Shown here: positions 1-64,000 of the stretch, in pieces
Layout: each line of letters starts with the position of its first letter
Numbering within the stretch: position 1 is the first letter of the stretch
Source of the DNA: Cellulophaga sp. RHA19
GTDB lineage: Bacteria > Bacteroidota > Bacteroidia > Flavobacteriales > Flavobacteriaceae
DNA length: 64,000 nucleotides
Reading direction: 5' to 3'
Assembly: GCF_002813425.1 (NCBI RefSeq)
Contig: NZ_PHUL01000001.1
Span: 992,001 to 1,056,000, forward strand
Translations under genes and position numbers: made by a program
Notes under the pieces: model-generated
The model's database searches: none
Seen by the model: the letters and a program-made list of their open reading frames with translations, nothing else
What the model was told of the DNA's origin: nothing

Positions 1-1
1 C

Positions 2-811
2 ACAGATACCAATAACTTGTTTTCTTTTTTTATTGAAAAATCAATAAAATTAGGTAATTACATTTCTTTAATTGTTCCCAAAAGTCTTTTAAACTCTCCA
101 GAGTTTAATAAAACTCGAAAACTAATTAACGCTCATAATCTAGAAAAAATTTGTGATTATGGAGAGAAAGCGTTTAAAGGTGTAAAAATCGAAACTGTTA
201 GTTTTTTAGTAAATACTATCAAAACAGAAAAATCCGATAACATTAAAATTGAAAGCTATATAAGTAAAAAATACTCTCTAAAAAGTAAAAAATATATTTT
301 ATCTAATGATTTTCCTTATTGGTTAATTTATAGAAGCGATAAATTCGATAAAATTGCTTCAAAAATGAAACTTGATATATTCCAAAGTTTTAGAGATAGA
401 CAAATAACAAAATCATTAACTAAAAATAATGGTGAAATAAGAGTTTTAAAAGCTAGAAATATTGGCAATAACGAAATTAAAGACCTTGCTAACTATGATT
501 GTTATGTAAATGATTTAGAAAACTTGGCAGTTTCAAAATACATCAATGAAAAAGATGTTATAATGGTACCAAATTTAACTTATTACCCAAGAGCAGCGTT
601 CTTACCTAAAAACACAATTGTAGATGGTTCAGTAGCTTTATTGACCTTAAAAAACGGAAGCAGATTACCAACTAAACAGGATTTAGAATTTTATAGTACA
701 AAAGAATTTGAAAATTATTATCGAGTAGCAAGAAATCACGGAACCCGTTCTTTGAACATTGACAACAACTCTGTGTTTTTCTTTGGACTTTTAAAAGAAT
801 TATCTGAATGA
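2..811 (+). CDS. Eco57I/TaqI-type N6-adenine DNA methyltransferase, C-terminal fragment
   Basis: The reading frame is open to the left edge, so the gene starts outside the window and the catalytic NPPY region is not visible. The visible 270 codons begin with a segment of the form LFSFFIEKSIKLG...ISLIVPKSLLNSPEF..TRKLI, which is the typical end of the methylase core of Eco57I-class enzymes. A target-recognition region of the TaqI_C type follows (residues about 110-265). It probably methylates adenine in the site cut by the next gene. The stop overlaps the start of that gene by four bases (ATGA), so the two are translationally coupled. Function of the family is known; the target sequence cannot be read. 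Confidence 0.8.
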   Translation, partial: TDTNNLFSFFIEKSIKLGNYISLIVPKSLLNSPEFNKTRKLINAHNLEKICDYGEKAFKGVKIETVSFLVNTIKTEKSDNIKIESYISKKYSLKSKKYILSNDFPYWLIYRSDKFDKIASKMKLDIFQSFRDRQITKSLTKNNGEIRVLKARNIGNNEIKDLANYDCYVNDLENLAVSKYINEKDVIMVPNLTYYPRAAFLPKNTIVDGSVALLTLKNGSRLPTKQDLEFYSTKEFENYYRVARNHGTRSLNIDNNSVFFFGLLKELSE

Positions 812-2010
812 TAGAAAACATTACCAACCACTTGCAAAAATTTGACTTTGACGTAAGAAAAAGTAAAGACGCAAGATTTATGGACCAAAAAGTAACACCT
901 GACGTTTTAAGCATAATTGCAGATTGTGTTTTAAATTATGATGCTGACAGGAATATTGAATTTACTAAAGATGATATCTGGAACGACAATTATTTCAACA
1001 CAAATGTAAAAGGCATTTTTAATAAACCTGATGCTCAAAATGAAACAACTCGTCAAGAATATGATAAATTCACTTCTCAACCATTGAGAACTTTAGCATA
1101 TTCAGGAGTTTTAGAAATGCGAAAATCTGGAAATAAAAATCTATATAAAATAGCAAATAAATCCATATTGGAATTTATCGGAATGAAAGAGAGAAATGCT
1201 TACATTTTTCTTTACCACTATTTAGAAAAAGTTTTGTCAGATAGTAATCTATTAAGATTTTTTGAAGATTTTAAAAACAAATGTATAGCTAAAACTATTG
1301 ACAATGCTGAATTTCAAGATTTAAAAACTCGTTTTCAAAGATTTATAATTGGTAATACACCAATAAATGGAACTACAGAAGTAAATAGAATTTTTCCAAA
1401 AATATTAAATGTTTACGCTTGTGAAAACAATATTTCTGGAACAATAAAAGGTCGTTTATCCAAAAGACAAATCTATTACACAGATTTGATGTATAATCGT
1501 CCAAATTGGAGAGATATTGATAAAAACAAAGGCATTTCAAGAACAGAAGCTATTTCAGAACACGAAAACTTAATGATTGAGCAAAATGAAGCTTATTCAG
1601 ATTACCAAGTCCAAAAGGCTATGAATATGATTCGTAAAATGTATACTCAAAGTGAAGTTACTGACCAATGGTCAAATGGAGAAGCGACACAAATACATCA
1701 TATTTTTCCAAAAGCAGATTTTCCTCAATTAGCTCATTATTTAGAAAATTTAATAAAATTAACACCAACACAACATTACACAAAAGCACATCCAAGTAAT
1801 AAAACACAGCAAATAAATAAAGACTATCAACTTGTTTGTTTATTAGCCAAAACTGATAGCATAGAGCAATCTTTGAATAAAGGTGAATTTGTTTACCGAA
1901 AAGAATCTTTAATTTATGTTGTCAATACAGGTCTAACTGAAAATTTAGAAATAGACCTTGATTTCAGAACAATTAAAAGAGAATTAAGTAGAATTTATAA
2001 TGTAGCATAA
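808..2010 (+). CDS. HNH-family restriction endonuclease
   Basis: A 400-residue protein with an HNH nuclease motif near the C-terminus: IHHIFPK (H297, H298), then ENLIKLTP (N314), then QHYTKAHP (H323, H328). The first 290 residues resemble no domain I can name and probably hold DNA recognition. Its start overlaps the stop of the adenine methylase by four bases, the usual arrangement of a type II restriction-modification pair. Endonuclease assignment rests on the visible HNH motif plus this coupling; the cleavage site is unknown. Confidence 0.75.
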   Translation: MIENITNHLQKFDFDVRKSKDARFMDQKVTPDVLSIIADCVLNYDADRNIEFTKDDIWNDNYFNTNVKGIFNKPDAQNETTRQEYDKFTSQPLRTLAYSGVLEMRKSGNKNLYKIANKSILEFIGMKERNAYIFLYHYLEKVLSDSNLLRFFEDFKNKCIAKTIDNAEFQDLKTRFQRFIIGNTPINGTTEVNRIFPKILNVYACENNISGTIKGRLSKRQIYYTDLMYNRPNWRDIDKNKGISRTEAISEHENLMIEQNEAYSDYQVQKAMNMIRKMYTQSEVTDQWSNGEATQIHHIFPKADFPQLAHYLENLIKLTPTQHYTKAHPSNKTQQINKDYQLVCLLAKTDSIEQSLNKGEFVYRKESLIYVVNTGLTENLEIDLDFRTIKRELSRIYNVA

Positions 2011-2022
2011 AAAACAAAACAT

Positions 2023-2403
2023 ATGTATAAAAAATATTTTGGTGTAAGAAAAAAAATGAGATTTGATTCTCCTGAAGAATATTATGAAACTTTAGGGTTC
2101 ATAGCAAAATCTGATGGCTCTTGTGATTTATATAGAGAAGAGAATCAAAACCAAGGAGCTTGGGGTCCAGAAATAAGAATGAATTGTTATAAAAATCTTC
2201 ATAAATTCACTCCACCATTAAATAGAAAATTCACAAAAGGAAGAGGTAAAAAAGTTTTACATCGTATTAACTGTAATGAGTTCATACAAGATTTAATAAA
2301 TAATCACGATTTTGTTTTTGGACCTATTCAAAATTCTGTGCAAATACGAACAACAATTCCTTCTCAATATCAAGTAGATTTTGATAGAGGTTTAGCTTTG
2401 TGA
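2023..2403 (+). CDS. Hypothetical protein linked to the restriction-modification genes
   Basis: A basic, soluble 126-residue protein without signal peptide or membrane segment. It starts 12 bases after the endonuclease stop on the same strand, so it is probably the third gene of the operon. No family is recognised. It could be a helper of the restriction system (a Vsr-like repair or control protein), but no catalytic motif supports this. The second ATG (residue 12, MRFDSPEEYYE) is an alternative start. Confidence 0.6.
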   Translation: MYKKYFGVRKKMRFDSPEEYYETLGFIAKSDGSCDLYREENQNQGAWGPEIRMNCYKNLHKFTPPLNRKFTKGRGKKVLHRINCNEFIQDLINNHDFVFGPIQNSVQIRTTIPSQYQVDFDRGLAL

Positions 2404-2448
2404 GAGGATATTTAAATTTAAGTTACGTTAAAAATAATCTACTTTTTC

Positions 2449-2784
2449 TCACTTAAAATGCTTAATAGTAGCTATTGTTGCGCATAACATTACTGTTGCT
2501 ATGGCCATTTCTTTAGCTTCTATAGTTTTATATTTTTTACTTTTTCCTAGTAGCGTATCTTCATTTAAACACAAATAAAAATAGTACTCGTTATTTTGGG
2601 TTACTTTGCTATGGTAGTAATCATAGTCGTAGGCGTGTTGTTTTACAAAAATAATTTGTTGTTTGCACTTGGCTATATTTTTAAAAGTTTCGCCATATAA
2701 TACTATTTCCCCTTCACTATTTTTTAAGTTAAAACAGTACTCATTAGTATTGGTTTTTTTAATTTCATAAAATGGTTTGGACAT
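2449..2784 (-). CDS. YegP-type DUF1508 protein
   Basis: A 111-residue protein made of two consecutive YegP-like (DUF1508) units. The first is seen as FYEIKKTNTNEYCFNLKNSEGEIVLYGE followed by a helix with KCKQQIIFVKQHA; the second starts near YYHSKVTQNNEYYFYLCLNEDTLLGKSKKY. The family pattern is a strand repeat with 'F.l...nG..i..s..y.s...a..gI..v'. The function of the family is not firmly known. It is monocistronic and convergent with the restriction operon. Confidence 0.75.
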   Translation of the reverse strand: MSKPFYEIKKTNTNEYCFNLKNSEGEIVLYGETFKNIAKCKQQIIFVKQHAYDYDYYHSKVTQNNEYYFYLCLNEDTLLGKSKKYKTIEAKEMAIATVMLCATIATIKHFK

Positions 2785-3117
2785 AGTGTTTGTGAGTAGA
2801 AAAATACAAATTTACATTATTTAACTTACAATAAAATACAGAAACTAATAAAGAAAAGGTCTTACCTACTAACTTGAATAACTTCCCCATTACCGCATTA
2901 GCAAGCAGACCAAATACTTTAATAATTAGAACTATTAATAATAACATTGCAAAAATAAACTTACTGCTAAAAATAGTTTTACGGATATCCGTAATGATGT
3001 TTGTTATTATTGGTTATTGGCTATAAAGAAAAACAAGTATTGCTACCTTTTTACTACGTGTTTAAGTAATACCAAGCATTCTTTTTTAGTTACTTTTGCG
3101 TTTAAATATTAATTAAT
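2785..3117. other. Intergenic stretch with a 12-bp palindrome
   Basis: 333 bases between the divergent DUF1508 and secreted nuclease genes. It is strongly A+T-rich. It holds a perfect 12-bp palindrome ACGGATATCCGT at 2981-2992 and, near its right end, a -7 box for the nuclease gene (3091-3098). A 60-codon hydrophobic frame on the minus strand (2765-2947) is not convincing as a gene. I see no RNA gene. Confidence 0.5.
3091..3098 (+). promoter_or_regulatory. Bacteroidota -7 box TACTTTTG
   Basis: TACTTTTG matches the Bacteroidota -7 consensus TAnnTTTG and lies 19 bases before the ATG of the secreted nuclease at 3118. No clear -33 TTG was found at the expected spacing, so this is a candidate only. 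Confidence 0.5.
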
Positions 3118-3933
3118 ATGCTAAAAAAACTATTATTACTGTGTATACTATCTTTTCATTTTTCTACATATTCTCAGTCTAGAGAAGTAAAAATAATTTC
3201 TTGGAATATTAGAGATTTTGGTAAGACAAAAAACAGTGAAGAATTAGATAAAATAGCAGACATTGTTAGAGATACAGATATTTTAGCAATACAAGAAGTT
3301 GTATCTGGTTACGGTGGTGCACAGGCAGTTGCCAAACTAGCAGATGCTTTAAACAGAAAAGGTAGTAAGTGGGACTATGTAATTAGCAACCCCACCAACA
3401 GCTCTAAATATGTAACAGAGCGTTATGCCTTTATTTGGAAAACTAAATACATAAAAATAAAAAATAGAGGTTTTTTGGTAAAAGAATTAGACGAGAAGGT
3501 AGAGAGAGAACCTTTTTTATTAGATTTTTATGTAAACGGAGACAAGTTTACGGTTCTTAATTTTCACTCCAGACCATATAACAAAGACCCCGAAAGTGAA
3601 ATAAAAGAAATATCAAAATATATATTAGATAGGTTTACTTCTCCAATATTGTTTGTAGGAGATTTTAATGTAAATAATAAAAACACAGCGTTTACTAACC
3701 TTAAAGATAAAGGCTACAAAGCAGCAGTAGTAAATAAGAAAACAACACTAAAAAAGAAGTGTTATAGAGGGCAGTATGTAAACTATGCTATTGATAATAT
3801 TTACTACTCTAAAAAAATAAAAAAGGTAGATAGCAAGGTTTTAGATTTTATTAAAAATTGTACCAACTTAGAAACAGGAAGATATTTATCAGATCATCTT
3901 CCTGTGTATATGAAATTTTCTATTGTTAAGTAG
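3118..3933 (+). CDS. Secreted endonuclease/exonuclease/phosphatase (EEP, DNase I-like) protein
   Basis: A 271-residue protein with a signal peptide (residues 1-20, MLKKLLLLCILSFHF...YSQ). The EEP fold motifs are present in order: KIISWNIRDFG (metal-site Asn), ILAIQEV (catalytic Glu), a central LNFHSRP, FVGDFNVN (Asp/Asn), and the C-terminal SDHLPVYMKF (catalytic Asp-His). Members cleave DNA, RNA or phospholipid head groups; here export suggests use on extracellular DNA or phosphodiesters. The exact substrate is inferred, not shown. It is monocistronic and converges on the response regulator gene 16 bases away. Confidence 0.85.
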   Translation: MLKKLLLLCILSFHFSTYSQSREVKIISWNIRDFGKTKNSEELDKIADIVRDTDILAIQEVVSGYGGAQAVAKLADALNRKGSKWDYVISNPTNSSKYVTERYAFIWKTKYIKIKNRGFLVKELDEKVEREPFLLDFYVNGDKFTVLNFHSRPYNKDPESEIKEISKYILDRFTSPILFVGDFNVNNKNTAFTNLKDKGYKAAVVNKKTTLKKKCYRGQYVNYAIDNIYYSKKIKKVDSKVLDFIKNCTNLETGRYLSDHLPVYMKFSIVK

Positions 3934-3949
3934 GCTTTAGAGCTTAGAA

Positions 3950-4615
3950 TTATATAATTCCGTCTCTAGTTAATTTAGCAATTAGGTGTGTTGTATTCTT
4001 AGCCTCAAAATCATCAAATAACTTGCCAATTCTTTTGTCTATTGTACTTTCGCTATTAGGAGTAATATTGTTTTGTTTAAACTTTAATACAATTTCTTTT
4101 TTACTTAAGCCTTCTGCTAGCTCTTTTAACATAAGTATATCAAAATCATCTAACTCTATAATAGTAGTGTTAGAAGACATATTTATTTGTGGAGATACGT
4201 AGTTGGTACCGTTATAAACATCTTGTATAGCAGTCATAAGTTCGTTTAGGTTTTCTCTGCCTTTACATACAAAACCATTTATTTTTTGCTCTTCAAAAAG
4301 AGCTTTTATTTTTGTTGGGTTATCTTCCATAGAATTTACAATAACCTTAATATTTGGCTGTACTCTTTTTATAGCATTTATAAGCTCTATGCCAGAGGTA
4401 AGCTTACGGTCTGTGTAACCTTCTTTAAACTGTAAATCTGTTACCAAGAGCTGAAAAGGAACGTTGTTTTTATATGCAACTACGGCACGGTTGTAAGCTT
4501 TGTCGCAGTACAACTCTTCTTTAATATCTGTAATAAAGAGCTTTTTTGTTATGGCAGCTACAATACCATTGTTGGTGTCCTGAAAATCTTCGGCTATTAA
4601 CACTTTAGTAAACAT
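3950..4615 (-). CDS. Response regulator with receiver domain and LuxR-like HTH
   Basis: A 221-residue transcription factor. The N-terminal receiver domain has the acidic pocket (AED, residues 8-10), the phospho-acceptor D60 in LLVTDLQF, and a lysine in VCKGRE; it ends with the NarL-type phrase VYNGTNYVSPQ. The C-terminal part (about residues 155-220) is a LuxR/FixJ-type helix-turn-helix (LMLKELAEGLSKKEIVLKFKQNN..ESTIDKRIGKLFDDF). It lies 14 bases after the TPR histidine kinase gene on the same strand, so the two form a two-component pair. Target genes are not evident. Confidence 0.88.
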   Translation of the reverse strand: MFTKVLIAEDFQDTNNGIVAAITKKLFITDIKEELYCDKAYNRAVVAYKNNVPFQLLVTDLQFKEGYTDRKLTSGIELINAIKRVQPNIKVIVNSMEDNPTKIKALFEEQKINGFVCKGRENLNELMTAIQDVYNGTNYVSPQINMSSNTTIIELDDFDILMLKELAEGLSKKEIVLKFKQNNITPNSESTIDKRIGKLFDDFEAKNTTHLIAKLTRDGII

Positions 4616-4629
4616 AAAACAGCTATTTT

Positions 4630-6573
4630 TTAATTAGGAATTTCAATTACGGATTTAAAACCCTCGTTTTTCTTGGTTTCAAATATAATTGTTCCGTTTA
4701 TGGCTTTAATACGCTTTTCCGTATTCAGGAGTCCATTTTTTGTATTTAGTGCTTTTTTTGTTGCTCCAATGCCATTATCAGAACATATAATTTCTAATTT
4801 TTTAGAGTTTTGCTTAAAACTAATGTTAATAACAGTAGCTTTACTATGCTTATTTGTATTTATTACAAGTTCTCTAAGTACCTTATAAAGTACAGTTTTG
4901 TTTATTTTATTTACAATAGTCCAGTCTATATTTTTACCACCAGTAATTACTAGTTTTATATCTTGATTATTGTTTTGTTGTAACATACCATATAAATGGT
5001 CTTTATAATTTTCACCTGTATCTACATCATTTATTTCTCTAGAAAAATCTCTGCTTTGCTTGTATAAATCTTCTAAAGAATCTAAAACCTTTGTTGTTTC
5101 TGTATTGTTTTGTAACAATACCATTGCGTGATTTATTTTTGCTCCAAAATCGTCATGTAGTTTTCTAGACAGTTGTGCTTCGGTTTCTAAAGTAGCCTGT
5201 AATTTGTCTAATTTGTTTTGTTGTTTTAGTCTTTTATTACGCTGCATATAAAAGTAAAACAGAAAGCATAAACTTAATAAAAGAACAGCAATACCAATAC
5301 TATATCCTTGTTTTTGTGCACGTTGTTGGGTTAGTTCTAGTTCTTTTTGAGCTTTTTCTTTTTCAAGTTGTAAAATAGATTCTTCTTTTAAGGCATCATC
5401 ATATTTATACTTAGCAAACTGAGTTTTTACTTTTAAATCATTTTTATAAAGACTATCCTGTATAAATAAATACCGATCTCTATAATTTATATTTTTAGGG
5501 TGTATTTTAATTAAAAAATTTAATGCGTCTTTTTCAGCTTTAGGGTTTTTTACCACCTTAGATAAGGTAATAACCGAATCTAAATATGAAGAAGCTTTTT
5601 TAGGGTTTGTACTCGTATAAAACTCACCCAAATGTGTATAACTAGCAATTTTACCCTTTAAATCTTTATGCTTGGTTCTTTGTAGTAAAGCGTTTAGCAA
5701 GTCTGTCTCTATATTATGTGTACTGCCGTTTAACCATTTAGTATAGGCTAAATTATCTAGTACCCTTGCTGCTTGTTTTTTATCATTTTGGGTTAAATCA
5801 TTTTCATATACCTCAGTTAATAAAGTAATTGCTTTAGAATATTTTTTACTGTCTATGTAAGAAGCAGCTAAATTATTTTTATAAATAAGTATACTTTTAT
5901 AGCTTGTAGTTAAATTAATAGCCTTTTTATAGTACAGTTCTGCATCATCAAAATTTAATAATTTTCTGTGGTCACTAGCCAATGTATTATAGGCATGGGC
6001 AGCGGTTATACTGTCTTTATTTGGGTTTAAATAATGCAATGCTTCTGTAATGGTTTCTTTACTCCCAAAAAAATCGCTTTTATTTTTTTGAATATTACTA
6101 ATGCTAATTAAGTTTTTAGCTATCCAACTACTATCATTAACAGCTTTATACTGGTTTTTAGATAAATTGTAGTTTACAAAAGCACTATCTATATTATTAG
6201 CTATAGTGTGAAAATAGTATGCCTTTAAATAATATATAAACCCTAGATTTGTTTTGTTTTTTGTGTACTTAGAATGATTTATAAACAGTTTACTGTAAAA
6301 CAACAAACTATCATATTGTTGTAGAAGAAGGTGAGTATGTGTTTTTTGAGTTAAAACAGTATTGTATAATTCATCATCTGTAAACTTTACCAGCTTATAG
6401 GCTTTGTTAACAATCTCTATTTTTTTAGAAGGTTTAAGTTTTGTGTTGGCAACCTCATTAAGGTAAAATGAAACACTATCTAATTTAGATGCTGTACTTA
6501 GTGTAGTAGCGTTTTGTTTAGAAGTACAGGAAAAAAATAGGAGAACTACTATAAGTGCAAAAAACTTACCCAA
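4630..6573 (-). CDS. TPR-repeat sensor histidine kinase, lipoprotein-like N-terminus
   Basis: About 647 residues: an N-terminal signal with a possible lipobox (VLLFFSC), several tetratricopeptide-like repeats in the periplasmic half, a membrane segment (GIAVLLLSLCFLFYFYM), a short coiled coil, then a NarL/DesK-type kinase core with phospho-acceptor His in RKLHDDFG (H473 in this numbering), an N-box (ELVINTNKHSKA) and DNGIG. No ATG exists near the N-terminus. The frame can be extended to a TTG at 6621, but that lies inside a hairpin terminator, so I chose the TTG at 6573, which gives MGKFFALIVV. The start is uncertain. It is paired with the response regulator downstream. Confidence 0.85.
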   Translation of the reverse strand: MGKFFALIVVLLFFSCTSKQNATTLSTASKLDSVSFYLNEVANTKLKPSKKIEIVNKAYKLVKFTDDELYNTVLTQKTHTHLLLQQYDSLLFYSKLFINHSKYTKNKTNLGFIYYLKAYYFHTIANNIDSAFVNYNLSKNQYKAVNDSSWIAKNLISISNIQKNKSDFFGSKETITEALHYLNPNKDSITAAHAYNTLASDHRKLLNFDDAELYYKKAINLTTSYKSILIYKNNLAASYIDSKKYSKAITLLTEVYENDLTQNDKKQAARVLDNLAYTKWLNGSTHNIETDLLNALLQRTKHKDLKGKIASYTHLGEFYTSTNPKKASSYLDSVITLSKVVKNPKAEKDALNFLIKIHPKNINYRDRYLFIQDSLYKNDLKVKTQFAKYKYDDALKEESILQLEKEKAQKELELTQQRAQKQGYSIGIAVLLLSLCFLFYFYMQRNKRLKQQNKLDKLQATLETEAQLSRKLHDDFGAKINHAMVLLQNNTETTKVLDSLEDLYKQSRDFSREINDVDTGENYKDHLYGMLQQNNNQDIKLVITGGKNIDWTIVNKINKTVLYKVLRELVINTNKHSKATVINISFKQNSKKLEIICSDNGIGATKKALNTKNGLLNTEKRIKAINGTIIFETKKNEGFKSVIEIPN

Positions 6574-6600
6574 AATATAATTTTTTGTATAAATGTATTC

Positions 6601-6644
6601 AAAAAAAGAGAGCCACACCAAAAGGTGTAGCTCAATTTTTTTTT
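6601..6644. terminator. Bidirectional hairpin terminator
   Basis: AGCCACACC (6611-6619), loop AAAA, GGTGTAGCT (6624-6632), nine paired positions with one wobble or mismatch. A T-run follows on the plus strand (6636-6644) and another on the minus strand (6607-6601). In the minus direction it ends the small lipoprotein transcript just before the kinase gene, so the kinase may be expressed by read-through or by its own promoter. Confidence 0.65.
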
Positions 6645-6819
6645 AGTTACCAGTATTAGGTATTGGAGGTGGTTCTGGTAAAGGAATATCTTCTCCTTCA
6701 TCACCTTCTGTAGCCTGTGTTTCATACAACGCATCGTTAGCATCAGCAGAATCTACAGAGCAAGAAAACATAGACATATTAAGAACTAGTGCCATTAAGG
6801 CTATAAATACTTTTTTCAT
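6643..6819 (-). CDS. Small acidic lipoprotein-like peptide (58 residues)
   Basis: An ATG at 6819-6817 opens a 58-codon frame ending in TAA at 6645-6643. The protein has a clean N-terminal signal (MKKVFIALMALVLNMSMF) followed by SCS, a plausible lipobox cysteine, then an acidic stretch (EGDEGEDIP) and a proline-rich tail (PEPPPIPNTGN). It is the first gene upstream of the TPR kinase/regulator pair and is followed by a terminator hairpin. No family is recognised. Signal-peptide logic and the tight fit with the terminator support it as a real gene. Confidence 0.6.
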   Translation of the reverse strand: MKKVFIALMALVLNMSMFSCSVDSADANDALYETQATEGDEGEDIPLPEPPPIPNTGN

Positions 6820-6928
6820 AATTTTTTTTAAAATTTTTAGACATAGGCGTTGCTGTCCGATCTTCCGTTCGAAAGTTTTTTATAGGTTGCAACAACCCTT
6901 TAAAATGGTAGGATTACTCCTGTTTTTT

Positions 6929-7003
6929 GAGAAGTAGAAATTGTAATGCAGCAGTTTTTAACTACTTCTCGTCCGGCTAATCACCAACCGCATTACAGAT
7001 TTC
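6929..7003. other. Interleaved inverted repeats (possible RNA pseudoknot)
   Basis: GAGAAGTAG (6929-6937) is complementary to CTACTTCTC (6962-6970). Immediately after the first arm, GAAATTGTAATGC (6937-6949) is complementary to GCATTACA plus ATTTC (6990-6997 and 6999-7003), with one bulged G. The arms alternate (stem 1, stem 2, stem 1, stem 2), which is the geometry of an H-type pseudoknot on either strand. It sits about 110 bases upstream of the small lipoprotein gene (minus strand) and about 200 bases upstream of the gene at 7207. Function unknown. Confidence 0.5.
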
Positions 7004-7046
7004 CGTAAGAAAGATTTTTCTAGAATAGCTATGTTAGCAACACACA

Positions 7047-7169
7047 GCTGTAAACCAATCTTGGGGCAAAGTAAATTGATTAAGAAAGTTTTGTTATAGA
7101 CACAAAACAGACTTATGTAAGACAATTAGCAGACACCAATGTTTACAGCGTTTGTAGAGGGTTGTGTCT
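7047..7169. other. Second interleaved pair of inverted repeats
   Basis: GCTGTAAAC (7047-7055) pairs with GTTTACAGC (7141-7149), and AGACACAA (7098-7105) pairs with TTGTGTCT (7162-7169). Again the arms alternate. Together with the element at 6929-7003 this makes most of the 387-base gap between the genes at 6819 and 7207 self-complementary. No open frame or known RNA family is recognised in the gap. Confidence 0.4.
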
Positions 7170-7206
7170 GTACTTTGTCTAATTGATAATTTGTATTTTT
7201 GAAGTA

Positions 7207-7956
7207 ATGGAGCGTTGTTATTTAAGAGAAATTGTTTGTGAATCATTTAAAAAAGCGGAAAGTGAAATTCCATCGCATTCTAGGTATGCATTGGCTATGC
7301 ATATTGCAGATAAAACAACTTTAAGCTCAAAAACTTTAGAACGGGCTTATGATAAATATGTGAGCAATAAGGAATCTAAATATAAAAAGATAGGAGATGC
7401 TAGTGTTAACTTGCTATGCGAGTATTTAGGGTTTAATAATTATCAAGAATATGTAAAATCTAAGAATAGAAATATTCAAAAAAAAGAAGATGTTGTAAGT
7501 GACTCTAAGCCAATTAATGTTATTAAAAACAATAAAAAAAACTTATTAATAAAAATAGCAAGCATAATTTTTATAGTTGTTGCTATAGGTTATTTTTTTA
7601 GTCAAATTACAGGTGCAAAAATTGCTAAATGTATGGTTTGGGTAAAAATGGAATATCAACAAGTAGATTGCAACACTAGTCTACAACCAGAGTATGAAGC
7701 TGATATAATGCCTTTTGATGCTAATAAATTGAAGAATTTTAAAAAACTAAATGTAACAATCACTACAGATTTTTTTGACAAAGTAACAAATAAACCACTA
7801 GTTTGGTATATTAAAAATAATGATGAAATAGAGTATTTTTCTAGTCCAGGACTGCATCCAGTTACTGGTAAAACATTAAGGGCTATTACGCCGTACATTA
7901 TTAATAAATATGTGCCTATACATACAAATAATAAAAACTCTTTTATTAGCGAGTAA
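7207..7956 (+). CDS. Membrane-anchored hypothetical protein
   Basis: About 249 residues from the ATG at 7207 (MERCYLREIVCESF); a TTG eight codons earlier is a less likely start. The N-terminal 85 residues are a soluble helical region (ALAMHIADKTTLSSKTLERAYDKYV...INLL-like CEYLGFNNYQEYV) that may bind DNA or protein. One membrane helix follows (LIKIASIIFIVVAIGYFF), then about 110 residues that are probably periplasmic. I know no named family. A one-helix regulator with cytoplasmic N-terminus is a possible reading but is inference only. Confidence 0.7.
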   Translation: MERCYLREIVCESFKKAESEIPSHSRYALAMHIADKTTLSSKTLERAYDKYVSNKESKYKKIGDASVNLLCEYLGFNNYQEYVKSKNRNIQKKEDVVSDSKPINVIKNNKKNLLIKIASIIFIVVAIGYFFSQITGAKIAKCMVWVKMEYQQVDCNTSLQPEYEADIMPFDANKLKNFKKLNVTITTDFFDKVTNKPLVWYIKNNDEIEYFSSPGLHPVTGKTLRAITPYIINKYVPIHTNNKNSFISE

Positions 7957-8033
7957 ATTATTTTTTGATTTATTTTGATGACTAAACAAAGAAAACAATT
8001 AACCCATTTAAGGTTAATAATAATTACGTAGGT

Positions 8034-9113
8034 ATGAAAAAGGTTTATCAGTATACATTAGTTGTATTTTTAATAATAGCAGTACAGCAAGCTGTATTAG
8101 CTCAAAAAAAGTATGAAGCTCCAAAGTTATCTAATCCTAATTCTTGGACACTAATTTTAGTGCCAGACACACAAAACTATGTAAAGTACCAACGCAACCA
8201 AGGAACATTAGATTTAATGACAGCTTGGATTAGTGAAAACATAGATTCACTAAACATAAAAATGGTGCTGTGTACCGGAGATTTAGTAGAACAAAATGAC
8301 ATGATTGTTCCAGACGGTAAAAACGGAAACCAAACAAGTAGACAACAATGGTTGGCTGTGTCTAGAATGTTTGGTAGGTTAGATGGGCAGGTTCCTTATG
8401 TTTTAGCTGCGGGTAATCACGATTATGGTTATAAAGGAGTAGAGCACAGAGGTTCTAATTACAATACTTATTTTCCGGCACATAAAAACCAAGCTAATTA
8501 TAAATTACTTAGTGCAGCTGCTAAAAATGCAGGTGGACACCCAAGTTTAGAAAACTCAGCTTTTGATTTTACAGCACCAAACGGACGTAAATTTTTGTTT
8601 ATGACCTTAGAGTTTGCACCAAGAGATACTATTGTGCAATGGGCAAAAAATGTTGTTGATGAAGAGAAATATAAAAACCATACTGTAGCATTACTTACGC
8701 ACTCGTATTTAAACTCTAAAAACGAGCGAATAAAAAAAGAAAATTACCCAATAAAAGATGGTAATTACGGAGAAGCTGTGTGGCAAAAATTGGTAGAGCC
8801 ATCTAAAAATATACAACTTGTTTTTTCTGGCCACATTGGTGGTGCAGATGATTTTAAAGCACATGTAGGTTTTAAAGAAGATAAAAACAAAGGAAGAAAA
8901 AAGGTAAATCAAATGGCATTTAACGCCCAAGCTATGGGTGGCGGTTGGCAAGGTAATGGTGGTGATGGTTGGTTACGAATTTTAGAATTTTTACCAGACA
9001 ATAAAACCGTTAAAGTACATACATTTTCTCCGTTTTTTGCAGCATCACCAGTAACAAAACACTTGGCTTGGAGTACAGAAAGTTACAACGACTTTACTTT
9101 TACTTTAGATTAA
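8034..9113 (+). CDS. Secreted calcineurin-like metallophosphoesterase
   Basis: A 359-residue exported protein (signal peptide 1-23 ending VLAQ). Metallophosphoesterase motifs: VPDTQNY (D45), CTGDLVE (D83), AAGNHDYG (N128, H129), LLTHSYL and FSGHIGGAD for the C-terminal histidines. These ligate a binuclear metal centre that hydrolyses phosphate mono- or diesters. The D-T-Q first motif is typical of bacterial secreted members of the family rather than PP1/PP2A phosphatases. It lies upstream of a dicarboxylate symporter and a SusCD/phosphatase operon on the same strand, consistent with phosphoester scavenging (inference). Confidence 0.85.
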   Translation: MKKVYQYTLVVFLIIAVQQAVLAQKKYEAPKLSNPNSWTLILVPDTQNYVKYQRNQGTLDLMTAWISENIDSLNIKMVLCTGDLVEQNDMIVPDGKNGNQTSRQQWLAVSRMFGRLDGQVPYVLAAGNHDYGYKGVEHRGSNYNTYFPAHKNQANYKLLSAAAKNAGGHPSLENSAFDFTAPNGRKFLFMTLEFAPRDTIVQWAKNVVDEEKYKNHTVALLTHSYLNSKNERIKKENYPIKDGNYGEAVWQKLVEPSKNIQLVFSGHIGGADDFKAHVGFKEDKNKGRKKVNQMAFNAQAMGGGWQGNGGDGWLRILEFLPDNKTVKVHTFSPFFAASPVTKHLAWSTESYNDFTFTLD

Positions 9114-9182
9114 GAATAGTTTATAAACCTAACTAGTTAATAACTAACTGTCATTAAAAATTAGTCACTAGCGTACTTAGGC

Positions 9183-9190
9183 TATATTTG
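9183..9190 (+). promoter_or_regulatory. Bacteroidota -7 box TATATTTG
   Basis: TATATTTG fits TAnnTTTG and lies 26 bases upstream of the symporter ATG at 9217. No convincing -33 element was seen. Confidence 0.5.
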
Positions 9191-9216
9191 TGTTTTTATA
9201 AACATAAAATTAAACT

Positions 9217-10404
9217 ATGCTTAAAAAAATTACATCAAACCTGCTATTTAAAGTGTTTATCGCAATCATTTTAGGTATACTTATAGGTTTGTATTTACCA
9301 GAATCTATAAATAGGTTATTTAATACTTTTAAAGCTGTTTTTAGTCAGTTTTTAGGTTTTGCTATTCCTTTAATAATTTTAGGTTTAATAATGCCTGCTA
9401 TTGCAGATTTAGGCAAAGGAGCTGGTAAACTATTACTTATTACAGCTGCTATAGCTTATGGTTCTACTTTGTTCTCTGGATTTTCAACCTACTTTGTAGC
9501 ATCTGGTTTTTTCCCTTCGTTTATAGAAGCACAAACCGTAGAAAATGTTGGTGAAGGCGTAGAAAAATTAAGTCCGTTTTTCTCTATAACAATTCCACCT
9601 GTGTTAGATGTAATGTCTGCCTTAGTATTGGCATTTGTTATAGGTTTAGGTTTAGCATCACAAGGAGAAAGTAGTTTAAAAAAAGTGGCTAACGATTTTC
9701 AGAAAATAATAATGATGGTTATAGAGAAGGTAATAATTCCTCTACTTCCTTTATACATCTTAGGTATTTTTTCTGCCATTGCTTATAATGGTCAAGTAGA
9801 GTCTGTATTAAGTGTGTTCCTAAAAATTATAGGAATTATTTTTGTAATGCACTTTTTACTAATGTTAGTACAGTTTATCATTGCTGGAGCAATAACCAAA
9901 CAAAATCCAATAAAAGCATTGCTTAATATGGCACCTGCATACTTAACAGCTTTGGGTACACAGTCTTCTGCAGCTACCATACCAGTTACATTACAACAAG
10001 TACAAAAAAATGGTGTTTCTCCTAAGGTTGCTAATTTTGTGGTTCCGCTTTGTGCAACCATACATTTGGCTGGTAGTACAATGAAAATTGTTGCCTGTGC
10101 AGTAGCGCTTATGCTTATGCAAGGTTTAGATTTTAACTTTACAATGTTTGCAGGTTTTGTAATGATGTTGGGTATAGCAATGGTTGCTGCTCCAGGAGTT
10201 CCTGGTGGTGCAATTATGGCAGCTGTTGGTATTTTGCAAACAATGTTAGGTTTTAATGCAGAAGCGCAAGCGTTAATGATAGCACTTTACATTGCAATGG
10301 ATAGTTTTGGTACTGCTGCTAATATAACAGGCGATGGTGCAATTGCACTTATTGTAAATAAGATAGTAAATAAGATAGTAAATAAAGATGAGGTTGTAGT
10401 TTAA
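9217..10404 (+). CDS. Dicarboxylate:cation symporter (DAACS family)
   Basis: A 395-residue membrane protein with about eight hydrophobic spans and two re-entrant-type regions. The family signatures are visible: the serine/threonine-rich segment ALGTQSSAATIPVTL and the region FVVPLCATIHLAGSTMK, corresponding to HP1 and TM7 of GltPh-like transporters, then APGVPGGAIMAAVG (HP2) and YIAMDSFGTAANITGDG (TM8). It imports acidic amino acids or C4-dicarboxylates with sodium or protons. The substrate cannot be fixed. The C-terminus ends in a short tandem repeat IVNKIVNKIVNK. Confidence 0.9.
   Translation: MLKKITSNLLFKVFIAIILGILIGLYLPESINRLFNTFKAVFSQFLGFAIPLIILGLIMPAIADLGKGAGKLLLITAAIAYGSTLFSGFSTYFVASGFFPSFIEAQTVENVGEGVEKLSPFFSITIPPVLDVMSALVLAFVIGLGLASQGESSLKKVANDFQKIIMMVIEKVIIPLLPLYILGIFSAIAYNGQVESVLSVFLKIIGIIFVMHFLLMLVQFIIAGAITKQNPIKALLNMAPAYLTALGTQSSAATIPVTLQQVQKNGVSPKVANFVVPLCATIHLAGSTMKIVACAVALMLMQGLDFNFTMFAGFVMMLGIAMVAAPGVPGGAIMAAVGILQTMLGFNAEAQALMIALYIAMDSFGTAANITGDGAIALIVNKIVNKIVNKDEVVV
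10354..10386 (+). repeat. 12-bp tandem repeat in the symporter C-terminus
   Basis: GTAAATAAGATA at 10354-10365 is repeated exactly at 10366-10377 and partly at 10378-10386. The period is four codons, so copy-number change alters the cytoplasmic tail without a frameshift. Confidence 0.85.
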
Positions 10405-10426
10405 CCTTAACTTTTTAAATTATATG

Positions 10427-10458
10427 AAAAGAGCCTTGCTGTAGAGTAAGGCTTTTTC
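10427..10458 (+). terminator. Intrinsic terminator after the symporter gene
   Basis: AGCCTT (10432-10437), ten-base loop, AAGGCT (10448-10453), followed by a T-run; flanking A's and T's extend the pairing. It separates the symporter from the SusC operon. Confidence 0.7.
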
Positions 10459-10547
10459 TGTTTCTTGTTTTTTAATTAACAAGAATAATTTTTCAATATA
10501 TATAGTATAAAACATATGGTAACACACAAGTTATTAGGATTTTACTA

Positions 10548-10597
10548 TTTGTTAATGTTTTTAACAAAAACCTTTTAATTACTTAATCTGTACAGAT
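10548..10597 (+). promoter_or_regulatory. Two palindromes upstream of the phosphoester SusC gene
   Basis: TTTGTTAA (10548-10555) faces TTAACAAA (10561-10568) across five bases, and ATCTGTACAGAT (10586-10597) is a perfect 12-bp palindrome. Both lie within 120 bases of the SusC start at 10668, where operators are expected. The cognate regulator is not identified. Confidence 0.4.
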
Positions 10598-10667
10598 ACA
10601 TTACCTAACAATGAGATTTGATATTTGCGAAAGAACAACTAATAAAAGTTTCCAAATATTAAAGAAA

Positions 10668-13600
10668 ATGAAAAAAAACCAACTAACCCTAATTATTGCT
10701 TTATTGGCAATTTTTGTAGGCTATTCCCAAGGTTCGCTTAAAGGAAAAGTCTTAGATGAGAGTAATGTTCCATTGGGTGGGGCATCAGTTATTATAAAAG
10801 GAACCAAAACAGGTGTAGCTACTGATTTTGATGGTCGTTTTGAGATTAACTCCCTGCAAGAGAACACAGTAATTTTAGTGTCATACATAGGCTATGTAAC
10901 AAAAGAAGTTACTATTACTAATGAAGCTTTTGTAACAATTCAGCTTTTTCCAGATTCAGAAAAGTTAAATGAAATTGTTGTTACCGCATTGGGAATTACA
11001 AAATCTGAAAAAAAGATTGGGTATGCAACACAGAAGATAGAAACAGAGATTATAGATGAAATAAACGCTCCTAATGTTGGTAATTTATTTACAGGTCAGG
11101 TAGCAGGCCTTTCTGTTAGTAACCCAACAGGTCTTTTACAAAGTCCATCTTTTTCTTTGCGAGGTAAAACACCTTTAATTGTAATAGATGGTATAGCTGT
11201 AGAAACAGATTTCTTTGACGTGTCTGCTAACAACATAGCAGATATAAATGTACTTAAAGGTACTACAGCATCTGCTTTATATGGTTCTAGAGGTAGAAAT
11301 GGAGCTATTTTAATTACAACAAAAAATGCTAAAGTAGAAGGTCTAGAGGTTTCTGTAAGTCATAATACAATGGTATCTGCAGGTTTCACAGTTTTTCCAG
11401 AAACACAAACAGAGTACGGTAATGGTTCTAATGGTAAATATGAGTTTTGGGATGGTAAAGATGGCGGTATTTCTGATGGAGATATGATCTGGGGGCCAAA
11501 ATTTGAGCCAGGTGTACTTGTATCACAATGGAACAGTCCAATTTATGATAATGTTACTGGTGAAACTACACCTTGGTGGGGAGATGTTGCAGGTACACAA
11601 TATGATGATAAATCTCGTTATTCTAGAGTTCCAACTCCTTGGGAATACCATAATAACTTAAAAGACTTTATGGAGACAGGAGTTATTTCATCAACAGATT
11701 TTTCTATAGCTAGCAAGTCAGATAAAGGTTCTTTTAGGTTGTCTGGTAATTACTCTTCGCAAAAAGATAGGGTGCCAAATTCCGAGTTAAAAACTGGTGG
11801 TTTAAGTTTTAAAAGCAGAACTAAGCTAACCAACTCACTTACTTTAGATAGTAAACTATCATATAACAAAGTTTACTCTCCTAATTATCCACGCCATGGT
11901 TACGGACCTAAAAACCATATGTACACTATTCTTATTTGGATGGGAGATGATGTAGATGGCCAAGATTTAAAAAATCATTTATACGTACCAGGTCAAGAAG
12001 GTTACAGACAAGCAAACTGGAACTATGCCTGGTATAATAATGTGTACTTTGCTGCTAATGAGCTCAACCAAAAGTATGACGCTAACCTTATTAATGCACA
12101 ACTAAAATTAAACTACAAAATAACAGAAGATTTTAAACTGCAAGCTAGAGGGTCTGCAGTTTTGAAAGATGTTTTTGAAGATAGAGAAAGTCCTAAAACA
12201 TACTTAAATTATGGTGATGCAAGAGAGGGTGATTATAAAACTTGGAATAATGAAAGGTTAACAGTAGATTATGATATTTTAGCATCATACAACAAAGCTA
12301 TTAATGATAATATTTCTTTTGATATAAATGCTGGTGCGTCTACTTTTTACAGAAAATATCAACAAGAATATAACTCTACAGATGGTCTAGTAGTTCCTTT
12401 TGTGTACAGTTTAAATAATACAAAAGGAAACTTAAACGCCAGTACGTATTTAGAAGAAAAAGCTATAAACAGCGTATATGGTACCCTAGGTTTAGACTTA
12501 TATAATGCAGTGTTTTTAACCGTTGCTGCAAGGAACGACTGGTCTTCTACTTTACCAAAAGAGAATAGGTCTTATTTCTACCCTTCGGCCTCATTAAGTA
12601 CCATTGTGTCTAACTACATAACAATGCCAAAAGCTATAGATTATGTTAAGTTTTTTGGATCTTGGGCAAAAGTATCTAACGATTTAAGTCCGTATAACAC
12701 AGAAGCATATTACTCTAATAATGGTGTTTTTGGTGGTAATGTAAAATTACAATATCCTAATGGGTTGGTTAATGCAGATATTAAACCAGAAAGCTCTACA
12801 TCTTTTGAGTTAGGTATGTCTACTGCGTTCTTAAAAAACAAACTTAGTTTAGATGTAACTTATTACAATGTAGTAGATACAAACCAGATTATAGATTTAC
12901 CAATATCTAATACTTCTGGATTTGAAAACAGAAAAGTGAACGGTAATGAGTATACAACTAATGGTTTAGAAGTGGTTTTAAACGCAACACCTATACGTAC
13001 AGATAACTTTAGATGGGATATTGGTACAAACTGGAGTAAAAAAGTAAAAAAAATCACTGAAATTTATGGTAATAATGATAGGTATAATAATTTAAAATTA
13101 AACGAAAGAGCAGATAGTTACTATGCTACGGTTTGGCAAAAATCTGCAGATGGTGACTTAATATTAGGATCAAACGGCTTACCTATTAAAGATAATTTCC
13201 AGAGAAACTTAGGGCATTCAGATCCTAGCTGGACATTAGGATTGCAAAACTCTTTTAAGTTTAAAAATTTATCTGTAAATGTTGGTATAGATGGTGTTTG
13301 GGGAGGATTAATGAGGTCTTTAACAGTAGAGAAAATGTGGTGGGGTGGTAAACATCCAAATTCAACCGAATTTAGAGATGCAGAATATGCAGCAGGGCAA
13401 CCTGTTTATGTGCCAAAAGGAGTAAATGTAACAAGCGGAGAGTTGGTTACAGACACAGATGGTACTGTAATTTCTGACACAAGAGAATATCAAAAAAATA
13501 CAACGGCAGTTAGCTGGCAGACTTGGTCGCAAAATTATCCATATAGAGCAGCTGTATCTTATAAAGAGAATAAAAAGTTTGCCAATATTTTTGATCGTAG

Positions 13601-13811
13601 CTTCTTTAAACTACGTACACTTTCTTTTAAGTACAATTTTACAGAGTTAGTAAATATAGAAAGTATTAAAAACCTAGATATAACACTTAGTGGTTACAAT
13701 TTATTTGTATGGAAAAAGGCAGATATTATAGACCCTGATTTTGGTAATGATAATAATTTACAAGATCCCTCTACAAGATATTTAGGGCTTGGTGTTAACG
13801 TTAAATTTTAG
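10668..13811 (+). CDS. SusC/RagA-type TonB-dependent outer-membrane transporter (phosphoester locus)
   Basis: About 1047 residues from the ATG at 10668, chosen because it begins a signal peptide (MKKNQLTLIIALLAIF...YSQ); a longer frame from 10611 adds a non-signal extension. Order: signal peptide, carboxypeptidase-D-like domain (SLKGKVLDESNVPLGGASVIIKG), the TonB box/plug region (NEIVVTALGITKSEKKIGYATQ, then LIVIDGIAV and ALYGSRGRNGAILITTK), and a long 22-strand-type barrel ending in an aromatic-containing terminus (YLGLGVNVKF). It imports ligands across the outer membrane using TonB energy, together with the SusD lipoprotein whose gene starts 13 bases later. Confidence 0.92.
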   Translation: MKKNQLTLIIALLAIFVGYSQGSLKGKVLDESNVPLGGASVIIKGTKTGVATDFDGRFEINSLQENTVILVSYIGYVTKEVTITNEAFVTIQLFPDSEKLNEIVVTALGITKSEKKIGYATQKIETEIIDEINAPNVGNLFTGQVAGLSVSNPTGLLQSPSFSLRGKTPLIVIDGIAVETDFFDVSANNIADINVLKGTTASALYGSRGRNGAILITTKNAKVEGLEVSVSHNTMVSAGFTVFPETQTEYGNGSNGKYEFWDGKDGGISDGDMIWGPKFEPGVLVSQWNSPIYDNVTGETTPWWGDVAGTQYDDKSRYSRVPTPWEYHNNLKDFMETGVISSTDFSIASKSDKGSFRLSGNYSSQKDRVPNSELKTGGLSFKSRTKLTNSLTLDSKLSYNKVYSPNYPRHGYGPKNHMYTILIWMGDDVDGQDLKNHLYVPGQEGYRQANWNYAWYNNVYFAANELNQKYDANLINAQLKLNYKITEDFKLQARGSAVLKDVFEDRESPKTYLNYGDAREGDYKTWNNERLTVDYDILASYNKAINDNISFDINAGASTFYRKYQQEYNSTDGLVVPFVYSLNNTKGNLNASTYLEEKAINSVYGTLGLDLYNAVFLTVAARNDWSSTLPKENRSYFYPSASLSTIVSNYITMPKAIDYVKFFGSWAKVSNDLSPYNTEAYYSNNGVFGGNVKLQYPNGLVNADIKPESSTSFELGMSTAFLKNKLSLDVTYYNVVDTNQIIDLPISNTSGFENRKVNGNEYTTNGLEVVLNATPIRTDNFRWDIGTNWSKKVKKITEIYGNNDRYNNLKLNERADSYYATVWQKSADGDLILGSNGLPIKDNFQRNLGHSDPSWTLGLQNSFKFKNLSVNVGIDGVWGGLMRSLTVEKMWWGGKHPNSTEFRDAEYAAGQPVYVPKGVNVTSGELVTDTDGTVISDTREYQKNTTAVSWQTWSQNYPYRAAVSYKENKKFANIFDRSFFKLRTLSFKYNFTELVNIESIKNLDITLSGYNLFVWKKADIIDPDFGNDNNLQDPSTRYLGLGVNVKF

Positions 13812-13824
13812 AAAAGAAACAAAA

Positions 13825-15306
13825 ATGAAAAATATAAAAATTTTATTCGGTGTACTTATTTTGATAGTGGTTTCTGCTTGTCAAGATTTATCAGACATAA
13901 ATGACAATCCAAATAATGTCAATCAAACTCATCCGCAGTTATTATTAACAAACATAGCGAGTAGTGCTTTTAGTGTTAATGGCACATCTTCTTTATATGC
14001 ATCTCGTATGTTGGTACAAACAGATGGTGAAAATAACAATCAATATTACAATTGGGATAGAGCCAGTTTTGGCAATTACAATATGTTAGGTGAGGTTACC
14101 AAAATGATACAAGAAGGTAAAAGAATAGAAAGTAATGAATACGTAGCTATTGGTAAATTTTTTAGAGCTTATTATTTTTATAATCTAACTTTAACCTTTG
14201 GCGATATACCATATAGTGAAGCTTTACAAGGAGAGACAAATGATAGTTTTAGTCCTAAATATGACTCTCAAAAAGAAGTTTTTATTGGTATTTTAAAAGA
14301 ACTTAAAGAAGCAAACACACTGTTAAAAGAGAATAATGCTATTGTAGCAGGAGATATTATTTATAATGGAGATACGTCTCAGTGGCAAAAACTTATAAAT
14401 TCGTTTAGGTTAAAAGTGCTTTTAACGTTATCTAACAAAGAGGGAGATTCAGATTTAAATGTAAAAAGTACTTTTTCGTCCATTTACGATAACGAATCTA
14501 TTATGCAGTCTATAGAAGATAATGGCCAGCTTGTATTTTTAGATCAAGAAGGCAGTAGGTATACAGAGTTTAATTCTAGTGGATATGGATCTGGTATGTA
14601 TATGTCCTCTACATTTATTAAAAGGTTACAAGATAGAGAAGATCCTAGGTTATTTATTTTTTGTGGAAGAACAAAAAATGCTAAAGAAGCTGGCTTAGGT
14701 TTAGATGATTTTAGTGCTTATGAAGGAGGAGATCCTCTAGCTCCGTATGCAGAGGTTAATGATAAAGCTGCTGCTGGTGATGTTTCTAAAGTAAATTTAA
14801 GATATACAACAGACCCAACAACAGAGCCACACAATTTGTTAAGTTATTCTGAAGTAGAATTTATTTTAGCAGAAGCAGCAGTTCGTGGTTGGATTTCTAC
14901 AGATGCCAAAATGCATTATGAAAATGGAATCAAGGCGTCATTTAGTTTTTACAATACTTATGCCAATGGTTATGAGTCCTACGTAGAATCTACAGATGCA
15001 GAGACATATATAGCAGGCTCTATGGTTGCTTTTAACACTAGTGCCAGCTTAGCAGAGAAGTTGGATTTTATTTTAACGCAAAAATATTTTACTTCTTTTC
15101 TTCAATCAGGGTGGCGTATGTATTTTGATCATTTGAGGACAGGTTATCCTACATTTGTTCAAGCTCCTGGAGTAACGCCACCAACAAGATGGATTTACCC
15201 TTTGTCAGAATACAACAACAATTCAGATAATGTCGCAAAAGCAATAGAGTCACAGTTTGGTGCTGGTAATGATAAAATTAGAGAAGCAACGTGGTGGTTA
15301 AAATAA
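13825..15306 (+). CDS. SusD/RagB-family outer-membrane lipoprotein (SusD-like_2 type)
   Basis: About 493 residues from the ATG at 13825, which gives a lipoprotein signal MKNIKILFGVLILIVVSAC; the frame extends upstream to 13789 inside susC but without a signal. The start DLSDINDNPNNVNQTHPQLLL and later RAYYFYNLTLTFGDIPYSEA mark the second SusD subgroup (PF12771-like). SusD proteins cap the SusC barrel and bind the ligand. Its neighbours are SusC upstream and a purple-acid-phosphatase-like enzyme 48 bases downstream, so the ligand may be a phosphate ester rather than a glycan (inference). Confidence 0.9.
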   Translation: MKNIKILFGVLILIVVSACQDLSDINDNPNNVNQTHPQLLLTNIASSAFSVNGTSSLYASRMLVQTDGENNNQYYNWDRASFGNYNMLGEVTKMIQEGKRIESNEYVAIGKFFRAYYFYNLTLTFGDIPYSEALQGETNDSFSPKYDSQKEVFIGILKELKEANTLLKENNAIVAGDIIYNGDTSQWQKLINSFRLKVLLTLSNKEGDSDLNVKSTFSSIYDNESIMQSIEDNGQLVFLDQEGSRYTEFNSSGYGSGMYMSSTFIKRLQDREDPRLFIFCGRTKNAKEAGLGLDDFSAYEGGDPLAPYAEVNDKAAAGDVSKVNLRYTTDPTTEPHNLLSYSEVEFILAEAAVRGWISTDAKMHYENGIKASFSFYNTYANGYESYVESTDAETYIAGSMVAFNTSASLAEKLDFILTQKYFTSFLQSGWRMYFDHLRTGYPTFVQAPGVTPPTRWIYPLSEYNNNSDNVAKAIESQFGAGNDKIREATWWLK

Positions 15307-15354
15307 GGCATTTATAAGATAACTACAGTAATTAACATTCTAAATAGAACATTT

Positions 15355-16947
15355 ATGAAAATAAGACACAACCTGTTATTTTTAATATACTTTACAGTTA
15401 TTCTAGGTACAGCCCAAGCGGTTAAACCAGAAATAATAATTAAGCCATACATACAAGATGCTACACCCAATTCTATTATAATTAAATGGGAAACATCTAC
15501 AGGAGAAGAAAGTATTGTGGAGTATGGTTTAACTCCTAAATTAGGTAAAAAAGCTAAGGGTACAGCTTATGATATTAATTTTAGTGAAAGTAGAATTCAT
15601 GAAGTTAAGTTAACCAGTTTAAAAAGGTTTACTCCTTATTATTATAGAGTTATAACAGGTAAATTAAAGTCAGATATATATCAATTTAAAACACCTCCTT
15701 TTGCAAGCGATAATAAGTCGTTTAATATTGTTGCTATGAGTGACATGCAGTATGATAGTAGCGAACCAGAAAAATTCTCAGAAGTTGTAAATCAAGGGGT
15801 TCTAGAGTATATTAAAAAGGAATATAAAGGAGATTTACCAAATAACTTAGCAATGGTTATGATTCCTGGAGACTTAGTAGTTACAGGGTCTAAATATTAC
15901 CAATGGAAAGAACATTTTTTTAACCCTGCAGAAAAATTATTTGCTGAGGTTCCTTTATATCCTGTACCTGGTAATCACGAAAAGAACTCTATTTTCTATT
16001 TTAAATACTTTAGCCTACCAGAAAATGGTTCAGCTGCTTATGCAGAACATTGGTGGTACAAGGATTATGGAAATACTAGAATTCTTGGTTTAGACTCTAA
16101 TAGTGGTTACCGTGATCTTAGTGAACAATTAAATTGGTTGCAAAAAGTATTAGATGAAACAGCTAAAAATGATGATATAGATTTTGTTTTTGCACAAATG
16201 CACCATCCGCATAAATCGGAATTATGGATTCCTGGTGAAGAAGATTTTTCAGGTAAAGTAGTAGCAAAACTAGAAAAATTTTCAACTAAAACCGGGAAAC
16301 CAAGTGTGCACTTTTTTGGGCATACACATGGCTACTCTAGAGGGCAGTCTAAAGAGCATAAACATTTATGGGTAAACGTTGCATCTGCAGGTGGAGCTAT
16401 AGATAATTGGGGTGAATTTGAAGGTAGAGATTATGACGAATTTACAGTAACGCAAGATGAGTATGGTTTTGTTATGGTAGAAGTAGATGGTAGTAAAGAC
16501 GATCCTAAATTTACACTAAAAAGAATAAGTAGAGGAAACACTGTTTATCCACGTAATAATGAGCAAACAGATAGTATTACAGTTTGGAAAAAAGATAGAA
16601 GACCTGAATCTCCCAAATCACTAAAAGTAATTGCTATTACAGACGGATTTAAAAATATTATTTTAAAGGCAGGGGATTTTAAAAGCAGTTTTGATAATGC
16701 GTTTCATGCAGCATCTCATTGGCAAGTTTCAGAAAAGTATAATTTTGAGAAGCTTTCTTATGATAGCTGGAAACAGTTTGAGAATTGGTATTATAAAGAG
16801 AACAGGCAAAAAGATGATGATTTAACAGATGAAAAAATAAAAAGACTAAATCCTAATACCACATATTACTGGCGAGTTCGTTATAGGGATCAGAATTTAA
16901 ACTGGAGCAATTGGTCTAACGTAGAAAAGTTTAAGACCCTGAAATAA
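15355..16947 (+). CDS. Purple-acid-phosphatase-like metallophosphoesterase with fibronectin-type flanks
   Basis: A 530-residue exported enzyme (signal peptide 1-20). Residues about 25-115 form the N-terminal fibronectin-like domain of purple acid phosphatases (PYIQDATPNSIIIKWET...SIVEYG). The catalytic domain carries MSDMQYD (D130), IPGDLV (D173), VPGNHEK (N207, H208), MHHPH and FGHTHGYS. A C-terminal fibronectin-like domain follows (about 410-528, ending TTYYWRVRYRDQNLNWSNWSNVEKF). It is the last gene of the SusCD operon and probably releases phosphate from the ligand that SusCD handles. No substrate is proved by the sequence. Confidence 0.88.
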   Translation: MKIRHNLLFLIYFTVILGTAQAVKPEIIIKPYIQDATPNSIIIKWETSTGEESIVEYGLTPKLGKKAKGTAYDINFSESRIHEVKLTSLKRFTPYYYRVITGKLKSDIYQFKTPPFASDNKSFNIVAMSDMQYDSSEPEKFSEVVNQGVLEYIKKEYKGDLPNNLAMVMIPGDLVVTGSKYYQWKEHFFNPAEKLFAEVPLYPVPGNHEKNSIFYFKYFSLPENGSAAYAEHWWYKDYGNTRILGLDSNSGYRDLSEQLNWLQKVLDETAKNDDIDFVFAQMHHPHKSELWIPGEEDFSGKVVAKLEKFSTKTGKPSVHFFGHTHGYSRGQSKEHKHLWVNVASAGGAIDNWGEFEGRDYDEFTVTQDEYGFVMVEVDGSKDDPKFTLKRISRGNTVYPRNNEQTDSITVWKKDRRPESPKSLKVIAITDGFKNIILKAGDFKSSFDNAFHAASHWQVSEKYNFEKLSYDSWKQFENWYYKENRQKDDDLTDEKIKRLNPNTTYYWRVRYRDQNLNWSNWSNVEKFKTLK

Positions 16948-17058
16948 TTAAATAAATTATTAATACAACTTTGATATTAAATTAACATTTAACAATCCAA
17001 AAACCTTAACATTTGCGTTAGATTAATTGTTCTTTTATTAATCTAATTTAAGTCAGTT

Positions 17059-17086
17059 AAAGTCGGTGTGTAAGCACCGACTTTTT
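17059..17086. terminator. Bidirectional terminator between the phosphoester and glycan operons
   Basis: AAAGTCGGTG (17059-17068) pairs with CACCGACTTT (17075-17084) around a six-base loop and is followed by T's on the plus strand; A's upstream give T's on the minus strand. It lies between two convergent operons and touches the sulfatase stop codon. Confidence 0.8.
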
Positions 17087-18722
17087 AATTTATTGGTGTT
17101 CCTCTTAATTTTTTAAATTGCTTGTATGCCTTGTTTATAGAAGCCTTACTGGCTTTTGCATACTCTTTATTAGTTATACTGTATTCTTTTTGAAGTTCTT
17201 TCAATTTAGTATGCATTAGTTCAATTTCTTCTACATACGTAGTATTATTAATTTGGTTAATCTGCTCTTTAGGGTCTGTTTTTAAGTCGTAAAATTCCCA
17301 AGCATCAATATCATCATAAAAATGAATAAGCTTATAGCGCTTTGTTCTAATACCGTAATGTTTTTTCACCATATGAAAAGCAGGATAGTCATAATAGTGG
17401 TAATAAATAGCATCTCTAAAGTCACTCTCATTAACAGAACCATCTAACAAACCCTTAAAAGATAATCCCTGCATATTTTTTGATTTATTGGGCACACCAG
17501 CAAAGTCTAAAATTGTAGGTGCGTAATCTAAATTTTGTACCATAGCGTTTACTTGTGTGCCTGGTTTTATTGTTTCTGGATACTTTATGAGTAGTGGTGT
17601 TCTAAAAGAGTCTTCATACATAAAACGCTTGTCAAACCAACCATTTTCACCCATATAAAAGCCTTGATCAGAAGTATAAATTACAATAGTGTTTTCTTCT
17701 AAATTATTCGTTTTTAAATATTCTAAAATTTCACCTACTCCTTCATCTACAGATGCAATAGTAGCCATATAATCTTGTAAATAGCGTTGAGCTTTCCAAA
17801 TGGCAATTTCTTCATTACTAAAATTGGCATTGTAAAAAGCATTGTTTTTTGGTAAATATGCCTTGTCCCAAGTAGCTCTTTGCTTGGTAGACATGCGTTC
17901 AAAATCTGTTTTCCAAGGATTATGAGCCAGTGTAGTTTTGTTTAAGCCGCTAGATAATTTTAGGTCGTGACCCTCATACATATCTTTGTAAATGGTTTGT
18001 AATTGAGCTGTGCTTGCTTGCTGATTTTTAAAATCTGGAAAGTAACTGGTTGGCAAAGGAAAACTAACCGAATCATATTTGTTTAAATGGCGTAAAGCTG
18101 GCATCCAATTTCTATGAGGAGCTTTATGTTGTACCATTAAAAAGAAGGGCACACTGTCTTTCCTTTTATTTTTAAGCCAGTCTATAGCATCTGCCGTTAT
18201 TAAGTCTGTAGCATAGCCTTTAACACGTGTAGTGTCTCCGTTTTCTATAAAATCTGGATTGTAATAATTACCTTGGTCTACTAGAATTTTCCAATCGTCA
18301 AAACCTTGTGGGTAATCATGTAAATGCCATTTACCCATTAAGGCAGTTTGGTAGCCTTCATTTTTTAAAATTTTAGGTAGCGTTTCTTGGCTTCCATCAA
18401 AATGATCTCCGTTTTGCCTAAATCCATTTATATGGCTGTGTTTACCAGTTAATATTACGGCTCTGCTTGGCCCACAAATAGAGTTGGTAACGTAGCTACC
18501 ATTAAAAATTGCACCTTCTGTAGCTATTTTATCTATGTTTGGCGTTGGTGCCAATTTACTAATAGGGTGGTTGTATGCGCTTATGGCTTGTACTGCATGA
18601 TCGTCAGACATAATATAAATAATATTAGGCCTTTTGTGTACTTGCTTTTTAGGAGATTCTCTTTGCTTACAACTAATAAACGTTAGTACTAAAACTACAA
18701 TATAGAACTCCTTTTTAAACAT
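17085..18722 (-). CDS. Formylglycine-dependent sulfatase (S1 family), lipoprotein
   Basis: A 545-residue sulfatase. The lipobox cysteine is C18 (TFISC). Metal ligands appear as SDD (residues 39-41); the active-site signature is CGPSR (C83-R87), where C83 is converted to formylglycine by a maturase outside this window. TSDQGFYMGENGWFDKR and YEDSFRTPLLI are typical S1 C-terminal motifs. It removes sulfate esters from carbohydrate. It is the last gene of the leftward glycan operon, two bases after the esterase. Presence of a true Cys argues against a phosphatase relative; the sulfated substrate is unknown. Confidence 0.92.
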   Translation of the reverse strand: MFKKEFYIVVLVLTFISCKQRESPKKQVHKRPNIIYIMSDDHAVQAISAYNHPISKLAPTPNIDKIATEGAIFNGSYVTNSICGPSRAVILTGKHSHINGFRQNGDHFDGSQETLPKILKNEGYQTALMGKWHLHDYPQGFDDWKILVDQGNYYNPDFIENGDTTRVKGYATDLITADAIDWLKNKRKDSVPFFLMVQHKAPHRNWMPALRHLNKYDSVSFPLPTSYFPDFKNQQASTAQLQTIYKDMYEGHDLKLSSGLNKTTLAHNPWKTDFERMSTKQRATWDKAYLPKNNAFYNANFSNEEIAIWKAQRYLQDYMATIASVDEGVGEILEYLKTNNLEENTIVIYTSDQGFYMGENGWFDKRFMYEDSFRTPLLIKYPETIKPGTQVNAMVQNLDYAPTILDFAGVPNKSKNMQGLSFKGLLDGSVNESDFRDAIYYHYYDYPAFHMVKKHYGIRTKRYKLIHFYDDIDAWEFYDLKTDPKEQINQINNTTYVEEIELMHTKLKELQKEYSITNKEYAKASKASINKAYKQFKKLRGTPIN

Positions 18723-18724
18723 AA

Positions 18725-19654
18725 TTAATTTTTGTGTTTTACCTTAATTGTGCTTTGTATATTTTGTTTTTCTAAAACGCTTTCTGTAATAAATTTAGCA
18801 ATAAGGTTGGTGTAACTGTAAGGTATGTTAGCCCAATTATGGCTCCCATCTTTATCGCTTATAAGTGTGTGTGCAACATCCAATCTTTCTAATTTTTTTG
18901 CAATAGTATAAGAGCCATCTAGCATCATAAAACCAGGTTTATTTTCTTCACATAAATGGTGAGGTGCTGTTGCGTATGGTACCAAATTATCTTTAGCTCC
19001 GTGAAAAAGCATTGTTGGTATAGCTGTATTTTTAGTAATGTAATTTGCATTAACTATTGCACCAGCAAAAGAGATAGCTCCCGCGTATTTAACAGTAGCG
19101 TAAGGTAATTTTTTAAAGGCGTATTCATTCTTCATAAATACGGTGTTTAAAACAGCTTCTGCCCCAGCGCTACTACCAACAAGTATTATACTTTCTGGAT
19201 TAAATTTTAACTTATCTTTCTTATCAATTAAAAACTGTGTTGCTTTAATAATATCTCTAGATACAGATACAAATGTTTCTATTTTTTGATTTGCCGGACA
19301 ATTACAACCAAAACCAAGCGGGTTGCCTTTACGCACCAATCTATAGCTCATAGAGGCCACTGCGTAGCCTCTTTTTGCCATATCTTCACAAAACTTCACC
19401 TCTAACGGATTATCGCGTTTTCCCCCACTGAAACCGCCTCCGTGAACTAAAATTAGCAAAGGTTTGTTTGTAACTGTATCTTTTTTAATGCTATAAAAAT
19501 CTAACTTTAGAGTATCTGCATAGCTATAAGTTTTTACCTTAATGTCTGAAAATACTTTTTGCGTATACCTTGTTTGCGCATAACCAAAAGTAGTTGTAAG
19601 TACAATTAATATTAAAAAAGTAGCACGTTGCAAAAAAGTTAAATAATTAGGCAT
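18725..19654 (-). CDS. Secreted alpha/beta-hydrolase (esterase/lipase-like)
   Basis: A 309-residue exported hydrolase (signal peptide ending GYAQ, about residue 27). The oxyanion motif HGGGFSGG (71-78), nucleophile S162 in GSSAG, acid D222 (GAKDN) and H272 (GSHNW) form a complete catalytic triad. The pattern fits BD-FAE/carboxylesterase-type enzymes that remove acyl groups from glycans or small esters. Two cysteines in GFGCNCP may form a disulphide. It lies nine bases after the GH3 gene and two before the sulfatase, so it is probably a decoration-removing enzyme for the same substrate. Confidence 0.85.
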   Translation of the reverse strand: MPNYLTFLQRATFLILIVLTTTFGYAQTRYTQKVFSDIKVKTYSYADTLKLDFYSIKKDTVTNKPLLILVHGGGFSGGKRDNPLEVKFCEDMAKRGYAVASMSYRLVRKGNPLGFGCNCPANQKIETFVSVSRDIIKATQFLIDKKDKLKFNPESIILVGSSAGAEAVLNTVFMKNEYAFKKLPYATVKYAGAISFAGAIVNANYITKNTAIPTMLFHGAKDNLVPYATAPHHLCEENKPGFMMLDGSYTIAKKLERLDVAHTLISDKDGSHNWANIPYSYTNLIAKFITESVLEKQNIQSTIKVKHKN

Positions 19655-19663
19655 TTGTATTTT

Positions 19664-21928
19664 CTATTTTAAGGTTAAAGTCGCCTTTAATTGGGCGGTA
19701 GAATTTGTGCCTACAAATATCTCAAAACTCCCAGCTTCTGCAACAAAATCTAAAGTACTGTTGTAAAACTTTAAATCGTCTGCAGTAAGTATCAATTTTA
19801 CAGTTTTAGATTCTCCTTTTTTTAAGAATACTTTTTTAAATCCTTTTAGCTGTCTCATTGGCGGCGTAATGCTACGTACAACATCTCTTAAATACAATTG
19901 CACAACTTCTTCACCATCAAAATTACCAGAGTTTTTTACTGTTACAGATACTGTTACGTCTTCTCCTTGTACAATTTCTTTTTTAGATAGGTTGATGTTA
20001 GAATATTCAAAGTTGGTATAACTAAGCCCGTAGCCAAACGGTAGTAAAGGTGCGTTTTTAACGTCTAAATAATTGCTTTTAAACTTTTCAAAAGCAGGAG
20101 AAGGAGCTGGTCTACCTGTATTTTTTGTACTATGATAGATCGGAATTTGCCCTACGTTTCTTGGCCAAGTAGCTGTTAGTTTACCAGACGGATTATAATC
20201 ACCAAAAATAACATCAGCAACAGCATTACCTGCTTCTATACCAGGATGCCAAACCTGAAGAATGCTAACAGGAAGATTAAACTCTTCTTCAATAGTTAAC
20301 GGTCTGCCGCTCATTAAAACCAATACTACCGGCTTACCCGTTTTAACGAGTTCTTGTATTAGTCTTTTTTGACTATTAGGAATAGAAATATCTGTTCTAC
20401 TTGCTGCTTCACCACTCATTTCTGATGCTTCACCAACTACAGCAACCACAACGTCTGATGTTTTAGCAAGATCTAAAGCTTCTTGTAAAAGTTCGTCAGA
20501 AGAATGTTTATCTATGTCTACACGTGTACCAAAAACATTGACTTTTTTAGCTAGTTCGGTATCATTTGTAATATTTGCTCCCTTGGCATATGTTATTTTT
20601 GCCTTTGGCGCAACACTTTTAAATCCTTCTAAAACAGGAATAGATAATTGCGGATCTCCTGTAGGAGCCCAAGTACCCAACATATTATTTTTATTGTTAG
20701 CTAAAGGTCCAACTAATGCAATTTTAGTTGTTTTTTTAAGCGGTAATATGTTGTTATGGTTTTTAAATAAAACAAAAGAACGCTTGGCTGCCTCTCTAGC
20801 TACAGCTCTACTATCTTTAGTTAGGATTTCCTTTTTAGGTCTCTTGGCATCAATATATTTATACGGATCATCAAAAAGGCCAAGTTTGTATTTTGCTTCT
20901 AAAATTCTGCGACAAGCGTTTGTAATTTCTTCTTCAGTAACACGTCCTTCATCTAAAGATTTTTTAAGTGTAGTTAAAAAACCTTCGCCAACCATATCCA
21001 TATCTAAACCAGCTTTTAAAGATAAAGCAGATACATCTTGTAAATCTCCAAGACCGTGTGCAATCATTTCATTTACAGAGGTGTAATCTGACACTACAAA
21101 GCCTTTAAAACCCCATTTTTTACGTAATAAGTCTGTAAGTAACCATTTGTTACCACTTGCAGGTATACCATCTACATCATTAAAAGAAGTCATAATACTT
21201 GCAGCACCGGCATCTATACCTGCTTTGTAAGGAGGTAAATATTGATTAAACATTTTTGTTCTGCTCATATCTACAGAATTATAGTCTCTACCAGCTTCTG
21301 CAGCACCGTAAAGTGCAAAGTGCTTAATTGTAGCTATCATAGTATTTTTAGCCGTTAAATCTGTTCCTTGGTAGCCGTGTACCATAGCTTTTGCAATGGC
21401 AGAGCCTAGGTAAGGATCTTCACCGGCTCCTTCTGCAATTCTTCCCCATCGTGGATCACGAGCCACATCTACCATAGGAGAAAAGTTCCAGTTTATACCA
21501 TCTGCAGTAGCTTCTTGTGCTGCAATTTGAGCCATTTTTTTAATCAAATCCATATCCCAACTAGATGCAGTACCAAGTGGAATAGGAAATGTGGTTTTGT
21601 AACCATGTATTACATCAGAACCAAAGAATAAAGGAATTTTTAATCTGGTTTCTTTTACAGCAAAGTCTTGCGCTATTTTTAATTTTTCTGGACCAGAAAT
21701 ACCAAACATACCACCAACCTCAGCAGCTTTAATTTTTTCTTCTACATTGCTACTTACAACAGATCCTGTAGCAATACCACCACCTGGTGTTACTAAGTTT
21801 AATTGTCCAATTTTTTCCTCTATTGTCATTTTAGCAAGCAAGTCTTCTATAAAAGGAACTTTAGTTTGCCCTATAGCTAAAAAGCTGCTACAAAAAGTGA
21901 CTACTAATAGTAGGTTTATTTTTTTCAT
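19664..21928 (-). CDS. GH3 beta-glucosidase (BglX-like)
   Basis: A 754-residue exported GH3 enzyme (signal peptide 1-20). The order is the (beta/alpha)8 domain, an alpha/beta sandwich and a C-terminal fibronectin type III domain (about 660-750). KHFALYG (202-208) is the conserved GH3 Lys-His, and the nucleophile is D281 in FVVSDYTSVNEM. The acid/base glutamate is probably in GEASEMSGEAASR. It releases glucose from the non-reducing end of beta-glucosides. Placement 58 bases after two GH144 genes suggests it acts on beta-1,2-gluco-oligosaccharides (sophoro-oligosaccharides), as known for some Bacteroides GH3 enzymes beside GH144. Confidence 0.92.
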   Translation of the reverse strand: MKKINLLLVVTFCSSFLAIGQTKVPFIEDLLAKMTIEEKIGQLNLVTPGGGIATGSVVSSNVEEKIKAAEVGGMFGISGPEKLKIAQDFAVKETRLKIPLFFGSDVIHGYKTTFPIPLGTASSWDMDLIKKMAQIAAQEATADGINWNFSPMVDVARDPRWGRIAEGAGEDPYLGSAIAKAMVHGYQGTDLTAKNTMIATIKHFALYGAAEAGRDYNSVDMSRTKMFNQYLPPYKAGIDAGAASIMTSFNDVDGIPASGNKWLLTDLLRKKWGFKGFVVSDYTSVNEMIAHGLGDLQDVSALSLKAGLDMDMVGEGFLTTLKKSLDEGRVTEEEITNACRRILEAKYKLGLFDDPYKYIDAKRPKKEILTKDSRAVAREAAKRSFVLFKNHNNILPLKKTTKIALVGPLANNKNNMLGTWAPTGDPQLSIPVLEGFKSVAPKAKITYAKGANITNDTELAKKVNVFGTRVDIDKHSSDELLQEALDLAKTSDVVVAVVGEASEMSGEAASRTDISIPNSQKRLIQELVKTGKPVVLVLMSGRPLTIEEEFNLPVSILQVWHPGIEAGNAVADVIFGDYNPSGKLTATWPRNVGQIPIYHSTKNTGRPAPSPAFEKFKSNYLDVKNAPLLPFGYGLSYTNFEYSNINLSKKEIVQGEDVTVSVTVKNSGNFDGEEVVQLYLRDVVRSITPPMRQLKGFKKVFLKKGESKTVKLILTADDLKFYNSTLDFVAEAGSFEIFVGTNSTAQLKATLTLK

Positions 21929-21986
21929 ATGCTGTAGTTTTATTTTCCCGATACGGGTATTTTTTTATCTTTTAGATTGATGTTTT

Positions 21987-23369
21987 TTATTCTGTATAGC
22001 TATATTCTAACTTGTCTAAACCGTTTTTAACATCAGTATTTTGCATAAACAGTTTCCATAGTAAACCAGTTCTGTGGTTTTCTATCATAACTATAATTGG
22101 TCCTTGGTCTATAGCTAAATATTGTTCTGCAACCCAATAATTATATTCAGGACTAAAGGCATCGTAGAAGCCAGCCGGACCCATTAACTTGTCTTTGTTT
22201 TTATAAAAATAGTGTAGTGCCTGCATAGACTCCGTTGGTGTATACGGCATAGAACTAATTGCTGCTGTTGGTGATATTACACCAGTGTCGTTAGACGGAC
22301 TATGAGCATTATACCCAATTGTGCCATCTGCATTTCTAGTATAACTAGCTGTTAATCCCCAGCAATCTTTTCCGTAATCTGTAAATTGCTTTGGGTTTTC
22401 TATACTATAACTGTAATTTATTTTAGCGTGATTTGTGTTTACGTTCCAGTAATTTAAATACTCATCTGATAACCCCTTAGGGTTTAAACCTAAGTACGAG
22501 TAATGTGCCCAAAATAATGGTCCGCCATAAGTTTGATTGCCTGCGTGTTTAGCCAACAAAGGAAACCCATATTTTGTGTTAGATGAAGTGATGCTACCAT
22601 TAGATGCCCAACCGTTTGTATACACCTCTTTAGAAATTGTATAATTGGGTGATGCAGCAGCTAAAACATAAGTAATTAGTACTTCATTATATCCTTTTAA
22701 CTCTAAATTAATAGTAAAATCGTTGTTAGGAGACCAGTGCCAATACAGCGTATTTTCTCCTTTTGTATACCAATTCCACTCAACACCTTTCCATAACTCA
22801 TCTGCTTTGGCAGCTATAGCTTTTTCTGTATCTGTACCGTTTTTTAAATACTCTTTTAAACAAATTAAGCCTTGAGCTAAAAAAGCGGTTTCTACCAAAT
22901 CTCCACCGTTGTCTAAATTGCTAAATGGCATAACCTTAGCCGTTTCTCCATTAATCCAATGTGGCCAAGCACCGTGAAAACGATCTGCTTTTTCTAAAAA
23001 ATCTAAAATTTTAGCAAACCTATCTACGCCTTCCTCTTTGGTAATAAAACCCCTTTCTATACCTACAATAAGTGCCATAATACCAAAACCTGTACCACCT
23101 GTTGTAACTGTATATTCACTATTACTTGGGTCGTTAGGATGGTAGCGTTCTCTTGCTGCGCCAGAATTTACCTCAGCAAAATTCCAAAAATATTTAAAGG
23201 TTTCAGCCTGCGTAATATTTAGCAGCTCCTCGTCTGTTATTGTAGGCGTAGAAACAGGATCGTCATCCGTAGGAAATTCAATTGGAGTATACTCGTAATC
23301 ATCCCCACTTTTACAAGAGATAATTACAAGTATAAGTAATGTTGTAAAAAGACTATTTTTAATTGTCAT
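21987..23369 (-). CDS. GH144 endo-beta-1,2-glucanase-type lipoprotein (copy 2)
   Basis: A 460-residue lipoprotein (lipobox ...LVIISC, C19) of the family formerly called 'putative glucoamylase' (PF10091), now GH144. The conserved acidic residues fall as D157 and E160 in NGGDLVETAFL and E229 in GYNEVL. This spacing (3 and 69) equals that of the key residues D139, E142 and E211 that I recall for the Chitinophaga pinensis enzyme. It cuts beta-1,2-glucan chains, probably at the cell surface. Its start overlaps the previous GH144 stop by 11 bases. It is one of a tandem duplicated pair. Confidence 0.88.
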   Translation of the reverse strand: MTIKNSLFTTLLILVIISCKSGDDYEYTPIEFPTDDDPVSTPTITDEELLNITQAETFKYFWNFAEVNSGAARERYHPNDPSNSEYTVTTGGTGFGIMALIVGIERGFITKEEGVDRFAKILDFLEKADRFHGAWPHWINGETAKVMPFSNLDNGGDLVETAFLAQGLICLKEYLKNGTDTEKAIAAKADELWKGVEWNWYTKGENTLYWHWSPNNDFTINLELKGYNEVLITYVLAAASPNYTISKEVYTNGWASNGSITSSNTKYGFPLLAKHAGNQTYGGPLFWAHYSYLGLNPKGLSDEYLNYWNVNTNHAKINYSYSIENPKQFTDYGKDCWGLTASYTRNADGTIGYNAHSPSNDTGVISPTAAISSMPYTPTESMQALHYFYKNKDKLMGPAGFYDAFSPEYNYWVAEQYLAIDQGPIIVMIENHRTGLLWKLFMQNTDVKNGLDKLEYSYTE

Positions 23370-24696
23370 TTTTGTGTTTTGTAGAGAAACTAAGTTTTTC
23401 TAATCCTTTATGCAAGTCTTTGTTTTTCATAAATAAATCCCATAGTAAACCTGTTCTGTAGTTTTCTATCATTACAGGAATAGGACCTTGGTCTATAGCT
23501 AAATAGCGAGGTAAAGACCAATCACTTTCTAAACTAAAAGCATCATAAGGACCATATTTACCAATAAGAGAATCTTGTTCTGTGTACATATAGCGTAAAA
23601 ATTGTAAACTCTCTTCTGGTGTATAGGCTATAGAAGATAATGCTGCAGTAGGTGATATTACACCTAGATCGTTATCTGGTCTGTGGCCAGCGTAGCCTTT
23701 TACAGAATAACTAGATGTTAACCCCCATAAATTTTTGCCATAACCTTTATATTTATTTGGATTTTCTACTGCGTGTCTGTAGTGTATTTTAGCGTGATTT
23801 ACATTTAATTTCCAATAGTCTGCGTAGGCATCTGTTAACCCTTTAGGGTTTAAACCTAAGTAAGAGTAATGTGCCCAAAATAAAGGACCAACAGGTGATG
23901 CATCATGCTCATAATGGTTTAACTCAGTTTCTAAACCATAATAAACAGTGTCTTTAGCTATTTCACCTTTTAACGCCCAACCCTCGTCATAAACTTCTTT
24001 AGATACTGGGTGAGTTGGTGATGCAGCTGCAAGTATGTACATTATTAATGCTTCATTGTAACCACCCACAGGGAAATTCATTTTCCACGTTACATTAGGA
24101 GACCAGTGCCAGTATAAGGTATTTTCTCCTTTTGTGTACCAATCCCATTCTACTTCTTCCCAAAGTTTCTGAATTTTAGCAACTAGTTTTTGTTCACGTT
24201 CTCCGCCGTTTGCATAGTATTCTTTTACAGTTAATAAACCCTGAATTAAAAAGGCAGTTTCTACTAAATCTCCACCATCATCATACGTACTAAAAGGAGC
24301 AACTTTACCACTTGGTAGTAACCAGTGTGGCCAAGCACCATGAAAACGATCTGCTTTTTCTAAGAAATCTACAGATTTTTCAAATCTAGATAAAGCTTCT
24401 TCTTTGGTAATATAACCACGCTCTGCACCAACAACTATTGCCATTAGTCCAAATCCAGAACCACCAATAGTTATAATGTCTTTATCGTGTGTTGGGTAAA
24501 TGCTATCTAAATGTATACGTTCTCTAGCCAAACCAGAAACAGGCTCTGCACCATCCCAGAAATAGTTAAATGTTTGTTTTTGTACAGTGTCCATTAAGGC
24601 TTCATCTGTCCAAACTTGTTTTTGTACTTTTTTTGGCTTGTTGTTGCATCCTGTTAATAAGGATGCAACGGCCAATACTACTAAAATTAATCTCAT
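23359..24696 (-). CDS. GH144 endo-beta-1,2-glucanase-type lipoprotein (copy 1)
   Basis: A 445-residue lipoprotein (lipobox ASLLTGC, C17). It is homologous over its full length to the next gene, sharing AERGYITKEE, FLEKADRFHGAWPHW, GGDLVETAFL, WYTKGENTLYWHWSPN and AIDQGPIPVMIENYRTGLLW. Putative catalytic acids are D143, E146 and E215, with the same spacing as in copy 2. Two surface GH144 enzymes may differ in chain-length preference or in endo versus exo action. It begins 35 bases after the LamG lipoprotein gene in the same operon. Confidence 0.88.
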   Translation of the reverse strand: MRLILVVLAVASLLTGCNNKPKKVQKQVWTDEALMDTVQKQTFNYFWDGAEPVSGLARERIHLDSIYPTHDKDIITIGGSGFGLMAIVVGAERGYITKEEALSRFEKSVDFLEKADRFHGAWPHWLLPSGKVAPFSTYDDGGDLVETAFLIQGLLTVKEYYANGGEREQKLVAKIQKLWEEVEWDWYTKGENTLYWHWSPNVTWKMNFPVGGYNEALIMYILAAASPTHPVSKEVYDEGWALKGEIAKDTVYYGLETELNHYEHDASPVGPLFWAHYSYLGLNPKGLTDAYADYWKLNVNHAKIHYRHAVENPNKYKGYGKNLWGLTSSYSVKGYAGHRPDNDLGVISPTAALSSIAYTPEESLQFLRYMYTEQDSLIGKYGPYDAFSLESDWSLPRYLAIDQGPIPVMIENYRTGLLWDLFMKNKDLHKGLEKLSFSTKHKNDN

Positions 24697-24731
24697 AAAT
24701 ATGAATAACTAAAAACTAAAAAATGTATTTA

Positions 24732-26456
24732 TTATAAATCTGCGTCTCTAATAGACTGTATTTCTTCTTGTGAAAGTGCTTTGTTGTATAGGCGCAGTTC
24801 ATCAATAGAACTATTATCTGATTTATGATCCCAGTAACTAAATGTTTCACCACCAGAACCAACAGTAATTAAGTCGCAACCTGTCCAATCTATAGGAGCA
24901 GCCAAATCTGTAGAGTTAACGGCAACACCATCAAAATAAATGGTGCTTTTTGTGGAAGAAATAACTAGTGATACAAATACCCATTCATTATCTGCTACGT
25001 TTATAACATCACCATCATTCCAACTTTCATCAGTACCAATACCAATATTTGCTTTTATTCTCTGTTCTGTGTCACTACCTTCTCTAAATAGTCTTAACCC
25101 TTGAAAACGATCATCTGCATCATCACCAATAACTAAAATACCTGCCCTATCTGGATTAGCATCTACTTTGTACCAAAATGTTGCGCTAAACTCTGTACCG
25201 TTTAATAAATCATTTGTAGGATAGGTTATATAAGAGTCTGTTGTACTAGCAAAAGAATTACTACCAGCAACACTTTCATCTGCAAAGCCAGGCAATCCAA
25301 TTACAGTTGCTTCTTGCGTTGTAAATTTGTTTTTAGTGTCGTTATCAAAAGGAGCATAAAACATTTCACCATCATAAACGCCAGTGTATGGATTTGTAAC
25401 GTTTATCATATTTTCTATGTCATTAGTGGTTAGTGCTCTATTAAAAAAGCGTAATTCATCTATAGCACTGTTGTCTGACTTATGATCCCAGTAACTAAAT
25501 GTTTCTCCGCCAGCACCAATAGTAACCGTATTACAATTTGTCCAGTCTACAGGAGCTGATAGGTCTGCAGTATTTACTGGTATGCCATTAAAAAATATGG
25601 TACTTTTTGTAGCAGAAATAGCAAGTGTAATATAAACCCATTCATTATCTGCTACATTAATAACAGCTCCATCATTCCAACTTTCTCCTGCTCCAGTACC
25701 AACATTAGCTTTAATTCTTTGTTCAGCACCATTACCCTCTCTAAATAATCTAATACCTTGAAAACGGTCATCTACATCATCACCAATAACTAAAATACCA
25801 GCTCTGTCTGGACTAGCATCTACCTTGTACCAGAATGATGCACTAAACTCTGCACCGTCAATTAAACCGTCTGTAGGGTATTCTAAATAAGCATCTGTTG
25901 CACCAGAATACGCATTAGTGCCAACAACGCTTTCACCAGCAAAACCGGGTACGCCAACTTTTTCTGCTGACTGTAAACCAATAAGGTCTACGTAATCACC
26001 ATCAAAAGGCATATAAAGAGTTTCCCCAGCAAATAGTGACGTGTAAGCAGGCTCTTTTTCAAAGTTTACTGATGCTTCAGTGGTCTTGCCTTCTAAATCT
26101 GTAGCGGTAATAGTTAGTTGGTGTGTACCATCAACTAAATTATCAAAAACTAAATCATCTATTAAAACACGTCTGTAGTCTTTAAAGCTTGTAAAAGATT
26201 GAATATTGTTATTATCTATAGCTACGTTAATAGAGGCAACTTCTATATCATCAGTAACTTCAAAATCTATAATAATAGAAGTAACAATGTCTAGTACCTT
26301 AATTTTTGTGCCTTCTGTAGGGTAATTTATTTTAACTGTTGGTGCCGTAGCATCTTTTCCCGGTGCTACTTGTGTAATATCATCTATACCTTGATCACAA
26401 GAATAGAAAAACAATGCAGAAACCAAACAGGTTATTGTATATTTTAAATTTTTCAT
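24732..26456 (-). CDS. Surface lipoprotein with an Ig-like domain and two LamG/concanavalin-like domains
   Basis: A 574-residue lipoprotein (lipobox LFFYSC, C20). An Ig/cadherin-like domain (about 35-135, PTVKINYPTEGTKI...) is followed by two LamG_3-type jelly-roll domains (about 140-345 and 355-570). The two domains are close copies: both contain FWYKVD, PDRAGILVIGDD, LFREG, QRIKAN, ESWNDG, INVADNEWV and GGETFSYWDHKSDNS. LamG-like folds bind carbohydrate, so this is the likely surface glycan-binding protein of the operon (SusE/F role). It lies 12 bases after the SusD gene. Confidence 0.85.
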   Translation of the reverse strand: MKNLKYTITCLVSALFFYSCDQGIDDITQVAPGKDATAPTVKINYPTEGTKIKVLDIVTSIIIDFEVTDDIEVASINVAIDNNNIQSFTSFKDYRRVLIDDLVFDNLVDGTHQLTITATDLEGKTTEASVNFEKEPAYTSLFAGETLYMPFDGDYVDLIGLQSAEKVGVPGFAGESVVGTNAYSGATDAYLEYPTDGLIDGAEFSASFWYKVDASPDRAGILVIGDDVDDRFQGIRLFREGNGAEQRIKANVGTGAGESWNDGAVINVADNEWVYITLAISATKSTIFFNGIPVNTADLSAPVDWTNCNTVTIGAGGETFSYWDHKSDNSAIDELRFFNRALTTNDIENMINVTNPYTGVYDGEMFYAPFDNDTKNKFTTQEATVIGLPGFADESVAGSNSFASTTDSYITYPTNDLLNGTEFSATFWYKVDANPDRAGILVIGDDADDRFQGLRLFREGSDTEQRIKANIGIGTDESWNDGDVINVADNEWVFVSLVISSTKSTIYFDGVAVNSTDLAAPIDWTGCDLITVGSGGETFSYWDHKSDNSSIDELRLYNKALSQEEIQSIRDADL

Positions 26457-26468
26457 TGCTTTTTGTTT

Positions 26469-28019
26469 TTAGTTTGATGGGTTTCCTAATATTGGAAATT
26501 GATCTACCTGTGGTTGTGGGTAAGGAAGGTATATTTTATCTTCAGAAAATGTTCTTCCGTCATAGCTTAATTCGTTATACCTACCAAGTCTAACCATATC
26601 ATAATAGCGTTTGCCCCACTCCATACCTAGTTCTGCAAATTTTTCATCTATTACATCGTCTAATGTTACACCAGTTAGTGATGGCATACCAGCTCTCTCC
26701 CTTACTAAGTTTACAGCATTATCTGCAGTTATAGATGTTGCAGATGCTCCTTGTGTAACCGCTTCTGCATACATTAATAAAACTTCTGCGTAGCGTAGTA
26801 AATTGTAGTTTTTATTACTACCGTACTCTGTTCTGCCCTCTATAAGTTGGTTTGATGGTAAGTAGTGCTTACCGCTAGAAAAAAGTGCTCTAGCATAGTC
26901 CTCTATAACATCACCATCTCTAGTAGTTTTATTTACAAAACTTGGTAAAGTTGCGTAATCTGGATCTGTTTGAAGCTCGGCAATACCACGATCTGTAAAA
27001 AGTACGCTAGTTTCTAAACGAACCGCTTCTCCACGATCTAACATAAACTTTATAAATTTGATGCTAGGCTCATAAAATCCCCAGCCAGAACCAGCACCAG
27101 TAACTGCAGGTGTCCAGTTTTGTGGGCCATAAGGTTGAAATAAATGACCTTCACGATCTCCTTCTCCCTGTCCAAAATCTGAGTACTGTAAATCCAATAT
27201 GCTCTCATCACTTAACTTACCAGGAGTTTTAAAAAGTTCATAATAATCTGAGAATAAACTAAACTTACCAGAATTAATAATTTGACCTGTAGCAGAAGCA
27301 ACTTCTTGGTAATTTTTAAGTTCTTGGTTTGCTAAAGCTTTAATTGTTAAAGCAGTGTATTTAGTAACGCCACCTGGGATGTCTGTACGCTCATTAGGTC
27401 TTGCGTCTGGTAAAAATGTAATTGCCTCATCCATCTGGTCAGATATATGTTGCATAACCTCATCTTTGGTAGGCAATTCTGTAACACTTAAAAGAGCACC
27501 TGTATCTGAAGATTCTGGAATAAAAACATCTCCCCATACCTGAGAAATTTGAAACAACATCATTCCTCTTAAAACTTTTGCTTCAGCAATATATTGGTTT
27601 CCTTTTTCTACACCTTCTGCATCTGCAAATTCTTGGTAACGAGCAATTTGTTCCATTGCAGTGTGTGCAGTAATTACGTCTACGTACACATTTTCCCAAA
27701 GAGAATTGTACATCCAGTAATCCTTATTGTAGGTAAAAAGGTCTGTTTCAGAAAAATCTTGTTGATCTCCTAAACCACCAGCATTAACATCATCTCCACG
27801 AACAGAAATTAATAAAGGTTGTTCCCATCCACGAGACTGAAAAGCATCATAAACACCAATGACAGATAAAATCATATCCTCGGTTTTTGTAAAATCTGTG
27901 CCACCAGCAAAATTGTTATTTTCTTGTGGCTCATCTAACTTGTCTGAACACCCTACAAATACCGATGCAATAAATGCTAGTATAAGTAGAGGTGATATAT
28001 GTTTTTTATACAGTTTCAT
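26469..28019 (-). CDS. SusD/RagB-family glycan-binding lipoprotein
   Basis: A 516-residue lipoprotein (signal ...FIASVFVGC). The classical SusD pattern is seen: an N-terminal TPR-like region (ENVYVDVITAHTAMEQIARY, AEAKVLRGMMLFQISQVWGDVFI) and a C-terminal region with LLRYAEVLLMYAEAV, VNLVRERAG and WGKRYYDMVRLGRY. It sits five bases after SusC and forms the lid of the SusC channel. The ligand is likely the glucan attacked by the GH144 enzymes downstream. Confidence 0.94.
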   Translation of the reverse strand: MKLYKKHISPLLILAFIASVFVGCSDKLDEPQENNNFAGGTDFTKTEDMILSVIGVYDAFQSRGWEQPLLISVRGDDVNAGGLGDQQDFSETDLFTYNKDYWMYNSLWENVYVDVITAHTAMEQIARYQEFADAEGVEKGNQYIAEAKVLRGMMLFQISQVWGDVFIPESSDTGALLSVTELPTKDEVMQHISDQMDEAITFLPDARPNERTDIPGGVTKYTALTIKALANQELKNYQEVASATGQIINSGKFSLFSDYYELFKTPGKLSDESILDLQYSDFGQGEGDREGHLFQPYGPQNWTPAVTGAGSGWGFYEPSIKFIKFMLDRGEAVRLETSVLFTDRGIAELQTDPDYATLPSFVNKTTRDGDVIEDYARALFSSGKHYLPSNQLIEGRTEYGSNKNYNLLRYAEVLLMYAEAVTQGASATSITADNAVNLVRERAGMPSLTGVTLDDVIDEKFAELGMEWGKRYYDMVRLGRYNELSYDGRTFSEDKIYLPYPQPQVDQFPILGNPSN

Positions 28020-28024
28020 AAGTC

Positions 28025-31000
28025 TTATATTTTAATGTTAACTCCCATTGTATATACTGCAGGGATAGGATATGTTTGGTTATCTATACCATTAGCAACC
28101 TCTGGGTTAAACCCGTTATAACCAAAAATGGTTAACGGTTTTTCTGCTGTTAGGTAAATACGAGTTCTAGGAACACCTTTTAGTTTACCGTTTTTGTTAA
28201 TAGTATACCCAAGTGTTATGTTCTGAATTCTAAAGTAGTCACCATCTTCTACGTAGTAATCGTTTAATTTTTGGTTCCATCCTTTACGTACTGCGGCTGC
28301 AGATGGGTAAGAGTTTGTAGTACCTTCACCGTGCCAACGGTTTACAGCAAAGTCTCTGTCCCAGTTAGTATCACTAGTAAAAATTACCTCTAATCTTTTG
28401 CGGTTAAGTATTTTGTTACCACCTTGACCAGAAGCAGTAGCTGTAAAGTCAAAATTTTTGTAGTTAAACCCAAAGTTAAATCCGTACGAGTATGTTGGCA
28501 GGTAAGACCCTAAAACTACGCGGTCATCATCATCAATAGTAGTAGGGTCACCACCGTTTTCTTTGTATTTAAAATCGCCAGGAACTAAGTTATTAGCTAC
28601 GGCAACAGGGTCTGCAAGTATTTCTGCTTCATTTTGGTAAATACCAACAACTTCGCGACCATAAAAAGCGTAAAGAGGTTCACCAACTATAGAACGCTGA
28701 CGAAATTCTGCTGAGCCAGCATCTATGTATTGTTGGCCATCTAAACTTAATACTTCATTTTTAAGTGTAGAAAAATTACCGCCAATGTTATAACTAAAAT
28801 TATCTGATACTTTTTTACTCCAGTTTAAAGACATCTCAAAACCAGAGTTTCTAATTTCCCCTACGTTTTGTCTGGTAGAACCAGGTATTAATGGTCTTTG
28901 TACAGGAATAACTGCGTCTTTTGTATCTCTAACATAATAATCTGCCTCTAAGGATAAATTGTTAGCTAAAAAACTAGCATTTATACCAATATTAGTTTCC
29001 TCTGTAACTTCCCATTTTAAAGAAGTAAAATCACTACCTGTATTTAGACCGCTAAACATAGTGTCTCCTAGCGCAGTTGTAACTACAGAAGAAGTAATAG
29101 AGCCGTTACTACCAGAAACATTGTCATTACCTAATTTACCCCAACTACCACGTAGTTTAAGAAAATCAAAAACACCATTGTTTTGCATAAAAGGTTCTTC
29201 AGACACTACCCAACCAGCACCCACAGTAGGGAAGTAACCCCATTTTTCTTGGTATTTGTTAGTTCCGTCTGCTCTAAAGGTTCCGTAAAGCAGGTATTTG
29301 CCATCATAATTATAAGATACTCTACTAAAATAAGAGAAACCATATTCTCTTGCTCCACCGTCACCAACACTATTCTCTACAATAGTCTGTGCTTGGTCTA
29401 AATAATAAGCTTCTTCACCAGACAACGGAAAGTTTAATCCTGTGGCAGTTAAAAACTGATAAGACTCGTCTCTAAACGAAGTACCAGCTAAAACAGTTAC
29501 ATCATGATTACCAAAAGATTCTTTATAGGTTAATGTATTATCCCATATTTGGTTTGATATTGTTGTGTTACTTTTTGTTAATGAGGCATCTGGCCTCTGA
29601 AAACTATCACCAATGTAGTACGGTAAATTAACACTTCTGTACTCAAAAGTTTGGTAGTTGTGATTGTATGCAGTTTTAAACTTAAGTTTAGTAGGTATTA
29701 AGTCTAGTTCTGCATAAAAATTAGCAAGTACATTTCTAATTTTTGTTCTGTTTTCATTAAAATCTAAAAGGGGAAAAGGGTTTTGGCCACCTCTGTAGCC
29801 TAAGTCTTGAGCATTAGCGTAGTTTGTAGGGAAAACATCTGGGTCGTTAGCTAAAACCTCATCATATACAGGTAAAATAGGTACAGCAAAGTAAGCTGCA
29901 CGCCAAGCAGAGTTATCGCCATCATACCTAGTAGCGTTACTAATTACCGTGTTAGCACCAACTTTTAACCAGTCGTTAGCATTAAACTCTATTTTACTTC
30001 TTAAGTTAAAACGCTCATATTCATTTTTAGTGTCTAATATACCTTGTTGTCCAAAGTAATTTGCACCTACAGAATAACTAACATCTTCACTACCACCAGT
30101 TACACCAATACTATGGTTTTGTATTAGTGCTGGCCTTATAATTTCATCATACCAATCTGTGTTAACATTAGGTATATTTGGGTTAACTCTACTACGACCG
30201 TAGCGTTGCATTGCATTTAAAATATAGTCTGCATCTGGTGCAGAACCAGATTCTAGAGCTAAGGTTGTAAACTGTTCTGCATTGGCAACTTTTAAAACGT
30301 TTTGTGCAACCTGAAAACCAGTATAGCCATCATATGTAATTTCTGCTTTTTTGTTAAAAGCTCCAGATTTTGTTTCTATTAAAACAACACCGTTTGCGGC
30401 TCTAACACCATAAATTGCAGAAGCAGAAGCATCTTTTAAAACAGAAATAGATGTTATATCTGCAGTATTTAAAAAGTCTATATTGTCAAAAAACATACCA
30501 TCTACAACATATAAAGGAGCAGAAGCTCCCGTGTTGTAAGATCCTATACCCCTTACTCTAATAGTTGGTCCTTGCCCAGGAGAACCACTACTTACTACTT
30601 GCATACCAGCAACCTTACCTTGCATAGCTTGCATTGCAGAACCTGTAGGTACAGCTGCTAATTCCTCGGCTTTAACAGTGGTTATAGATGAGGTTAAATC
30701 TTTAGACTTCATTTCACCATAACCAATTACAACAACTTCATCTAAAGACTCTGCATCTTCTTCTAAGGTTATATTAATTGCGTCGGAACTATTTACAGCA
30801 ATTTCTGATGTGATAAAACCAATATAGCTTACAACTAAAGTTCCGTTGTTAGGAACGCTGTTTAATTGGTAATAGCCATCAAAATCTGTTTGTGTTCCTG
30901 TTGTAGTACCTTTAATAATAATACTGGCACCAAGTAAAGGTGTACCATTATTGTCTACTACTTGTCCTTTAACCATTATATTCTCTTGGGCGTAGGCAGA

Positions 31001-31051
31001 TATCCCGAACAGAATAAAGCAGATTAATAATATTTGATTGAGTATTTTCAT
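28025..31051 (-). CDS. SusC/RagA-type TonB-dependent outer-membrane transporter (glucan locus)
   Basis: A 1008-residue protein with a signal peptide (1-21), a carboxypeptidase-D-like N-terminal domain (MVKGQVVDNNGTPLLGASIIIKG), a TonB-box/plug region (DEVVVIGYGEMKSKDLTSSI, PLYVVDGMFFD, SAIYGVRAANGVVLIETK) and a 22-strand barrel ending AVYTMGVNIKI. It imports oligosaccharides produced at the cell surface. It is the first gene of a leftward operon of eight genes with gaps of 2 to 58 bases or short overlap. The promoter region (31052-31283) holds inverted repeats. Confidence 0.94.
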   Translation of the reverse strand: MKILNQILLICFILFGISAYAQENIMVKGQVVDNNGTPLLGASIIIKGTTTGTQTDFDGYYQLNSVPNNGTLVVSYIGFITSEIAVNSSDAINITLEEDAESLDEVVVIGYGEMKSKDLTSSITTVKAEELAAVPTGSAMQAMQGKVAGMQVVSSGSPGQGPTIRVRGIGSYNTGASAPLYVVDGMFFDNIDFLNTADITSISVLKDASASAIYGVRAANGVVLIETKSGAFNKKAEITYDGYTGFQVAQNVLKVANAEQFTTLALESGSAPDADYILNAMQRYGRSRVNPNIPNVNTDWYDEIIRPALIQNHSIGVTGGSEDVSYSVGANYFGQQGILDTKNEYERFNLRSKIEFNANDWLKVGANTVISNATRYDGDNSAWRAAYFAVPILPVYDEVLANDPDVFPTNYANAQDLGYRGGQNPFPLLDFNENRTKIRNVLANFYAELDLIPTKLKFKTAYNHNYQTFEYRSVNLPYYIGDSFQRPDASLTKSNTTISNQIWDNTLTYKESFGNHDVTVLAGTSFRDESYQFLTATGLNFPLSGEEAYYLDQAQTIVENSVGDGGAREYGFSYFSRVSYNYDGKYLLYGTFRADGTNKYQEKWGYFPTVGAGWVVSEEPFMQNNGVFDFLKLRGSWGKLGNDNVSGSNGSITSSVVTTALGDTMFSGLNTGSDFTSLKWEVTEETNIGINASFLANNLSLEADYYVRDTKDAVIPVQRPLIPGSTRQNVGEIRNSGFEMSLNWSKKVSDNFSYNIGGNFSTLKNEVLSLDGQQYIDAGSAEFRQRSIVGEPLYAFYGREVVGIYQNEAEILADPVAVANNLVPGDFKYKENGGDPTTIDDDDRVVLGSYLPTYSYGFNFGFNYKNFDFTATASGQGGNKILNRKRLEVIFTSDTNWDRDFAVNRWHGEGTTNSYPSAAAVRKGWNQKLNDYYVEDGDYFRIQNITLGYTINKNGKLKGVPRTRIYLTAEKPLTIFGYNGFNPEVANGIDNQTYPIPAVYTMGVNIKI

Positions 31052-31106
31052 AATACATTAAAAATTGAGTTAGATTTTTACTAAATTAATAAAACAAGGT
31101 ATCCAG

Positions 31107-31230
31107 AGGTGTTTTGGTAACTACATAAAAACTACATCAACACCTAAAATGGGCTATATACCGCCAATAGTATGGTTTGCAGTAGTGTTGTGACTTTGTT
31201 TTTTATACACTTTTAACACTTTGATGTAGT
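31107..31230. promoter_or_regulatory. Inverted repeats in the control region of the glucan operon
   Basis: ACTACATCAA (31131-31140) faces TTGATGTAGT (31221-31230). The half-site ACTACAT is repeated just upstream (about 31120) and GATGTA just downstream, so each arm is a close direct repeat. A second pair, AGGTGTT (31107-31113) and AACACCT (31139-31145), overlaps the left arm. They lie 55-180 bases upstream of susC and next to the regulator gene, so they are candidate operators. Confidence 0.45.
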
Positions 31231-31269
31231 AATGATGTACCTCGTGTTAGGTAATTGTTAAGCCGTTTT

Positions 31270-31295
31270 TGAAAGAAAAACCTTTATTTAAAGGT
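31270..31295 (-). terminator. Terminator of the propeller regulator gene
   Basis: On the minus strand ACCTTTA, two-base loop, TAAAGGT (31295-31280) followed by TTTTTCTTT. The stem overlaps the stop codon of the regulator gene at 31284. Confidence 0.55.
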
Positions 31296-34049
31296 GATTA
31301 AGAAGTTAGATATGTTTTCTGAACTGTCTATGTTTAACTTTTTACGTAAACGGTAACGATGTATTTCTACACCTCTAATTGTAATGGCCATTAATGGCGC
31401 TATCTCTTTGGTAGACAGGTTCATTTTTAAATAAGCACACAATTTTAAATCTTTAGGAGTTAACTTAGGGTATTGTTTAAGTAAGTTTTCAAAAAAGTCG
31501 CTATGTAACTCTTTAAAATTCATTTCAAAACGTTTCCAATCCTCTTTATTGTTAACAGAATTGTTTAACCTTTTCATAAAAGATTTATAACGTTGTTGGT
31601 TAGGGAACTTATCTTTATTTTGAGTTAGTAAGTTTTTAAGATCAAGAATTATCTCGTTCTTTTTGGCAATATTAAGTGTGGTATTAGCTAACTCTTTTTG
31701 TTTAAGTTTTATTTCTTTAGCTAGCTTTTCCTTTTCTAAAAGCGCAATTTTTTCATCTTGTTCATGCTGCAAGCGTTCCTTTAGCTTATTATGCTTTATA
31801 TTTAGCTTATACTTATTATATTTTCTGATAAGAATTACGCAGACTATAGTTAGTAAAAAGTAAATTAATATTGCGGGACCAGATAAGTACCAAGGTGCTT
31901 TTATAGTAAAGTTGATGTTATTTGGAACCGATTTTTTATTATCTATACCAACACCAAATACTTCTAAAGCATAACTACCGTAGCCTAAATTTTGAAATGA
32001 TATAAGTCCGTTATTTAGCTCTGCAAACTGCGCATCCTTACCATTTAAACTATAATAGTACTTTGGATGCATTATGCCCGAAGATGCAATTTTTACAGTA
32101 ATGTTACGAGAATCTTTATAAGGTAAAGTTATACTTTTTGTGTGTATTGGGTAGCTATTTTCCTTACCATTAAAACTAATTAGTTTAGGAACTGGCAACC
32201 TGTTGTTATCTTTTAATTGGTTGTTTAGCTTGTTAAAGTTTATTTGACTGTAACCGTCTACTAAAGTAAAATAAAATGTAGAGTCGTTTACTTTTATAAT
32301 GTTTTCGGCTTCAGGAATTATACGTTTTTTTAAGCTTTGGTTTTCAATAATAATATTGTCTTCCTTAAAGTTGGTATAAGTAATTTTTTTACTGTTTTCG
32401 TTATCTATAAACCAAAAGTGATCATTGTTGTAATACAACAGCTCATTGTTTTTAAAAGAACTAAACTCTTCTAATGTTACAATTTTGTCTAAAATAGGAT
32501 CGTACTTATACCAATTTCCTTGACTGTAAAATACAATCTGGTTTTTAATATTGTATAGCTTAACATTGTATTTGTTAGGTGCGTCTTGTCCGTTATACTC
32601 TTTAGTACTAATTACAGAGTCGTAAGTACTGTTTAGTTTAAGTTTATAAAAACCTTTATATGGGTGTGCAACCCAAAGCGTTTTATCATCTTCAAAACAC
32701 AATTTTTTAACAGGTAAATTAAAACCTTTAAGTCTTTCTACAGACCATTGGTTGTCATTATCCTTACTATATTTTGCTATACCTGTATAAGTGCCTTGTA
32801 AAAAGGATGACTTATTCTCTGGTATTTTTTCTATTTGATAGCCTCCAGAAATAGTAGATACTTTAACCGAGCCATCTTTATTTAACTTAAACGTTCCTGT
32901 GTTATGTCCGCAAAAAAGTTCATTGTTAACAACGGCAATATCCCAGACGTGACCTTGAGTTCCTTTAACAAAATGCAATACATCATTATCTACATAATAT
33001 AAGCCCGTATTAGAACCTAAGTATACTTTATTATTGTACAAGGCAATATCGTAAACAGTACCTAAAACACCTGTAAAATCTGTATAATAAGTAACTGCAT
33101 GATCTAATTGTATATGGTCTATTCCGTTATCTAAACCAAGCCAAAGTTGATTTTTATAAGGAACCATAGATAAAATAGTGTTATTTTGTAACCCTACTTC
33201 ACGGTTAATGCTTTTGTAGGTTTTAGTGTGGTTATCGTATAAAAAAAGTCCGTTTTTTATGGTGCCAAAAGCAATTTTATTTTGATTTAATACTATTATT
33301 TTATTTAACTGATGTTGTTTTAATGTGTCGTTAATAGTGCTATTCCAAGTTTTAATTTCTTCATTCTTAATTATATAACAACCATTTAACTTAGTGCCAA
33401 TTAATAAACCTTCATTAGTAGAAGCCATATCTACTACAGTTTTATTTACAAAAGATATGTTGTTCTTTAGTACAAGAGGTTTTAGTGTGTCTCCTTTTAA
33501 ATAAAACAGCCCATCATCACCGCCAGCAACTATAATTTGGTTATTGTGTTTTGTAATGTTGTTTACTATAATATCAGCCTTAATTACTGTTATTTTATTG
33601 TCTTTGTAAACATATACTTTAGAGAAAGACCTAAATACAATAGCATCATTAAAAGGAATAATTTGCCAAAATTCTTCACTAGTAAATACGTGGTTTTTTA
33701 TAAGATGAGTTAATGATGTGTATTTTAAAACACCTAGGCTATCTTTTTCCCAAAATCCAAATTCTTCATAAGAACCTGTGTATACTTTATTATTAATACA
33801 GGCAACAGAGCGTATGGTAGTTTTACTAGGCAAGGTGTTAAGTTTCCACTCCTCACCATTAAAGTGTAAAAGGCCTGCGTTGTTGGCAGAAAATAATTCG
33901 CCATCTTCATTGGTGGCTAACCCCCAATTTTTACTAGCGGCATTGTAATCAAATATTTTATAATTGTGTATTGGAGGAAAAAGATTTTGACCAACAATAA
34001 TGTAGCTACTAATAAAGAAAAGTAAAATAAGCGAGGTTAAATTTTTCAT
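31284..34049 (-). CDS. Propeller-sensor transcriptional regulator with LuxR-type HTH, no kinase
   Basis: A 921-residue membrane regulator. It has a signal peptide (1-20), about 620 residues of beta-propeller repeats (for example GLATNEDGELFSANNAGLLHFNGEEW, LWLGLDNGIDHIQ), a Y_Y_Y-type domain, a membrane helix (residues about 722-744), a long coiled coil (EKIALLEKEKLAKEIKLKQKELA) and a C-terminal LuxR-like HTH (about 860-915, LTPKDLKLCAYLKMNLSTKEIAPLM). No histidine kinase or receiver domain is present, unlike classical hybrid two-component sensors. It probably senses an oligosaccharide in the periplasm and controls the operon that starts 232 bases downstream. Confidence 0.85.
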   Translation of the reverse strand: MKNLTSLILLFFISSYIIVGQNLFPPIHNYKIFDYNAASKNWGLATNEDGELFSANNAGLLHFNGEEWKLNTLPSKTTIRSVACINNKVYTGSYEEFGFWEKDSLGVLKYTSLTHLIKNHVFTSEEFWQIIPFNDAIVFRSFSKVYVYKDNKITVIKADIIVNNITKHNNQIIVAGGDDGLFYLKGDTLKPLVLKNNISFVNKTVVDMASTNEGLLIGTKLNGCYIIKNEEIKTWNSTINDTLKQHQLNKIIVLNQNKIAFGTIKNGLFLYDNHTKTYKSINREVGLQNNTILSMVPYKNQLWLGLDNGIDHIQLDHAVTYYTDFTGVLGTVYDIALYNNKVYLGSNTGLYYVDNDVLHFVKGTQGHVWDIAVVNNELFCGHNTGTFKLNKDGSVKVSTISGGYQIEKIPENKSSFLQGTYTGIAKYSKDNDNQWSVERLKGFNLPVKKLCFEDDKTLWVAHPYKGFYKLKLNSTYDSVISTKEYNGQDAPNKYNVKLYNIKNQIVFYSQGNWYKYDPILDKIVTLEEFSSFKNNELLYYNNDHFWFIDNENSKKITYTNFKEDNIIIENQSLKKRIIPEAENIIKVNDSTFYFTLVDGYSQINFNKLNNQLKDNNRLPVPKLISFNGKENSYPIHTKSITLPYKDSRNITVKIASSGIMHPKYYYSLNGKDAQFAELNNGLISFQNLGYGSYALEVFGVGIDNKKSVPNNINFTIKAPWYLSGPAILIYFLLTIVCVILIRKYNKYKLNIKHNKLKERLQHEQDEKIALLEKEKLAKEIKLKQKELANTTLNIAKKNEIILDLKNLLTQNKDKFPNQQRYKSFMKRLNNSVNNKEDWKRFEMNFKELHSDFFENLLKQYPKLTPKDLKLCAYLKMNLSTKEIAPLMAITIRGVEIHRYRLRKKLNIDSSENISNFLITFK

Positions 34050-34115
34050 AGGGGATATAGAAAACTTAATGATTTTACGTATGAATATAAGATTATTACA
34101 GGGAAAACCAATTAA

Positions 34116-34871
34116 TTATCTAAGCAAGATTAGTAAAGCGCCTATAGCTGTAAGAATTAGTATCATTTTTCTGAAAAATTTATCCTTAATGTACTTTACT
34201 AAAAAGGTGCCAATAATAAAACCAACAAAAATAGCAGGTAAAAGTTTAAGGTTTAATGTAAGCGATTCTTTTGTGATCGTATGCCAAACAAAAATGTGAA
34301 AAGGTAGCTTAAAAACATTGGTAATTAAAAAAAGCCATGCAGCAGTTCCTATAAACTGGTTTTTAGGTAAACGCATTGCTAAAAAGTAGATATTAGAAAA
34401 AGAGCCTGCCAAATTACCAATCATAGTAGTAATACCAGCAAGTAAGCCCATAGAACCTGCAAAAGCCCAATGTGTTGGTACGTTTTTAGATTTTTTTTGG
34501 TCCCACCAAAGCATCATTAATACAGTAACTAAAATAATGCCTCCCATACAGTATTTAAAAGAGGCTTCTGGTAAGTCTTTGCCAACAAATACACCTATTA
34601 ATATACCGCCAACCATCCAAGGTAAAAACTTAATAATATATTTCCATTGGGTATATTTACTATAATAAATTACGGCAAAAATATCTCCAATAACAAGCAA
34701 CGGAACAAGCAGGCCTGTAGATGCTTTAGATCCAAAAGCCAAAGCCATAAGAGTAACTACAATTATAGAAATACCTTTTAGTCCAGATTTAGAAACACCC
34801 ATTACAAATACGGCTGTAAAAGCCAAGACCCATGCAGTTGTAGAAATATTTGCTGTTATTAATAGACCCAT
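34116..34871 (-). CDS. TSUP-family permease (TauE/SafE-like)
   Basis: A 251-residue membrane protein with about eight hydrophobic segments. The N-terminus (AFTAVFVMGVSKSGLKGISIIVVTLMALAFG) and the repeat half (GSMGLLAGITTMIGNLAGSFSNIYFL) show the two-fold TauE/SafE pattern with GLxxG-type motifs. Members export or import sulfite, sulfoacetate or related organosulfur anions. Beside a sulfatase-containing operon a role in sulfur anion transport is attractive but unproved. It is divergent from the sodium:solute symporter. Confidence 0.85.
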   Translation of the reverse strand: MGLLITANISTTAWVLAFTAVFVMGVSKSGLKGISIIVVTLMALAFGSKASTGLLVPLLVIGDIFAVIYYSKYTQWKYIIKFLPWMVGGILIGVFVGKDLPEASFKYCMGGIILVTVLMMLWWDQKKSKNVPTHWAFAGSMGLLAGITTMIGNLAGSFSNIYFLAMRLPKNQFIGTAAWLFLITNVFKLPFHIFVWHTITKESLTLNLKLLPAIFVGFIIGTFLVKYIKDKFFRKMILILTAIGALLILLR

Positions 34872-34945
34872 AATTGGCGTTTAGCTAAAAAAGACAAAAG
34901 TATTGTAAAAAATAATATCTTTACTAATTAACCAACTACTAAAAA

Positions 34946-36757
34946 ATGGAATTAAGTGCACTGGATTATACGCTAATCATTGTTTTTTTTACAATTGTTT
35001 TGGGTATTGGGATTGTTGTTTCTAAAAAATCAGGAAAAAGTTCATCAGAATATTTTTTATCGGGAAGAACAATGCCTTGGTGGTTGTTGGGTTTGTCTAT
35101 GGTGGCAACAACATTTTCTACAGATACTCCTAATTTAGTTACAGATATTGTTAGGACAGATGGTGTTTCTGGTAACTGGGTATGGTGGGCATTTTTAATT
35201 ACAGGTATGTTAACTGTTTTTGTATACGCAAAGCTTTGGCGTAAATCTAATGTAAATACAGATTTAGAGTTTTATGAATTACGTTATGGTGGAAAACCGG
35301 CCAGCTTTTTAAGAAAATTTAGGTCTATATACTTAGGTGTTATATTTAATGTAATTACAATGTCTGCTGTAACACTAGCAGCAATAAAAATTGGAGGAAT
35401 AATGCTAGGTTTAGAGCCTTGGCAAACAGTAGTAAGCGCAGGTTTAATAACGGTTACTTTTAGTGCATTAGGCGGATTTAAAGGTGTTGTGTATACAGAT
35501 TTTTTATTGTTTTTTGTAGCAATGGGCGGTGCTATAGGAGCAGCGTATTACTTAGTAAATTTACCAGAAGTAGGCGGAGTAACAAGCTTACTAACACATG
35601 AAGATGTGAAAGGGAAATTATCTATTTTACCAGATTTTAGCAATACAAATGCTGTAATTACCTTATTAGTTATTCCTTTAGCTGTACAATGGTGGAGTTC
35701 TTGGTATCCAGGAGCAGAACCTGGTGGCGGTGGTTACATTGCACAACGTATGTTGGCTGCAAAAGATGAAAACCATGCTATTGGTGCAACTTTCTTTTTT
35801 AATATTATGCATTACGCATTACGCCCTTGGCCTTGGATTTTAGTTGCTTTAGCATCTATAGTTGTTTACCCAGATGTTGCTAGTATAGCAGAAGCTTTTC
35901 CTAATATAGCAGCAGATAAATTAGGACATGATTTGGCTTACCCTGCTATGCTAACAAAATTACCAAGCGGATTATTAGGCTTGGTGTTAGCATCATTAAT
36001 AGCTGCTTATATGAGTACAATTTCTACTCAGCTTAACTGGGGATCATCTTATATAGTATATGATTTTTACAAGCAACAAGTAAATCCTAATGCATCAGAA
36101 AAACAATTGGTAGCTGTTGGTAGACTTTCTACTGTTGTGTTAATGGTATTAAGTGCTTGTTTGGCCTTGTTAATGCAAAATGCTATGGAGGTTTTTGATA
36201 TGTTATTGTTGTTTGGAGCCGGTACCGGACTAATTTTTATTTTACGTTGGTTTTGGTGGCGTATTAATGCTTGGACAGAGATTGCAGCAATGTTTGCATC
36301 AGGAGTTTTATCTATAGTGTTAAAAGTGACTCCGCTAGGAAACTACCTTTTTGCTTTAGATACAGGAGTTTTTCCAGATTGGTTTCAAATACCATTTGTA
36401 GTATTAATAACAACCATAATTTGGGTAGCAGCTACGTTTATGACTAAGCCAGAGTCTAAAGAAGTCTTAAATAGTTTTTATAAAAAAATACAACCAGGAG
36501 GCCCAGGCTGGGAAAAGGTTGTAATAGATGCTAAAGCAGACAATATAGAAATTGTAAATCCAAATGAAAAATGGAGTGTGCCATCTGGTATAGGAGCTAT
36601 GGTGCTAGGTTGTGTCCTTATATATACCTGTATGTTTGCAACAGGGTATTGGATTTATGGCGAAAAAACAAAAGGGATAATATTTACAGGTATTGCATTA
36701 GTGGCAGGTTTTTTATTAGTAAAAGCTTGGAATAAAATGAAAACAAATATTCTTTAA
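34946..36757 (+). CDS. Sodium:solute symporter (SSS family)
   Basis: A 603-residue protein with about 13-14 membrane helices. SSS motifs are present: YFLSGRTMPWWLLGLSMVATTFSTDTPN near the N-terminus, KIGGIMLGL, GGFKGVVYTDFLLFFV, and SLIAAYMSTISTQLNWGSSYIVYDFYK (sodium-site helix). Proteins of this type import sugars, sialic acid or other small solutes with sodium. The nearby glucan operon lacks an inner-membrane sugar transporter, so this could take up its glucose or disaccharide products; that is inference from position. Confidence 0.88.
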   Translation: MELSALDYTLIIVFFTIVLGIGIVVSKKSGKSSSEYFLSGRTMPWWLLGLSMVATTFSTDTPNLVTDIVRTDGVSGNWVWWAFLITGMLTVFVYAKLWRKSNVNTDLEFYELRYGGKPASFLRKFRSIYLGVIFNVITMSAVTLAAIKIGGIMLGLEPWQTVVSAGLITVTFSALGGFKGVVYTDFLLFFVAMGGAIGAAYYLVNLPEVGGVTSLLTHEDVKGKLSILPDFSNTNAVITLLVIPLAVQWWSSWYPGAEPGGGGYIAQRMLAAKDENHAIGATFFFNIMHYALRPWPWILVALASIVVYPDVASIAEAFPNIAADKLGHDLAYPAMLTKLPSGLLGLVLASLIAAYMSTISTQLNWGSSYIVYDFYKQQVNPNASEKQLVAVGRLSTVVLMVLSACLALLMQNAMEVFDMLLLFGAGTGLIFILRWFWWRINAWTEIAAMFASGVLSIVLKVTPLGNYLFALDTGVFPDWFQIPFVVLITTIIWVAATFMTKPESKEVLNSFYKKIQPGGPGWEKVVIDAKADNIEIVNPNEKWSVPSGIGAMVLGCVLIYTCMFATGYWIYGEKTKGIIFTGIALVAGFLLVKAWNKMKTNIL

Positions 36758-36766
36758 TAAAAAAAT

Positions 36767-36806
36767 AAGCCGTGTATATTTCTAAAAGAGATACACACGG
36801 CTTTAA
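36767..36806. terminator. Bidirectional terminator between the symporter and riboflavin synthase
   Basis: AAGCCGTGT (36767-36775) pairs with ACACGGCTT (36795-36803). The hairpin sits between two convergent genes, with A/T-rich flanks on both sides. Confidence 0.7.
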
Positions 36807-36825
36807 TATTAAAAAATATAAGTTT

Positions 36826-37410
36826 TTATTTTGCAATTAGTTTAGCAACATACTTACCAATAACATCAAACTCAAGGTTTACAACTGTACCTACTTTATA
36901 GGTATTAAAAACAGTGTTTTCAAAAGTATAAGGTATAATAGCTACGCTGAACGTGTTTTTTTCAGAATTAAATACAGTTAAACTTGTGCCGTCTATTGTA
37001 ATAGAACCTTTTTCAATAGTTACGTTGTTGTATTTATCATCATATTCAAAATTAAAAATCCAGCTACCATCTTGCTCTTCAATAGCAGTACAAACAGCAG
37101 TTTGGTCTACGTGCCCCTGCACAATGTGTCCGTCTAATCTTGTGCCCAATATCATAGCACGCTCTAAGTTTACCGTAGAATTTAATTCTAAAGCCCCAAT
37201 ACTTGTTTTTTGCAATGTTTCATCAATAGCAGTAACTGTGTAAGTATCATTTTCTATAGCAACAACAGTAAGGCAAACACCATTGTGAGCAACACTTTGA
37301 TCTATTTTAAGCTCTGGTGTTAAAGTAGATTTTATTGTAATGTGTAGGTTGGTGTCTTCTTTACGTAATGCGGTTACTTTCCCTAAAGTTTCTATAATCC
37401 CAGTAAACAT
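36826..37410 (-). CDS. ribE: Riboflavin synthase, alpha subunit
   Basis: A 194-residue cytoplasmic enzyme of two lumazine-binding repeats (1-95 and 97-190). It opens with the diagnostic MFTGIIETLGKV, and each repeat has the conserved ligand pocket (AHNGVCLTV in the first, IDGTSLTVF in the second). GHIVQGHVDQT marks the second repeat. It converts two 6,7-dimethyl-8-ribityllumazine molecules into riboflavin and a pyrimidine. Length is normal for the family. It stands alone and is divergent from pdxA. Confidence 0.96.
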   Translation of the reverse strand: MFTGIIETLGKVTALRKEDTNLHITIKSTLTPELKIDQSVAHNGVCLTVVAIENDTYTVTAIDETLQKTSIGALELNSTVNLERAMILGTRLDGHIVQGHVDQTAVCTAIEEQDGSWIFNFEYDDKYNNVTIEKGSITIDGTSLTVFNSEKNTFSVAIIPYTFENTVFNTYKVGTVVNLEFDVIGKYVAKLIAK

Positions 37411-37425
37411 ATCGTTTTAATTAAG

Positions 37426-37433
37426 TAATTTTG
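37426..37433 (+). promoter_or_regulatory. Bacteroidota -7 box TAATTTTG
   Basis: Matches TAnnTTTG and lies 32 bases before the pdxA ATG at 37466 in the divergent ribE/pdxA spacer. Confidence 0.5.
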
Positions 37434-37465
37434 CGGTGTAAATTTAGACATTATACAGTTGAATT

Positions 37466-38518
37466 ATGCAAGAAGGCAAAAAAATTAAGGTAGGAATTTC
37501 TATAGGCGATTTAAACGGAATTGGCTGTGAAGTTGTTTTAAAGACTTTTGAAGACAACCGTATGTTAGATTTTTGCACTCCAGTTATTTTTGCATCAAAC
37601 AAAACCATTTCTTTTCAGAAGAAAGAGTTAGGTTTAAATATAAACTACAATGGTATACCAGATGCAGACAAAACTATAGCAGGCAAAATTAATGTGGTTA
37701 ATGTATGGAAAGAAGTTCCAAAAACTCAGTTTGGTGAAGCAACTAAAGAGAGTGGAGATTACGCACTAAAATCTTTGCAAGCAGCAACCAAAGCATTAAA
37801 AGAAGATAAGATTGATGTATTGGTTACTGCACCAATAAATAAAAATAATATTCAGTCTGAAGAATTTAATTTTCCAGGCCATACAGATTATCTAGCAAAA
37901 GAATTAGGTGGCAATAGCTTAATGTTTATGGTAACAAGCTCTTTAAAAGTAGGACTGTTAACAGACCATATAGCTGTTAAAGATGTTGCAAGCGCAATAA
38001 CAGCAAAGCTTATAAAAGAAAAAGTAGCTACAATAGAGCGTTCTTTAAAAGAAGATTTTGCAATACAAAAACCCAAAATAGCACTATTAGGTATAAATCC
38101 GCATAGCGGAGATAATGGTGTTATAGGAAAAGAAGATGATACTGTTTTAAAACCAACAATTACAGAATTAAAAAATCAGGGAAAAATGGTTTTTGGTCCC
38201 TATTCTGCAGATAGTTTTTTTGGGTCTGATGCTTACAGTAATTTTGATGCTATATTAGCAGCCTATCACGACCAAGGATTAATACCTTTTAAAACATTAT
38301 CCTTTGGCAAAGGAGTAAATTATACAGCAGGTTTATCTAAAGTACGTACATCGCCAGATCACGGTACCGCATATGAAATTGCAGGTAAAGGAAAAGCAGA
38401 CCATAGTTCTTTTAAAGAAGCAGTTTTTACGGCATTAAAAATCTTTAAAAACAGGGAGGAGTATAAAGAATTAACTCAGAATCCTCTAAAAAAACAACGT
38501 TTAAAGAGGAAAGAGTAA
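37466..38518 (+). CDS. pdxA: 4-hydroxythreonine-4-phosphate dehydrogenase
   Basis: A 350-residue enzyme of vitamin B6 synthesis. It oxidises 4-hydroxythreonine-4-phosphate with NAD. Family motifs: KVGISIGDLNGIGCEV at the start, VTAPINKNNI, FPGHTDYLA (metal-binding His), LLTDHIAVKDV, GINPHSGDNGVIGKED and AAYHDQGLIPFKTL (metal-binding His), then SPDHGTAYEIAGKGKAD. Metal-ligand histidines are intact. Length is near the family norm. Confidence 0.95.
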   Translation: MQEGKKIKVGISIGDLNGIGCEVVLKTFEDNRMLDFCTPVIFASNKTISFQKKELGLNINYNGIPDADKTIAGKINVVNVWKEVPKTQFGEATKESGDYALKSLQAATKALKEDKIDVLVTAPINKNNIQSEEFNFPGHTDYLAKELGGNSLMFMVTSSLKVGLLTDHIAVKDVASAITAKLIKEKVATIERSLKEDFAIQKPKIALLGINPHSGDNGVIGKEDDTVLKPTITELKNQGKMVFGPYSADSFFGSDAYSNFDAILAAYHDQGLIPFKTLSFGKGVNYTAGLSKVRTSPDHGTAYEIAGKGKADHSSFKEAVFTALKIFKNREEYKELTQNPLKKQRLKRKE

Positions 38519-38610
38519 AATATTTTTTATAAATTTAAGTGAAATTAGCCCCTAAAATAGGGCAAAACAATAGCTAAACTATTAAGTAGTAATATATTTA
38601 CGCATAATAG

Positions 38611-38640
38611 TTGGGTTTAATTAAAAAAATAATATCTTTG
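38611..38640 (+). promoter_or_regulatory. Promoter of the DUF177-rpmF-fabH-accBC cluster
   Basis: TTG at 38611-38613, then 19 bases, then TATCTTTG at 38633-38640. Both elements and their spacing fit the Bacteroidota promoter consensus (TTG, about 19 bases, TAnnTTTG). The first gene starts 45 bases downstream. Confidence 0.75.
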
Positions 38641-38684
38641 CACCCGCCTTTAAGGAGGCTGGTACTTATAAATATAGTGTTGTT

Positions 38685-39218
38685 ATGATGAAGCTAAAGG
38701 AGTTTTCCATTCCTTTTTCTGGATTAAAGCAGGGAAAGCACAGTTTTGAGTATAAAATAGACAATAAGTTCTTTGAATCTTTTGAGTACAATGAGTTTAA
38801 TGATGCCAATATAGATATAGAGGTAAAGTTAAATAAAATGAGTACAATGTTGGAGTTAGAGATGATTGCAGAAGGAACAGTAAATGTTTTCTGTGATATT
38901 TCTAGTGAACCTTATGACCAAGCTATAAGTTCTACGTTAGAACTGGTAGTAAAGTTTGGCGAAGAGTATAATGATGAGAATGAAGAAATACTGATAATTC
39001 CTCACGGAGAACATCAGGTTAATATTTCGCAATATTTATACGAAATGCTGGTATTGGCTATTCCGTCTAAAAGAATTCATCCGGGAGTACTGGATGGCAC
39101 TTTAAGATCTAAAGCCGTAGATAAGTTAGAAGAGCTACAACCAAGAGAAGAAAAGGAAAATAAAGAAGATATTGATCCCAGATGGGACGCATTAAAAAAA
39201 TTAATAACGGATAAATAA
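38685..39218 (+). CDS. DUF177 (YceD-like) protein
   Basis: A 177-residue acidic protein of the DUF177/YceD family, which in many bacteria precedes rpmF and is thought to act in large-subunit rRNA maturation. The typical opening IPFSGLKQGKHSFEYKID and the region GTVNVFCDISSEPYDQ (the usual CxRCL-like motif is reduced to one Cys) are seen. The second ATG (38688) is an alternative start. It lies nine bases before rpmF, so the two are co-transcribed. Confidence 0.88.
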   Translation: MMKLKEFSIPFSGLKQGKHSFEYKIDNKFFESFEYNEFNDANIDIEVKLNKMSTMLELEMIAEGTVNVFCDISSEPYDQAISSTLELVVKFGEEYNDENEEILIIPHGEHQVNISQYLYEMLVLAIPSKRIHPGVLDGTLRSKAVDKLEELQPREEKENKEDIDPRWDALKKLITDK

Positions 39219-39227
39219 AGTTTCATA

Positions 39228-39425
39228 ATGGCACATCCAAAGAGAAAAATTTCAAAAACCAGAAGAGACAAGAGAAGAACGCACTATAAAGCGGTAGCTC
39301 CAACACTTGCAAAAGATGCAACAACAGGAGAAATTCACTTGTTCCACAGAGCACACTGGCACGAAGGTAAATTATACTACCGTGGACAAATATTAATTGA
39401 CAAAACAGAAGAAGCAGTAGCTTAA
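39228..39425 (+). CDS. rpmF: 50S ribosomal protein L32
   Basis: 65 residues, starting [21 protein letters not shown], the conserved bL32 N-terminus. The four zinc-binding cysteines found in some bL32 proteins are absent, so this is the zinc-independent form. The order DUF177-rpmF-fabH matches many Bacteroidota genomes. Confidence 0.96.
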
Positions 39426-39447
39426 TTCTATCTTTGTACAATCTTCA

Positions 39448-39479
39448 AAACTCTCACCGTAAAAGTGAGGGTTTTTTTA
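39448..39479 (+). terminator. Intrinsic terminator after rpmF
   Basis: AAACTCTCAC (39448-39457), seven-base loop, GTGAGGGTTT (39465-39474), then a T-run. It partly separates rpmF from fabH, so fabH may also have its own promoter in the following 120 A+T-rich bases. Confidence 0.8.
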
Positions 39480-39598
39480 TTTTTCATCAATTTTTATCAA
39501 AAAATAAACAGTTTTGGTAAAAAGTCGTAAAAATTGACTAATTTTCCATGATTTTTAGACTTTTTTGAAACTTTTTGATTAAAAAATCAAACTTATAT

Positions 39599-40594
39599 AT
39601 GGGTAAAGTATCAGCGGCAATAACTGCAGTAGGTAAGTATGTTCCTGACTATGTTTTAACTAACAAAGAACTGGAAACGATGGTAGATACAAATGATGAG
39701 TGGATTACCACTAGGACAGGTATCAAAGAAAGGCGAATTTTAAAAGGAGATGACAAGGGAACTTCTTTTATGGCAATTAAAGCAGCTGAAGATTTATTGC
39801 AAAAAAGAGGCATAGATCCAACAGAGATAGATTTAATTATTGTTGGTACTGCAACTCCAGATTTACAAGTAGCAGCTACGGCAGCTTTTGTAGCCTCAGA
39901 GATTGGTGCAACTAATGCTTTTGCTTTTGATTTAGAAGCGGCTTGTTCTAGTTTTTTATACGGTATGTCTACAGCTAGTAGTTATGTAGAATCTGGTAGG
40001 TATAAAAAAGTATTATTAATAGGGGCAGATAAAATGTCTTCTATTTTAGATTATACAGATAGAACTACCTGTATAATTTTTGGTGATGGCGCAGGTGCCG
40101 CACTTTTTGAGCCTAATGAAGAGGGCTTAGGTTTTCAAGATGAATACTTAAGGTCTGATGGTATTGGGCGTAATTTCTTAAAAATTGATGCAGGTGGATC
40201 TTTATTACCAGCATCTGAAGAAACTGTAAAAAATAAACAACATTACGTTTTTCAAGACGGAAAATCTGTTTTTAAATATGCTGTATCTAATATGGCAGAC
40301 GTTTCAGCAAAAATTATGGAACGTAATAGTTTAGAAGAAAAAGATGTAGATTGGTTGGTACCACACCAAGCAAACAAACGCATTATAGATGCTACAGCTA
40401 ACAGAATGGGTGTAGATTCTTCTAAAGTAATGATGAACATTCAGAAATACGGAAACACAACTTCTGCTACATTGCCATTATTATTAGCAGACTACGAAGA
40501 TCAACTAAAAAAAGGAGACAACTTAGTATTTGCTGCATTTGGTGGTGGCTTTACTTGGGGTTCTATTTTCTTAAAATGGGCCTATAACTCTTAA
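39599..40594 (+). CDS. fabH: Beta-ketoacyl-ACP synthase III
   Basis: 331 residues from the ATG at 39599 (MGKVSAAITAVGKYVPD); a frame opening at 39575 adds eight unlikely residues. It starts fatty-acid synthesis by condensing acyl-CoA with malonyl-ACP. The catalytic triad is C116 (EAACSSFLYG), H256 (VPHQANKR) and N286 (GNTTSATLP). The family glycine-rich end FAAFGGGFTWGS is intact. It lies 41 bases before accB. Confidence 0.96.
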   Translation: MGKVSAAITAVGKYVPDYVLTNKELETMVDTNDEWITTRTGIKERRILKGDDKGTSFMAIKAAEDLLQKRGIDPTEIDLIIVGTATPDLQVAATAAFVASEIGATNAFAFDLEAACSSFLYGMSTASSYVESGRYKKVLLIGADKMSSILDYTDRTTCIIFGDGAGAALFEPNEEGLGFQDEYLRSDGIGRNFLKIDAGGSLLPASEETVKNKQHYVFQDGKSVFKYAVSNMADVSAKIMERNSLEEKDVDWLVPHQANKRIIDATANRMGVDSSKVMMNIQKYGNTTSATLPLLLADYEDQLKKGDNLVFAAFGGGFTWGSIFLKWAYNS

Positions 40595-40635
40595 TCAAAA
40601 AATAAAAACTTACAACTAAACAAAATCTAATTTTT

Positions 40636-41121
40636 ATGGATATTAAAGAAATTCAGAGTTTAATTAAGTTCGTTGCTAAATCTGGCGCTAGCGAAGTTAA
40701 ATTAGAAATGGAAGACATTAAAATTACCATTAGAACAGGAGCGTTAAACTCTGGTGGAGAGACAACTATTTTGCAACAAATACCAATGGGGCAACCTCAA
40801 ATGGCTCCTGCCGCTGCTGCACCAGCACCAGCTGCTGCGCCTGAAGCTGCACCTGCAAAAGAAGAAAGTAATGACGATAAATACATTACTATAAAGTCGC
40901 CAATTATTGGTACTTTTTACAGAAAACCATCTCCAGACAAACCTGTGTTTGTAGAAGTTGGTGATACTATAGGTCAAGGAGATGTTCTTTGTGTTATTGA
41001 AGCAATGAAACTTTTTAATGATATAGAATCTGAAGTTTCTGGTAAAATTGTAAAAGTATTGGTAGATGATTCTTCTCCAGTAGAATTTGACCAACCTTTA
41101 TTTTTAGTAGATCCATCATAA
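40636..41121 (+). CDS. accB: Biotin carboxyl carrier protein of acetyl-CoA carboxylase
   Basis: A 161-residue carrier. The N-terminal region is followed by an Ala/Pro-rich hinge (about 52-75) and a biotinyl domain (82-160) with the biotin lysine K125 in IEAMKLFND. It shuttles the carboxyl group between biotin carboxylase and carboxyltransferase. It is immediately upstream of accC. Confidence 0.96.
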   Translation: MDIKEIQSLIKFVAKSGASEVKLEMEDIKITIRTGALNSGGETTILQQIPMGQPQMAPAAAAPAPAAAPEAAPAKEESNDDKYITIKSPIIGTFYRKPSPDKPVFVEVGDTIGQGDVLCVIEAMKLFNDIESEVSGKIVKVLVDDSSPVEFDQPLFLVDPS

Positions 41122-41187
41122 GAAATTTTAGACGCTAAATACTTTTAGTTTTTTAGAATTTAGAATTAAAATTTAAAATTTCATAAG

Positions 41188-42543
41188 ATGTTTAAAAAAA
41201 TACTTATTGCAAATAGGGGAGAGATAGCCTTACGTATTATTAGGACCTGTAAAGAAATGGGAATTAAAACGGTAGCGGTATACTCTAAGGCAGACGAAGA
41301 GAGTTTGCATGTTAGGTTTGCAGACGAGGCTGTATGTATTGGCCCTGCTCCTAGTAATGAATCTTATTTAAAAATACCAAATATTATTGCAGCAGCAGAA
41401 ATTACAAATGCAGATGCAATACATCCAGGTTATGGTTTTTTATCAGAAAACTCTAAGTTTTCTAAAATATGTGCAGAGCATGATATTAAATTTATAGGCG
41501 CATCTGGCGAGCATATAGACCGTATGGGAGATAAGGCTAGTGCTAGAGAGACTATGAAAAAAGCTGGTGTACCAACTATTCCTGGTTCTGACGGTTTACT
41601 TAAAGATGTTGCCGAAGCTAAAAAAGTTGCTAAAAAAATGGGATATCCTGTTATGATTAAAGCAACTGCTGGTGGTGGTGGTAAAGGTATGCGTGCTGTT
41701 TGGTCTGAAGATAAAATGGAAGCTCTTTATGAAAGTGCTGTACAAGAAGCAACTGCCGCTTTTGGTAATGGTGCTATGTACATGGAAAAACTTATTGAAG
41801 AACCAAGACATATAGAGATACAAGTTGTTGGTGACCAGTACGGTAAAGCCTGTCACTTATCAGAAAGAGATTGTTCTATACAAAGACGTCACCAAAAATT
41901 GACAGAAGAAACTCCTTCTCCATTCATGACAGATAAGCTGCGTGATGATATGGGAGCTGCAGCAGTTAAGGCGGCAGAATATATTAAGTATGAAGGGGCC
42001 GGTACTATTGAATTTTTAGTAGATAAGCACCGTAACTTTTACTTTATGGAGATGAATACCAGAATACAGGTAGAGCATCCTATAACAGAACAAGTAGTAG
42101 ATTACGATTTAATACGTGAGCAAATTTTAGTTGCTGGTGGAGTGCCAATTTCTGGTAAAAATTACTACCCTAAATTACACTCTATAGAATGTAGAATTAA
42201 TGCAGAGGATCCTAGAAATGATTTTAGACCTTCTCCAGGAAAAATTACTACATTACATACGCCAGGCGGACATGGAGTGCGTTTAGATACTAACGTATAC
42301 AGCGGTTATACAATTCCTCCTTACTATGATTCTATGGTTGCTAAGTTAATTACAACTGCGCAAACTAGAGAAGAGGCAATTAACAAAATGAAACGTGCTT
42401 TAGATGAATTTGTAATTGAAGGTGTAAAAACTACAATTCCTTTTCATAGGCAATTAATGGATCATCCAGATTATTTGGCAGGTAATTATACCACGGCCTT
42501 TATGGAGAGTTTTGTTATGGAACCTAGTAAAGATGATGAATAA
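41188..42543 (+). CDS. accC: Biotin carboxylase subunit of acetyl-CoA carboxylase
   Basis: A 451-residue ATP-grasp enzyme that carboxylates biotin on AccB. Motifs: [22 protein letters not shown] (N-terminal domain), [21 protein letters not shown] (glycine-rich ATP loop), [31 protein letters not shown] (metal and catalytic residues). Length is normal. It is the last gene of the accBC pair and is followed by a strong terminator. Confidence 0.97.
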
Positions 42544-42546
42544 ATT

Positions 42547-42579
42547 AAAAACTCCGATATAGTATCGGAGTTTTTTTTT
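42547..42579 (+). terminator. Strong intrinsic terminator after accC
   Basis: ACTCCGATA (42551-42559), TAG loop, TATCGGAGT (42563-42571), with A's upstream and nine or more T's downstream. Confidence 0.9.
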
Positions 42580-42640
42580 GGCAATAACTAGCCTTCAGGT
42601 TTTCACGGTTTACAGGGTGTTAGCTACTTGTTTATGACTA

Positions 42641-42648
42641 TACCTTTG
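42641..42648 (+). promoter_or_regulatory. Bacteroidota -7 box TACCTTTG
   Basis: Matches TAnnTTTG and lies 38 bases before the start of the DUF2314 gene at 42687. Confidence 0.5.
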
Positions 42649-42686
42649 TAGTGTTAAAAAAATGAATTCAACAGAAATTAAAATAT

Positions 42687-43451
42687 ATGAGCAATTCAGA
42701 AAATAAGCAAGAAGTGTTTTTTGCGAAAGAGGATGATAAAATGTCATTAGCATTTAAAAGAGCGCAAGAGACTTTTAAATATTTTTGGAGAGAGTTGTAT
42801 TGGGAGCACAGGCGTGTTATTCCTGGTCATGATTTAGCTATTGTGAAGTTTCCTTTTGAGCAAATGTTTGATGGGGAAGAAGAGCCAACTGTAGAGCATA
42901 TGTGGGTTCGTGATATAAATTTTGATGGTGAAATAGTTACAGGTGTTTTGGCTAATAACCCAATGCAATTAACAAATGTTACAGAAGGTGAAACTGTTAG
43001 TTGTAATGTAAATAAAATAAGCGATTGGATGCTTGCTATGTCTGGTGAAACCTACGGAGGCTTTACAATACACGTATTAAGATCTGGTATGAGCCAAGAA
43101 GCTAGGCAACAACATGATAATGCTTGGGGTTTAAATTTTGGAGATTTTAATGCTATTTTATTAGTTCACGGTCAAAAAGAAAACCCAGAAAACCTTATAG
43201 AGCACCCAATGTGTGTAAACACAGCAGACCAGTTTTTAGAATTCTTTAAAGAAAATCCAGAAGAACTTACTATTAAAGATGAAGCTGGCTATACGGTTTT
43301 ACACAGGCAAGTAATTGCAGGTAATAAAACTACTGTAAATATATTATTAGAGTTGGGGGCAGATAAAAACGTAACAACAAATAATGGTTTAACAGCACTT
43401 GATTATGCTAAAAAATTAAACTGGGAATATATTATTCCAATACTGGCGTAA
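42687..43451 (+). CDS. DUF2314 protein with C-terminal ankyrin repeats
   Basis: A 254-residue cytoplasmic protein. Residues about 20-165 form a DUF2314 domain (FKYFWRELYWEHRRV, KFPFEQMFDGEEEPTVEHMWV, GEIVTGVLANNP, VNKISDWMLAM...GGFTIHVLRS). Two ankyrin repeats follow (about 195-250: TVLHRQVIAGNKTTVNILLELGADKN, TALDYAKKLNWEYIIPIL). The combination suggests a protein-binding module; the function is unknown. It has its own -7 box and follows the accC terminator, so it is a separate transcription unit. Confidence 0.82.
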   Translation: MSNSENKQEVFFAKEDDKMSLAFKRAQETFKYFWRELYWEHRRVIPGHDLAIVKFPFEQMFDGEEEPTVEHMWVRDINFDGEIVTGVLANNPMQLTNVTEGETVSCNVNKISDWMLAMSGETYGGFTIHVLRSGMSQEARQQHDNAWGLNFGDFNAILLVHGQKENPENLIEHPMCVNTADQFLEFFKENPEELTIKDEAGYTVLHRQVIAGNKTTVNILLELGADKNVTTNNGLTALDYAKKLNWEYIIPILA

Positions 43452-43536
43452 CAATATTAGGTACTAGTAGTCTAACTAATAAAATTAGTTTCAATTACAA
43501 TTTTAACATTAAAACATAGTTTACTATTATAATTTA

Positions 43537-44238
43537 ATGCCAATTCATATGCTTAAAAAACTATTCACGTACGTTCCTTTATTTATTTCCTTACTATTAT
43601 TTACAAGTTGCTTTGAAATTTTAGAAGAAATTAGCTTTAATAAAGACGGTAGCGGACGTATAACCGTTACAGCTAACCTAAGCAAGAGTAAGTCTAAGTT
43701 GGCTTCTGTTATGCTTTTAGACAGCGTTAACGGTTATAAGGTGCCATCTAAAAAGGATATTGACTTAGCTATGAAAAATGCAGTGGATCATCTTAAAAAA
43801 ACACAAGGCATATCTAATATAGAAAAAACAGCAGATTATGATAATTATATATTTTCTATAGCTTGTGACTTTACATCTGTAGAGAGCGTTAATTCAATTT
43901 TTAAAGAAATGATTAACAATCAAAATAGAAGAGAAAAAACAAGTTTTAGTACCACTAATTTTTCATATAATGATGAAAATCATCAATTTAAAAGACATTT
44001 TAAATATGATGGTAGTATAAAAAAGAAATTTAATTCGCTTAAATCCGAAGATAAAAAAGTTTTTAATGATGCTAGTTACACAACAATATATAGGTTTAAT
44101 TCATCTGTAAAAAGTGTTTCTAATTCAGGAGCTAAAATAGCTCCAAATAAAAAGGCAGTATTTATGCGTGTGTCTGCATTGCCTTTAATAACAGGCCAAC
44201 AAACTTTAGAAAATACCATACAATTAATCAACAATTAA
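43537..44238 (+). CDS. Hypothetical lipoprotein, first of three exported proteins
   Basis: A 233-residue lipoprotein (signal ...LISLLLFTSC-type lipobox; the ATG at 43549, MLKKLFTYVPLF, makes a more typical signal than the one at 43537). The mature part opens with FEILEEISFNKDGSGRITVTANLSKSKSKLASVM, a pattern seen in Bacteroidota lipoproteins of unknown role. It is followed after four bases by the next exported protein and likely forms a three-gene operon. No function is assigned. Confidence 0.75.
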   Translation: MPIHMLKKLFTYVPLFISLLLFTSCFEILEEISFNKDGSGRITVTANLSKSKSKLASVMLLDSVNGYKVPSKKDIDLAMKNAVDHLKKTQGISNIEKTADYDNYIFSIACDFTSVESVNSIFKEMINNQNRREKTSFSTTNFSYNDENHQFKRHFKYDGSIKKKFNSLKSEDKKVFNDASYTTIYRFNSSVKSVSNSGAKIAPNKKAVFMRVSALPLITGQQTLENTIQLINN

Positions 44239-44242
44239 AAGA

Positions 44243-46132
44243 ATGAAAAAATTATTATTAAGCCTAACTATTTGTTGTGCTGCATATACAACGCAAGCAC
44301 AAGATTTAATACAAAATATACCTGCCAACTCTAGTGCAGTTGTTACTATAAAAGGAAGTAATGTTACAGATTTGTTTTCTATTAAGGAGTTTGAGAACTC
44401 TAAAATAGGTCAAGAAATGGTAAAAGAACTAGCCAGAGAATCAGACGGTGACTTAACAAGTCTTAATGATTTAGGTATAGATTTTAATGCAAGCGCATAC
44501 TATTTTTTGCAAGCAGAAAAAGGTGTTTTTTCTAATTACTTTGCTATTCCGTTACGTTCTAAAAGTGGGTTTGATAACTTAATTAAAAAGAACAATAGTA
44601 GTACCGAAAAGATAAAAACTGACGGTGATATTACTTATATGCAAGATAATTATGATGGCATTACTGTAGCTTGGAATGATAGAATGCTTGTTGTTGTTAT
44701 TTCTGAAGATGCAAACGAAGATAACGACTACTATAATTATAGTGATGCAGTAGAAGTTGAAGAAGTAGTAGAATCTGCTGTAGACGTTGCAGAAGATGCT
44801 GTTGAGGAGGTTGAAATTGAAGTTTCAGAAGTAGAAGAAACAGTAATTGAATCTACCGAAGATGCAACATACTCTAATGATGATTACTATAAAAAAAGAC
44901 AAGAACGTTACAAAAGAGAACGACAAGAAAGAGAAGCAAGAAGAATAGCTAAAACTCAAAAAGCAAAAGTGCGTAATTTACAAAAAGCAAAAGCTTTTAT
45001 AAATGGCGACCACTCATCCAATAATATTTTGCGTAACAAGAGTTATGTTGCTAGTTTAGGAAAGCAAAACTTTGAGGCACACGCTTGGGCAGGCGATTTC
45101 ATAAATCTTTACCAAGAGCTAGTGTTAACACAGGGTTTTAGTAATGCTTTTGGTATGTATAATGTAGAGGAGTTGTATAGAAACTCTTCTATGTCTTCTA
45201 CCTTAGATTTTACTAACACTAGTGCTGTTTTAAACATAGATTATACTATGAGTGATGCTATGGCAAAACACGCCAAAGCTATGTACAATGGTAAAATGAA
45301 TAAAGATTTTTACAAGTATTTTAACCAAGATAAAATGCTAGGTTATATGTCTGTTAATGCAAGTACAGAAGGTATACTTACAGAGTATCCAAAGCTTATG
45401 AAATCTATGTTTGCTAATTCTTATGATAAAGAAGTTGCAACCTTGGCGCCATTAGGAGCAGACTTATTATCTATTTTTTTAGATGAAGAAGCTGTTGGTG
45501 AATTGGTTAGAGGAGATATGTTATTTGTAGTTAATGATATTGCTAAAAAGCAAGTAACATATACAACATATGATTATGATGAAAACTACAATAGAATTCC
45601 AATAGAGAAAACTAAAGAAGAAACGGTACCAGATTTTATTTTTATGGCCACTTCTAACGGAGAAAGTATTTTTAACAAGCTTATGAATATTGCTGTTAAA
45701 GAAAACGAAATGACGGTAGATAACGGTATTTATAAGTTTAACACACCAAGAAGTGTACCTGTAAATGTATATGCAATGCACGCTAAAGGAGTGTTGTTTT
45801 TTGCAACGTCTAAAGACCATTTGTTAGCTATTAGAAATGGTAGTTTTAAAGGTAGTGTAAGTGGTGAGCACAAGAAAAATATTAGTAAAAATACTTCTGC
45901 GGCATATGTTAACGGTAAAAATATAATTTCTCAAATACCAGTTAATGAGTTGCCAAGAGAGTTTAAAAGAAAAATAAACTTTTTAACTAGTAATACAGAA
46001 GATCTTTTAATTACAACAGGTAAATTAAAGGGGAATAAATCTAGTACTAAAGTTGTTTTAAATACTCCAGAAGAAGGACATAAAAATGGCTTAGCATACT
46101 TTATTAATTTTATAGATGCATTTATAGATTAA
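44243..46132 (+). CDS. Hypothetical exported protein with an acidic/charged insert
   Basis: A 629-residue exported protein (signal peptide 1-19, ending TQAQ). The N-terminal half is followed by an acidic Val/Glu-rich stretch (about 165-215, EVEEVVESAVDVAEDAVEEV) and then a basic coiled-coil-like stretch (YKKRQERYKRERQEREARR). The C-terminal half resembles the next gene: YTTYDYDENYNRIPIEKTKEE here against ITYDYDDNFNKVEKKTVQEKE there, both followed by P and a beta-rich segment. The two are diverged paralogues. Function unknown; periplasmic location is inferred. Confidence 0.72.
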   Translation: MKKLLLSLTICCAAYTTQAQDLIQNIPANSSAVVTIKGSNVTDLFSIKEFENSKIGQEMVKELARESDGDLTSLNDLGIDFNASAYYFLQAEKGVFSNYFAIPLRSKSGFDNLIKKNNSSTEKIKTDGDITYMQDNYDGITVAWNDRMLVVVISEDANEDNDYYNYSDAVEVEEVVESAVDVAEDAVEEVEIEVSEVEETVIESTEDATYSNDDYYKKRQERYKRERQEREARRIAKTQKAKVRNLQKAKAFINGDHSSNNILRNKSYVASLGKQNFEAHAWAGDFINLYQELVLTQGFSNAFGMYNVEELYRNSSMSSTLDFTNTSAVLNIDYTMSDAMAKHAKAMYNGKMNKDFYKYFNQDKMLGYMSVNASTEGILTEYPKLMKSMFANSYDKEVATLAPLGADLLSIFLDEEAVGELVRGDMLFVVNDIAKKQVTYTTYDYDENYNRIPIEKTKEETVPDFIFMATSNGESIFNKLMNIAVKENEMTVDNGIYKFNTPRSVPVNVYAMHAKGVLFFATSKDHLLAIRNGSFKGSVSGEHKKNISKNTSAAYVNGKNIISQIPVNELPREFKRKINFLTSNTEDLLITTGKLKGNKSSTKVVLNTPEEGHKNGLAYFINFIDAFID

Positions 46133-46144
46133 GTTTTAAGCAAT

Positions 46145-47542
46145 ATGCGTTTAAAAAAAATAATAAAAATAGTAGTCCCAATAATTATACTTGCAGGTAT
46201 AGTTTATTGGGGCTATAAGTTTGTAAACAACACATCATCTTTATTAGGTGTTGTGCATAAAAATGCAGATGCTGTTGTTAAAATAGATTTACACGGTATA
46301 AAAGAAACTATAGTTTTAGACGCGCTATCTTCACCTAAGTTTTATTATGATAACATATCATTTTCAAGTAGTAAAAAAGAGAAAGATTCTACTTTAGAAA
46401 AAGGCATTAATCTAAAACCATATACTGTAGTTTTATATACACTTAAAAATGTAGAAAACACTGTCTTTTCTACATTTCCAATAGATAATTTTACAGGTTT
46501 TACTGCATATGTAAAAGAGTATGTAAAAAATAAAAAAGGTAAAATACTGGAAGCAGAAGGTTATAAATACGCAGTTTTAGAAAAATCTAAAGTTTGTATA
46601 GCTTGGAACTCTAAAAACCTTGCTGTTGCGGCTGCACCAGATAAAATAGATCTTACAAAGGTTTCTGTTGTTTTTACAGATGTTTTGGTAGGAGAAAAGT
46701 TGATTGTAGATAAAAATAATAGTCTAATTCAGAAATTAAAAAGTACTAAAGATCACATTGTATACGTAAAAGGAACAAGTGTAATTGGTTTAAATTTTGA
46801 AGACGGAAAATTAGCTGTAGCCGGACAATTAGAAGTTGATGAGTCCTCAGTTTTTTCAAAAGAAATTACAGTAAATAGTGTACGCAATGCATCTTTGCAA
46901 ATGTATTTAGATTATAATTTTGCTAATGAGAATCACAAGAGAGACTTTATATCAGCCTTTAAAAATAGCTCTTTTTTACAAAAAAGTAATTTACAAATAG
47001 ATAGTATTGCAAAATACAGTAATGGGTTTTTTAGTTTGGCTGTAAGTGGTAAAACTAAACAGCAAGACACTATTATTACTTATGATTATGATGATAATTT
47101 TAATAAGGTAGAAAAGAAAACTGTACAAGAAAAAGAGGCGCCAAAAATGTATGTAAATTTAGGTGTAAATAAAAACGGCTTGTCAACTTATTTAAAAACA
47201 CAAGGAGCTATAGAGCAAGGCGTATTTACTGCGTTGCCAATATATAACTTTTATGTGTCATCAACAGACAAAGTAAGTTTGTTTGCAACGGCTAAAAACA
47301 ACCCCAAAACAGAGGTTTTTAAAAGCGCTAACTTTTTAGATATTACCGCAGATTTCTCTAAGTTAAATAACGATATAAGCTTTCCTAAGTCTAACTTATT
47401 ATTTGGACTTTTAAATAAGCTAGATGTTAAAGCCAATGTGGTTAAGAACGGAGTTGTTGGTGTAGAGGGTACATTATCAGCAAAAAAAGAAGATATAAAT
47501 ATTATAACCCAAATCTTTTTTGGGTTAGAAAATGCCAAATAA
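46145..47542 (+). CDS. Hypothetical membrane-anchored protein, paralogue of the previous gene
   Basis: A 465-residue protein with one N-terminal membrane helix (IIKIVVPIIILAGIVYWGYKFV) and a large periplasmic part. Its opening VVHKNADAVVKIDL matches the IPANSSAVVTIKG of the preceding protein, and the YDYD-N-N motif near residue 318 is shared. It starts 12 bases after that gene. I recognise no catalytic motif; a beta-rich scaffold or chaperone-like role is possible but unsupported. Confidence 0.72.
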   Translation: MRLKKIIKIVVPIIILAGIVYWGYKFVNNTSSLLGVVHKNADAVVKIDLHGIKETIVLDALSSPKFYYDNISFSSSKKEKDSTLEKGINLKPYTVVLYTLKNVENTVFSTFPIDNFTGFTAYVKEYVKNKKGKILEAEGYKYAVLEKSKVCIAWNSKNLAVAAAPDKIDLTKVSVVFTDVLVGEKLIVDKNNSLIQKLKSTKDHIVYVKGTSVIGLNFEDGKLAVAGQLEVDESSVFSKEITVNSVRNASLQMYLDYNFANENHKRDFISAFKNSSFLQKSNLQIDSIAKYSNGFFSLAVSGKTKQQDTIITYDYDDNFNKVEKKTVQEKEAPKMYVNLGVNKNGLSTYLKTQGAIEQGVFTALPIYNFYVSSTDKVSLFATAKNNPKTEVFKSANFLDITADFSKLNNDISFPKSNLLFGLLNKLDVKANVVKNGVVGVEGTLSAKKEDINIITQIFFGLENAK

Positions 47543-47587
47543 CACTTTTGCATTCACTTACTTAGTTTTAGTTCTTATTTTAGTAAA

Positions 47588-48706
47588 ATGAATTTTAGCT
47601 ACTGGGAACATAAAACGTGGTTGTCTGCAATAGATTTTACTATTGTGGGCAGTGGTATTGTGGGGTTAAATTGTGCATTGTACTTAAAAGAGCGTTTTCC
47701 TAAAGCCAAAATTTTAATTTTAGAAAAGGGAATGTTGCCGCAGGGAGCTAGTACTAAAAATGCTGGCTTTGCTTGTTTTGGTAGCATATCAGAAATAGTA
47801 TCAGATTTAGACTCGCATACAGAAGAAGAGGTTGTGGAGCTTGTACAAAAAAGATTAGATGGTATAAACTTATTACGATCAAATTTAGGAGACAAAGCTA
47901 TTGGGTATAAAAATTATGGAGGTCATGAGCTATTTTTAGATTCTAACTCTACATTGTATCAACATTATTTAAGTAAATTAAGTGGTGTAAACACGTTATT
48001 AAATTCTGTTTTTAAAGGTGATGCATTTGTGTCTACGCAAAATAAATTCAACTTTAATAAAATACAAAAAAACTACATTACACATATTTTTGAAGCCCAA
48101 ATAGACACTGGTAAAATGATGCAGAGTTTGTTGGCAAAAGTCATTCAAAAAGGTATTTTAATTTTAAATAACACAAGTGTAAAAGCATTTACCACAACGG
48201 CTAATGGTGTAGCGGTAGAAACAAGTAATTTTACTTTACAGACTAAAAAGTTAGTGGTTGCAACCAATGGTTTTGCGGCAGAATTACTACAGGAAAAGGT
48301 TAAGCCGGCTAGGGCGCAAGTTTTGGTAACATCACCTATACCTAATTTACATATTAAAGGTACTTTTCATTTAGACGAAGGATATTATTATTTTAGAAAT
48401 ATTGATAATAGAATTTTATTTGGAGGAGGACGAAATTTAGACTTTAAAGCAGAAGAAACATTGGTCTTTGGTGAAACAGAAATAGTGCAACAAAAGCTTG
48501 AAGAGATATTAAGAGAAACAATTTTACCTAACACACCTTTTAAAATAGATAAAAAATGGAGTGGTATAATGGGTGTTGGGAGCCAAAAAAATCCAATAAT
48601 AAAAGAGGTTGAACCTAACGTGTATTGCGGTGTGCGTTTAGGCGGGATGGGAATTGCTATTGGTAGCTTAGTGGGTAAAGAATTAGCAGATAAAGTAGTA
48701 TGGTAA
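47588..48706 (+). CDS. FAD-dependent oxidoreductase (DAO/glycine-oxidase fold)
   Basis: A 372-residue flavoprotein. The FAD-binding Rossmann motif is FTIVGSGIVGLNCALYLKERFP (GxGxxG) with the acidic end of strand 2 (LILEKG). The second motif is ASTKNAGFACFGS, and a C-terminal MGVGSQKNPIIKEV...YCGVRLGGMGIAIGSLVGKELA completes the DAO fold. It oxidises an amine or imino acid, substrate unknown. Its stop overlaps the next start by seven bases, so it is coupled to the GreA-like gene. Confidence 0.87.
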   Translation: MNFSYWEHKTWLSAIDFTIVGSGIVGLNCALYLKERFPKAKILILEKGMLPQGASTKNAGFACFGSISEIVSDLDSHTEEEVVELVQKRLDGINLLRSNLGDKAIGYKNYGGHELFLDSNSTLYQHYLSKLSGVNTLLNSVFKGDAFVSTQNKFNFNKIQKNYITHIFEAQIDTGKMMQSLLAKVIQKGILILNNTSVKAFTTTANGVAVETSNFTLQTKKLVVATNGFAAELLQEKVKPARAQVLVTSPIPNLHIKGTFHLDEGYYYFRNIDNRILFGGGRNLDFKAEETLVFGETEIVQQKLEEILRETILPNTPFKIDKKWSGIMGVGSQKNPIIKEVEPNVYCGVRLGGMGIAIGSLVGKELADKVVW

Positions 48707-49149
48707 ATAAAGAAGAGCTTTTAAAGTTTTGCGCAAGTTTTATAAACAATAGAGTTTCTAGAATACAAAAAAACATTGCAGGTGTGCAGGAGTCGTTAAC
48801 ATCAGAAACAAAAAGTAGTGCAGGTGATAAACACGAAACTGGAAGAGCAATGTTGCAATTAGAGCGCGAAAAACTTGGTGCGCAATTATTAGAGGCAGAA
48901 AAAATGCAACAGTTATTATCTAAGGTAACAGCAACTAAAAATGCAACAGTAATTGGCTTAGGGAGTTTGGTGTATACAGAAAAAAACAATTATTTTTTAT
49001 CAATTTCTGCAGGTGAATATGCCCATAATAGCAAAAAGGTGTATTGCATATCTGCAAATACGCCAATAGGTAAATTGCTGTTAGGTAAAAGTGCAGGTGA
49101 TAGTTTTGTTTTTAACGGATCTACAATACAAATAACAGAGGTTATTTAA
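48700..49149 (+). CDS. GreA/GreB-like transcript-cleavage-factor homologue
   Basis: A 149-residue protein: an N-terminal coiled coil with KSSAGDKHETGRAMLQLEREKLGAQL and a C-terminal FKBP-like domain ending SPIGK-like NTPIGKLLLGKSAGDSFVFNGSTIQITEV. This is the GreA/GreB architecture, though the acidic loop tip is not clearly conserved, so RNA-cleavage activity is uncertain. In many flavobacterial genomes this protein is mislabelled as an oxoacyl-ACP synthase. It overlaps the FAD oxidoreductase gene by seven bases. Confidence 0.78.
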   Translation: MVNKEELLKFCASFINNRVSRIQKNIAGVQESLTSETKSSAGDKHETGRAMLQLEREKLGAQLLEAEKMQQLLSKVTATKNATVIGLGSLVYTEKNNYFLSISAGEYAHNSKKVYCISANTPIGKLLLGKSAGDSFVFNGSTIQITEVI

Positions 49150-49153
49150 ACAA

Positions 49154-49193
49154 AAAATCCTTGAGTAGCTTACAATAGCTAGTCAAGGATTTT
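49154..49193. terminator. Bidirectional terminator
   Basis: AAAATCCTTGA (49154-49164) pairs with TCAAGGATTTT (49183-49193), and an inner TAGCT/AGCTA stem is nested in the loop. It lies between the convergent GreA-like and cupredoxin genes. Confidence 0.85.
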
Positions 49194-49215
49194 GTCACAC
49201 AAAAAAGATTAAACT

Positions 49216-49602
49216 TTATTTTACTGTAATTGTGTTGTCTGTTGCTGTTGGGTTTAACGGGCAAAAATATACGTATTCCCCTTTTTCTAAAACAGTAGCG
49301 TTAGACTTTTCTGTTTTACCGTTTGCAACTGCTTTTGTAACGTATGCAGTTTTAATGTGGTTTTCTGGTTTGCTAACATCTTGTCCTTTTTTAACAAGTA
49401 CAAAACCTACATCATGACCAACGTTATTGTTTGCAACCTCAAAAACATAAGTGCCAGGCGCTACAGTTAAATTTTTCTGTGTAAACTCTCCTTTAGTTTG
49501 TTCTAAAGAAATTACTTTACTCATTTTATCTTGAGCGTTACTTGTAAATACAATACCTACTAATAAGGCTACTAATGCAATTGCGTTTTTAAAATTTTTC
49601 AT
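49216..49602 (-). CDS. Cupredoxin-like secreted protein, incomplete copper site
   Basis: A 128-residue exported protein (signal peptide 1-23, ending SNAQ). The fold pattern is plastocyanin-like: TVAPGTYVFEVANNNVGHDVGFVLV with H63, and a C-terminal GEYVYFCPLNPTATDNTITVK with C114. The usual second His and the Met after the Cys are not visible, so a normal type-1 copper site is doubtful. It lies 45 bases after the AhpD-like gene on the same strand and is the last gene of that operon. Confidence 0.78.
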   Translation of the reverse strand: MKNFKNAIALVALLVGIVFTSNAQDKMSKVISLEQTKGEFTQKNLTVAPGTYVFEVANNNVGHDVGFVLVKKGQDVSKPENHIKTAYVTKAVANGKTEKSNATVLEKGEYVYFCPLNPTATDNTITVK

Positions 49603-49647
49603 CTTGTTTTTGTTTTTATTGTTTGTAATTGTGTTTAAGTTTATTTG

Positions 49648-50181
49648 TTATAAAGCTTGTGCTACAGGAAAATCTACAGGAACATTTGTTGTGCTGTGTA
49701 TGTAGTTAGATATGGTTTTATCGCCAACTAATACAATAGTATCTATTAGGTTTTCTTTAGTGTAACCTGCGTTTAAAAAGTTGTCTACAATTGTAGCATC
49801 TGTAGCGCCTCTTTTTTCGGTAACGTTTTTAGCTAAAGCAGCCAATGCGTTTAATTTAGAGTCAAAAGAAGCTTTTCCTGCTCTTAATTCTAGTATTTCT
49901 TCATCAGAAAAACCATTCATTTTACCTATTGCAGTGTGTGCAGATAAACAGTAAATACAATTATTAACTTCGCTTACTGCTAAGTTTACTGCTTCTTTTT
50001 CTTTGGCAGATAAAGATGTTTTTGCTCCACTTAAATTAAGGTAGTTTTCTAATGCGTTGTTAGAGTATGCGTATGTTGCATATAAGTTAGGTACAAAACC
50101 TACTTTTTTCTCTAATGAATCAAAAATTACTTGATTTTTTTCGCTTACTTCTGCTCTTGTGGGTACGTTAAATTTGCTCAT
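49648..50181 (-). CDS. AhpD-like carboxymuconolactone-decarboxylase-family protein
   Basis: About 177 residues from the ATG at 50181 (MSKFNVPTRAEVS); a start at 50202 adds seven residues. The CMD fold signature is VNNCIYCLSAHTAIGK, with redox cysteines C75 and C78 and H82, as in AhpD-type alkylhydroperoxidases. It probably reduces peroxides or acts as a thiol-disulphide partner. It is preceded by a 53-codon frame (50235-50396) and followed by the cupredoxin gene, probably under the AraC regulator encoded upstream. Confidence 0.87.
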   Translation of the reverse strand: MSKFNVPTRAEVSEKNQVIFDSLEKKVGFVPNLYATYAYSNNALENYLNLSGAKTSLSAKEKEAVNLAVSEVNNCIYCLSAHTAIGKMNGFSDEEILELRAGKASFDSKLNALAALAKNVTEKRGATDATIVDNFLNAGYTKENLIDTIVLVGDKTISNYIHSTTNVPVDFPVAQAL

Positions 50182-50234
50182 AATTATTTTGTTTAATGTC
50201 ATTTATTTTAAAAGACAGTTAGTATTAATGTTTG

Positions 50235-50396
50235 TTATTGAAAATGTTGGATAAAAGGTTTTTCTGCATCACAGTAGAAATCGTGATGGTACTTTTTTTC
50301 ACAATGATCTGTAGCTAATACAGTCTGTTGTTTACTTTTTTTATCTGACCTAAATATTTCAATTAGGTTAAAAATAGATGTATGTATTAAGTTCAT
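50235..50396 (-). CDS. Small His/Cys-rich protein (53 residues)
   Basis: An ATG at 50396-50394 opens a 53-codon frame ending in TAA at 50237-50235: it begins MNLIHTSIFNLIEIFRSDKK and has a His/Cys-rich end with DHC, KYHHDFYCD and IQHF. It lies 53 bases upstream of the AhpD-like gene on the same strand, and a near-consensus -7 box CATCTTTG (minus strand, 50430-50423) is 26 bases before its ATG. A metal-binding or redox-linked peptide is possible. I recognise no family, and it could be a leader ORF. Confidence 0.5.
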   Translation of the reverse strand: MNLIHTSIFNLIEIFRSDKKSKQQTVLATDHCEKKYHHDFYCDAEKPFIQHFQ

Positions 50397-50422
50397 AATT
50401 GCGTTGTTTTATAATTACAATG

Positions 50423-50494
50423 CAAAGATGCAATCTATTAAGAGCTATTTGTTAATAGCAATTTCCCGACGGCTTGTAGAAATTTCCCGACAGC
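50423..50494 (-). promoter_or_regulatory. AraC-type operator and promoter of the AhpD/cupredoxin operon
   Basis: AATTTCCCGAC occurs at 50460-50470 and again at 50481-50491, a period of 21 bases (two helical turns), each followed by one variable base and GC. A hairpin-like GCTATT/AATAGC pair (50444-50449 and 50454-50459) and the -7-like CATCTTTG (minus strand, 50430-50423) follow downstream on the minus strand. Two direct half-sites two turns apart are typical of AraC-family activators, and the regulator gene ends at 50495, next to the repeats. Confidence 0.6.
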
Positions 50495-51337
50495 CTATTT
50501 TTTGTGTATTTCTCGGTATTGGGTAGGAGAATAGTTGGTCATTTTTTTAAAAAATGAACTGAAATGTGCAGGATCGTTAAAACCTAAGTCATAAGCAATT
50601 TCTTGGTTTTGTTTGTCTGTAAAATTCATAAGTCGTTTTGCTTCTAAAGCAATTCTGCTTAATATTATTTGTTGTGGTGAATTTTGATTGTAAAGTGCAA
50701 AAATATTAGAAAGGGTTTTTGGACTTTTAAAAAGCAGGTCTGCATAGTCACTTACTTTACGTTTGGTTTTAAAATGCTCATCAACCAAAACATTAAACCT
50801 ACGTACAAGATCTATTTGCTCATTGTTTAACTTTTTTAGAGTAAGTTGTTCTTTGGCCAAACGCGTACATATAATTATAAGCCTTTTTAAGAGCATTTGT
50901 AGCATATCTCCTTGTATTTTGTCAGATGTGCTAAACTCATCTATAAAAATCTCATACAGCGTGCTAAATTTGCGTTCTTGGTCTTTTGGTATGGTTACTA
51001 TTGGTAACTCTTGTGTTCCAAAAAATAAAATACCATTGCATGATACCTCACTGTCATGATCTCTAATACAGTAAAAAGGCCTGTTAAACATAAAAGCGAT
51101 TAAAGGTTTTTCTGTTTTTTGATAAGATACATGGTGTAAATAGGTGGTTGTAATTAGTTGATTGGGTTGTAGCTCTATAATTGTGTTATCTATTTCTAAA
51201 GTAACAGGGGTGCTATTTTGGTTCCATAAAATGCTTATGGTGTCTTTATTGGTGTCAAAGTAAGTTAGATTTTTTTTGATATCATCTGTCATTCCAAAAA
51301 CAGAATCTACTTTTGTATCAGTGTATTTAAATTTCAT
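50495..51337 (-). CDS. AraC-family transcriptional regulator
   Basis: A 280-residue regulator. Residues about 20-140 form a cupin-like sensing region; the C-terminal 100 residues hold two helix-turn-helix units (VSDYADLLFKSPKTLSNIF and NQEIAYDLGFNDPAHFSSFFKKMTNYSPTQYR), the standard AraC/XylS DNA-binding domain. It lies directly upstream of the 53-residue ORF, AhpD-like and cupredoxin genes on the same strand, and two direct repeats sit at its 3' end. It likely activates that operon. Confidence 0.9.
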   Translation of the reverse strand: MKFKYTDTKVDSVFGMTDDIKKNLTYFDTNKDTISILWNQNSTPVTLEIDNTIIELQPNQLITTTYLHHVSYQKTEKPLIAFMFNRPFYCIRDHDSEVSCNGILFFGTQELPIVTIPKDQERKFSTLYEIFIDEFSTSDKIQGDMLQMLLKRLIIICTRLAKEQLTLKKLNNEQIDLVRRFNVLVDEHFKTKRKVSDYADLLFKSPKTLSNIFALYNQNSPQQIILSRIALEAKRLMNFTDKQNQEIAYDLGFNDPAHFSSFFKKMTNYSPTQYREIHKK

Positions 51338-51416
51338 AAAGACAGGTATTAATAAGGTAAATTAATAGTCTTTTAAATTAATACTAACTTACATTTGGGA
51401 TGGTTATAAACAAAAA

Positions 51417-51442
51417 AAATCCTGAGCGATAACTCAGGATTT
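51417..51442 (-). terminator. Terminator of the pyk operon
   Basis: AAATCCTGAG (51417-51426) pairs with CTCAGGATTT (51433-51442). On the minus strand it is followed by a run of T's, 22 bases after the pyk stop. Confidence 0.85.
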
Positions 51443-51464
51443 ATATATAAACTTAAATGGTTGT

Positions 51465-52913
51465 TTATTTTTTAATGTTACAAGATTCTATTTCTGTAAC
51501 ACGAAGTGTATTTACCATACCTTTGTTTGCAATTGGCATTGCAGCAAGGCTAATAAGCATATCACCAACTTCTAAAAATCCTTTTTGGCAAGCAATAGCA
51601 TTTACATCATCTATAGTTTCGTCAGTAGTAACATACTTGTCATAATAAAAAGCCTTAACACCCCATAAAAGGTTTAATTGTGTTAAAATTCTTTTATTAG
51701 ATGTAAAAACTAAAATATGTGCACTTGGTCTCCAAGCAGAAATTTGAAAAGCAGTATAACCACTATTTGTTAATGTAGATATTGCTTTTGCCTTAATTTC
51801 GTTAGCCATAATAGCTGCGTGGTAACATACAGATTTAGTAATGTATCTACTAGTTTTAACATGAGGTGGGTTGTGAGGTACCGATATAAGATCAGATCCT
51901 TCTACGCTCATTAAAATGCTAGACATTTTTTCTATTACTTGTACAGGGTAATTACCAACAGAAGTTTCACCTGAAAGCATTACAGCATCTGCACCATCCA
52001 TTACAGAATTGGCAACATCATTAACCTCTGCACGTGTTGGTGTAAGGCTAGTAATCATTGTCTCCATCATCTGTGTAGCAATAATTACTGGAATACGAGC
52101 TTTTTTAGCTGTAAGTACCAATTGCTTTTGAATTAATGGTACTTCATGTGCAGGAACTTCTACTCCTAAATCTCCACGGGCAACCATTAAACCGTCACAG
52201 TAAGCAACAATTTTATCTATATTTTCTACAGCTTCAGGTTTTTCAATCTTAGCTATAATAGGAATTTTATGATCTGTGTGTTTCTTAATTAAAGCTTGTA
52301 AGTCAATTAAATCTTGACTAAAACGTACAAAAGAAAGTGCTATCCAATCTACATCTTGAGAAATTGCAAAAATTGCATCTTTAATATCTTTTTCTGTAAG
52401 TGCAGGTAAAGAGATATTGGTATTAGGTAAGTTTACTCCTTTTTTAGATTTTAAAGGTCCACCTTGTACAACCTCTGCTTTAACTTCATCTTTCTTGTTT
52501 GTAGAAAGTACTTTAAACATAAGTTTACCGTCATCTAAAAGTACTAATTCTCCTGGTTTAACATCTTTAGGAAAAGATGCGTAATTCATATATACTTTTT
52601 CTGCAGTACCTTCAAAAGGCTTACCTGTTATAAAAGATATTTTATCGCCAGGAGCAACAACAACTTCGCCAGCCATAACCCCAACTCTAAGTTTAGGACC
52701 TTGTAAATCTGCTAAAATAGAAGTGTTAGAGCCTAGCTCATCACTTAATTCACGTATCATTTTAACACGCTCTGTAACATCTGAATAATCTGCGTGAGAA
52801 AAGTTAATTCTGAAGACATTTACTCCAGCATTAATCATATCTCTTAAAACTTCTTTTTTGCTTGTAGCAGGCCCAAGGGTTGCTACTATTTTTGTTTTTT
52901 TGTTAGTTGGCAT
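51465..52913 (-). CDS. pyk: Pyruvate kinase
   Basis: A 482-residue glycolytic enzyme (phosphoenolpyruvate plus ADP to pyruvate plus ATP). Motifs: TKIVATLGPATS, NVFRINFSHADY, ILADLQGPKLRVG, the catalytic IPIIAKIEKPEAVENID, DGLMVARGDLGVEVP and MDGADAVMLSGETSVG. Length is normal. It starts two bases after the IPExxxVDY gene on the minus strand, in the conserved acpP-fabF-rnc-IPExxxVDY-pyk order. Confidence 0.97.
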   Translation of the reverse strand: MPTNKKTKIVATLGPATSKKEVLRDMINAGVNVFRINFSHADYSDVTERVKMIRELSDELGSNTSILADLQGPKLRVGVMAGEVVVAPGDKISFITGKPFEGTAEKVYMNYASFPKDVKPGELVLLDDGKLMFKVLSTNKKDEVKAEVVQGGPLKSKKGVNLPNTNISLPALTEKDIKDAIFAISQDVDWIALSFVRFSQDLIDLQALIKKHTDHKIPIIAKIEKPEAVENIDKIVAYCDGLMVARGDLGVEVPAHEVPLIQKQLVLTAKKARIPVIIATQMMETMITSLTPTRAEVNDVANSVMDGADAVMLSGETSVGNYPVQVIEKMSSILMSVEGSDLISVPHNPPHVKTSRYITKSVCYHAAIMANEIKAKAISTLTNSGYTAFQISAWRPSAHILVFTSNKRILTQLNLLWGVKAFYYDKYVTTDETIDDVNAIACQKGFLEVGDMLISLAAMPIANKGMVNTLRVTEIESCNIKK

Positions 52914-52915
52914 TG

Positions 52916-53380
52916 TTAAAAAATTAAGTTGTTTTTAGATTTTAGGTTATCAACATCTATATTATAAGCAGTCACAATTTTTGGTATACTTACAATTTGT
53001 TTTAAAATTGAAGTAACAATTTCTTTGTTTTCTTGCTCTATTTTTAAAAAGTAATCTACGTCCTTATATTCTGGGACTAGATAGTGTGTTGTGTATGATA
53101 GTTCGCTACCAAACAGACCTCCTTGTTCCTCTTGTTCTTCTATTGTACTATGGTTGCTAATTAAAGTCCAGTAATTATCATTATCTGTGTCTTCCCATTC
53201 AAAAAAAGGAAAAGAAATACGCTTATTTACATCTAAATCTATTTTGGCTCTTCTAAAATTAGATTTTAAAAATAAATTAAGATTATAGCCAATTGCGTAA
53301 TCTTCTAGACTGCTGTGTAGGGCAATTAATGAAAAAGAATCTTCAAAAAAATCTTCAGAAATTTTATGTATAGCTCCCAT
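52916..53380 (-). CDS. IPExxxVDY-family protein
   Basis: A 154-residue cytoplasmic protein of a Bacteroidota family named for the motif that appears here as LVPEYKDVDYFLKIE (residues about 100-115). No enzymatic role is known. It is located between rnc and pyk, as in related genomes, three bases from pyk. Confidence 0.88.
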   Translation of the reverse strand: MGAIHKISEDFFEDSFSLIALHSSLEDYAIGYNLNLFLKSNFRRAKIDLDVNKRISFPFFEWEDTDNDNYWTLISNHSTIEEQEEQGGLFGSELSYTTHYLVPEYKDVDYFLKIEQENKEIVTSILKQIVSIPKIVTAYNIDVDNLKSKNNLIF

Positions 53381-53490
53381 ATTCTTTATGTCTGAAAGAG
53401 TAAATATAGGATTAAAACTTATACTAGCCTAGTATGTTTTAAGGTTTAAGCAAGGTATTTAAAACGAAAACGTTTTAGTTAACAATTATT

Positions 53491-54231
53491 TTACTTAGAC
53501 TTCTTAATTTTGTCTTGTAAAGCAAAAAAAGCACGTTTAGAAGCAGCTTCTTCTGCCTTCTTTTTTGATGTTGCTCTGGCTTTTGCAATTATATTATGAT
53601 CTATAGATAGTTTTACGGCAAAGTGTTTTAGCGTGTCATTACCGGTGTCTTCATATACGTTATAATTAAATTGCTTTTTTTGTTTTTGGCACCATTCTAT
53701 CACCAAGCTTTTGTAGCTAATTACTCGGCCTTCTAATTGCTCTATATCTACGTACGGACCAATTACTCTTTCGCTTATAAATTTTTCGCAATAATCATAC
53801 CCTCTATCTAAGTAAATGGCGCCAACAAGTGCTTCAAAAACATTACCGTGTATGTTATCTCCAAAATGAGATTTAGAAATTCTGCTCTCTACATACTTTA
53901 TAAGTTCTAAATCTTTACCTAATTCGTTTAAGTGCTCTCTACTAACAATTTTAGAGCGCATTTTAGTAAGGTAGCCCTCGTCTCCTAACGGAACTTCGTT
54001 GTATAAATATTTAGAAATAATTGTACCTAGCATAGAATCTCCAAGAAATTCTAGGCGTTCGTAATTTAAAGGATTACCGTCTTTATCTTTTTTATTTGCA
54101 GACCTGTGCAAAAAGGCTTTGCGGTAAATCTCTATTTTTTTAGGCTTAAAGCCTAAAATGTGTGTTATTCCTAAAAAAAAATCCCCATCTTTTTCTGGAT
54201 GGGAATTAAATATTTTGGAGATAAAACTCAT
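53491..54231 (-). CDS. rnc: Ribonuclease III
   Basis: A 246-residue double-strand-specific RNase. The catalytic signature NYERLEFLGDSML (about 57-69) has the conserved acidic residues, followed by GNVFEALVGAIYLDRGYD. The C-terminal double-stranded RNA-binding domain (about 170-240, YKSLVIEWCQKQ...ARATSKKKAEEAASKRAF) is complete. It matures rRNA and processes mRNA. It starts four bases after fabF. Confidence 0.95.
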   Translation of the reverse strand: MSFISKIFNSHPEKDGDFFLGITHILGFKPKKIEIYRKAFLHRSANKKDKDGNPLNYERLEFLGDSMLGTIISKYLYNEVPLGDEGYLTKMRSKIVSREHLNELGKDLELIKYVESRISKSHFGDNIHGNVFEALVGAIYLDRGYDYCEKFISERVIGPYVDIEQLEGRVISYKSLVIEWCQKQKKQFNYNVYEDTGNDTLKHFAVKLSIDHNIIAKARATSKKKAEEAASKRAFFALQDKIKKSK

Positions 54232-54235
54232 TATC

Positions 54236-55486
54236 TTAGTTTAATTTTTTAAAAATTACACATGCATTGTGCCCTCCAAATCCAAACGTGTTGCTTAATG
54301 CAACATTTACGTCTCTTTTTTGAGCTTTATTAAGTGTAAGGTTTAATTTAGGATCTATATTTTCATCTACATTTTCATGGTTAATTGTAGGTGGTACAAC
54401 ACCATGCTCCATGGCAAGGATAGATGCAATTGCTTCTATTGCTCCTGCGGCACCAAGTAGATGCCCTGTCATAGATTTTGTAGAGTTTATATTTAAATTA
54501 TGTGCGTGCTCACCAAAAACTTTACTAATAGCTTTTAGTTCTGCAACATCTCCTAACGGTGTAGATGTACCGTGTGTATTAATAGCGTCTACATCTTCTG
54601 GCTTTAAACCAGCATCTTTAAGACAGTTTTCCATAACACGTACAACGCCTATACCTTCTGGGTGAGGTGCTGTCATATGGTATGCATCACTAGATAAACC
54701 ACCACCAGCAACTTCAGCATATATTTTTGCTCCTCTTGCTACAGCGTGTTCATATTCTTCTAATACAAGTGCACCAGCTCCTTCACCTAAAACAAAACCA
54801 TCTCTGGTAGCGTCAAAAGGTCTAGATGCTGTTTCTGGACTATCATTTCTTGTAGATAATGCGTGCATAGATCCAAAACCACCCATACCAGCTATAGTAA
54901 CGGCAGCCTCACTACCTCCAGTAACAACAACGTCACAATGGCCTAAACGTATTGTGTTTAGGGCATCTATAATTGCATTAGCAGAAGATGCACATGCAGA
55001 TACTGTAGTATAGTTAGGCCCCATAAAGCCATGCTTTATAGAGATATTTCCAGGCGCAATGTCAGCAATCATCTTTGGTATAAAGAAAGGGTTAAACCTT
55101 GGCGTGCCATCACCGGCAGCAAAGTTTAAAACTTCGTTTTGGAAAGTTTCTAAACCTCCAATACCAGCTCCCCAAATTACACCAACTCTAAATTTATCTA
55201 GAGTATCTAAATCTAATTTAGAATCACTAATAGCTTCATCGGCAGAAACCATTGCATATTGTGCAAACTTATCTAGTTTACGCGCTTCTTTTCTATCAAA
55301 GAAATCGGCAGGATTATAGTTTTTTAATTCGCAGGCAAATTTGGTTTTAAATTTTTCTGCGTCATAATAGGTAATAGGGGCACATCCGCTTCTTCCATTT
55401 ACTAACCCATCCCAGTATTCTTCTATGTTATTGCCTATAGGCGTTAAAGCTCCAAGACCAGTAACTACAACTCGCTTTAATTGCAT
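54236..55486 (-). CDS. fabF: Beta-ketoacyl-ACP synthase II
   Basis: A 416-residue condensing enzyme of fatty-acid elongation. The nucleophile is C165 in VSACASSANA; later NTHGTSTPLGD and NSTKSMTGHLLGAAGAIEA give the two catalytic histidines, and NTFGFGGHNACVIFK ends the fold. It follows acpP in the same direction after a terminator-like hairpin. Confidence 0.96.
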   Translation of the reverse strand: MQLKRVVVTGLGALTPIGNNIEEYWDGLVNGRSGCAPITYYDAEKFKTKFACELKNYNPADFFDRKEARKLDKFAQYAMVSADEAISDSKLDLDTLDKFRVGVIWGAGIGGLETFQNEVLNFAAGDGTPRFNPFFIPKMIADIAPGNISIKHGFMGPNYTTVSACASSANAIIDALNTIRLGHCDVVVTGGSEAAVTIAGMGGFGSMHALSTRNDSPETASRPFDATRDGFVLGEGAGALVLEEYEHAVARGAKIYAEVAGGGLSSDAYHMTAPHPEGIGVVRVMENCLKDAGLKPEDVDAINTHGTSTPLGDVAELKAISKVFGEHAHNLNINSTKSMTGHLLGAAGAIEAIASILAMEHGVVPPTINHENVDENIDPKLNLTLNKAQKRDVNVALSNTFGFGGHNACVIFKKLN

Positions 55487-55537
55487 GAACTCAAATTTTG
55501 TTAAATCTATTTATTAGATATGTGTAAATTAAAAAAA

Positions 55538-55577
55538 AAAATCCATGCAGCAAGACTACCACATGGATATTTTTTTA
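55538..55577 (-). terminator. Hairpin between acpP and fabF
   Basis: ATCCATG (55541-55547) pairs with CATGGAT (55562-55568). On the minus strand T's follow the stem, so it can attenuate read-through from acpP into fabF. Confidence 0.65.
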
Positions 55578-55600
55578 AATCTTGTTCAAGATATAATAAA

Positions 55601-55834
55601 TTACTTTGCTTCTTCTATATAACTTATTGCTTGACCAACTGTTGCAATGTTCTCTGCTTGATCATCTGGAATTTGAATATCGAATTCTTTTTCGAACTCC
55701 ATAATTAACTCAACAGTATCTAAAGAATCTGCTCCTAAGTCGTTAGTAAAGCTCGCTTCTGTAACAACTTCGTTTTCGTCAACTCCTAATTTGTCAACGA
55801 TTATAGCTTTTACTCTTGATGCAATGTCTGACAT
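55601..55834 (-). CDS. acpP: Acyl carrier protein
   Basis: 77 residues of the usual acidic ACP fold. The phosphopantetheine site is S37 in [11 protein letters not shown]. It carries acyl chains for FabF, FabH and the rest of the pathway. It is transcribed leftward, divergent from purN. Confidence 0.97.
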
Positions 55835-55866
55835 AATAATTTTGTTTTAATAATTTTAATTGAAGG

Positions 55867-55874
55867 CAAAAATA
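55867..55874 (-). promoter_or_regulatory. Bacteroidota -7 box upstream of acpP
   Basis: CAAAAATA on the plus strand reads TATTTTTG on the minus strand, which fits TAnnTTTG, 32 bases before the acpP start. Confidence 0.5.
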
Positions 55875-55996
55875 AAAAACTTTGGTTTAAATACACCATT
55901 TGTCGTTAAAATGTGTCAATTTTTAATTTAATTTAATATTGAAGTGTTAATTTTACACCTCATTTTTTATTCAATAATAACCCTATTTAGCGCTCT

Positions 55997-56563
55997 ATGA
56001 AACGTATTGTTCTACTTGCTTCTGGTTCTGGTTCTAATGTAGAGAACATAGCAAATTATTTTAAAGACAACTCATTGGTTACTATTGCCAGTGTATTTAC
56101 TAACAAAAGGGATGCCAAAGTTATTGATAGGTGTAAAAGGTTGAATATCAATTGTTTATTTTTTAACAAGGAGTCTTTTTCTAAGTCTGACTGTCTTTTA
56201 AACATAATTAAGAGTATGGATCCAGATTTAATAATTTTAGCAGGTTTTCTACTCAAAATACCTAAAAACTTCGTCACAGCCTTTCCTAATAAGATTGTAA
56301 ATATACACCCGGCACTACTTCCAAAATATGGCGGAAAAGGAATGTACGGAATGCATGTGCATAATGCTGTAAAAAATAATAATGAGACCGAAACAGGTAT
56401 CACTATTCATTATGTAAATGAAAATTATGACGAAGGAGCAATAATTCATCAAGCAAAAGCAAGTGTTTCTAAAGAAGATACTCCAGAGCATATTGCAGAA
56501 AAAGTACATGCGTTAGAGTATGAGCATTTTCCTAAAGTAATAGATCAAATTTTATCAAACTAA
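55997..56563 (+). CDS. purN: Phosphoribosylglycinamide formyltransferase
   Basis: A 188-residue enzyme of purine synthesis that transfers a formyl group from 10-formyl-THF to GAR. Motifs: RIVLLASGSGSNVENI (GAR phosphate loop), VNIHPALLPKYGGKGMYG (catalytic Asn-His), NNETETGITIHYVNENYDEGAIIHQ (catalytic Asp region). Length is normal. rnhA follows with no gap. Confidence 0.95.
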   Translation: MKRIVLLASGSGSNVENIANYFKDNSLVTIASVFTNKRDAKVIDRCKRLNINCLFFNKESFSKSDCLLNIIKSMDPDLIILAGFLLKIPKNFVTAFPNKIVNIHPALLPKYGGKGMYGMHVHNAVKNNNETETGITIHYVNENYDEGAIIHQAKASVSKEDTPEHIAEKVHALEYEHFPKVIDQILSN

Positions 56564-57197
56564 ATGGGTAAAAAAGGAAAATTTTATACCGTTTGGAAAG
56601 GTAAAAAGCCAGGGATCTACGATTCTTGGGCTGCGTGTAAAGCTGCAATTAATAAAGAAAAGGGCGCGCAATACAAGTCTTTTCCAACTTTTGAAGCTGC
56701 AAAAAAGGCCTTTAATGGTAGTTATGATGATTACAAAGGGAAAAAAATTACAACTACACTATCTAAATTAGAGTTAGATAAAATAGGGCAGCCAAACTAC
56801 AATTCTATTTCTGTAGATGCTGCATCTAGTGGTAACCCAGGTATTATGGAATACCGTGGTGTAGTTACGCAAACCGCCAAAGAACTTTTTAAACAAGGAC
56901 CTTTTAAACAAGGAACCAATAATATAGGAGAGTTTTTAGCTTTGGTACATGGCCTAGCTTATTTAAAAAAAAAATAATAGTGACCGTATAATTTATACAG
57001 ATTCTAGAACTGCTATGAGCTGGGTTCTTAAAAAAAAGTGCAATAGTAAGCTAAAAGAGTCTGCAAAAAATAAAGATGTATTTGAGCTAATACGTAGAGC
57101 CGAAGATTGGTTAAAAACAAATACATACACAACAACAATTGTAAAATGGGAAACCAAAGCGTGGGGAGAAATTCCGGCAGATTTTGGTCGTAAATAG
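56564..57197 (+). pseudogene. rnhA: Ribonuclease HI with viroplasmin domain, frameshifted in an A10 run
   Basis: The frame from ATG 56564 encodes the N-terminal viroplasmin domain (KFYTVWKGKKPGIYDSW) and the first half of RNase HI with Asp in SVDAASSGNPG and Glu in NIGEFLALVHGLAYL, then stops at 56977 just after ten A's (56965-56974). If one A is removed, the reading continues as KKNNSDRIIYTDSRTAMSWVLKK to a stop at 57197, supplying the third Asp (YTDSRTA) and the last Asp (IPADFGRK). All four catalytic acids are therefore present but split. It may be a real loss, a sequencing error in the homopolymer, or a slippage-corrected gene. Purine gene purN precedes it. Confidence 0.85.
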
Positions 57198-57258
57198 CAC
57201 TTTTTCTTGTTTTTATAAATTGATGTTCTAATGAATCGGAATTGCTATTTCAAAAATG

Positions 57259-57266
57259 TATCTTTG
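57259..57266 (+). promoter_or_regulatory. Bacteroidota -7 box TATCTTTG
   Basis: Exact TAnnTTTG match, 17 bases before the kinase ATG at 57284. It supports 57284 rather than 57242 as the true start, because the box lies inside the longer frame. Confidence 0.6.
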
Positions 57267-57283
57267 CACCAAAATTAACTTAT

Positions 57284-58210
57284 ATGAGCAAATTGTTAAT
57301 TGTGGGTACGGTAGCTTTTGATGCTATAGAAACCCCTTTTGGTAAAACAGACGTTATTCTTGGTGGCGCAGCAACTTACATAGCTTTAGCTGCATCACAA
57401 TTTAAAGTTAACTCTGCAATAGTATCTATTGTTGGTGAAGATTTCCCTCAAGAACACCTAGACTTATTAAAGAGTAAAAATGTAGATTTATCTTCCTTAG
57501 AAGTAGTTAAAGGCGGTAAAACATTTTTTTGGAAAGGTAAATACCATAACGATTTAAATTCTAGAGATACTTTAGCTACAGAGCTAAATGTATTGGCAGA
57601 TTTTAAACCTGTAGTTCCAGAGAGTTATAAAGAAGCAGATGTTGTAATGTTAGGAAACTTACATCCTAGCGTCCAAATGAGTGTTATTGAACAAATGACA
57701 AAAAAACCAAAACTTATTGTTTTAGATACAATGAATTTTTGGATGGACAATGCATTAGATGAATTGTTAAATGTAATTAAACATATAGATGTTATTACAA
57801 TTAATGATGAAGAGGCTAGACAATTAACAGGAGAGTACTCTTTGGTTAAAGCAGCTGCCAAAATACAAACAATGGGACCAAAATTTGTTGTTATTAAAAA
57901 AGGAGAGCACGGAGCTTTATTGTTTAAAGATGATAAAGTGTTTTTTGCACCGGCATTACCTTTAGAAGAGGTTTTTGATCCTACGGGAGCAGGAGATACT
58001 TTTGCAGGTGGCTTCTCTGGTTATTTAGCAGCCTCAGGTAATATTTCTTTTGATAATTTAAAGAGTGCTATAATTCACGGTTCTAATTTAGCATCTTTTT
58101 GTGTAGAGCGTTTTGGAACAGAGCGCATGGAGAAATTAGAAAAAACAGAAGTAGACAAGAGACTGCGCCAATTTGCAGAATTAACGCAGTTTAATATAGA
58201 ATTACAATAA
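57284..58210 (+). CDS. PfkB-family carbohydrate/nucleoside kinase
   Basis: 308 residues from the ATG at 57284 (MSKLLIVGTVAFDAIETPFG). The ribokinase fold shows GGAATYIALAASQF (substrate lid), VVIKKGEHGALLF and the C-terminal signature DPTGAGDTFAGGFSGYLA with the catalytic Asp in GAGD. It phosphorylates a sugar or nucleoside; the exact substrate cannot be told from these motifs. It is followed by a terminator and then the PRPP amidotransferase gene. Confidence 0.9.
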   Translation: MSKLLIVGTVAFDAIETPFGKTDVILGGAATYIALAASQFKVNSAIVSIVGEDFPQEHLDLLKSKNVDLSSLEVVKGGKTFFWKGKYHNDLNSRDTLATELNVLADFKPVVPESYKEADVVMLGNLHPSVQMSVIEQMTKKPKLIVLDTMNFWMDNALDELLNVIKHIDVITINDEEARQLTGEYSLVKAAAKIQTMGPKFVVIKKGEHGALLFKDDKVFFAPALPLEEVFDPTGAGDTFAGGFSGYLAASGNISFDNLKSAIIHGSNLASFCVERFGTERMEKLEKTEVDKRLRQFAELTQFNIELQ

Positions 58211-58217
58211 TAATTAC

Positions 58218-58241
58218 AAGCCCATTTTTTGGGCTTTTTTT
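58218..58241 (+). terminator. Terminator after the PfkB kinase
   Basis: AAGCCCA (58218-58224), five T's, TGGGCTT (58230-58236), then T's. Confidence 0.8.
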
Positions 58242-58259
58242 AATATCAAATTATAAGAA

Positions 58260-60158
58260 ATGAGTGACGCCATTAAGCACGAATGTGGAATTTCTATGAT
58301 TAGGCTGTTAAAGCCCTTAGAGTATTACAAAGAAAAGTACGGTACAGCTTTTTACGGAGTAAATAAAATGTATTTAATGATGGAAAAGCAACACAACCGT
58401 GGACAAGACGGTGCAGGGTTTGCCAGCATTAAGTTAGATATGAAACAGGGTGAGCGTTATATGAGTAGAGTACGTTCTGCTCAAAGTCAGCCAATACAAG
58501 ATATTTTTGCTCAAATTAATGACCGTATAAACTCGGCTTTACAAGAAAACCCAGAATATGTAGACAACGTTGCTTTGCAAAAAAAACATATACCTTATAT
58601 AGGAGAAGTTTTATTGGGGCACGTGCGTTATGGTACTTTTGGTAAAAACAGTATAGAAAGTGTACATCCGTTTTTAAGACAAAACAATTGGATGCATAGG
58701 AACCTTATTGTTGCAGGTAATTTTAACATGACAAATGTTAATGAGCTTTTTGACAATTTGGTGCAAATTGGTCAGCATCCAAAAGAAATGGCAGATACAG
58801 TAACTGTTATGGAAAAAATAGGTCATTTTTTAGATGATGCCGTAGCAAAATTGTACAAGCAAATTAAAAAAGAAGGATTTACAAAACTAGAGGCTTCACC
58901 TATAATAGCAGAGCGTTTAAACTTAGGTAAAATTCTTAGAAAAGCAGCTAAAAATTGGGATGGTGGTTACGCTATGTCTGGTTTGTTAGGTCACGGAGAT
59001 AGCTTTGTACTTAGAGATCCGGCTGGTATAAGACCTGTTTATTATTATAAGGATGATGAGGTTGTTGTTGTAGCATCAGAAAGACCAGCAATACAAACCG
59101 TATTTAATGTTCCTTTTGAAGAAATTAAAGAATTAGATCCAGGACACGCACTTATTGTTAAAAAGAGTGGTAAAATGGATATAAAGCAAATACTAGAGCC
59201 AACAGAACGTAAAGCTTGTTCTTTTGAGCGCATCTATTTTTCTAGAGGTAGTGATAAAGAAATATACCAGGAACGTAAAGAATTAGGTAAATTACTTTTT
59301 CCACAAATATTAGAATCTATTCAGAACGATATTAAAAACACTGTTTTTTCATACATTCCTAATACTGCAGAAACATCTTTCTATGGTATGGTAAAAGAGG
59401 CTCAAAACCACTTAAACCGTAAAAAGGAAGAGCAAATACTATCAATAGGAAGAAAAATTACTTCTGAAGAGTTGCATGAAATACTTGAAGTTAGGCCACG
59501 TATAGAAAAAGTAGCGATTAAAGACGCTAAGCTTAGAACCTTTATTACGCAAGATAGTAGTAGAGATGATCTTGTAGCGCACGTATATGACATATCTTAT
59601 GGTTCTGTAAAAAAAGGAGATAACCTTGTTATTATAGATGATAGTATTGTACGTGGTACAACACTTAAAAAAAGTATTTTAAAAATACTAGATAGGTTGT
59701 TACCTAAGAAAATAGTAGTTGTTTCTTCTGCACCACAAATTAGATATCCAGATTGCTATGGTATAGATATGGCAAAACTAGAAGATTTTATAGCATTTAG
59801 AGCAGCGTTGGCATTACACCAAGATAAAGGCTCTATGGATGTTGTTAAAGGTATTTACGAAAAATGTTTAACGCAAGTAAATAAGCCAGACAAAGAAGTA
59901 ATAAACTACGTAAAAGAATTTTATAAGCCTTTTACAGCGAAAGAGATCTCTAAAAAAATTGGAGAATTGCTTAGTTCTCCAGAAATAAAAGCAGAGGTAG
60001 AAATTATATATCAAACAGTAGAAAGTTTACATGAAGCTTGTCCTAAAAATTTAGGAGATTGGTACTTTACAGGAGATTACCCAACTCCAGGAGGTAATAG
60101 AGTGGTTAACAGAGCTTTTATTAACTTTTATGAAGGTAAAAGTGAACGAGCGTATTAA
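58260..60158 (+). CDS. Amidophosphoribosyltransferase-like class II glutamine amidotransferase
   Basis: A 632-residue enzyme. The N-terminal nucleophile is C9 after a short propeptide (MSDAIKHECGI), followed by QHNRGQDGAGFASI and LLGHVRYGTFG of the glutaminase domain. The phosphoribosyltransferase signature VIIDDSIVRGTTLKKSIL is at about 457-474. It would make phosphoribosylamine from PRPP and glutamine, the first purine step. It is about 130 residues longer than the common PurF (about 500), with extra segments after residue 350 and at the C-terminus. Bacteroidota often carry such a long form beside a standard PurF. Confidence 0.85.
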   Translation: MSDAIKHECGISMIRLLKPLEYYKEKYGTAFYGVNKMYLMMEKQHNRGQDGAGFASIKLDMKQGERYMSRVRSAQSQPIQDIFAQINDRINSALQENPEYVDNVALQKKHIPYIGEVLLGHVRYGTFGKNSIESVHPFLRQNNWMHRNLIVAGNFNMTNVNELFDNLVQIGQHPKEMADTVTVMEKIGHFLDDAVAKLYKQIKKEGFTKLEASPIIAERLNLGKILRKAAKNWDGGYAMSGLLGHGDSFVLRDPAGIRPVYYYKDDEVVVVASERPAIQTVFNVPFEEIKELDPGHALIVKKSGKMDIKQILEPTERKACSFERIYFSRGSDKEIYQERKELGKLLFPQILESIQNDIKNTVFSYIPNTAETSFYGMVKEAQNHLNRKKEEQILSIGRKITSEELHEILEVRPRIEKVAIKDAKLRTFITQDSSRDDLVAHVYDISYGSVKKGDNLVIIDDSIVRGTTLKKSILKILDRLLPKKIVVVSSAPQIRYPDCYGIDMAKLEDFIAFRAALALHQDKGSMDVVKGIYEKCLTQVNKPDKEVINYVKEFYKPFTAKEISKKIGELLSSPEIKAEVEIIYQTVESLHEACPKNLGDWYFTGDYPTPGGNRVVNRAFINFYEGKSERAY

Positions 60159-60248
60159 TTACTATCGATGAAATACACTTAATTAGGTATTTTGTCGGTA
60201 ATATATGCGGTTTACCTTTTTTTATGCAGTTAAATGGGTGTCCATAGC

Positions 60249-60256
60249 TAATTTTG
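60249..60256 (+). promoter_or_regulatory. -7 box of small-RNA unit 1
   Basis: TAATTTTG fits TAnnTTTG and begins 12 bases before the conserved TACCAT of unit 1. Confidence 0.65.
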
Positions 60257-60258
60257 TG

Positions 60259-60336
60259 AATACCATAGCATAAGTAGGTTAAGTTCATGGTAAAATTTGG
60301 GGAAAAGGTGGAGGAAACTCCGCCTTTTTATTTTTT
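60259..60336 (+). ncRNA. Small RNA unit 1 of a four-copy array
   Basis: A non-coding unit of about 78 bases. TACCAT (60261-60266) pairs with ATGGTA (60287-60292), enclosing a loop that is identical in all four units (CATAAGTAGGTTAAGTT core). A linker AATTTGGGG leads to an intrinsic terminator: AGGTGGAG (60306-60313), GAAA loop, CTCCGCCT (60318-60325), T-run. It has its own -7 box. No ORF is present. It may belong to a known flavobacterial RNA motif, but I cannot confirm which. Confidence 0.75.
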
Positions 60337-60424
60337 ATAGGTTGTAGTTCATCGGATAAAATGTAGTTAAACTAATGAAACGGACGTTAATCCGATACTT
60401 TAGGAAGAACATACGAACTTAAGT

Positions 60425-60432
60425 TATCTTTG
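60425..60432 (+). promoter_or_regulatory. -7 box of small-RNA unit 2
   Basis: TATCTTTG fits TAnnTTTG exactly and begins 11 bases before the TACCAT of unit 2. Confidence 0.7.
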
Positions 60433-60433
60433 C

Positions 60434-60512
60434 TGTACCATAGCATAAGTAGGTTAAGTTCATGGTAAGATTTGGGGAAAAAGGTGGAGGAAACTCTACC
60501 TTTTTATTTTTT
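60434..60512 (+). ncRNA. Small RNA unit 2 of a four-copy array
   Basis: TACCAT (60436-60441) pairs with ATGGTA (60462-60467) around the invariant loop; linker GATTTGGGG; terminator AGGTGGAG (60482-60489), GAAA, CTCTACCT (60494-60501), T-run. Compared with unit 1 the 3' arm differs at two positions (CTCCGCCT against CTCTACCT) and both still pair by Watson-Crick or G-U, which indicates selection on structure rather than sequence. Confidence 0.78.
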
Positions 60513-60621
60513 ACTACTTTCCCAAAAAAATACTTTTTTATAAAAAATCTCTTCTAAAAACACTTAGTCTAATAAACTCTTTAGTTTACCTAATATTGTT
60601 TAGAGCACTATATAAATTATA

Positions 60622-60629
60622 TACATTTG
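60622..60629 (+). promoter_or_regulatory. -7 box of small-RNA unit 3
   Basis: TACATTTG fits TAnnTTTG and begins 12 bases before the unit. A TTG at 60596-60598 lies 23 bases upstream and could be a -33 element. Confidence 0.65.
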
Positions 60630-60630
60630 T

Positions 60631-60709
60631 TATCACCATAGCATAAGTAGGTTAAGTTCATGGTAAGATTTGGGGAAAAAGGCGAAGGAGACTTCGCCTT
60701 TTTATTTTT
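60631..60709 (+). ncRNA. Small RNA unit 3 of a four-copy array
   Basis: ACCAT (60635-60639) pairs with ATGGT (60660-60664) around the invariant loop; linker GATTTGGGG; terminator AGGCGAAG (60680-60687), GAGA loop, CTTCGCCT (60692-60699), T-run. Both arms differ from units 1 and 2 but remain complementary, and the loop stays of the GNRA type. Confidence 0.78.
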
Positions 60710-60913
60710 ACAAAATCTGCAATTTATTCTCCAAAATTTATTTATAACTCTCACTTAGTAAGGCTGTTTCCTTTTGCTTTCATTTTTTTTAATTTATTCC
60801 CCTAGTAATCCGATAGTTAAATGCGTATTGTTAAATTTAGTACAACTAAATGTTAAATTGTAAGAAATTATTTATTAATATTGTAATAACTAATAATCAA
60901 TAAATTTTTAAAA

Positions 60914-61810
60914 ATGAAAAACTTAAATTTAAAAAGGACCTATCTACTAGGTTTAACATTTGTTGCGGTTTTACAATCTTGTTCTAAAGACACAGATGTT
61001 GTAAATGCTGAAAATGAAACAGCAGAAGTTGAGCAGTTGGCAATTTCAGAATCTTTTGCAGATGAATTGCATGAGTGTGGTTATGTAGATGGTAACTGGA
61101 GTAGTACAGCTTTTTTAAGCAGTTCTATTGGTAGTACGTCAGAAACTAATTTTATGCAAACACAAAACTCTAAAATTGCTGCGGTTTGGGGTAGACCAGC
61201 AGTACCGCTTAGTTTTGTAAAAGATAATTCTAATCCTAATTCTACTTACAATGCTATATCTTATGGTAGCGGTAAAATTTATTATGGAGAAGCAATTTAT
61301 AATGCTGCAAAGGCTCAAGGTCAAATAGCTAACGTTATGATATTAGCTCATGAATTTGCTCACCAATTACAGTTTACTTACGGTTACCCGTCTAAAAACG
61401 AATCTACTGCAAGAGCAGCTGAGTTAGAGGCAGATGGTATGGCAGGTTACTACTTAAGAAGACCAAATGGGTATAATAAAACAAGCTTTTCTCAGATAGC
61501 AACTGCGTATGAGTTTGCTGCATCTATTGGAGACAATAATACAAGTAGCCCAGGGCATCACGGTCGTAATTACCAAAGAAGATCTGCTGTAAGGTTAGGT
61601 TTTTTACTTGGAGCTTATGATTTAAATGCGGGTAGTTTTGATTATAATTTCTTCTATTACTATAATGGAGTTTTAGACGGATCTTACAAGCAAGAAAAAT
61701 CTGAGTATTTTAATGCAGACTTAGATGCATACATTCGTTCTTATGCTAAAGAATTACAAAAAATTAGAAATGGTGAAATGTCTGATGAGGAATATTTTAA
61801 CCTAGATTAA
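60914..61810 (+). CDS. Lipoprotein zinc metallopeptidase (HExxH)
   Basis: A 298-residue lipoprotein (lipobox VLQSC, C23). The zinc site is HEFAH (146-150) with a downstream ELEADGMAGYYL (170-181), as in M48-like or YpfJ-type neutral zinc peptidases. The region between is QLQFTYGYPSKNESTARAA, typical of these families. It is surface or periplasm anchored and its substrate is unknown. It sits inside the small-RNA array and its terminator shares sequence with the unit 3 hairpin. No Bacteroidota promoter box was identified. Confidence 0.75.
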   Translation: MKNLNLKRTYLLGLTFVAVLQSCSKDTDVVNAENETAEVEQLAISESFADELHECGYVDGNWSSTAFLSSSIGSTSETNFMQTQNSKIAAVWGRPAVPLSFVKDNSNPNSTYNAISYGSGKIYYGEAIYNAAKAQGQIANVMILAHEFAHQLQFTYGYPSKNESTARAAELEADGMAGYYLRRPNGYNKTSFSQIATAYEFAASIGDNNTSSPGHHGRNYQRRSAVRLGFLLGAYDLNAGSFDYNFFYYYNGVLDGSYKQEKSEYFNADLDAYIRSYAKELQKIRNGEMSDEEYFNLD

Positions 61811-61913
61811 AAAATTAAGAACACTTACTTTAGTATAATTTTTTAATTGTTATTAAAATTTTAACAAAACTATGGGATTTTTGAGTTGAATTTCTAGTTG
61901 GTTTTTGAAGAAA

Positions 61914-61940
61914 AGGCGAAGGAAACTTCGCCTTTTTATT
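61914..61940 (+). terminator. Terminator of the metallopeptidase gene
   Basis: AGGCGAAG (61914-61921), GAAA loop, CTTCGCCT (61926-61933), T-run. Its arms equal those of small-RNA unit 3, but the conserved 5' hairpin of the array is absent upstream. It is either a degenerate unit or a shared terminator design. Confidence 0.8.
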
Positions 61941-62049
61941 TGCTTGTAATCAAGCCATTAGCGTGCATTTCATCGATAATATTTGCATATTTATGAATTA
62001 TTGTGTTATTTTTTTTGTCGTTTTTTTTTTTTATTAGACACAATACCAG

Positions 62050-62057
62050 TAATTTAG
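62050..62057 (+). promoter_or_regulatory. -7-like box of small-RNA unit 4
   Basis: TAATTTAG, one base off TAnnTTTG, begins 11 bases before the position that matches TACCAT in the other units. Confidence 0.5.
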
Positions 62058-62058
62058 C

Positions 62059-62140
62059 AAAGCCATAGCATAAGTAGGTTAAGTTTATGGTAAGATTTGG
62101 GACGAAAAGGGTAGAGATCTTCTCTGCCCTTTTCTATTTT
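62059..62140 (+). ncRNA. Small RNA unit 4 of a four-copy array
   Basis: CCATA (62063-62067) pairs with TATGG (62086-62090), a one-pair extension relative to the other units because C became T. The loop core CATAAGTAGGTTAAGTT is unchanged. The terminator is longer and different: GGGTAGAGA (62109-62117), TCT loop, TCTCTGCCC (62121-62129), with flanking AAAA/TTTT pairing. It is separated from units 1-3 by the metallopeptidase gene. Confidence 0.75.
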
Positions 62141-62165
62141 ATAGAATTAAGTAAATACAAAGCAT

Positions 62166-62202
62166 AAAAAAAGCCACTCTAAAACAAGAGTGGCTTTTAT
62201 AT
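62166..62202 (-). terminator. Terminator of the superoxide dismutase gene
   Basis: AGCCACTCT and AGAGTGGCT pair around a short A-rich loop, followed by T's on the minus strand, about 15 bases past the sod stop. Confidence 0.8.
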
Positions 62203-62217
62203 TTTAAATGTATTTCT

Positions 62218-62826
62218 TTACTTGTTGCTAGCGTAAAGTTCAGATACTTTATCCCAGTTAATTACATTAAAAAATCCTCCAATGTAATCAGGTCTTCTAT
62301 TTTGGTAGTTTAAGTAGTAAGCATGTTCCCAAACATCTAACCCTAAAATAGGAAAACCGCCACAACCAACTCCTGGCATTAACGGGTTGTCTTGGTTAGG
62401 AGAAGAACAAACTTCTACTTTACCTCCTTTTTGTACACACAACCAAGCCCAACCAGAACCAAATCTAGTTGCTGCTGCAGTAGAGAAAGCCTCTTTAAAA
62501 GCATCAAAAGAACCGTAAGCTTCATTAATAGCTGTTGCTAACTCGCCAGTTGGCTCGCCACCACCGTTAGGAGACATTACTTCCCAGAAAAGAGAGTGAT
62601 TGTAAAATCCACCACCGTTGTTACGTACAGCGCCATTGTTCATATCTAGGTTAGTTAAGATATCTTCAATAGATTTCCCAGCTAAATCTGTTCCTTCAAT
62701 AGCACCATTAAGTTTAGTTGTATATCCGTTGTGATGTTTTGTATGGTGAATCTCCATAGTTCTAGCATCAATATGTGGTTCTAACGCATCATATGCGTAA
62801 GGTAATTTTGGTAATTCAAAAGCCAT
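62218..62826 (-). CDS. sodA: Fe/Mn superoxide dismutase
   Basis: 202 residues from the ATG at 62826 ([20 protein letters not shown]); a longer frame from 62895 would include the promoter box. It dismutates superoxide in the cytoplasm. Metal ligands lie in [11 protein letters not shown] (H27), [11 protein letters not shown], and the C-terminal [20 protein letters not shown] (Asp, His). Whether it uses Fe or Mn cannot be told safely from these residues. Confidence 0.95.
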
Positions 62827-62864
62827 AATTATATCTATTTTTATGTTAAAAAAATGTCTTAGTT

Positions 62865-62872
62865 CAAATTTA
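62865..62872 (-). promoter_or_regulatory. Bacteroidota -7 box of the superoxide dismutase gene
   Basis: CAAATTTA on the plus strand reads TAAATTTG on the minus strand, fitting TAnnTTTG, 38 bases before the ATG at 62826. Confidence 0.55.
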
Positions 62873-62949
62873 CAATATTCTAAGGCATTTTCCATAACGT
62901 TTCTGTTAAGAACATTGTAATATTATGTAATTTGCAGCTAAAAACTAGT

Positions 62950-64000
62950 TGGAAACTTCGCCTTACAAAATATACAGCGCATCTGCAGGCTCGGGTAAAA
63001 CATATACCTTGGCAAAGGAATATCTTAAAATAATTTTATCTTCTGCTACAGCAAAAAGTTACAGACAAATACTAGCTATTACTTTTACAAATAAGGCTGT
63101 TAATGAGATGAAACAGCGTATTTTAGATAATTTATATGCTTTTAGTAAGGTTGATGAAAGTACAACTCCCTCAGATTTATTTTTAGATGTAGCAAAAGAA
63201 CTTAATGTATCTACTGAAGAGTTGCAAAAAAGAGCAAAACAGGTACACAAGAGTATTCTGCATAACTATGCTTTTTTTGATATTAGTACAATAGATAAGT
63301 TTACACACAGACTTATTAGGACTTTTGCAAAGGATTTAAAAATACCACAGAATTTTGAAGTGGTTTTAGACACCCAATTATTATTAGCAGAAGCTGTAGA
63401 GAGGTTGCTTGCAAAAGCAGGTACAGATAAACTTTTAACCAATACATTACTAGAGTTTACTTTTGAAAAAATAGATGATGACAAAAGTTGGGATATTTCT
63501 TTTGATTTAAATAAGGTGGGCAAAATGTTGTTTAATGAAAACAATATAGAGCATTTAAAGAGTTTTAAAACTAAAAGCATTACAGATTTTTTAGCGTTAA
63601 AAAAGACACTTATTACCACGCTAAAAAATTTAGAAGAGGCTGCTATATTAAAGGCAAAAACTGTAGATGCTATTATAGAGACAGAAGGAATAGATGTTAC
63701 AGATTTCCCTAGGCAAACCTTACCAAATCATTTTAAAAAAATAATAGAAGGAGAGTTTAACCCCGCTAAATTATATAACAATAAGCTTGGTGAAAATTTG
63801 CAAAATGGTAAAATATTTAAAGCCTCTGTTAAAAATGCACCGGACCACATAGCTCCAATGCTTTTAGAAATTTATACAAGTGTAAAAGATACAATGTACC
63901 AAAGAGCGTTGTATAAAAATGTATATAGTAATATTGTACCGTTAACGGTATTAAATGAAATACAGAAAGAAATTAATACTATTTGTAAAGAAAGAGATCA
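62950..64000 (+). CDS. UvrD/AddA-like helicase-nuclease, N-terminal 350 residues
   Basis: A frame from TTG at 62950, directly after an in-frame TAG, is open to the right edge (350 codons visible). It begins METSPYKIYSASAGSGKTYTLAKEY (Walker A), then ILAITFTNKAVNEMKQRI (motif Ia) and FFDISTIDKFTHRLIRTFAKD, the pattern of UvrD-family exonuclease V/AddA-type ATPases. These unwind and degrade DNA ends in recombinational repair. No ATG lies upstream in frame. The flavobacterial homologues are about 1000 residues, so two thirds are outside the window. It is divergent from sodA. Confidence 0.85.

Follow-up and report, generated by a model that had tools for sequence, protein, structure and literature searches.

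Four short units with an identical 5' segment lie between a PurF-like amidotransferase gene and the superoxide dismutase gene sodA of Cellulophaga sp. RHA19, within the 64,000-nucleotide stretch of DNA analysed here (the window), and raise the question of whether they form an array of genes for small RNAs (sRNAs) and, if so, what these RNAs may act upon. The shared segment, CCATAGCATAAGTAGGTTAAGTT, is identical at positions 60263, 60438, 60636 and 62063 and falls within a small predicted hairpin in all four places, as had been claimed in a sequence-only reading of the window. A 22-base piece of it is matched four times in the window, against 0.01 matches expected, and its 20-base core is found in the 3.93-Mb genome only in the four copies of the array, even when up to three mismatches are allowed. 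Each unit of about 75 nt is composed of a -7 box, the common 5' hairpin, a linker (R)ATTTGGGR and an intrinsic terminator, CCATAGCATAAGTAGGTTAAGTT being followed by TYATGGTAARATTTGGGR and then by a terminator whose sequence differs between units (Table 1). The assignment of a separate -7 box and a separate terminator to each unit, made in the same reading, is borne out: four boxes were read and four terminators located, and the array region contains nine terminator-like sites against 0.9 expected. Folding z-scores of the units range from -3.5 to -4.4, and units 1 to 4 score 87.9, 94.6, 94.2 and 90.0 bits, respectively, with a covariance model (R1) of which they are themselves seed sequences. 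The spacers are not conserved from copy to copy, and the open reading frame (ORF) that separates units 3 and 4 is matched in 7 of 28 loci of the genus.

Table 1. Array units, their promoter elements and adjoining genes, in coordinates of the window.
Feature	Position	Strand	Remarks
PurF-like amidotransferase gene	58260..60158	+	Pfam GATase_7/6; conserved left neighbour of the array
-7 box, unit 1	60249..60256	+	TAATTTTG; read from the sequence
Predicted sRNA unit 1	60262..60331	+	5' hairpin 60262-60291, linker ~60292-60301, terminator 60302-60329
-7 box, unit 2	60425..60432	+	TATCTTTG; read from the sequence
Predicted sRNA unit 2	60437..60507	+	terminator 60478-60505
-7 box, unit 3	60622..60629	+	TACATTTG; read from the sequence
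Predicted sRNA unit 3	60635..60705	+	terminator 60676-60703
298-aa ORF with HEFAH motif	60914-61810		between units 3 and 4; without Pfam match
Promoter region, unit 4	62038..62057	+	separate conserved type acacaataccagtaatttag; -7-like TAATTTAG at 62050-62057
Predicted sRNA unit 4	62062..62135	+	terminator 62104-62134
Fe/Mn superoxide dismutase gene (sodA)	62218..62895	-	Pfam Sod_Fe_N/C; conserved right neighbour

The -7 boxes end five to six bases 5' of the CCATAG of the units and have the form of the Bacteroidetes -7 element, TAnnTTTG, to which unit 4 carries a near form. Across the family, 90% of 415 distinct units have the pattern TAnnTTWR within 25 bases upstream of the RNA, compared with 10% of shuffled sequences, and it starts mostly 13-14 bases before CCA. 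The promoter type of unit 4 recurs in nearly identical form upstream of one copy per array in several genera, in members of the genus as well as at loci L033, L041 and L043. Further upstream, the motif TTYRTCTRA occurs between -65 and -30 in 31% of the units and in 0% of shuffled sequences, nearly always at -52 to -50, while the looser form TTYRTC displays a second cluster 20 bases further upstream, at -72 to -70, which suggests tandem activator sites. Elements resembling TTCATCTAAAA are found at about -50 in many copies, often also at -70, and one promoter type carries ACAATACCAGTAATTTAG. A scan with the sigma-70 consensus yielded no excess of promoters (6 against 8.8 expected), as is to be expected for promoters of Bacteroidetes.

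Exact copies of the core, three or four per genome, were found in all 18 genomes of the genus, many neighbouring copies being about 200 bases apart; in G014 and G015 they are distributed over separate places on opposite strands. The sequence-only reading had proposed that a covariance model of the units be searched in Flavobacteriaceae, and such a model, built from 36 units of the genus and applied under strict filters, has matches at E<=0.01 in 248 of the 299 family genomes, the best E value lying below 1e-6 in 238 of them; the weaker matches include some units with altered 5' halves and probably some chance matches. When the search was widened to 395 genomes of the order, 65 matched at 1e-6, of which 64 belong to Flavobacteriaceae, and the single exception, a fragmented genome from another family, has its match in the same PurF-sodA setting. 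A pattern scan of named genomes gave at least 118 stretches, and the genera among the matches listed include Flavobacterium, Winogradskyella, Aquimarina, Algibacter, Tamlana, Salegentibacter, Lacinutrix, Formosa and Aequorivita. A PurF-like gene stands beside the array in 57 of 60 family loci and in 100 of the 118 named loci listed, and sodA in 45 of 60 and 93 of 118, counts that may miss a neighbour because the fetched stretches are short. Among 146 PurF-SodA intervals of distinct sequence, to which one genome may contribute twice, 2 have no unit, 42 have one, 50 two, 25 three, 22 four, 4 five and 1 six; the median spacing between units is 213 bases, and all 331 units lie on the strand of the PurF-like gene, with none on the opposite strand. 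Family, synteny and promoter boxes are computational observations, and these comparative data support the proposal of the sequence-only reading that the units are a multicopy family of putative sRNAs with promoters and terminators of their own and a common exposed loop.

The terminators covary. In a family alignment fitted to the model, made from the best 150 of 190 model matches and containing 129 distinct rows, 98.6% of the paired cells are standard pairs and 11 of the 12 terminator pairs change on both sides, a number reached in none of 500 shuffles, so that the covariation of the terminator arms noted in the four units is an observed property of the family. Both-sided change was found in none of the 11 pairs of the 5' hairpin, either among these 129 distinct units or among the 36 units of the genus, and an alignment of the genus made with MAFFT gave 6 of 12 pairs for the terminator and 0 of 11 for the hairpin. 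The 5' hairpin is predicted by folding in all four units, and covariation does not prove it. The compensating extension of the first hairpin that had been read in unit 4 turned out to be a one-sided change, and the GNRA-type terminator loop, seen to persist in units 1-3, is not kept in the wider genus.

The predicted apical loop is GUAGG: because AGC/GUU and UAA/UUA pair inside the hairpin, the single-stranded loop that had been postulated as common to all copies survives as an exposed loop of these five bases and not of 18. In two representative units the predicted probability of being unpaired is 0.5-1.0 for GUAGG and 0.7-1.0 for the linker. Sequence invariance was assessed on 64 distinct rows from 33 sources, from which loci fetched by the full core pattern were left out; this count replaced an earlier one on 129 rows, many of them from loci retrieved with the same sequence. 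All 64 rows carry GTAGG and ATTTGGG unchanged, while the 5' arm takes 11 forms, indicating that the RNA is conserved where it is predicted to be exposed; the 3' side of the stem is also conserved, where pairing with a partner could occur. The length of the linker varies by single bases between units (TAAGATTT, TAGATTT), which speaks against a coding role. The linker ATTTGGG, which is as invariant as the loop, was absent from the first reading, as were the spread of the family across the Flavobacteriaceae at one fixed locus and the naming of candidate targets.

Although weak, the alignment of part of the unit, UUCAUGGUA--AGAUUU, to the Rfam model of the Bacteroides sRNA FopS suggested a seed lying over a start codon, and pairing to start regions was scored in an even 30% sample of the genome comprising 981 genes, those of the window included. 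The best-pairing start is that of a 1491-aa secreted adhesin (-29.0), located beside PorP/SprF and OmpA genes; as good a best score was obtained with 1 of 400 shuffled sRNAs, and with 0 of 40 when gapped duplexes were allowed. Ranks 2 and 3 fall to two adjoining genes, one for a PorP/SprF protein that has a SPOR domain and one for PD40, a protein of 405 aa; by score alone they are unremarkable (equalled in 104 and 67 of 400 shuffles, and in 12 and 5 of 40). When gapped duplexes are scored, a protein bearing a CHU_C type IX signal joins the adhesin, PorP/SprF-SPOR and PD40 among the top four. Taken over all 981 genes, well-pairing starts are no more numerous than with shuffled sRNAs, and only 3 of 12 adhesin ORFs pair well, one of these being the adhesin of RHA19 itself. 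The complement of the loop alone (CTTAACCTACTTATG, up to three mismatches) gave 156 matches, of which four are the array, against an uninformative 145 for the reversed pattern, and ATTTGGGG..AAAA occurs 14 times in the genome, three of these in the array, with no terminator seen by eye behind the remaining 11. Some ORF starts near PD40-OmpA paralogues scored below -19; they seem to lie over the end of the upstream PorP/SprF frame and were not counted.

The two adjoining genes belong to a candidate target locus of the type IX secretion family with the order PD40, PorP/SprF(-SPOR) and a LuxR-type response regulator. A relative of PD40 is present at E<=1.3e-119 in all 18 genomes of the genus, and a full-length one in 9 of 30 genomes of other genera, where one shorter frame was also found. 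Comparison of the reverse complement of the sRNA, CCCCAAATCTTACCATGAACTTAACCTAC, with the start regions of PD40 from many genomes (for example aaccccaaaatctttacactATGAGAAATACTTTTACCTAC and aatccccaaatccctatatcATGAAAAGTTTACTAGCCTAC) revealed CCCC..ATC(TTA) before the ATG and CCTAC after it, so that a conserved block on either side of the start codon is complementary to the sRNA, the one before it to the linker AUUUGGG and the one after it to the loop GUAGG. This conserved complementarity was quantified on 18 of 28 PD40 loci, the near-identical L248-L251, L255-L257 and L264 having been dropped together with L259 and L261, whose starts are evidently wrong. The mean duplex energy is -24.4 kcal/mol, compared with -15.5 kcal/mol (sd 1.3) for shuffled sRNAs, none of 500 of which did as well, and with -11.9 kcal/mol for 250 other genes of the own genome. 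CCTAC is present in 11 of the 18 loci and in 12 of 981 own genes, and CCC upstream of the start in 17 of 18 and in 49 of 981.

A wider set, obtained by name filter from 27 loci (22, 19 and 18 loci, the five near-identical ones dropped and uncertain starts included), gave z -6.2 for the 22 PD40 starts (0/400), with weaker pairing for PorP/SprF (z -3.5, 0/400) and for the response regulator (z -2.4, 5/400), and z -1.2 (50/400) for neighbouring genes; orthologous starts share descent, and such tests with shuffled sRNAs therefore overstate independence. Weak pairing or an uncertain start is seen in several orthologues of PD40 and PorP/SprF (L362, L364 and L371).

The codons beneath CCTAC provide a view of the site at the level of the protein. 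At the tested place, tyrosine is encoded by TAC in 15 of 16 loci, against 37% of the control codons, and the preceding codon has the form NCC in 11 of 16, against 7 of 330 controls, while its residue may be Thr, Pro, Ser or Ala; the control is drawn from the own genome only, and some of the 16 loci are close relatives. From the 23 loci picked, L374 is a wrong gene and L362 and L364 have uncertain starts, and none of the three has Tyr at that place, which keeps them out of the codon count. The retention of CCTAC while the residue before Tyr changes points to conservation at the nucleotide level.

A strict pattern of the pairing site, searched in 18 genomes, gave 27 matches outside the arrays compared with 33 for the reversed pattern, so that signal resides only in the eight of the 27 that fall on one orthologous start, that of PD40. 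One other match is the start of another PorP/SprF gene, which was among 11 matches fetched, the remaining ten having frames of at most 41 codons; the coordinates of the match in genome G017 place it inside the PD40 locus, between two of its genes. Since no more than 9 of 30 genomes from outside the genus have a full-length PD40, this gene cannot account for the conservation of the RNA. No type IX secretion target emerged from 400 kb sampled in a genome of another genus that lacks the PD40 locus, where the best start was that of smpB (as good in 3 of 60 shuffles); together with the lack of the locus in many genomes carrying the RNA, this implies that there must be other conserved targets.

Taken together, it is probable that the array encodes sibling trans-acting sRNAs, predicted to clamp the start codons of type IX secretion genes and thereby to repress them. 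A housekeeping-type promoter of its own would drive each unit, and its own terminator would end the transcript; two single-stranded regions of the molecule, GUAGG(UUAA) at the apex of the 5' hairpin and the linker, GAUUUGGGG, would then be available for contact. The loop would pair with CCTAC about 17-22 bases after the start codon of the target, and the linker with CCCCAAATC(TTA) about 5-18 bases before it. These two elements would touch the mRNA first, after which the weak hairpin can open and UUYAU, between the contacts, may pair with AUGAA and clamp the start codon; the Y is C in 43 and U in 21 of 64 rows, and both pair with the G of AUG. Such a clamp would most likely block ribosome entry, which fits repression of a surface-secretion module. 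The PD40 gene is the best-supported candidate target; the case is weaker for the next two genes of its locus, for the 1491-aa adhesin and for the secreted protein carrying a type IX signal. With additional copies under different promoters, the dose may rise and several signals may feed one regulator. Transcription, repression and physiological role are inferred.

It is also conceivable, albeit unlikely, that the units specify a real multicopy sRNA whose main partner is a protein, through a chaperone or by titration, in the logic of CsrB or 6S RNA, the complementarity to PD40 being minor or due to chance. The linker ATTTGGGG is kept in units with a differing 5' half (L089-L092 and three units of L043), as a protein site might be, and both the multiple copies, which suit titration, and the many RNA-carrying genomes without the PD40 locus are compatible with such a partner. 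A protein partner would not, however, predict that nucleotides are kept while PD40 residues change, nor does it account for the recurrence, in several genera and at similar distances, of the complement of both elements round the start of one gene.

The relation of the trans-acting sRNAs proposed here to known RNAs was considered next to these findings. No Rfam 15 family reaches its gathering score anywhere in the 64-kb window, and Flavo-1, suggested by the sequence-only reading as a possible identity, is absent even from the list of matches at E<=10 for 60200-62200. In a permissive scan of the same region the best match was STnc40, driven by a terminator, with 34.2 bits at 61864-61938, outside the units. 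On unit 3 this family (RF02057) reached 33.7 bits against a gathering score of 45, again through the terminator; STnc40 is enterobacterial, and its 5' part matches the array units poorly.

FopS (RF04319) deserves closer attention, since it comprises multicopy sRNAs described as pairing with the starts of susC (PMC11697453), and its Rfam consensus contains UUCAUGGUA and AGAUUU, the location of which in the published seed is our inference. Pairing of the array RNAs with SusC or TonB-receptor starts, as distant relatives of FopS, is nevertheless very improbable. The FopS model aligns UUCAUGGUA--AGAUUU with 22.1 bits where 56 are required for gathering, at E 0.083 over 86 bases and 1.9 over 2 kb. 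In local similarity, 118 and 165 of 5000 shuffles were as good for the own unit, and the commoner form of the family, equalled by 2593 and 2993 of 5000, shows none. Considered as targets by analogy with FopS, SusC genes found no support: the starts of 27 of them in the own genome showed no better pairing than those of 116 other genes (Mann-Whitney p 0.76, with start codons called crudely). FopS and GibS of Bacteroides are likewise multicopy siblings from Bacteroidota, with canonical promoters and an intrinsic terminator, and act at the start codons of mRNAs for outer-membrane proteins. The FopS seed lies in an unstructured 5' end ahead of the terminator, whereas the array units have a predicted 5' hairpin with an exposed loop; of the 14 FopS copies, nine are described as intergenic, four as antisense and one as 3' UTR-derived (PMC11697453), whereas the array occupies one locus and has two predicted contacts flanking the start codon. 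The candidate targets also differ, being type IX secretion genes for the array units and SusC for FopS, which is bound by RbpB.

Among flavobacterial RNAs, 85 new independent transcripts are described for F. psychrophilum, of which Rfp18 has a role in protease expression, is conserved in its genus and has secreted proteases and an adhesin as predicted targets (PMC9723704). By its description Rfp18 pairs by way of a third stem-loop; the array RNA is predicted to have two. The family matches no Rfam 15 family by score, and one of those 85 transcripts may conceivably be this RNA. It is not described in the accessible literature on flavobacterial multicopy sRNAs, from which subscription journals are mostly missing, or in that on sRNAs in connection with gliding and SprB, type IX secretion and PorP, or Zobellia, Gramella and Formosa. 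The array has several copies with a common seed, each with its own promoter and terminator, the organization of sibling sRNAs. LhrC of Listeria and Qrr of Vibrio are near-identical siblings of this kind, with a common seed and with a promoter and a terminator for every copy; they differ from the array units in sequence, phylum and targets.

Finally, high identity and a tandem layout might suggest a DNA repeat, a mobile element or mere terminator repeats in place of RNA genes, but this is scarcely credible given the fixed locus, the single orientation in 146 intervals, the promoter boxes of each unit, the compensatory changes in the terminators, the unconserved spacers and the lack of copies elsewhere in the own genome.

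A more far-reaching form of the start-codon reading, which we put forward tentatively and hold to be somewhat less than evenly probable, is that the purF-sodA array encodes a core regulator of Flavobacteriaceae, absent from Rfam, whose loop and linker would grip both sides of the start codon and which would set the output of a type IX secretion or surface-adhesin module, with promoters that would sum environmental signals and a possible FopS ancestry. If that ancestry were true, start-codon clamping of outer-membrane genes would be an old theme in Bacteroidota. Few sRNAs are described from flavobacteria, and in the literature found fewer still have a tested target. About four fifths of the family genomes searched contain a match to the RNA described here, with one to six copies at a single locus in nearly all intervals, and its invariant contact sites give a precise predicted pairing to type IX secretion genes. 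If the proposal is true, the units would constitute a new Rfam family and would provide a post-transcriptional handle on the secretion of surface proteins in a major bacterial group of marine and soil habitats.

The 298-aa ORF that sits inside the array of predicted sRNAs was matched in just seven of the 28 genus loci and was therefore probably inserted into the array. No Pfam match was obtained for this ORF; a zinc-protease-like motif, HEFAH, was spotted in it by eye. Over 25 bases, the terminator that trails the ORF shares 92% identity with that of unit 3, the third sRNA copy, and looks as if it were a copy taken from the array.

Features in and near the sRNA array, and a further ORF scored for pairing (window coordinates)
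Feature	Position	Strand	Remark
298-aa ORF, lipoprotein-like	60914-61810	+	between units 3 and 4
Terminator after 298-aa ORF	61910-61937	+	resembles unit 3 terminator
Terminator-like inverted repeat	62169-62198	scored on both strands	in the unit 4-sodA interval
921-aa ORF	31284-34049	-	start region tatatcccctATGAAAAATTTAACC

Among the 981 own-genome genes scored for predicted pairing of their start regions with the sRNAs, the 921-aa ORF ranks approximately eighth. In the PD40 locus of genome G017, CCCCAATCTTATGA (C5:371422-371435, within stretch L363) lies between the PorP/SprF gene and the gene for the response regulator; it does not coincide with the called start and may mark a small ORF or an upstream site. 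Among the own-genome SusC genes (L137-L163), many have, by eye, a sequence resembling ACTAACTCAAA or CTAACTTAAA in the start region, 15-30 bases 5' of the ATG, possibly a leader signal or the target of another RNA.

Upstream of many units (for example in loci L033 and L180), TTCATC(TAAAA)-like elements are found approximately 50 and 70 bases 5' of the unit, at fixed distances and with 20 bases between the two positions; they are candidate tandem activator sites.

Units with a different 5' half, which retain the ATTTGGGG linker and have a terminator, occur in L043 (1842-2219; also L179), where three stand in tandem within one array, and in L089-L092. We read these units as a constant 3' module that would carry a swappable 5' domain.
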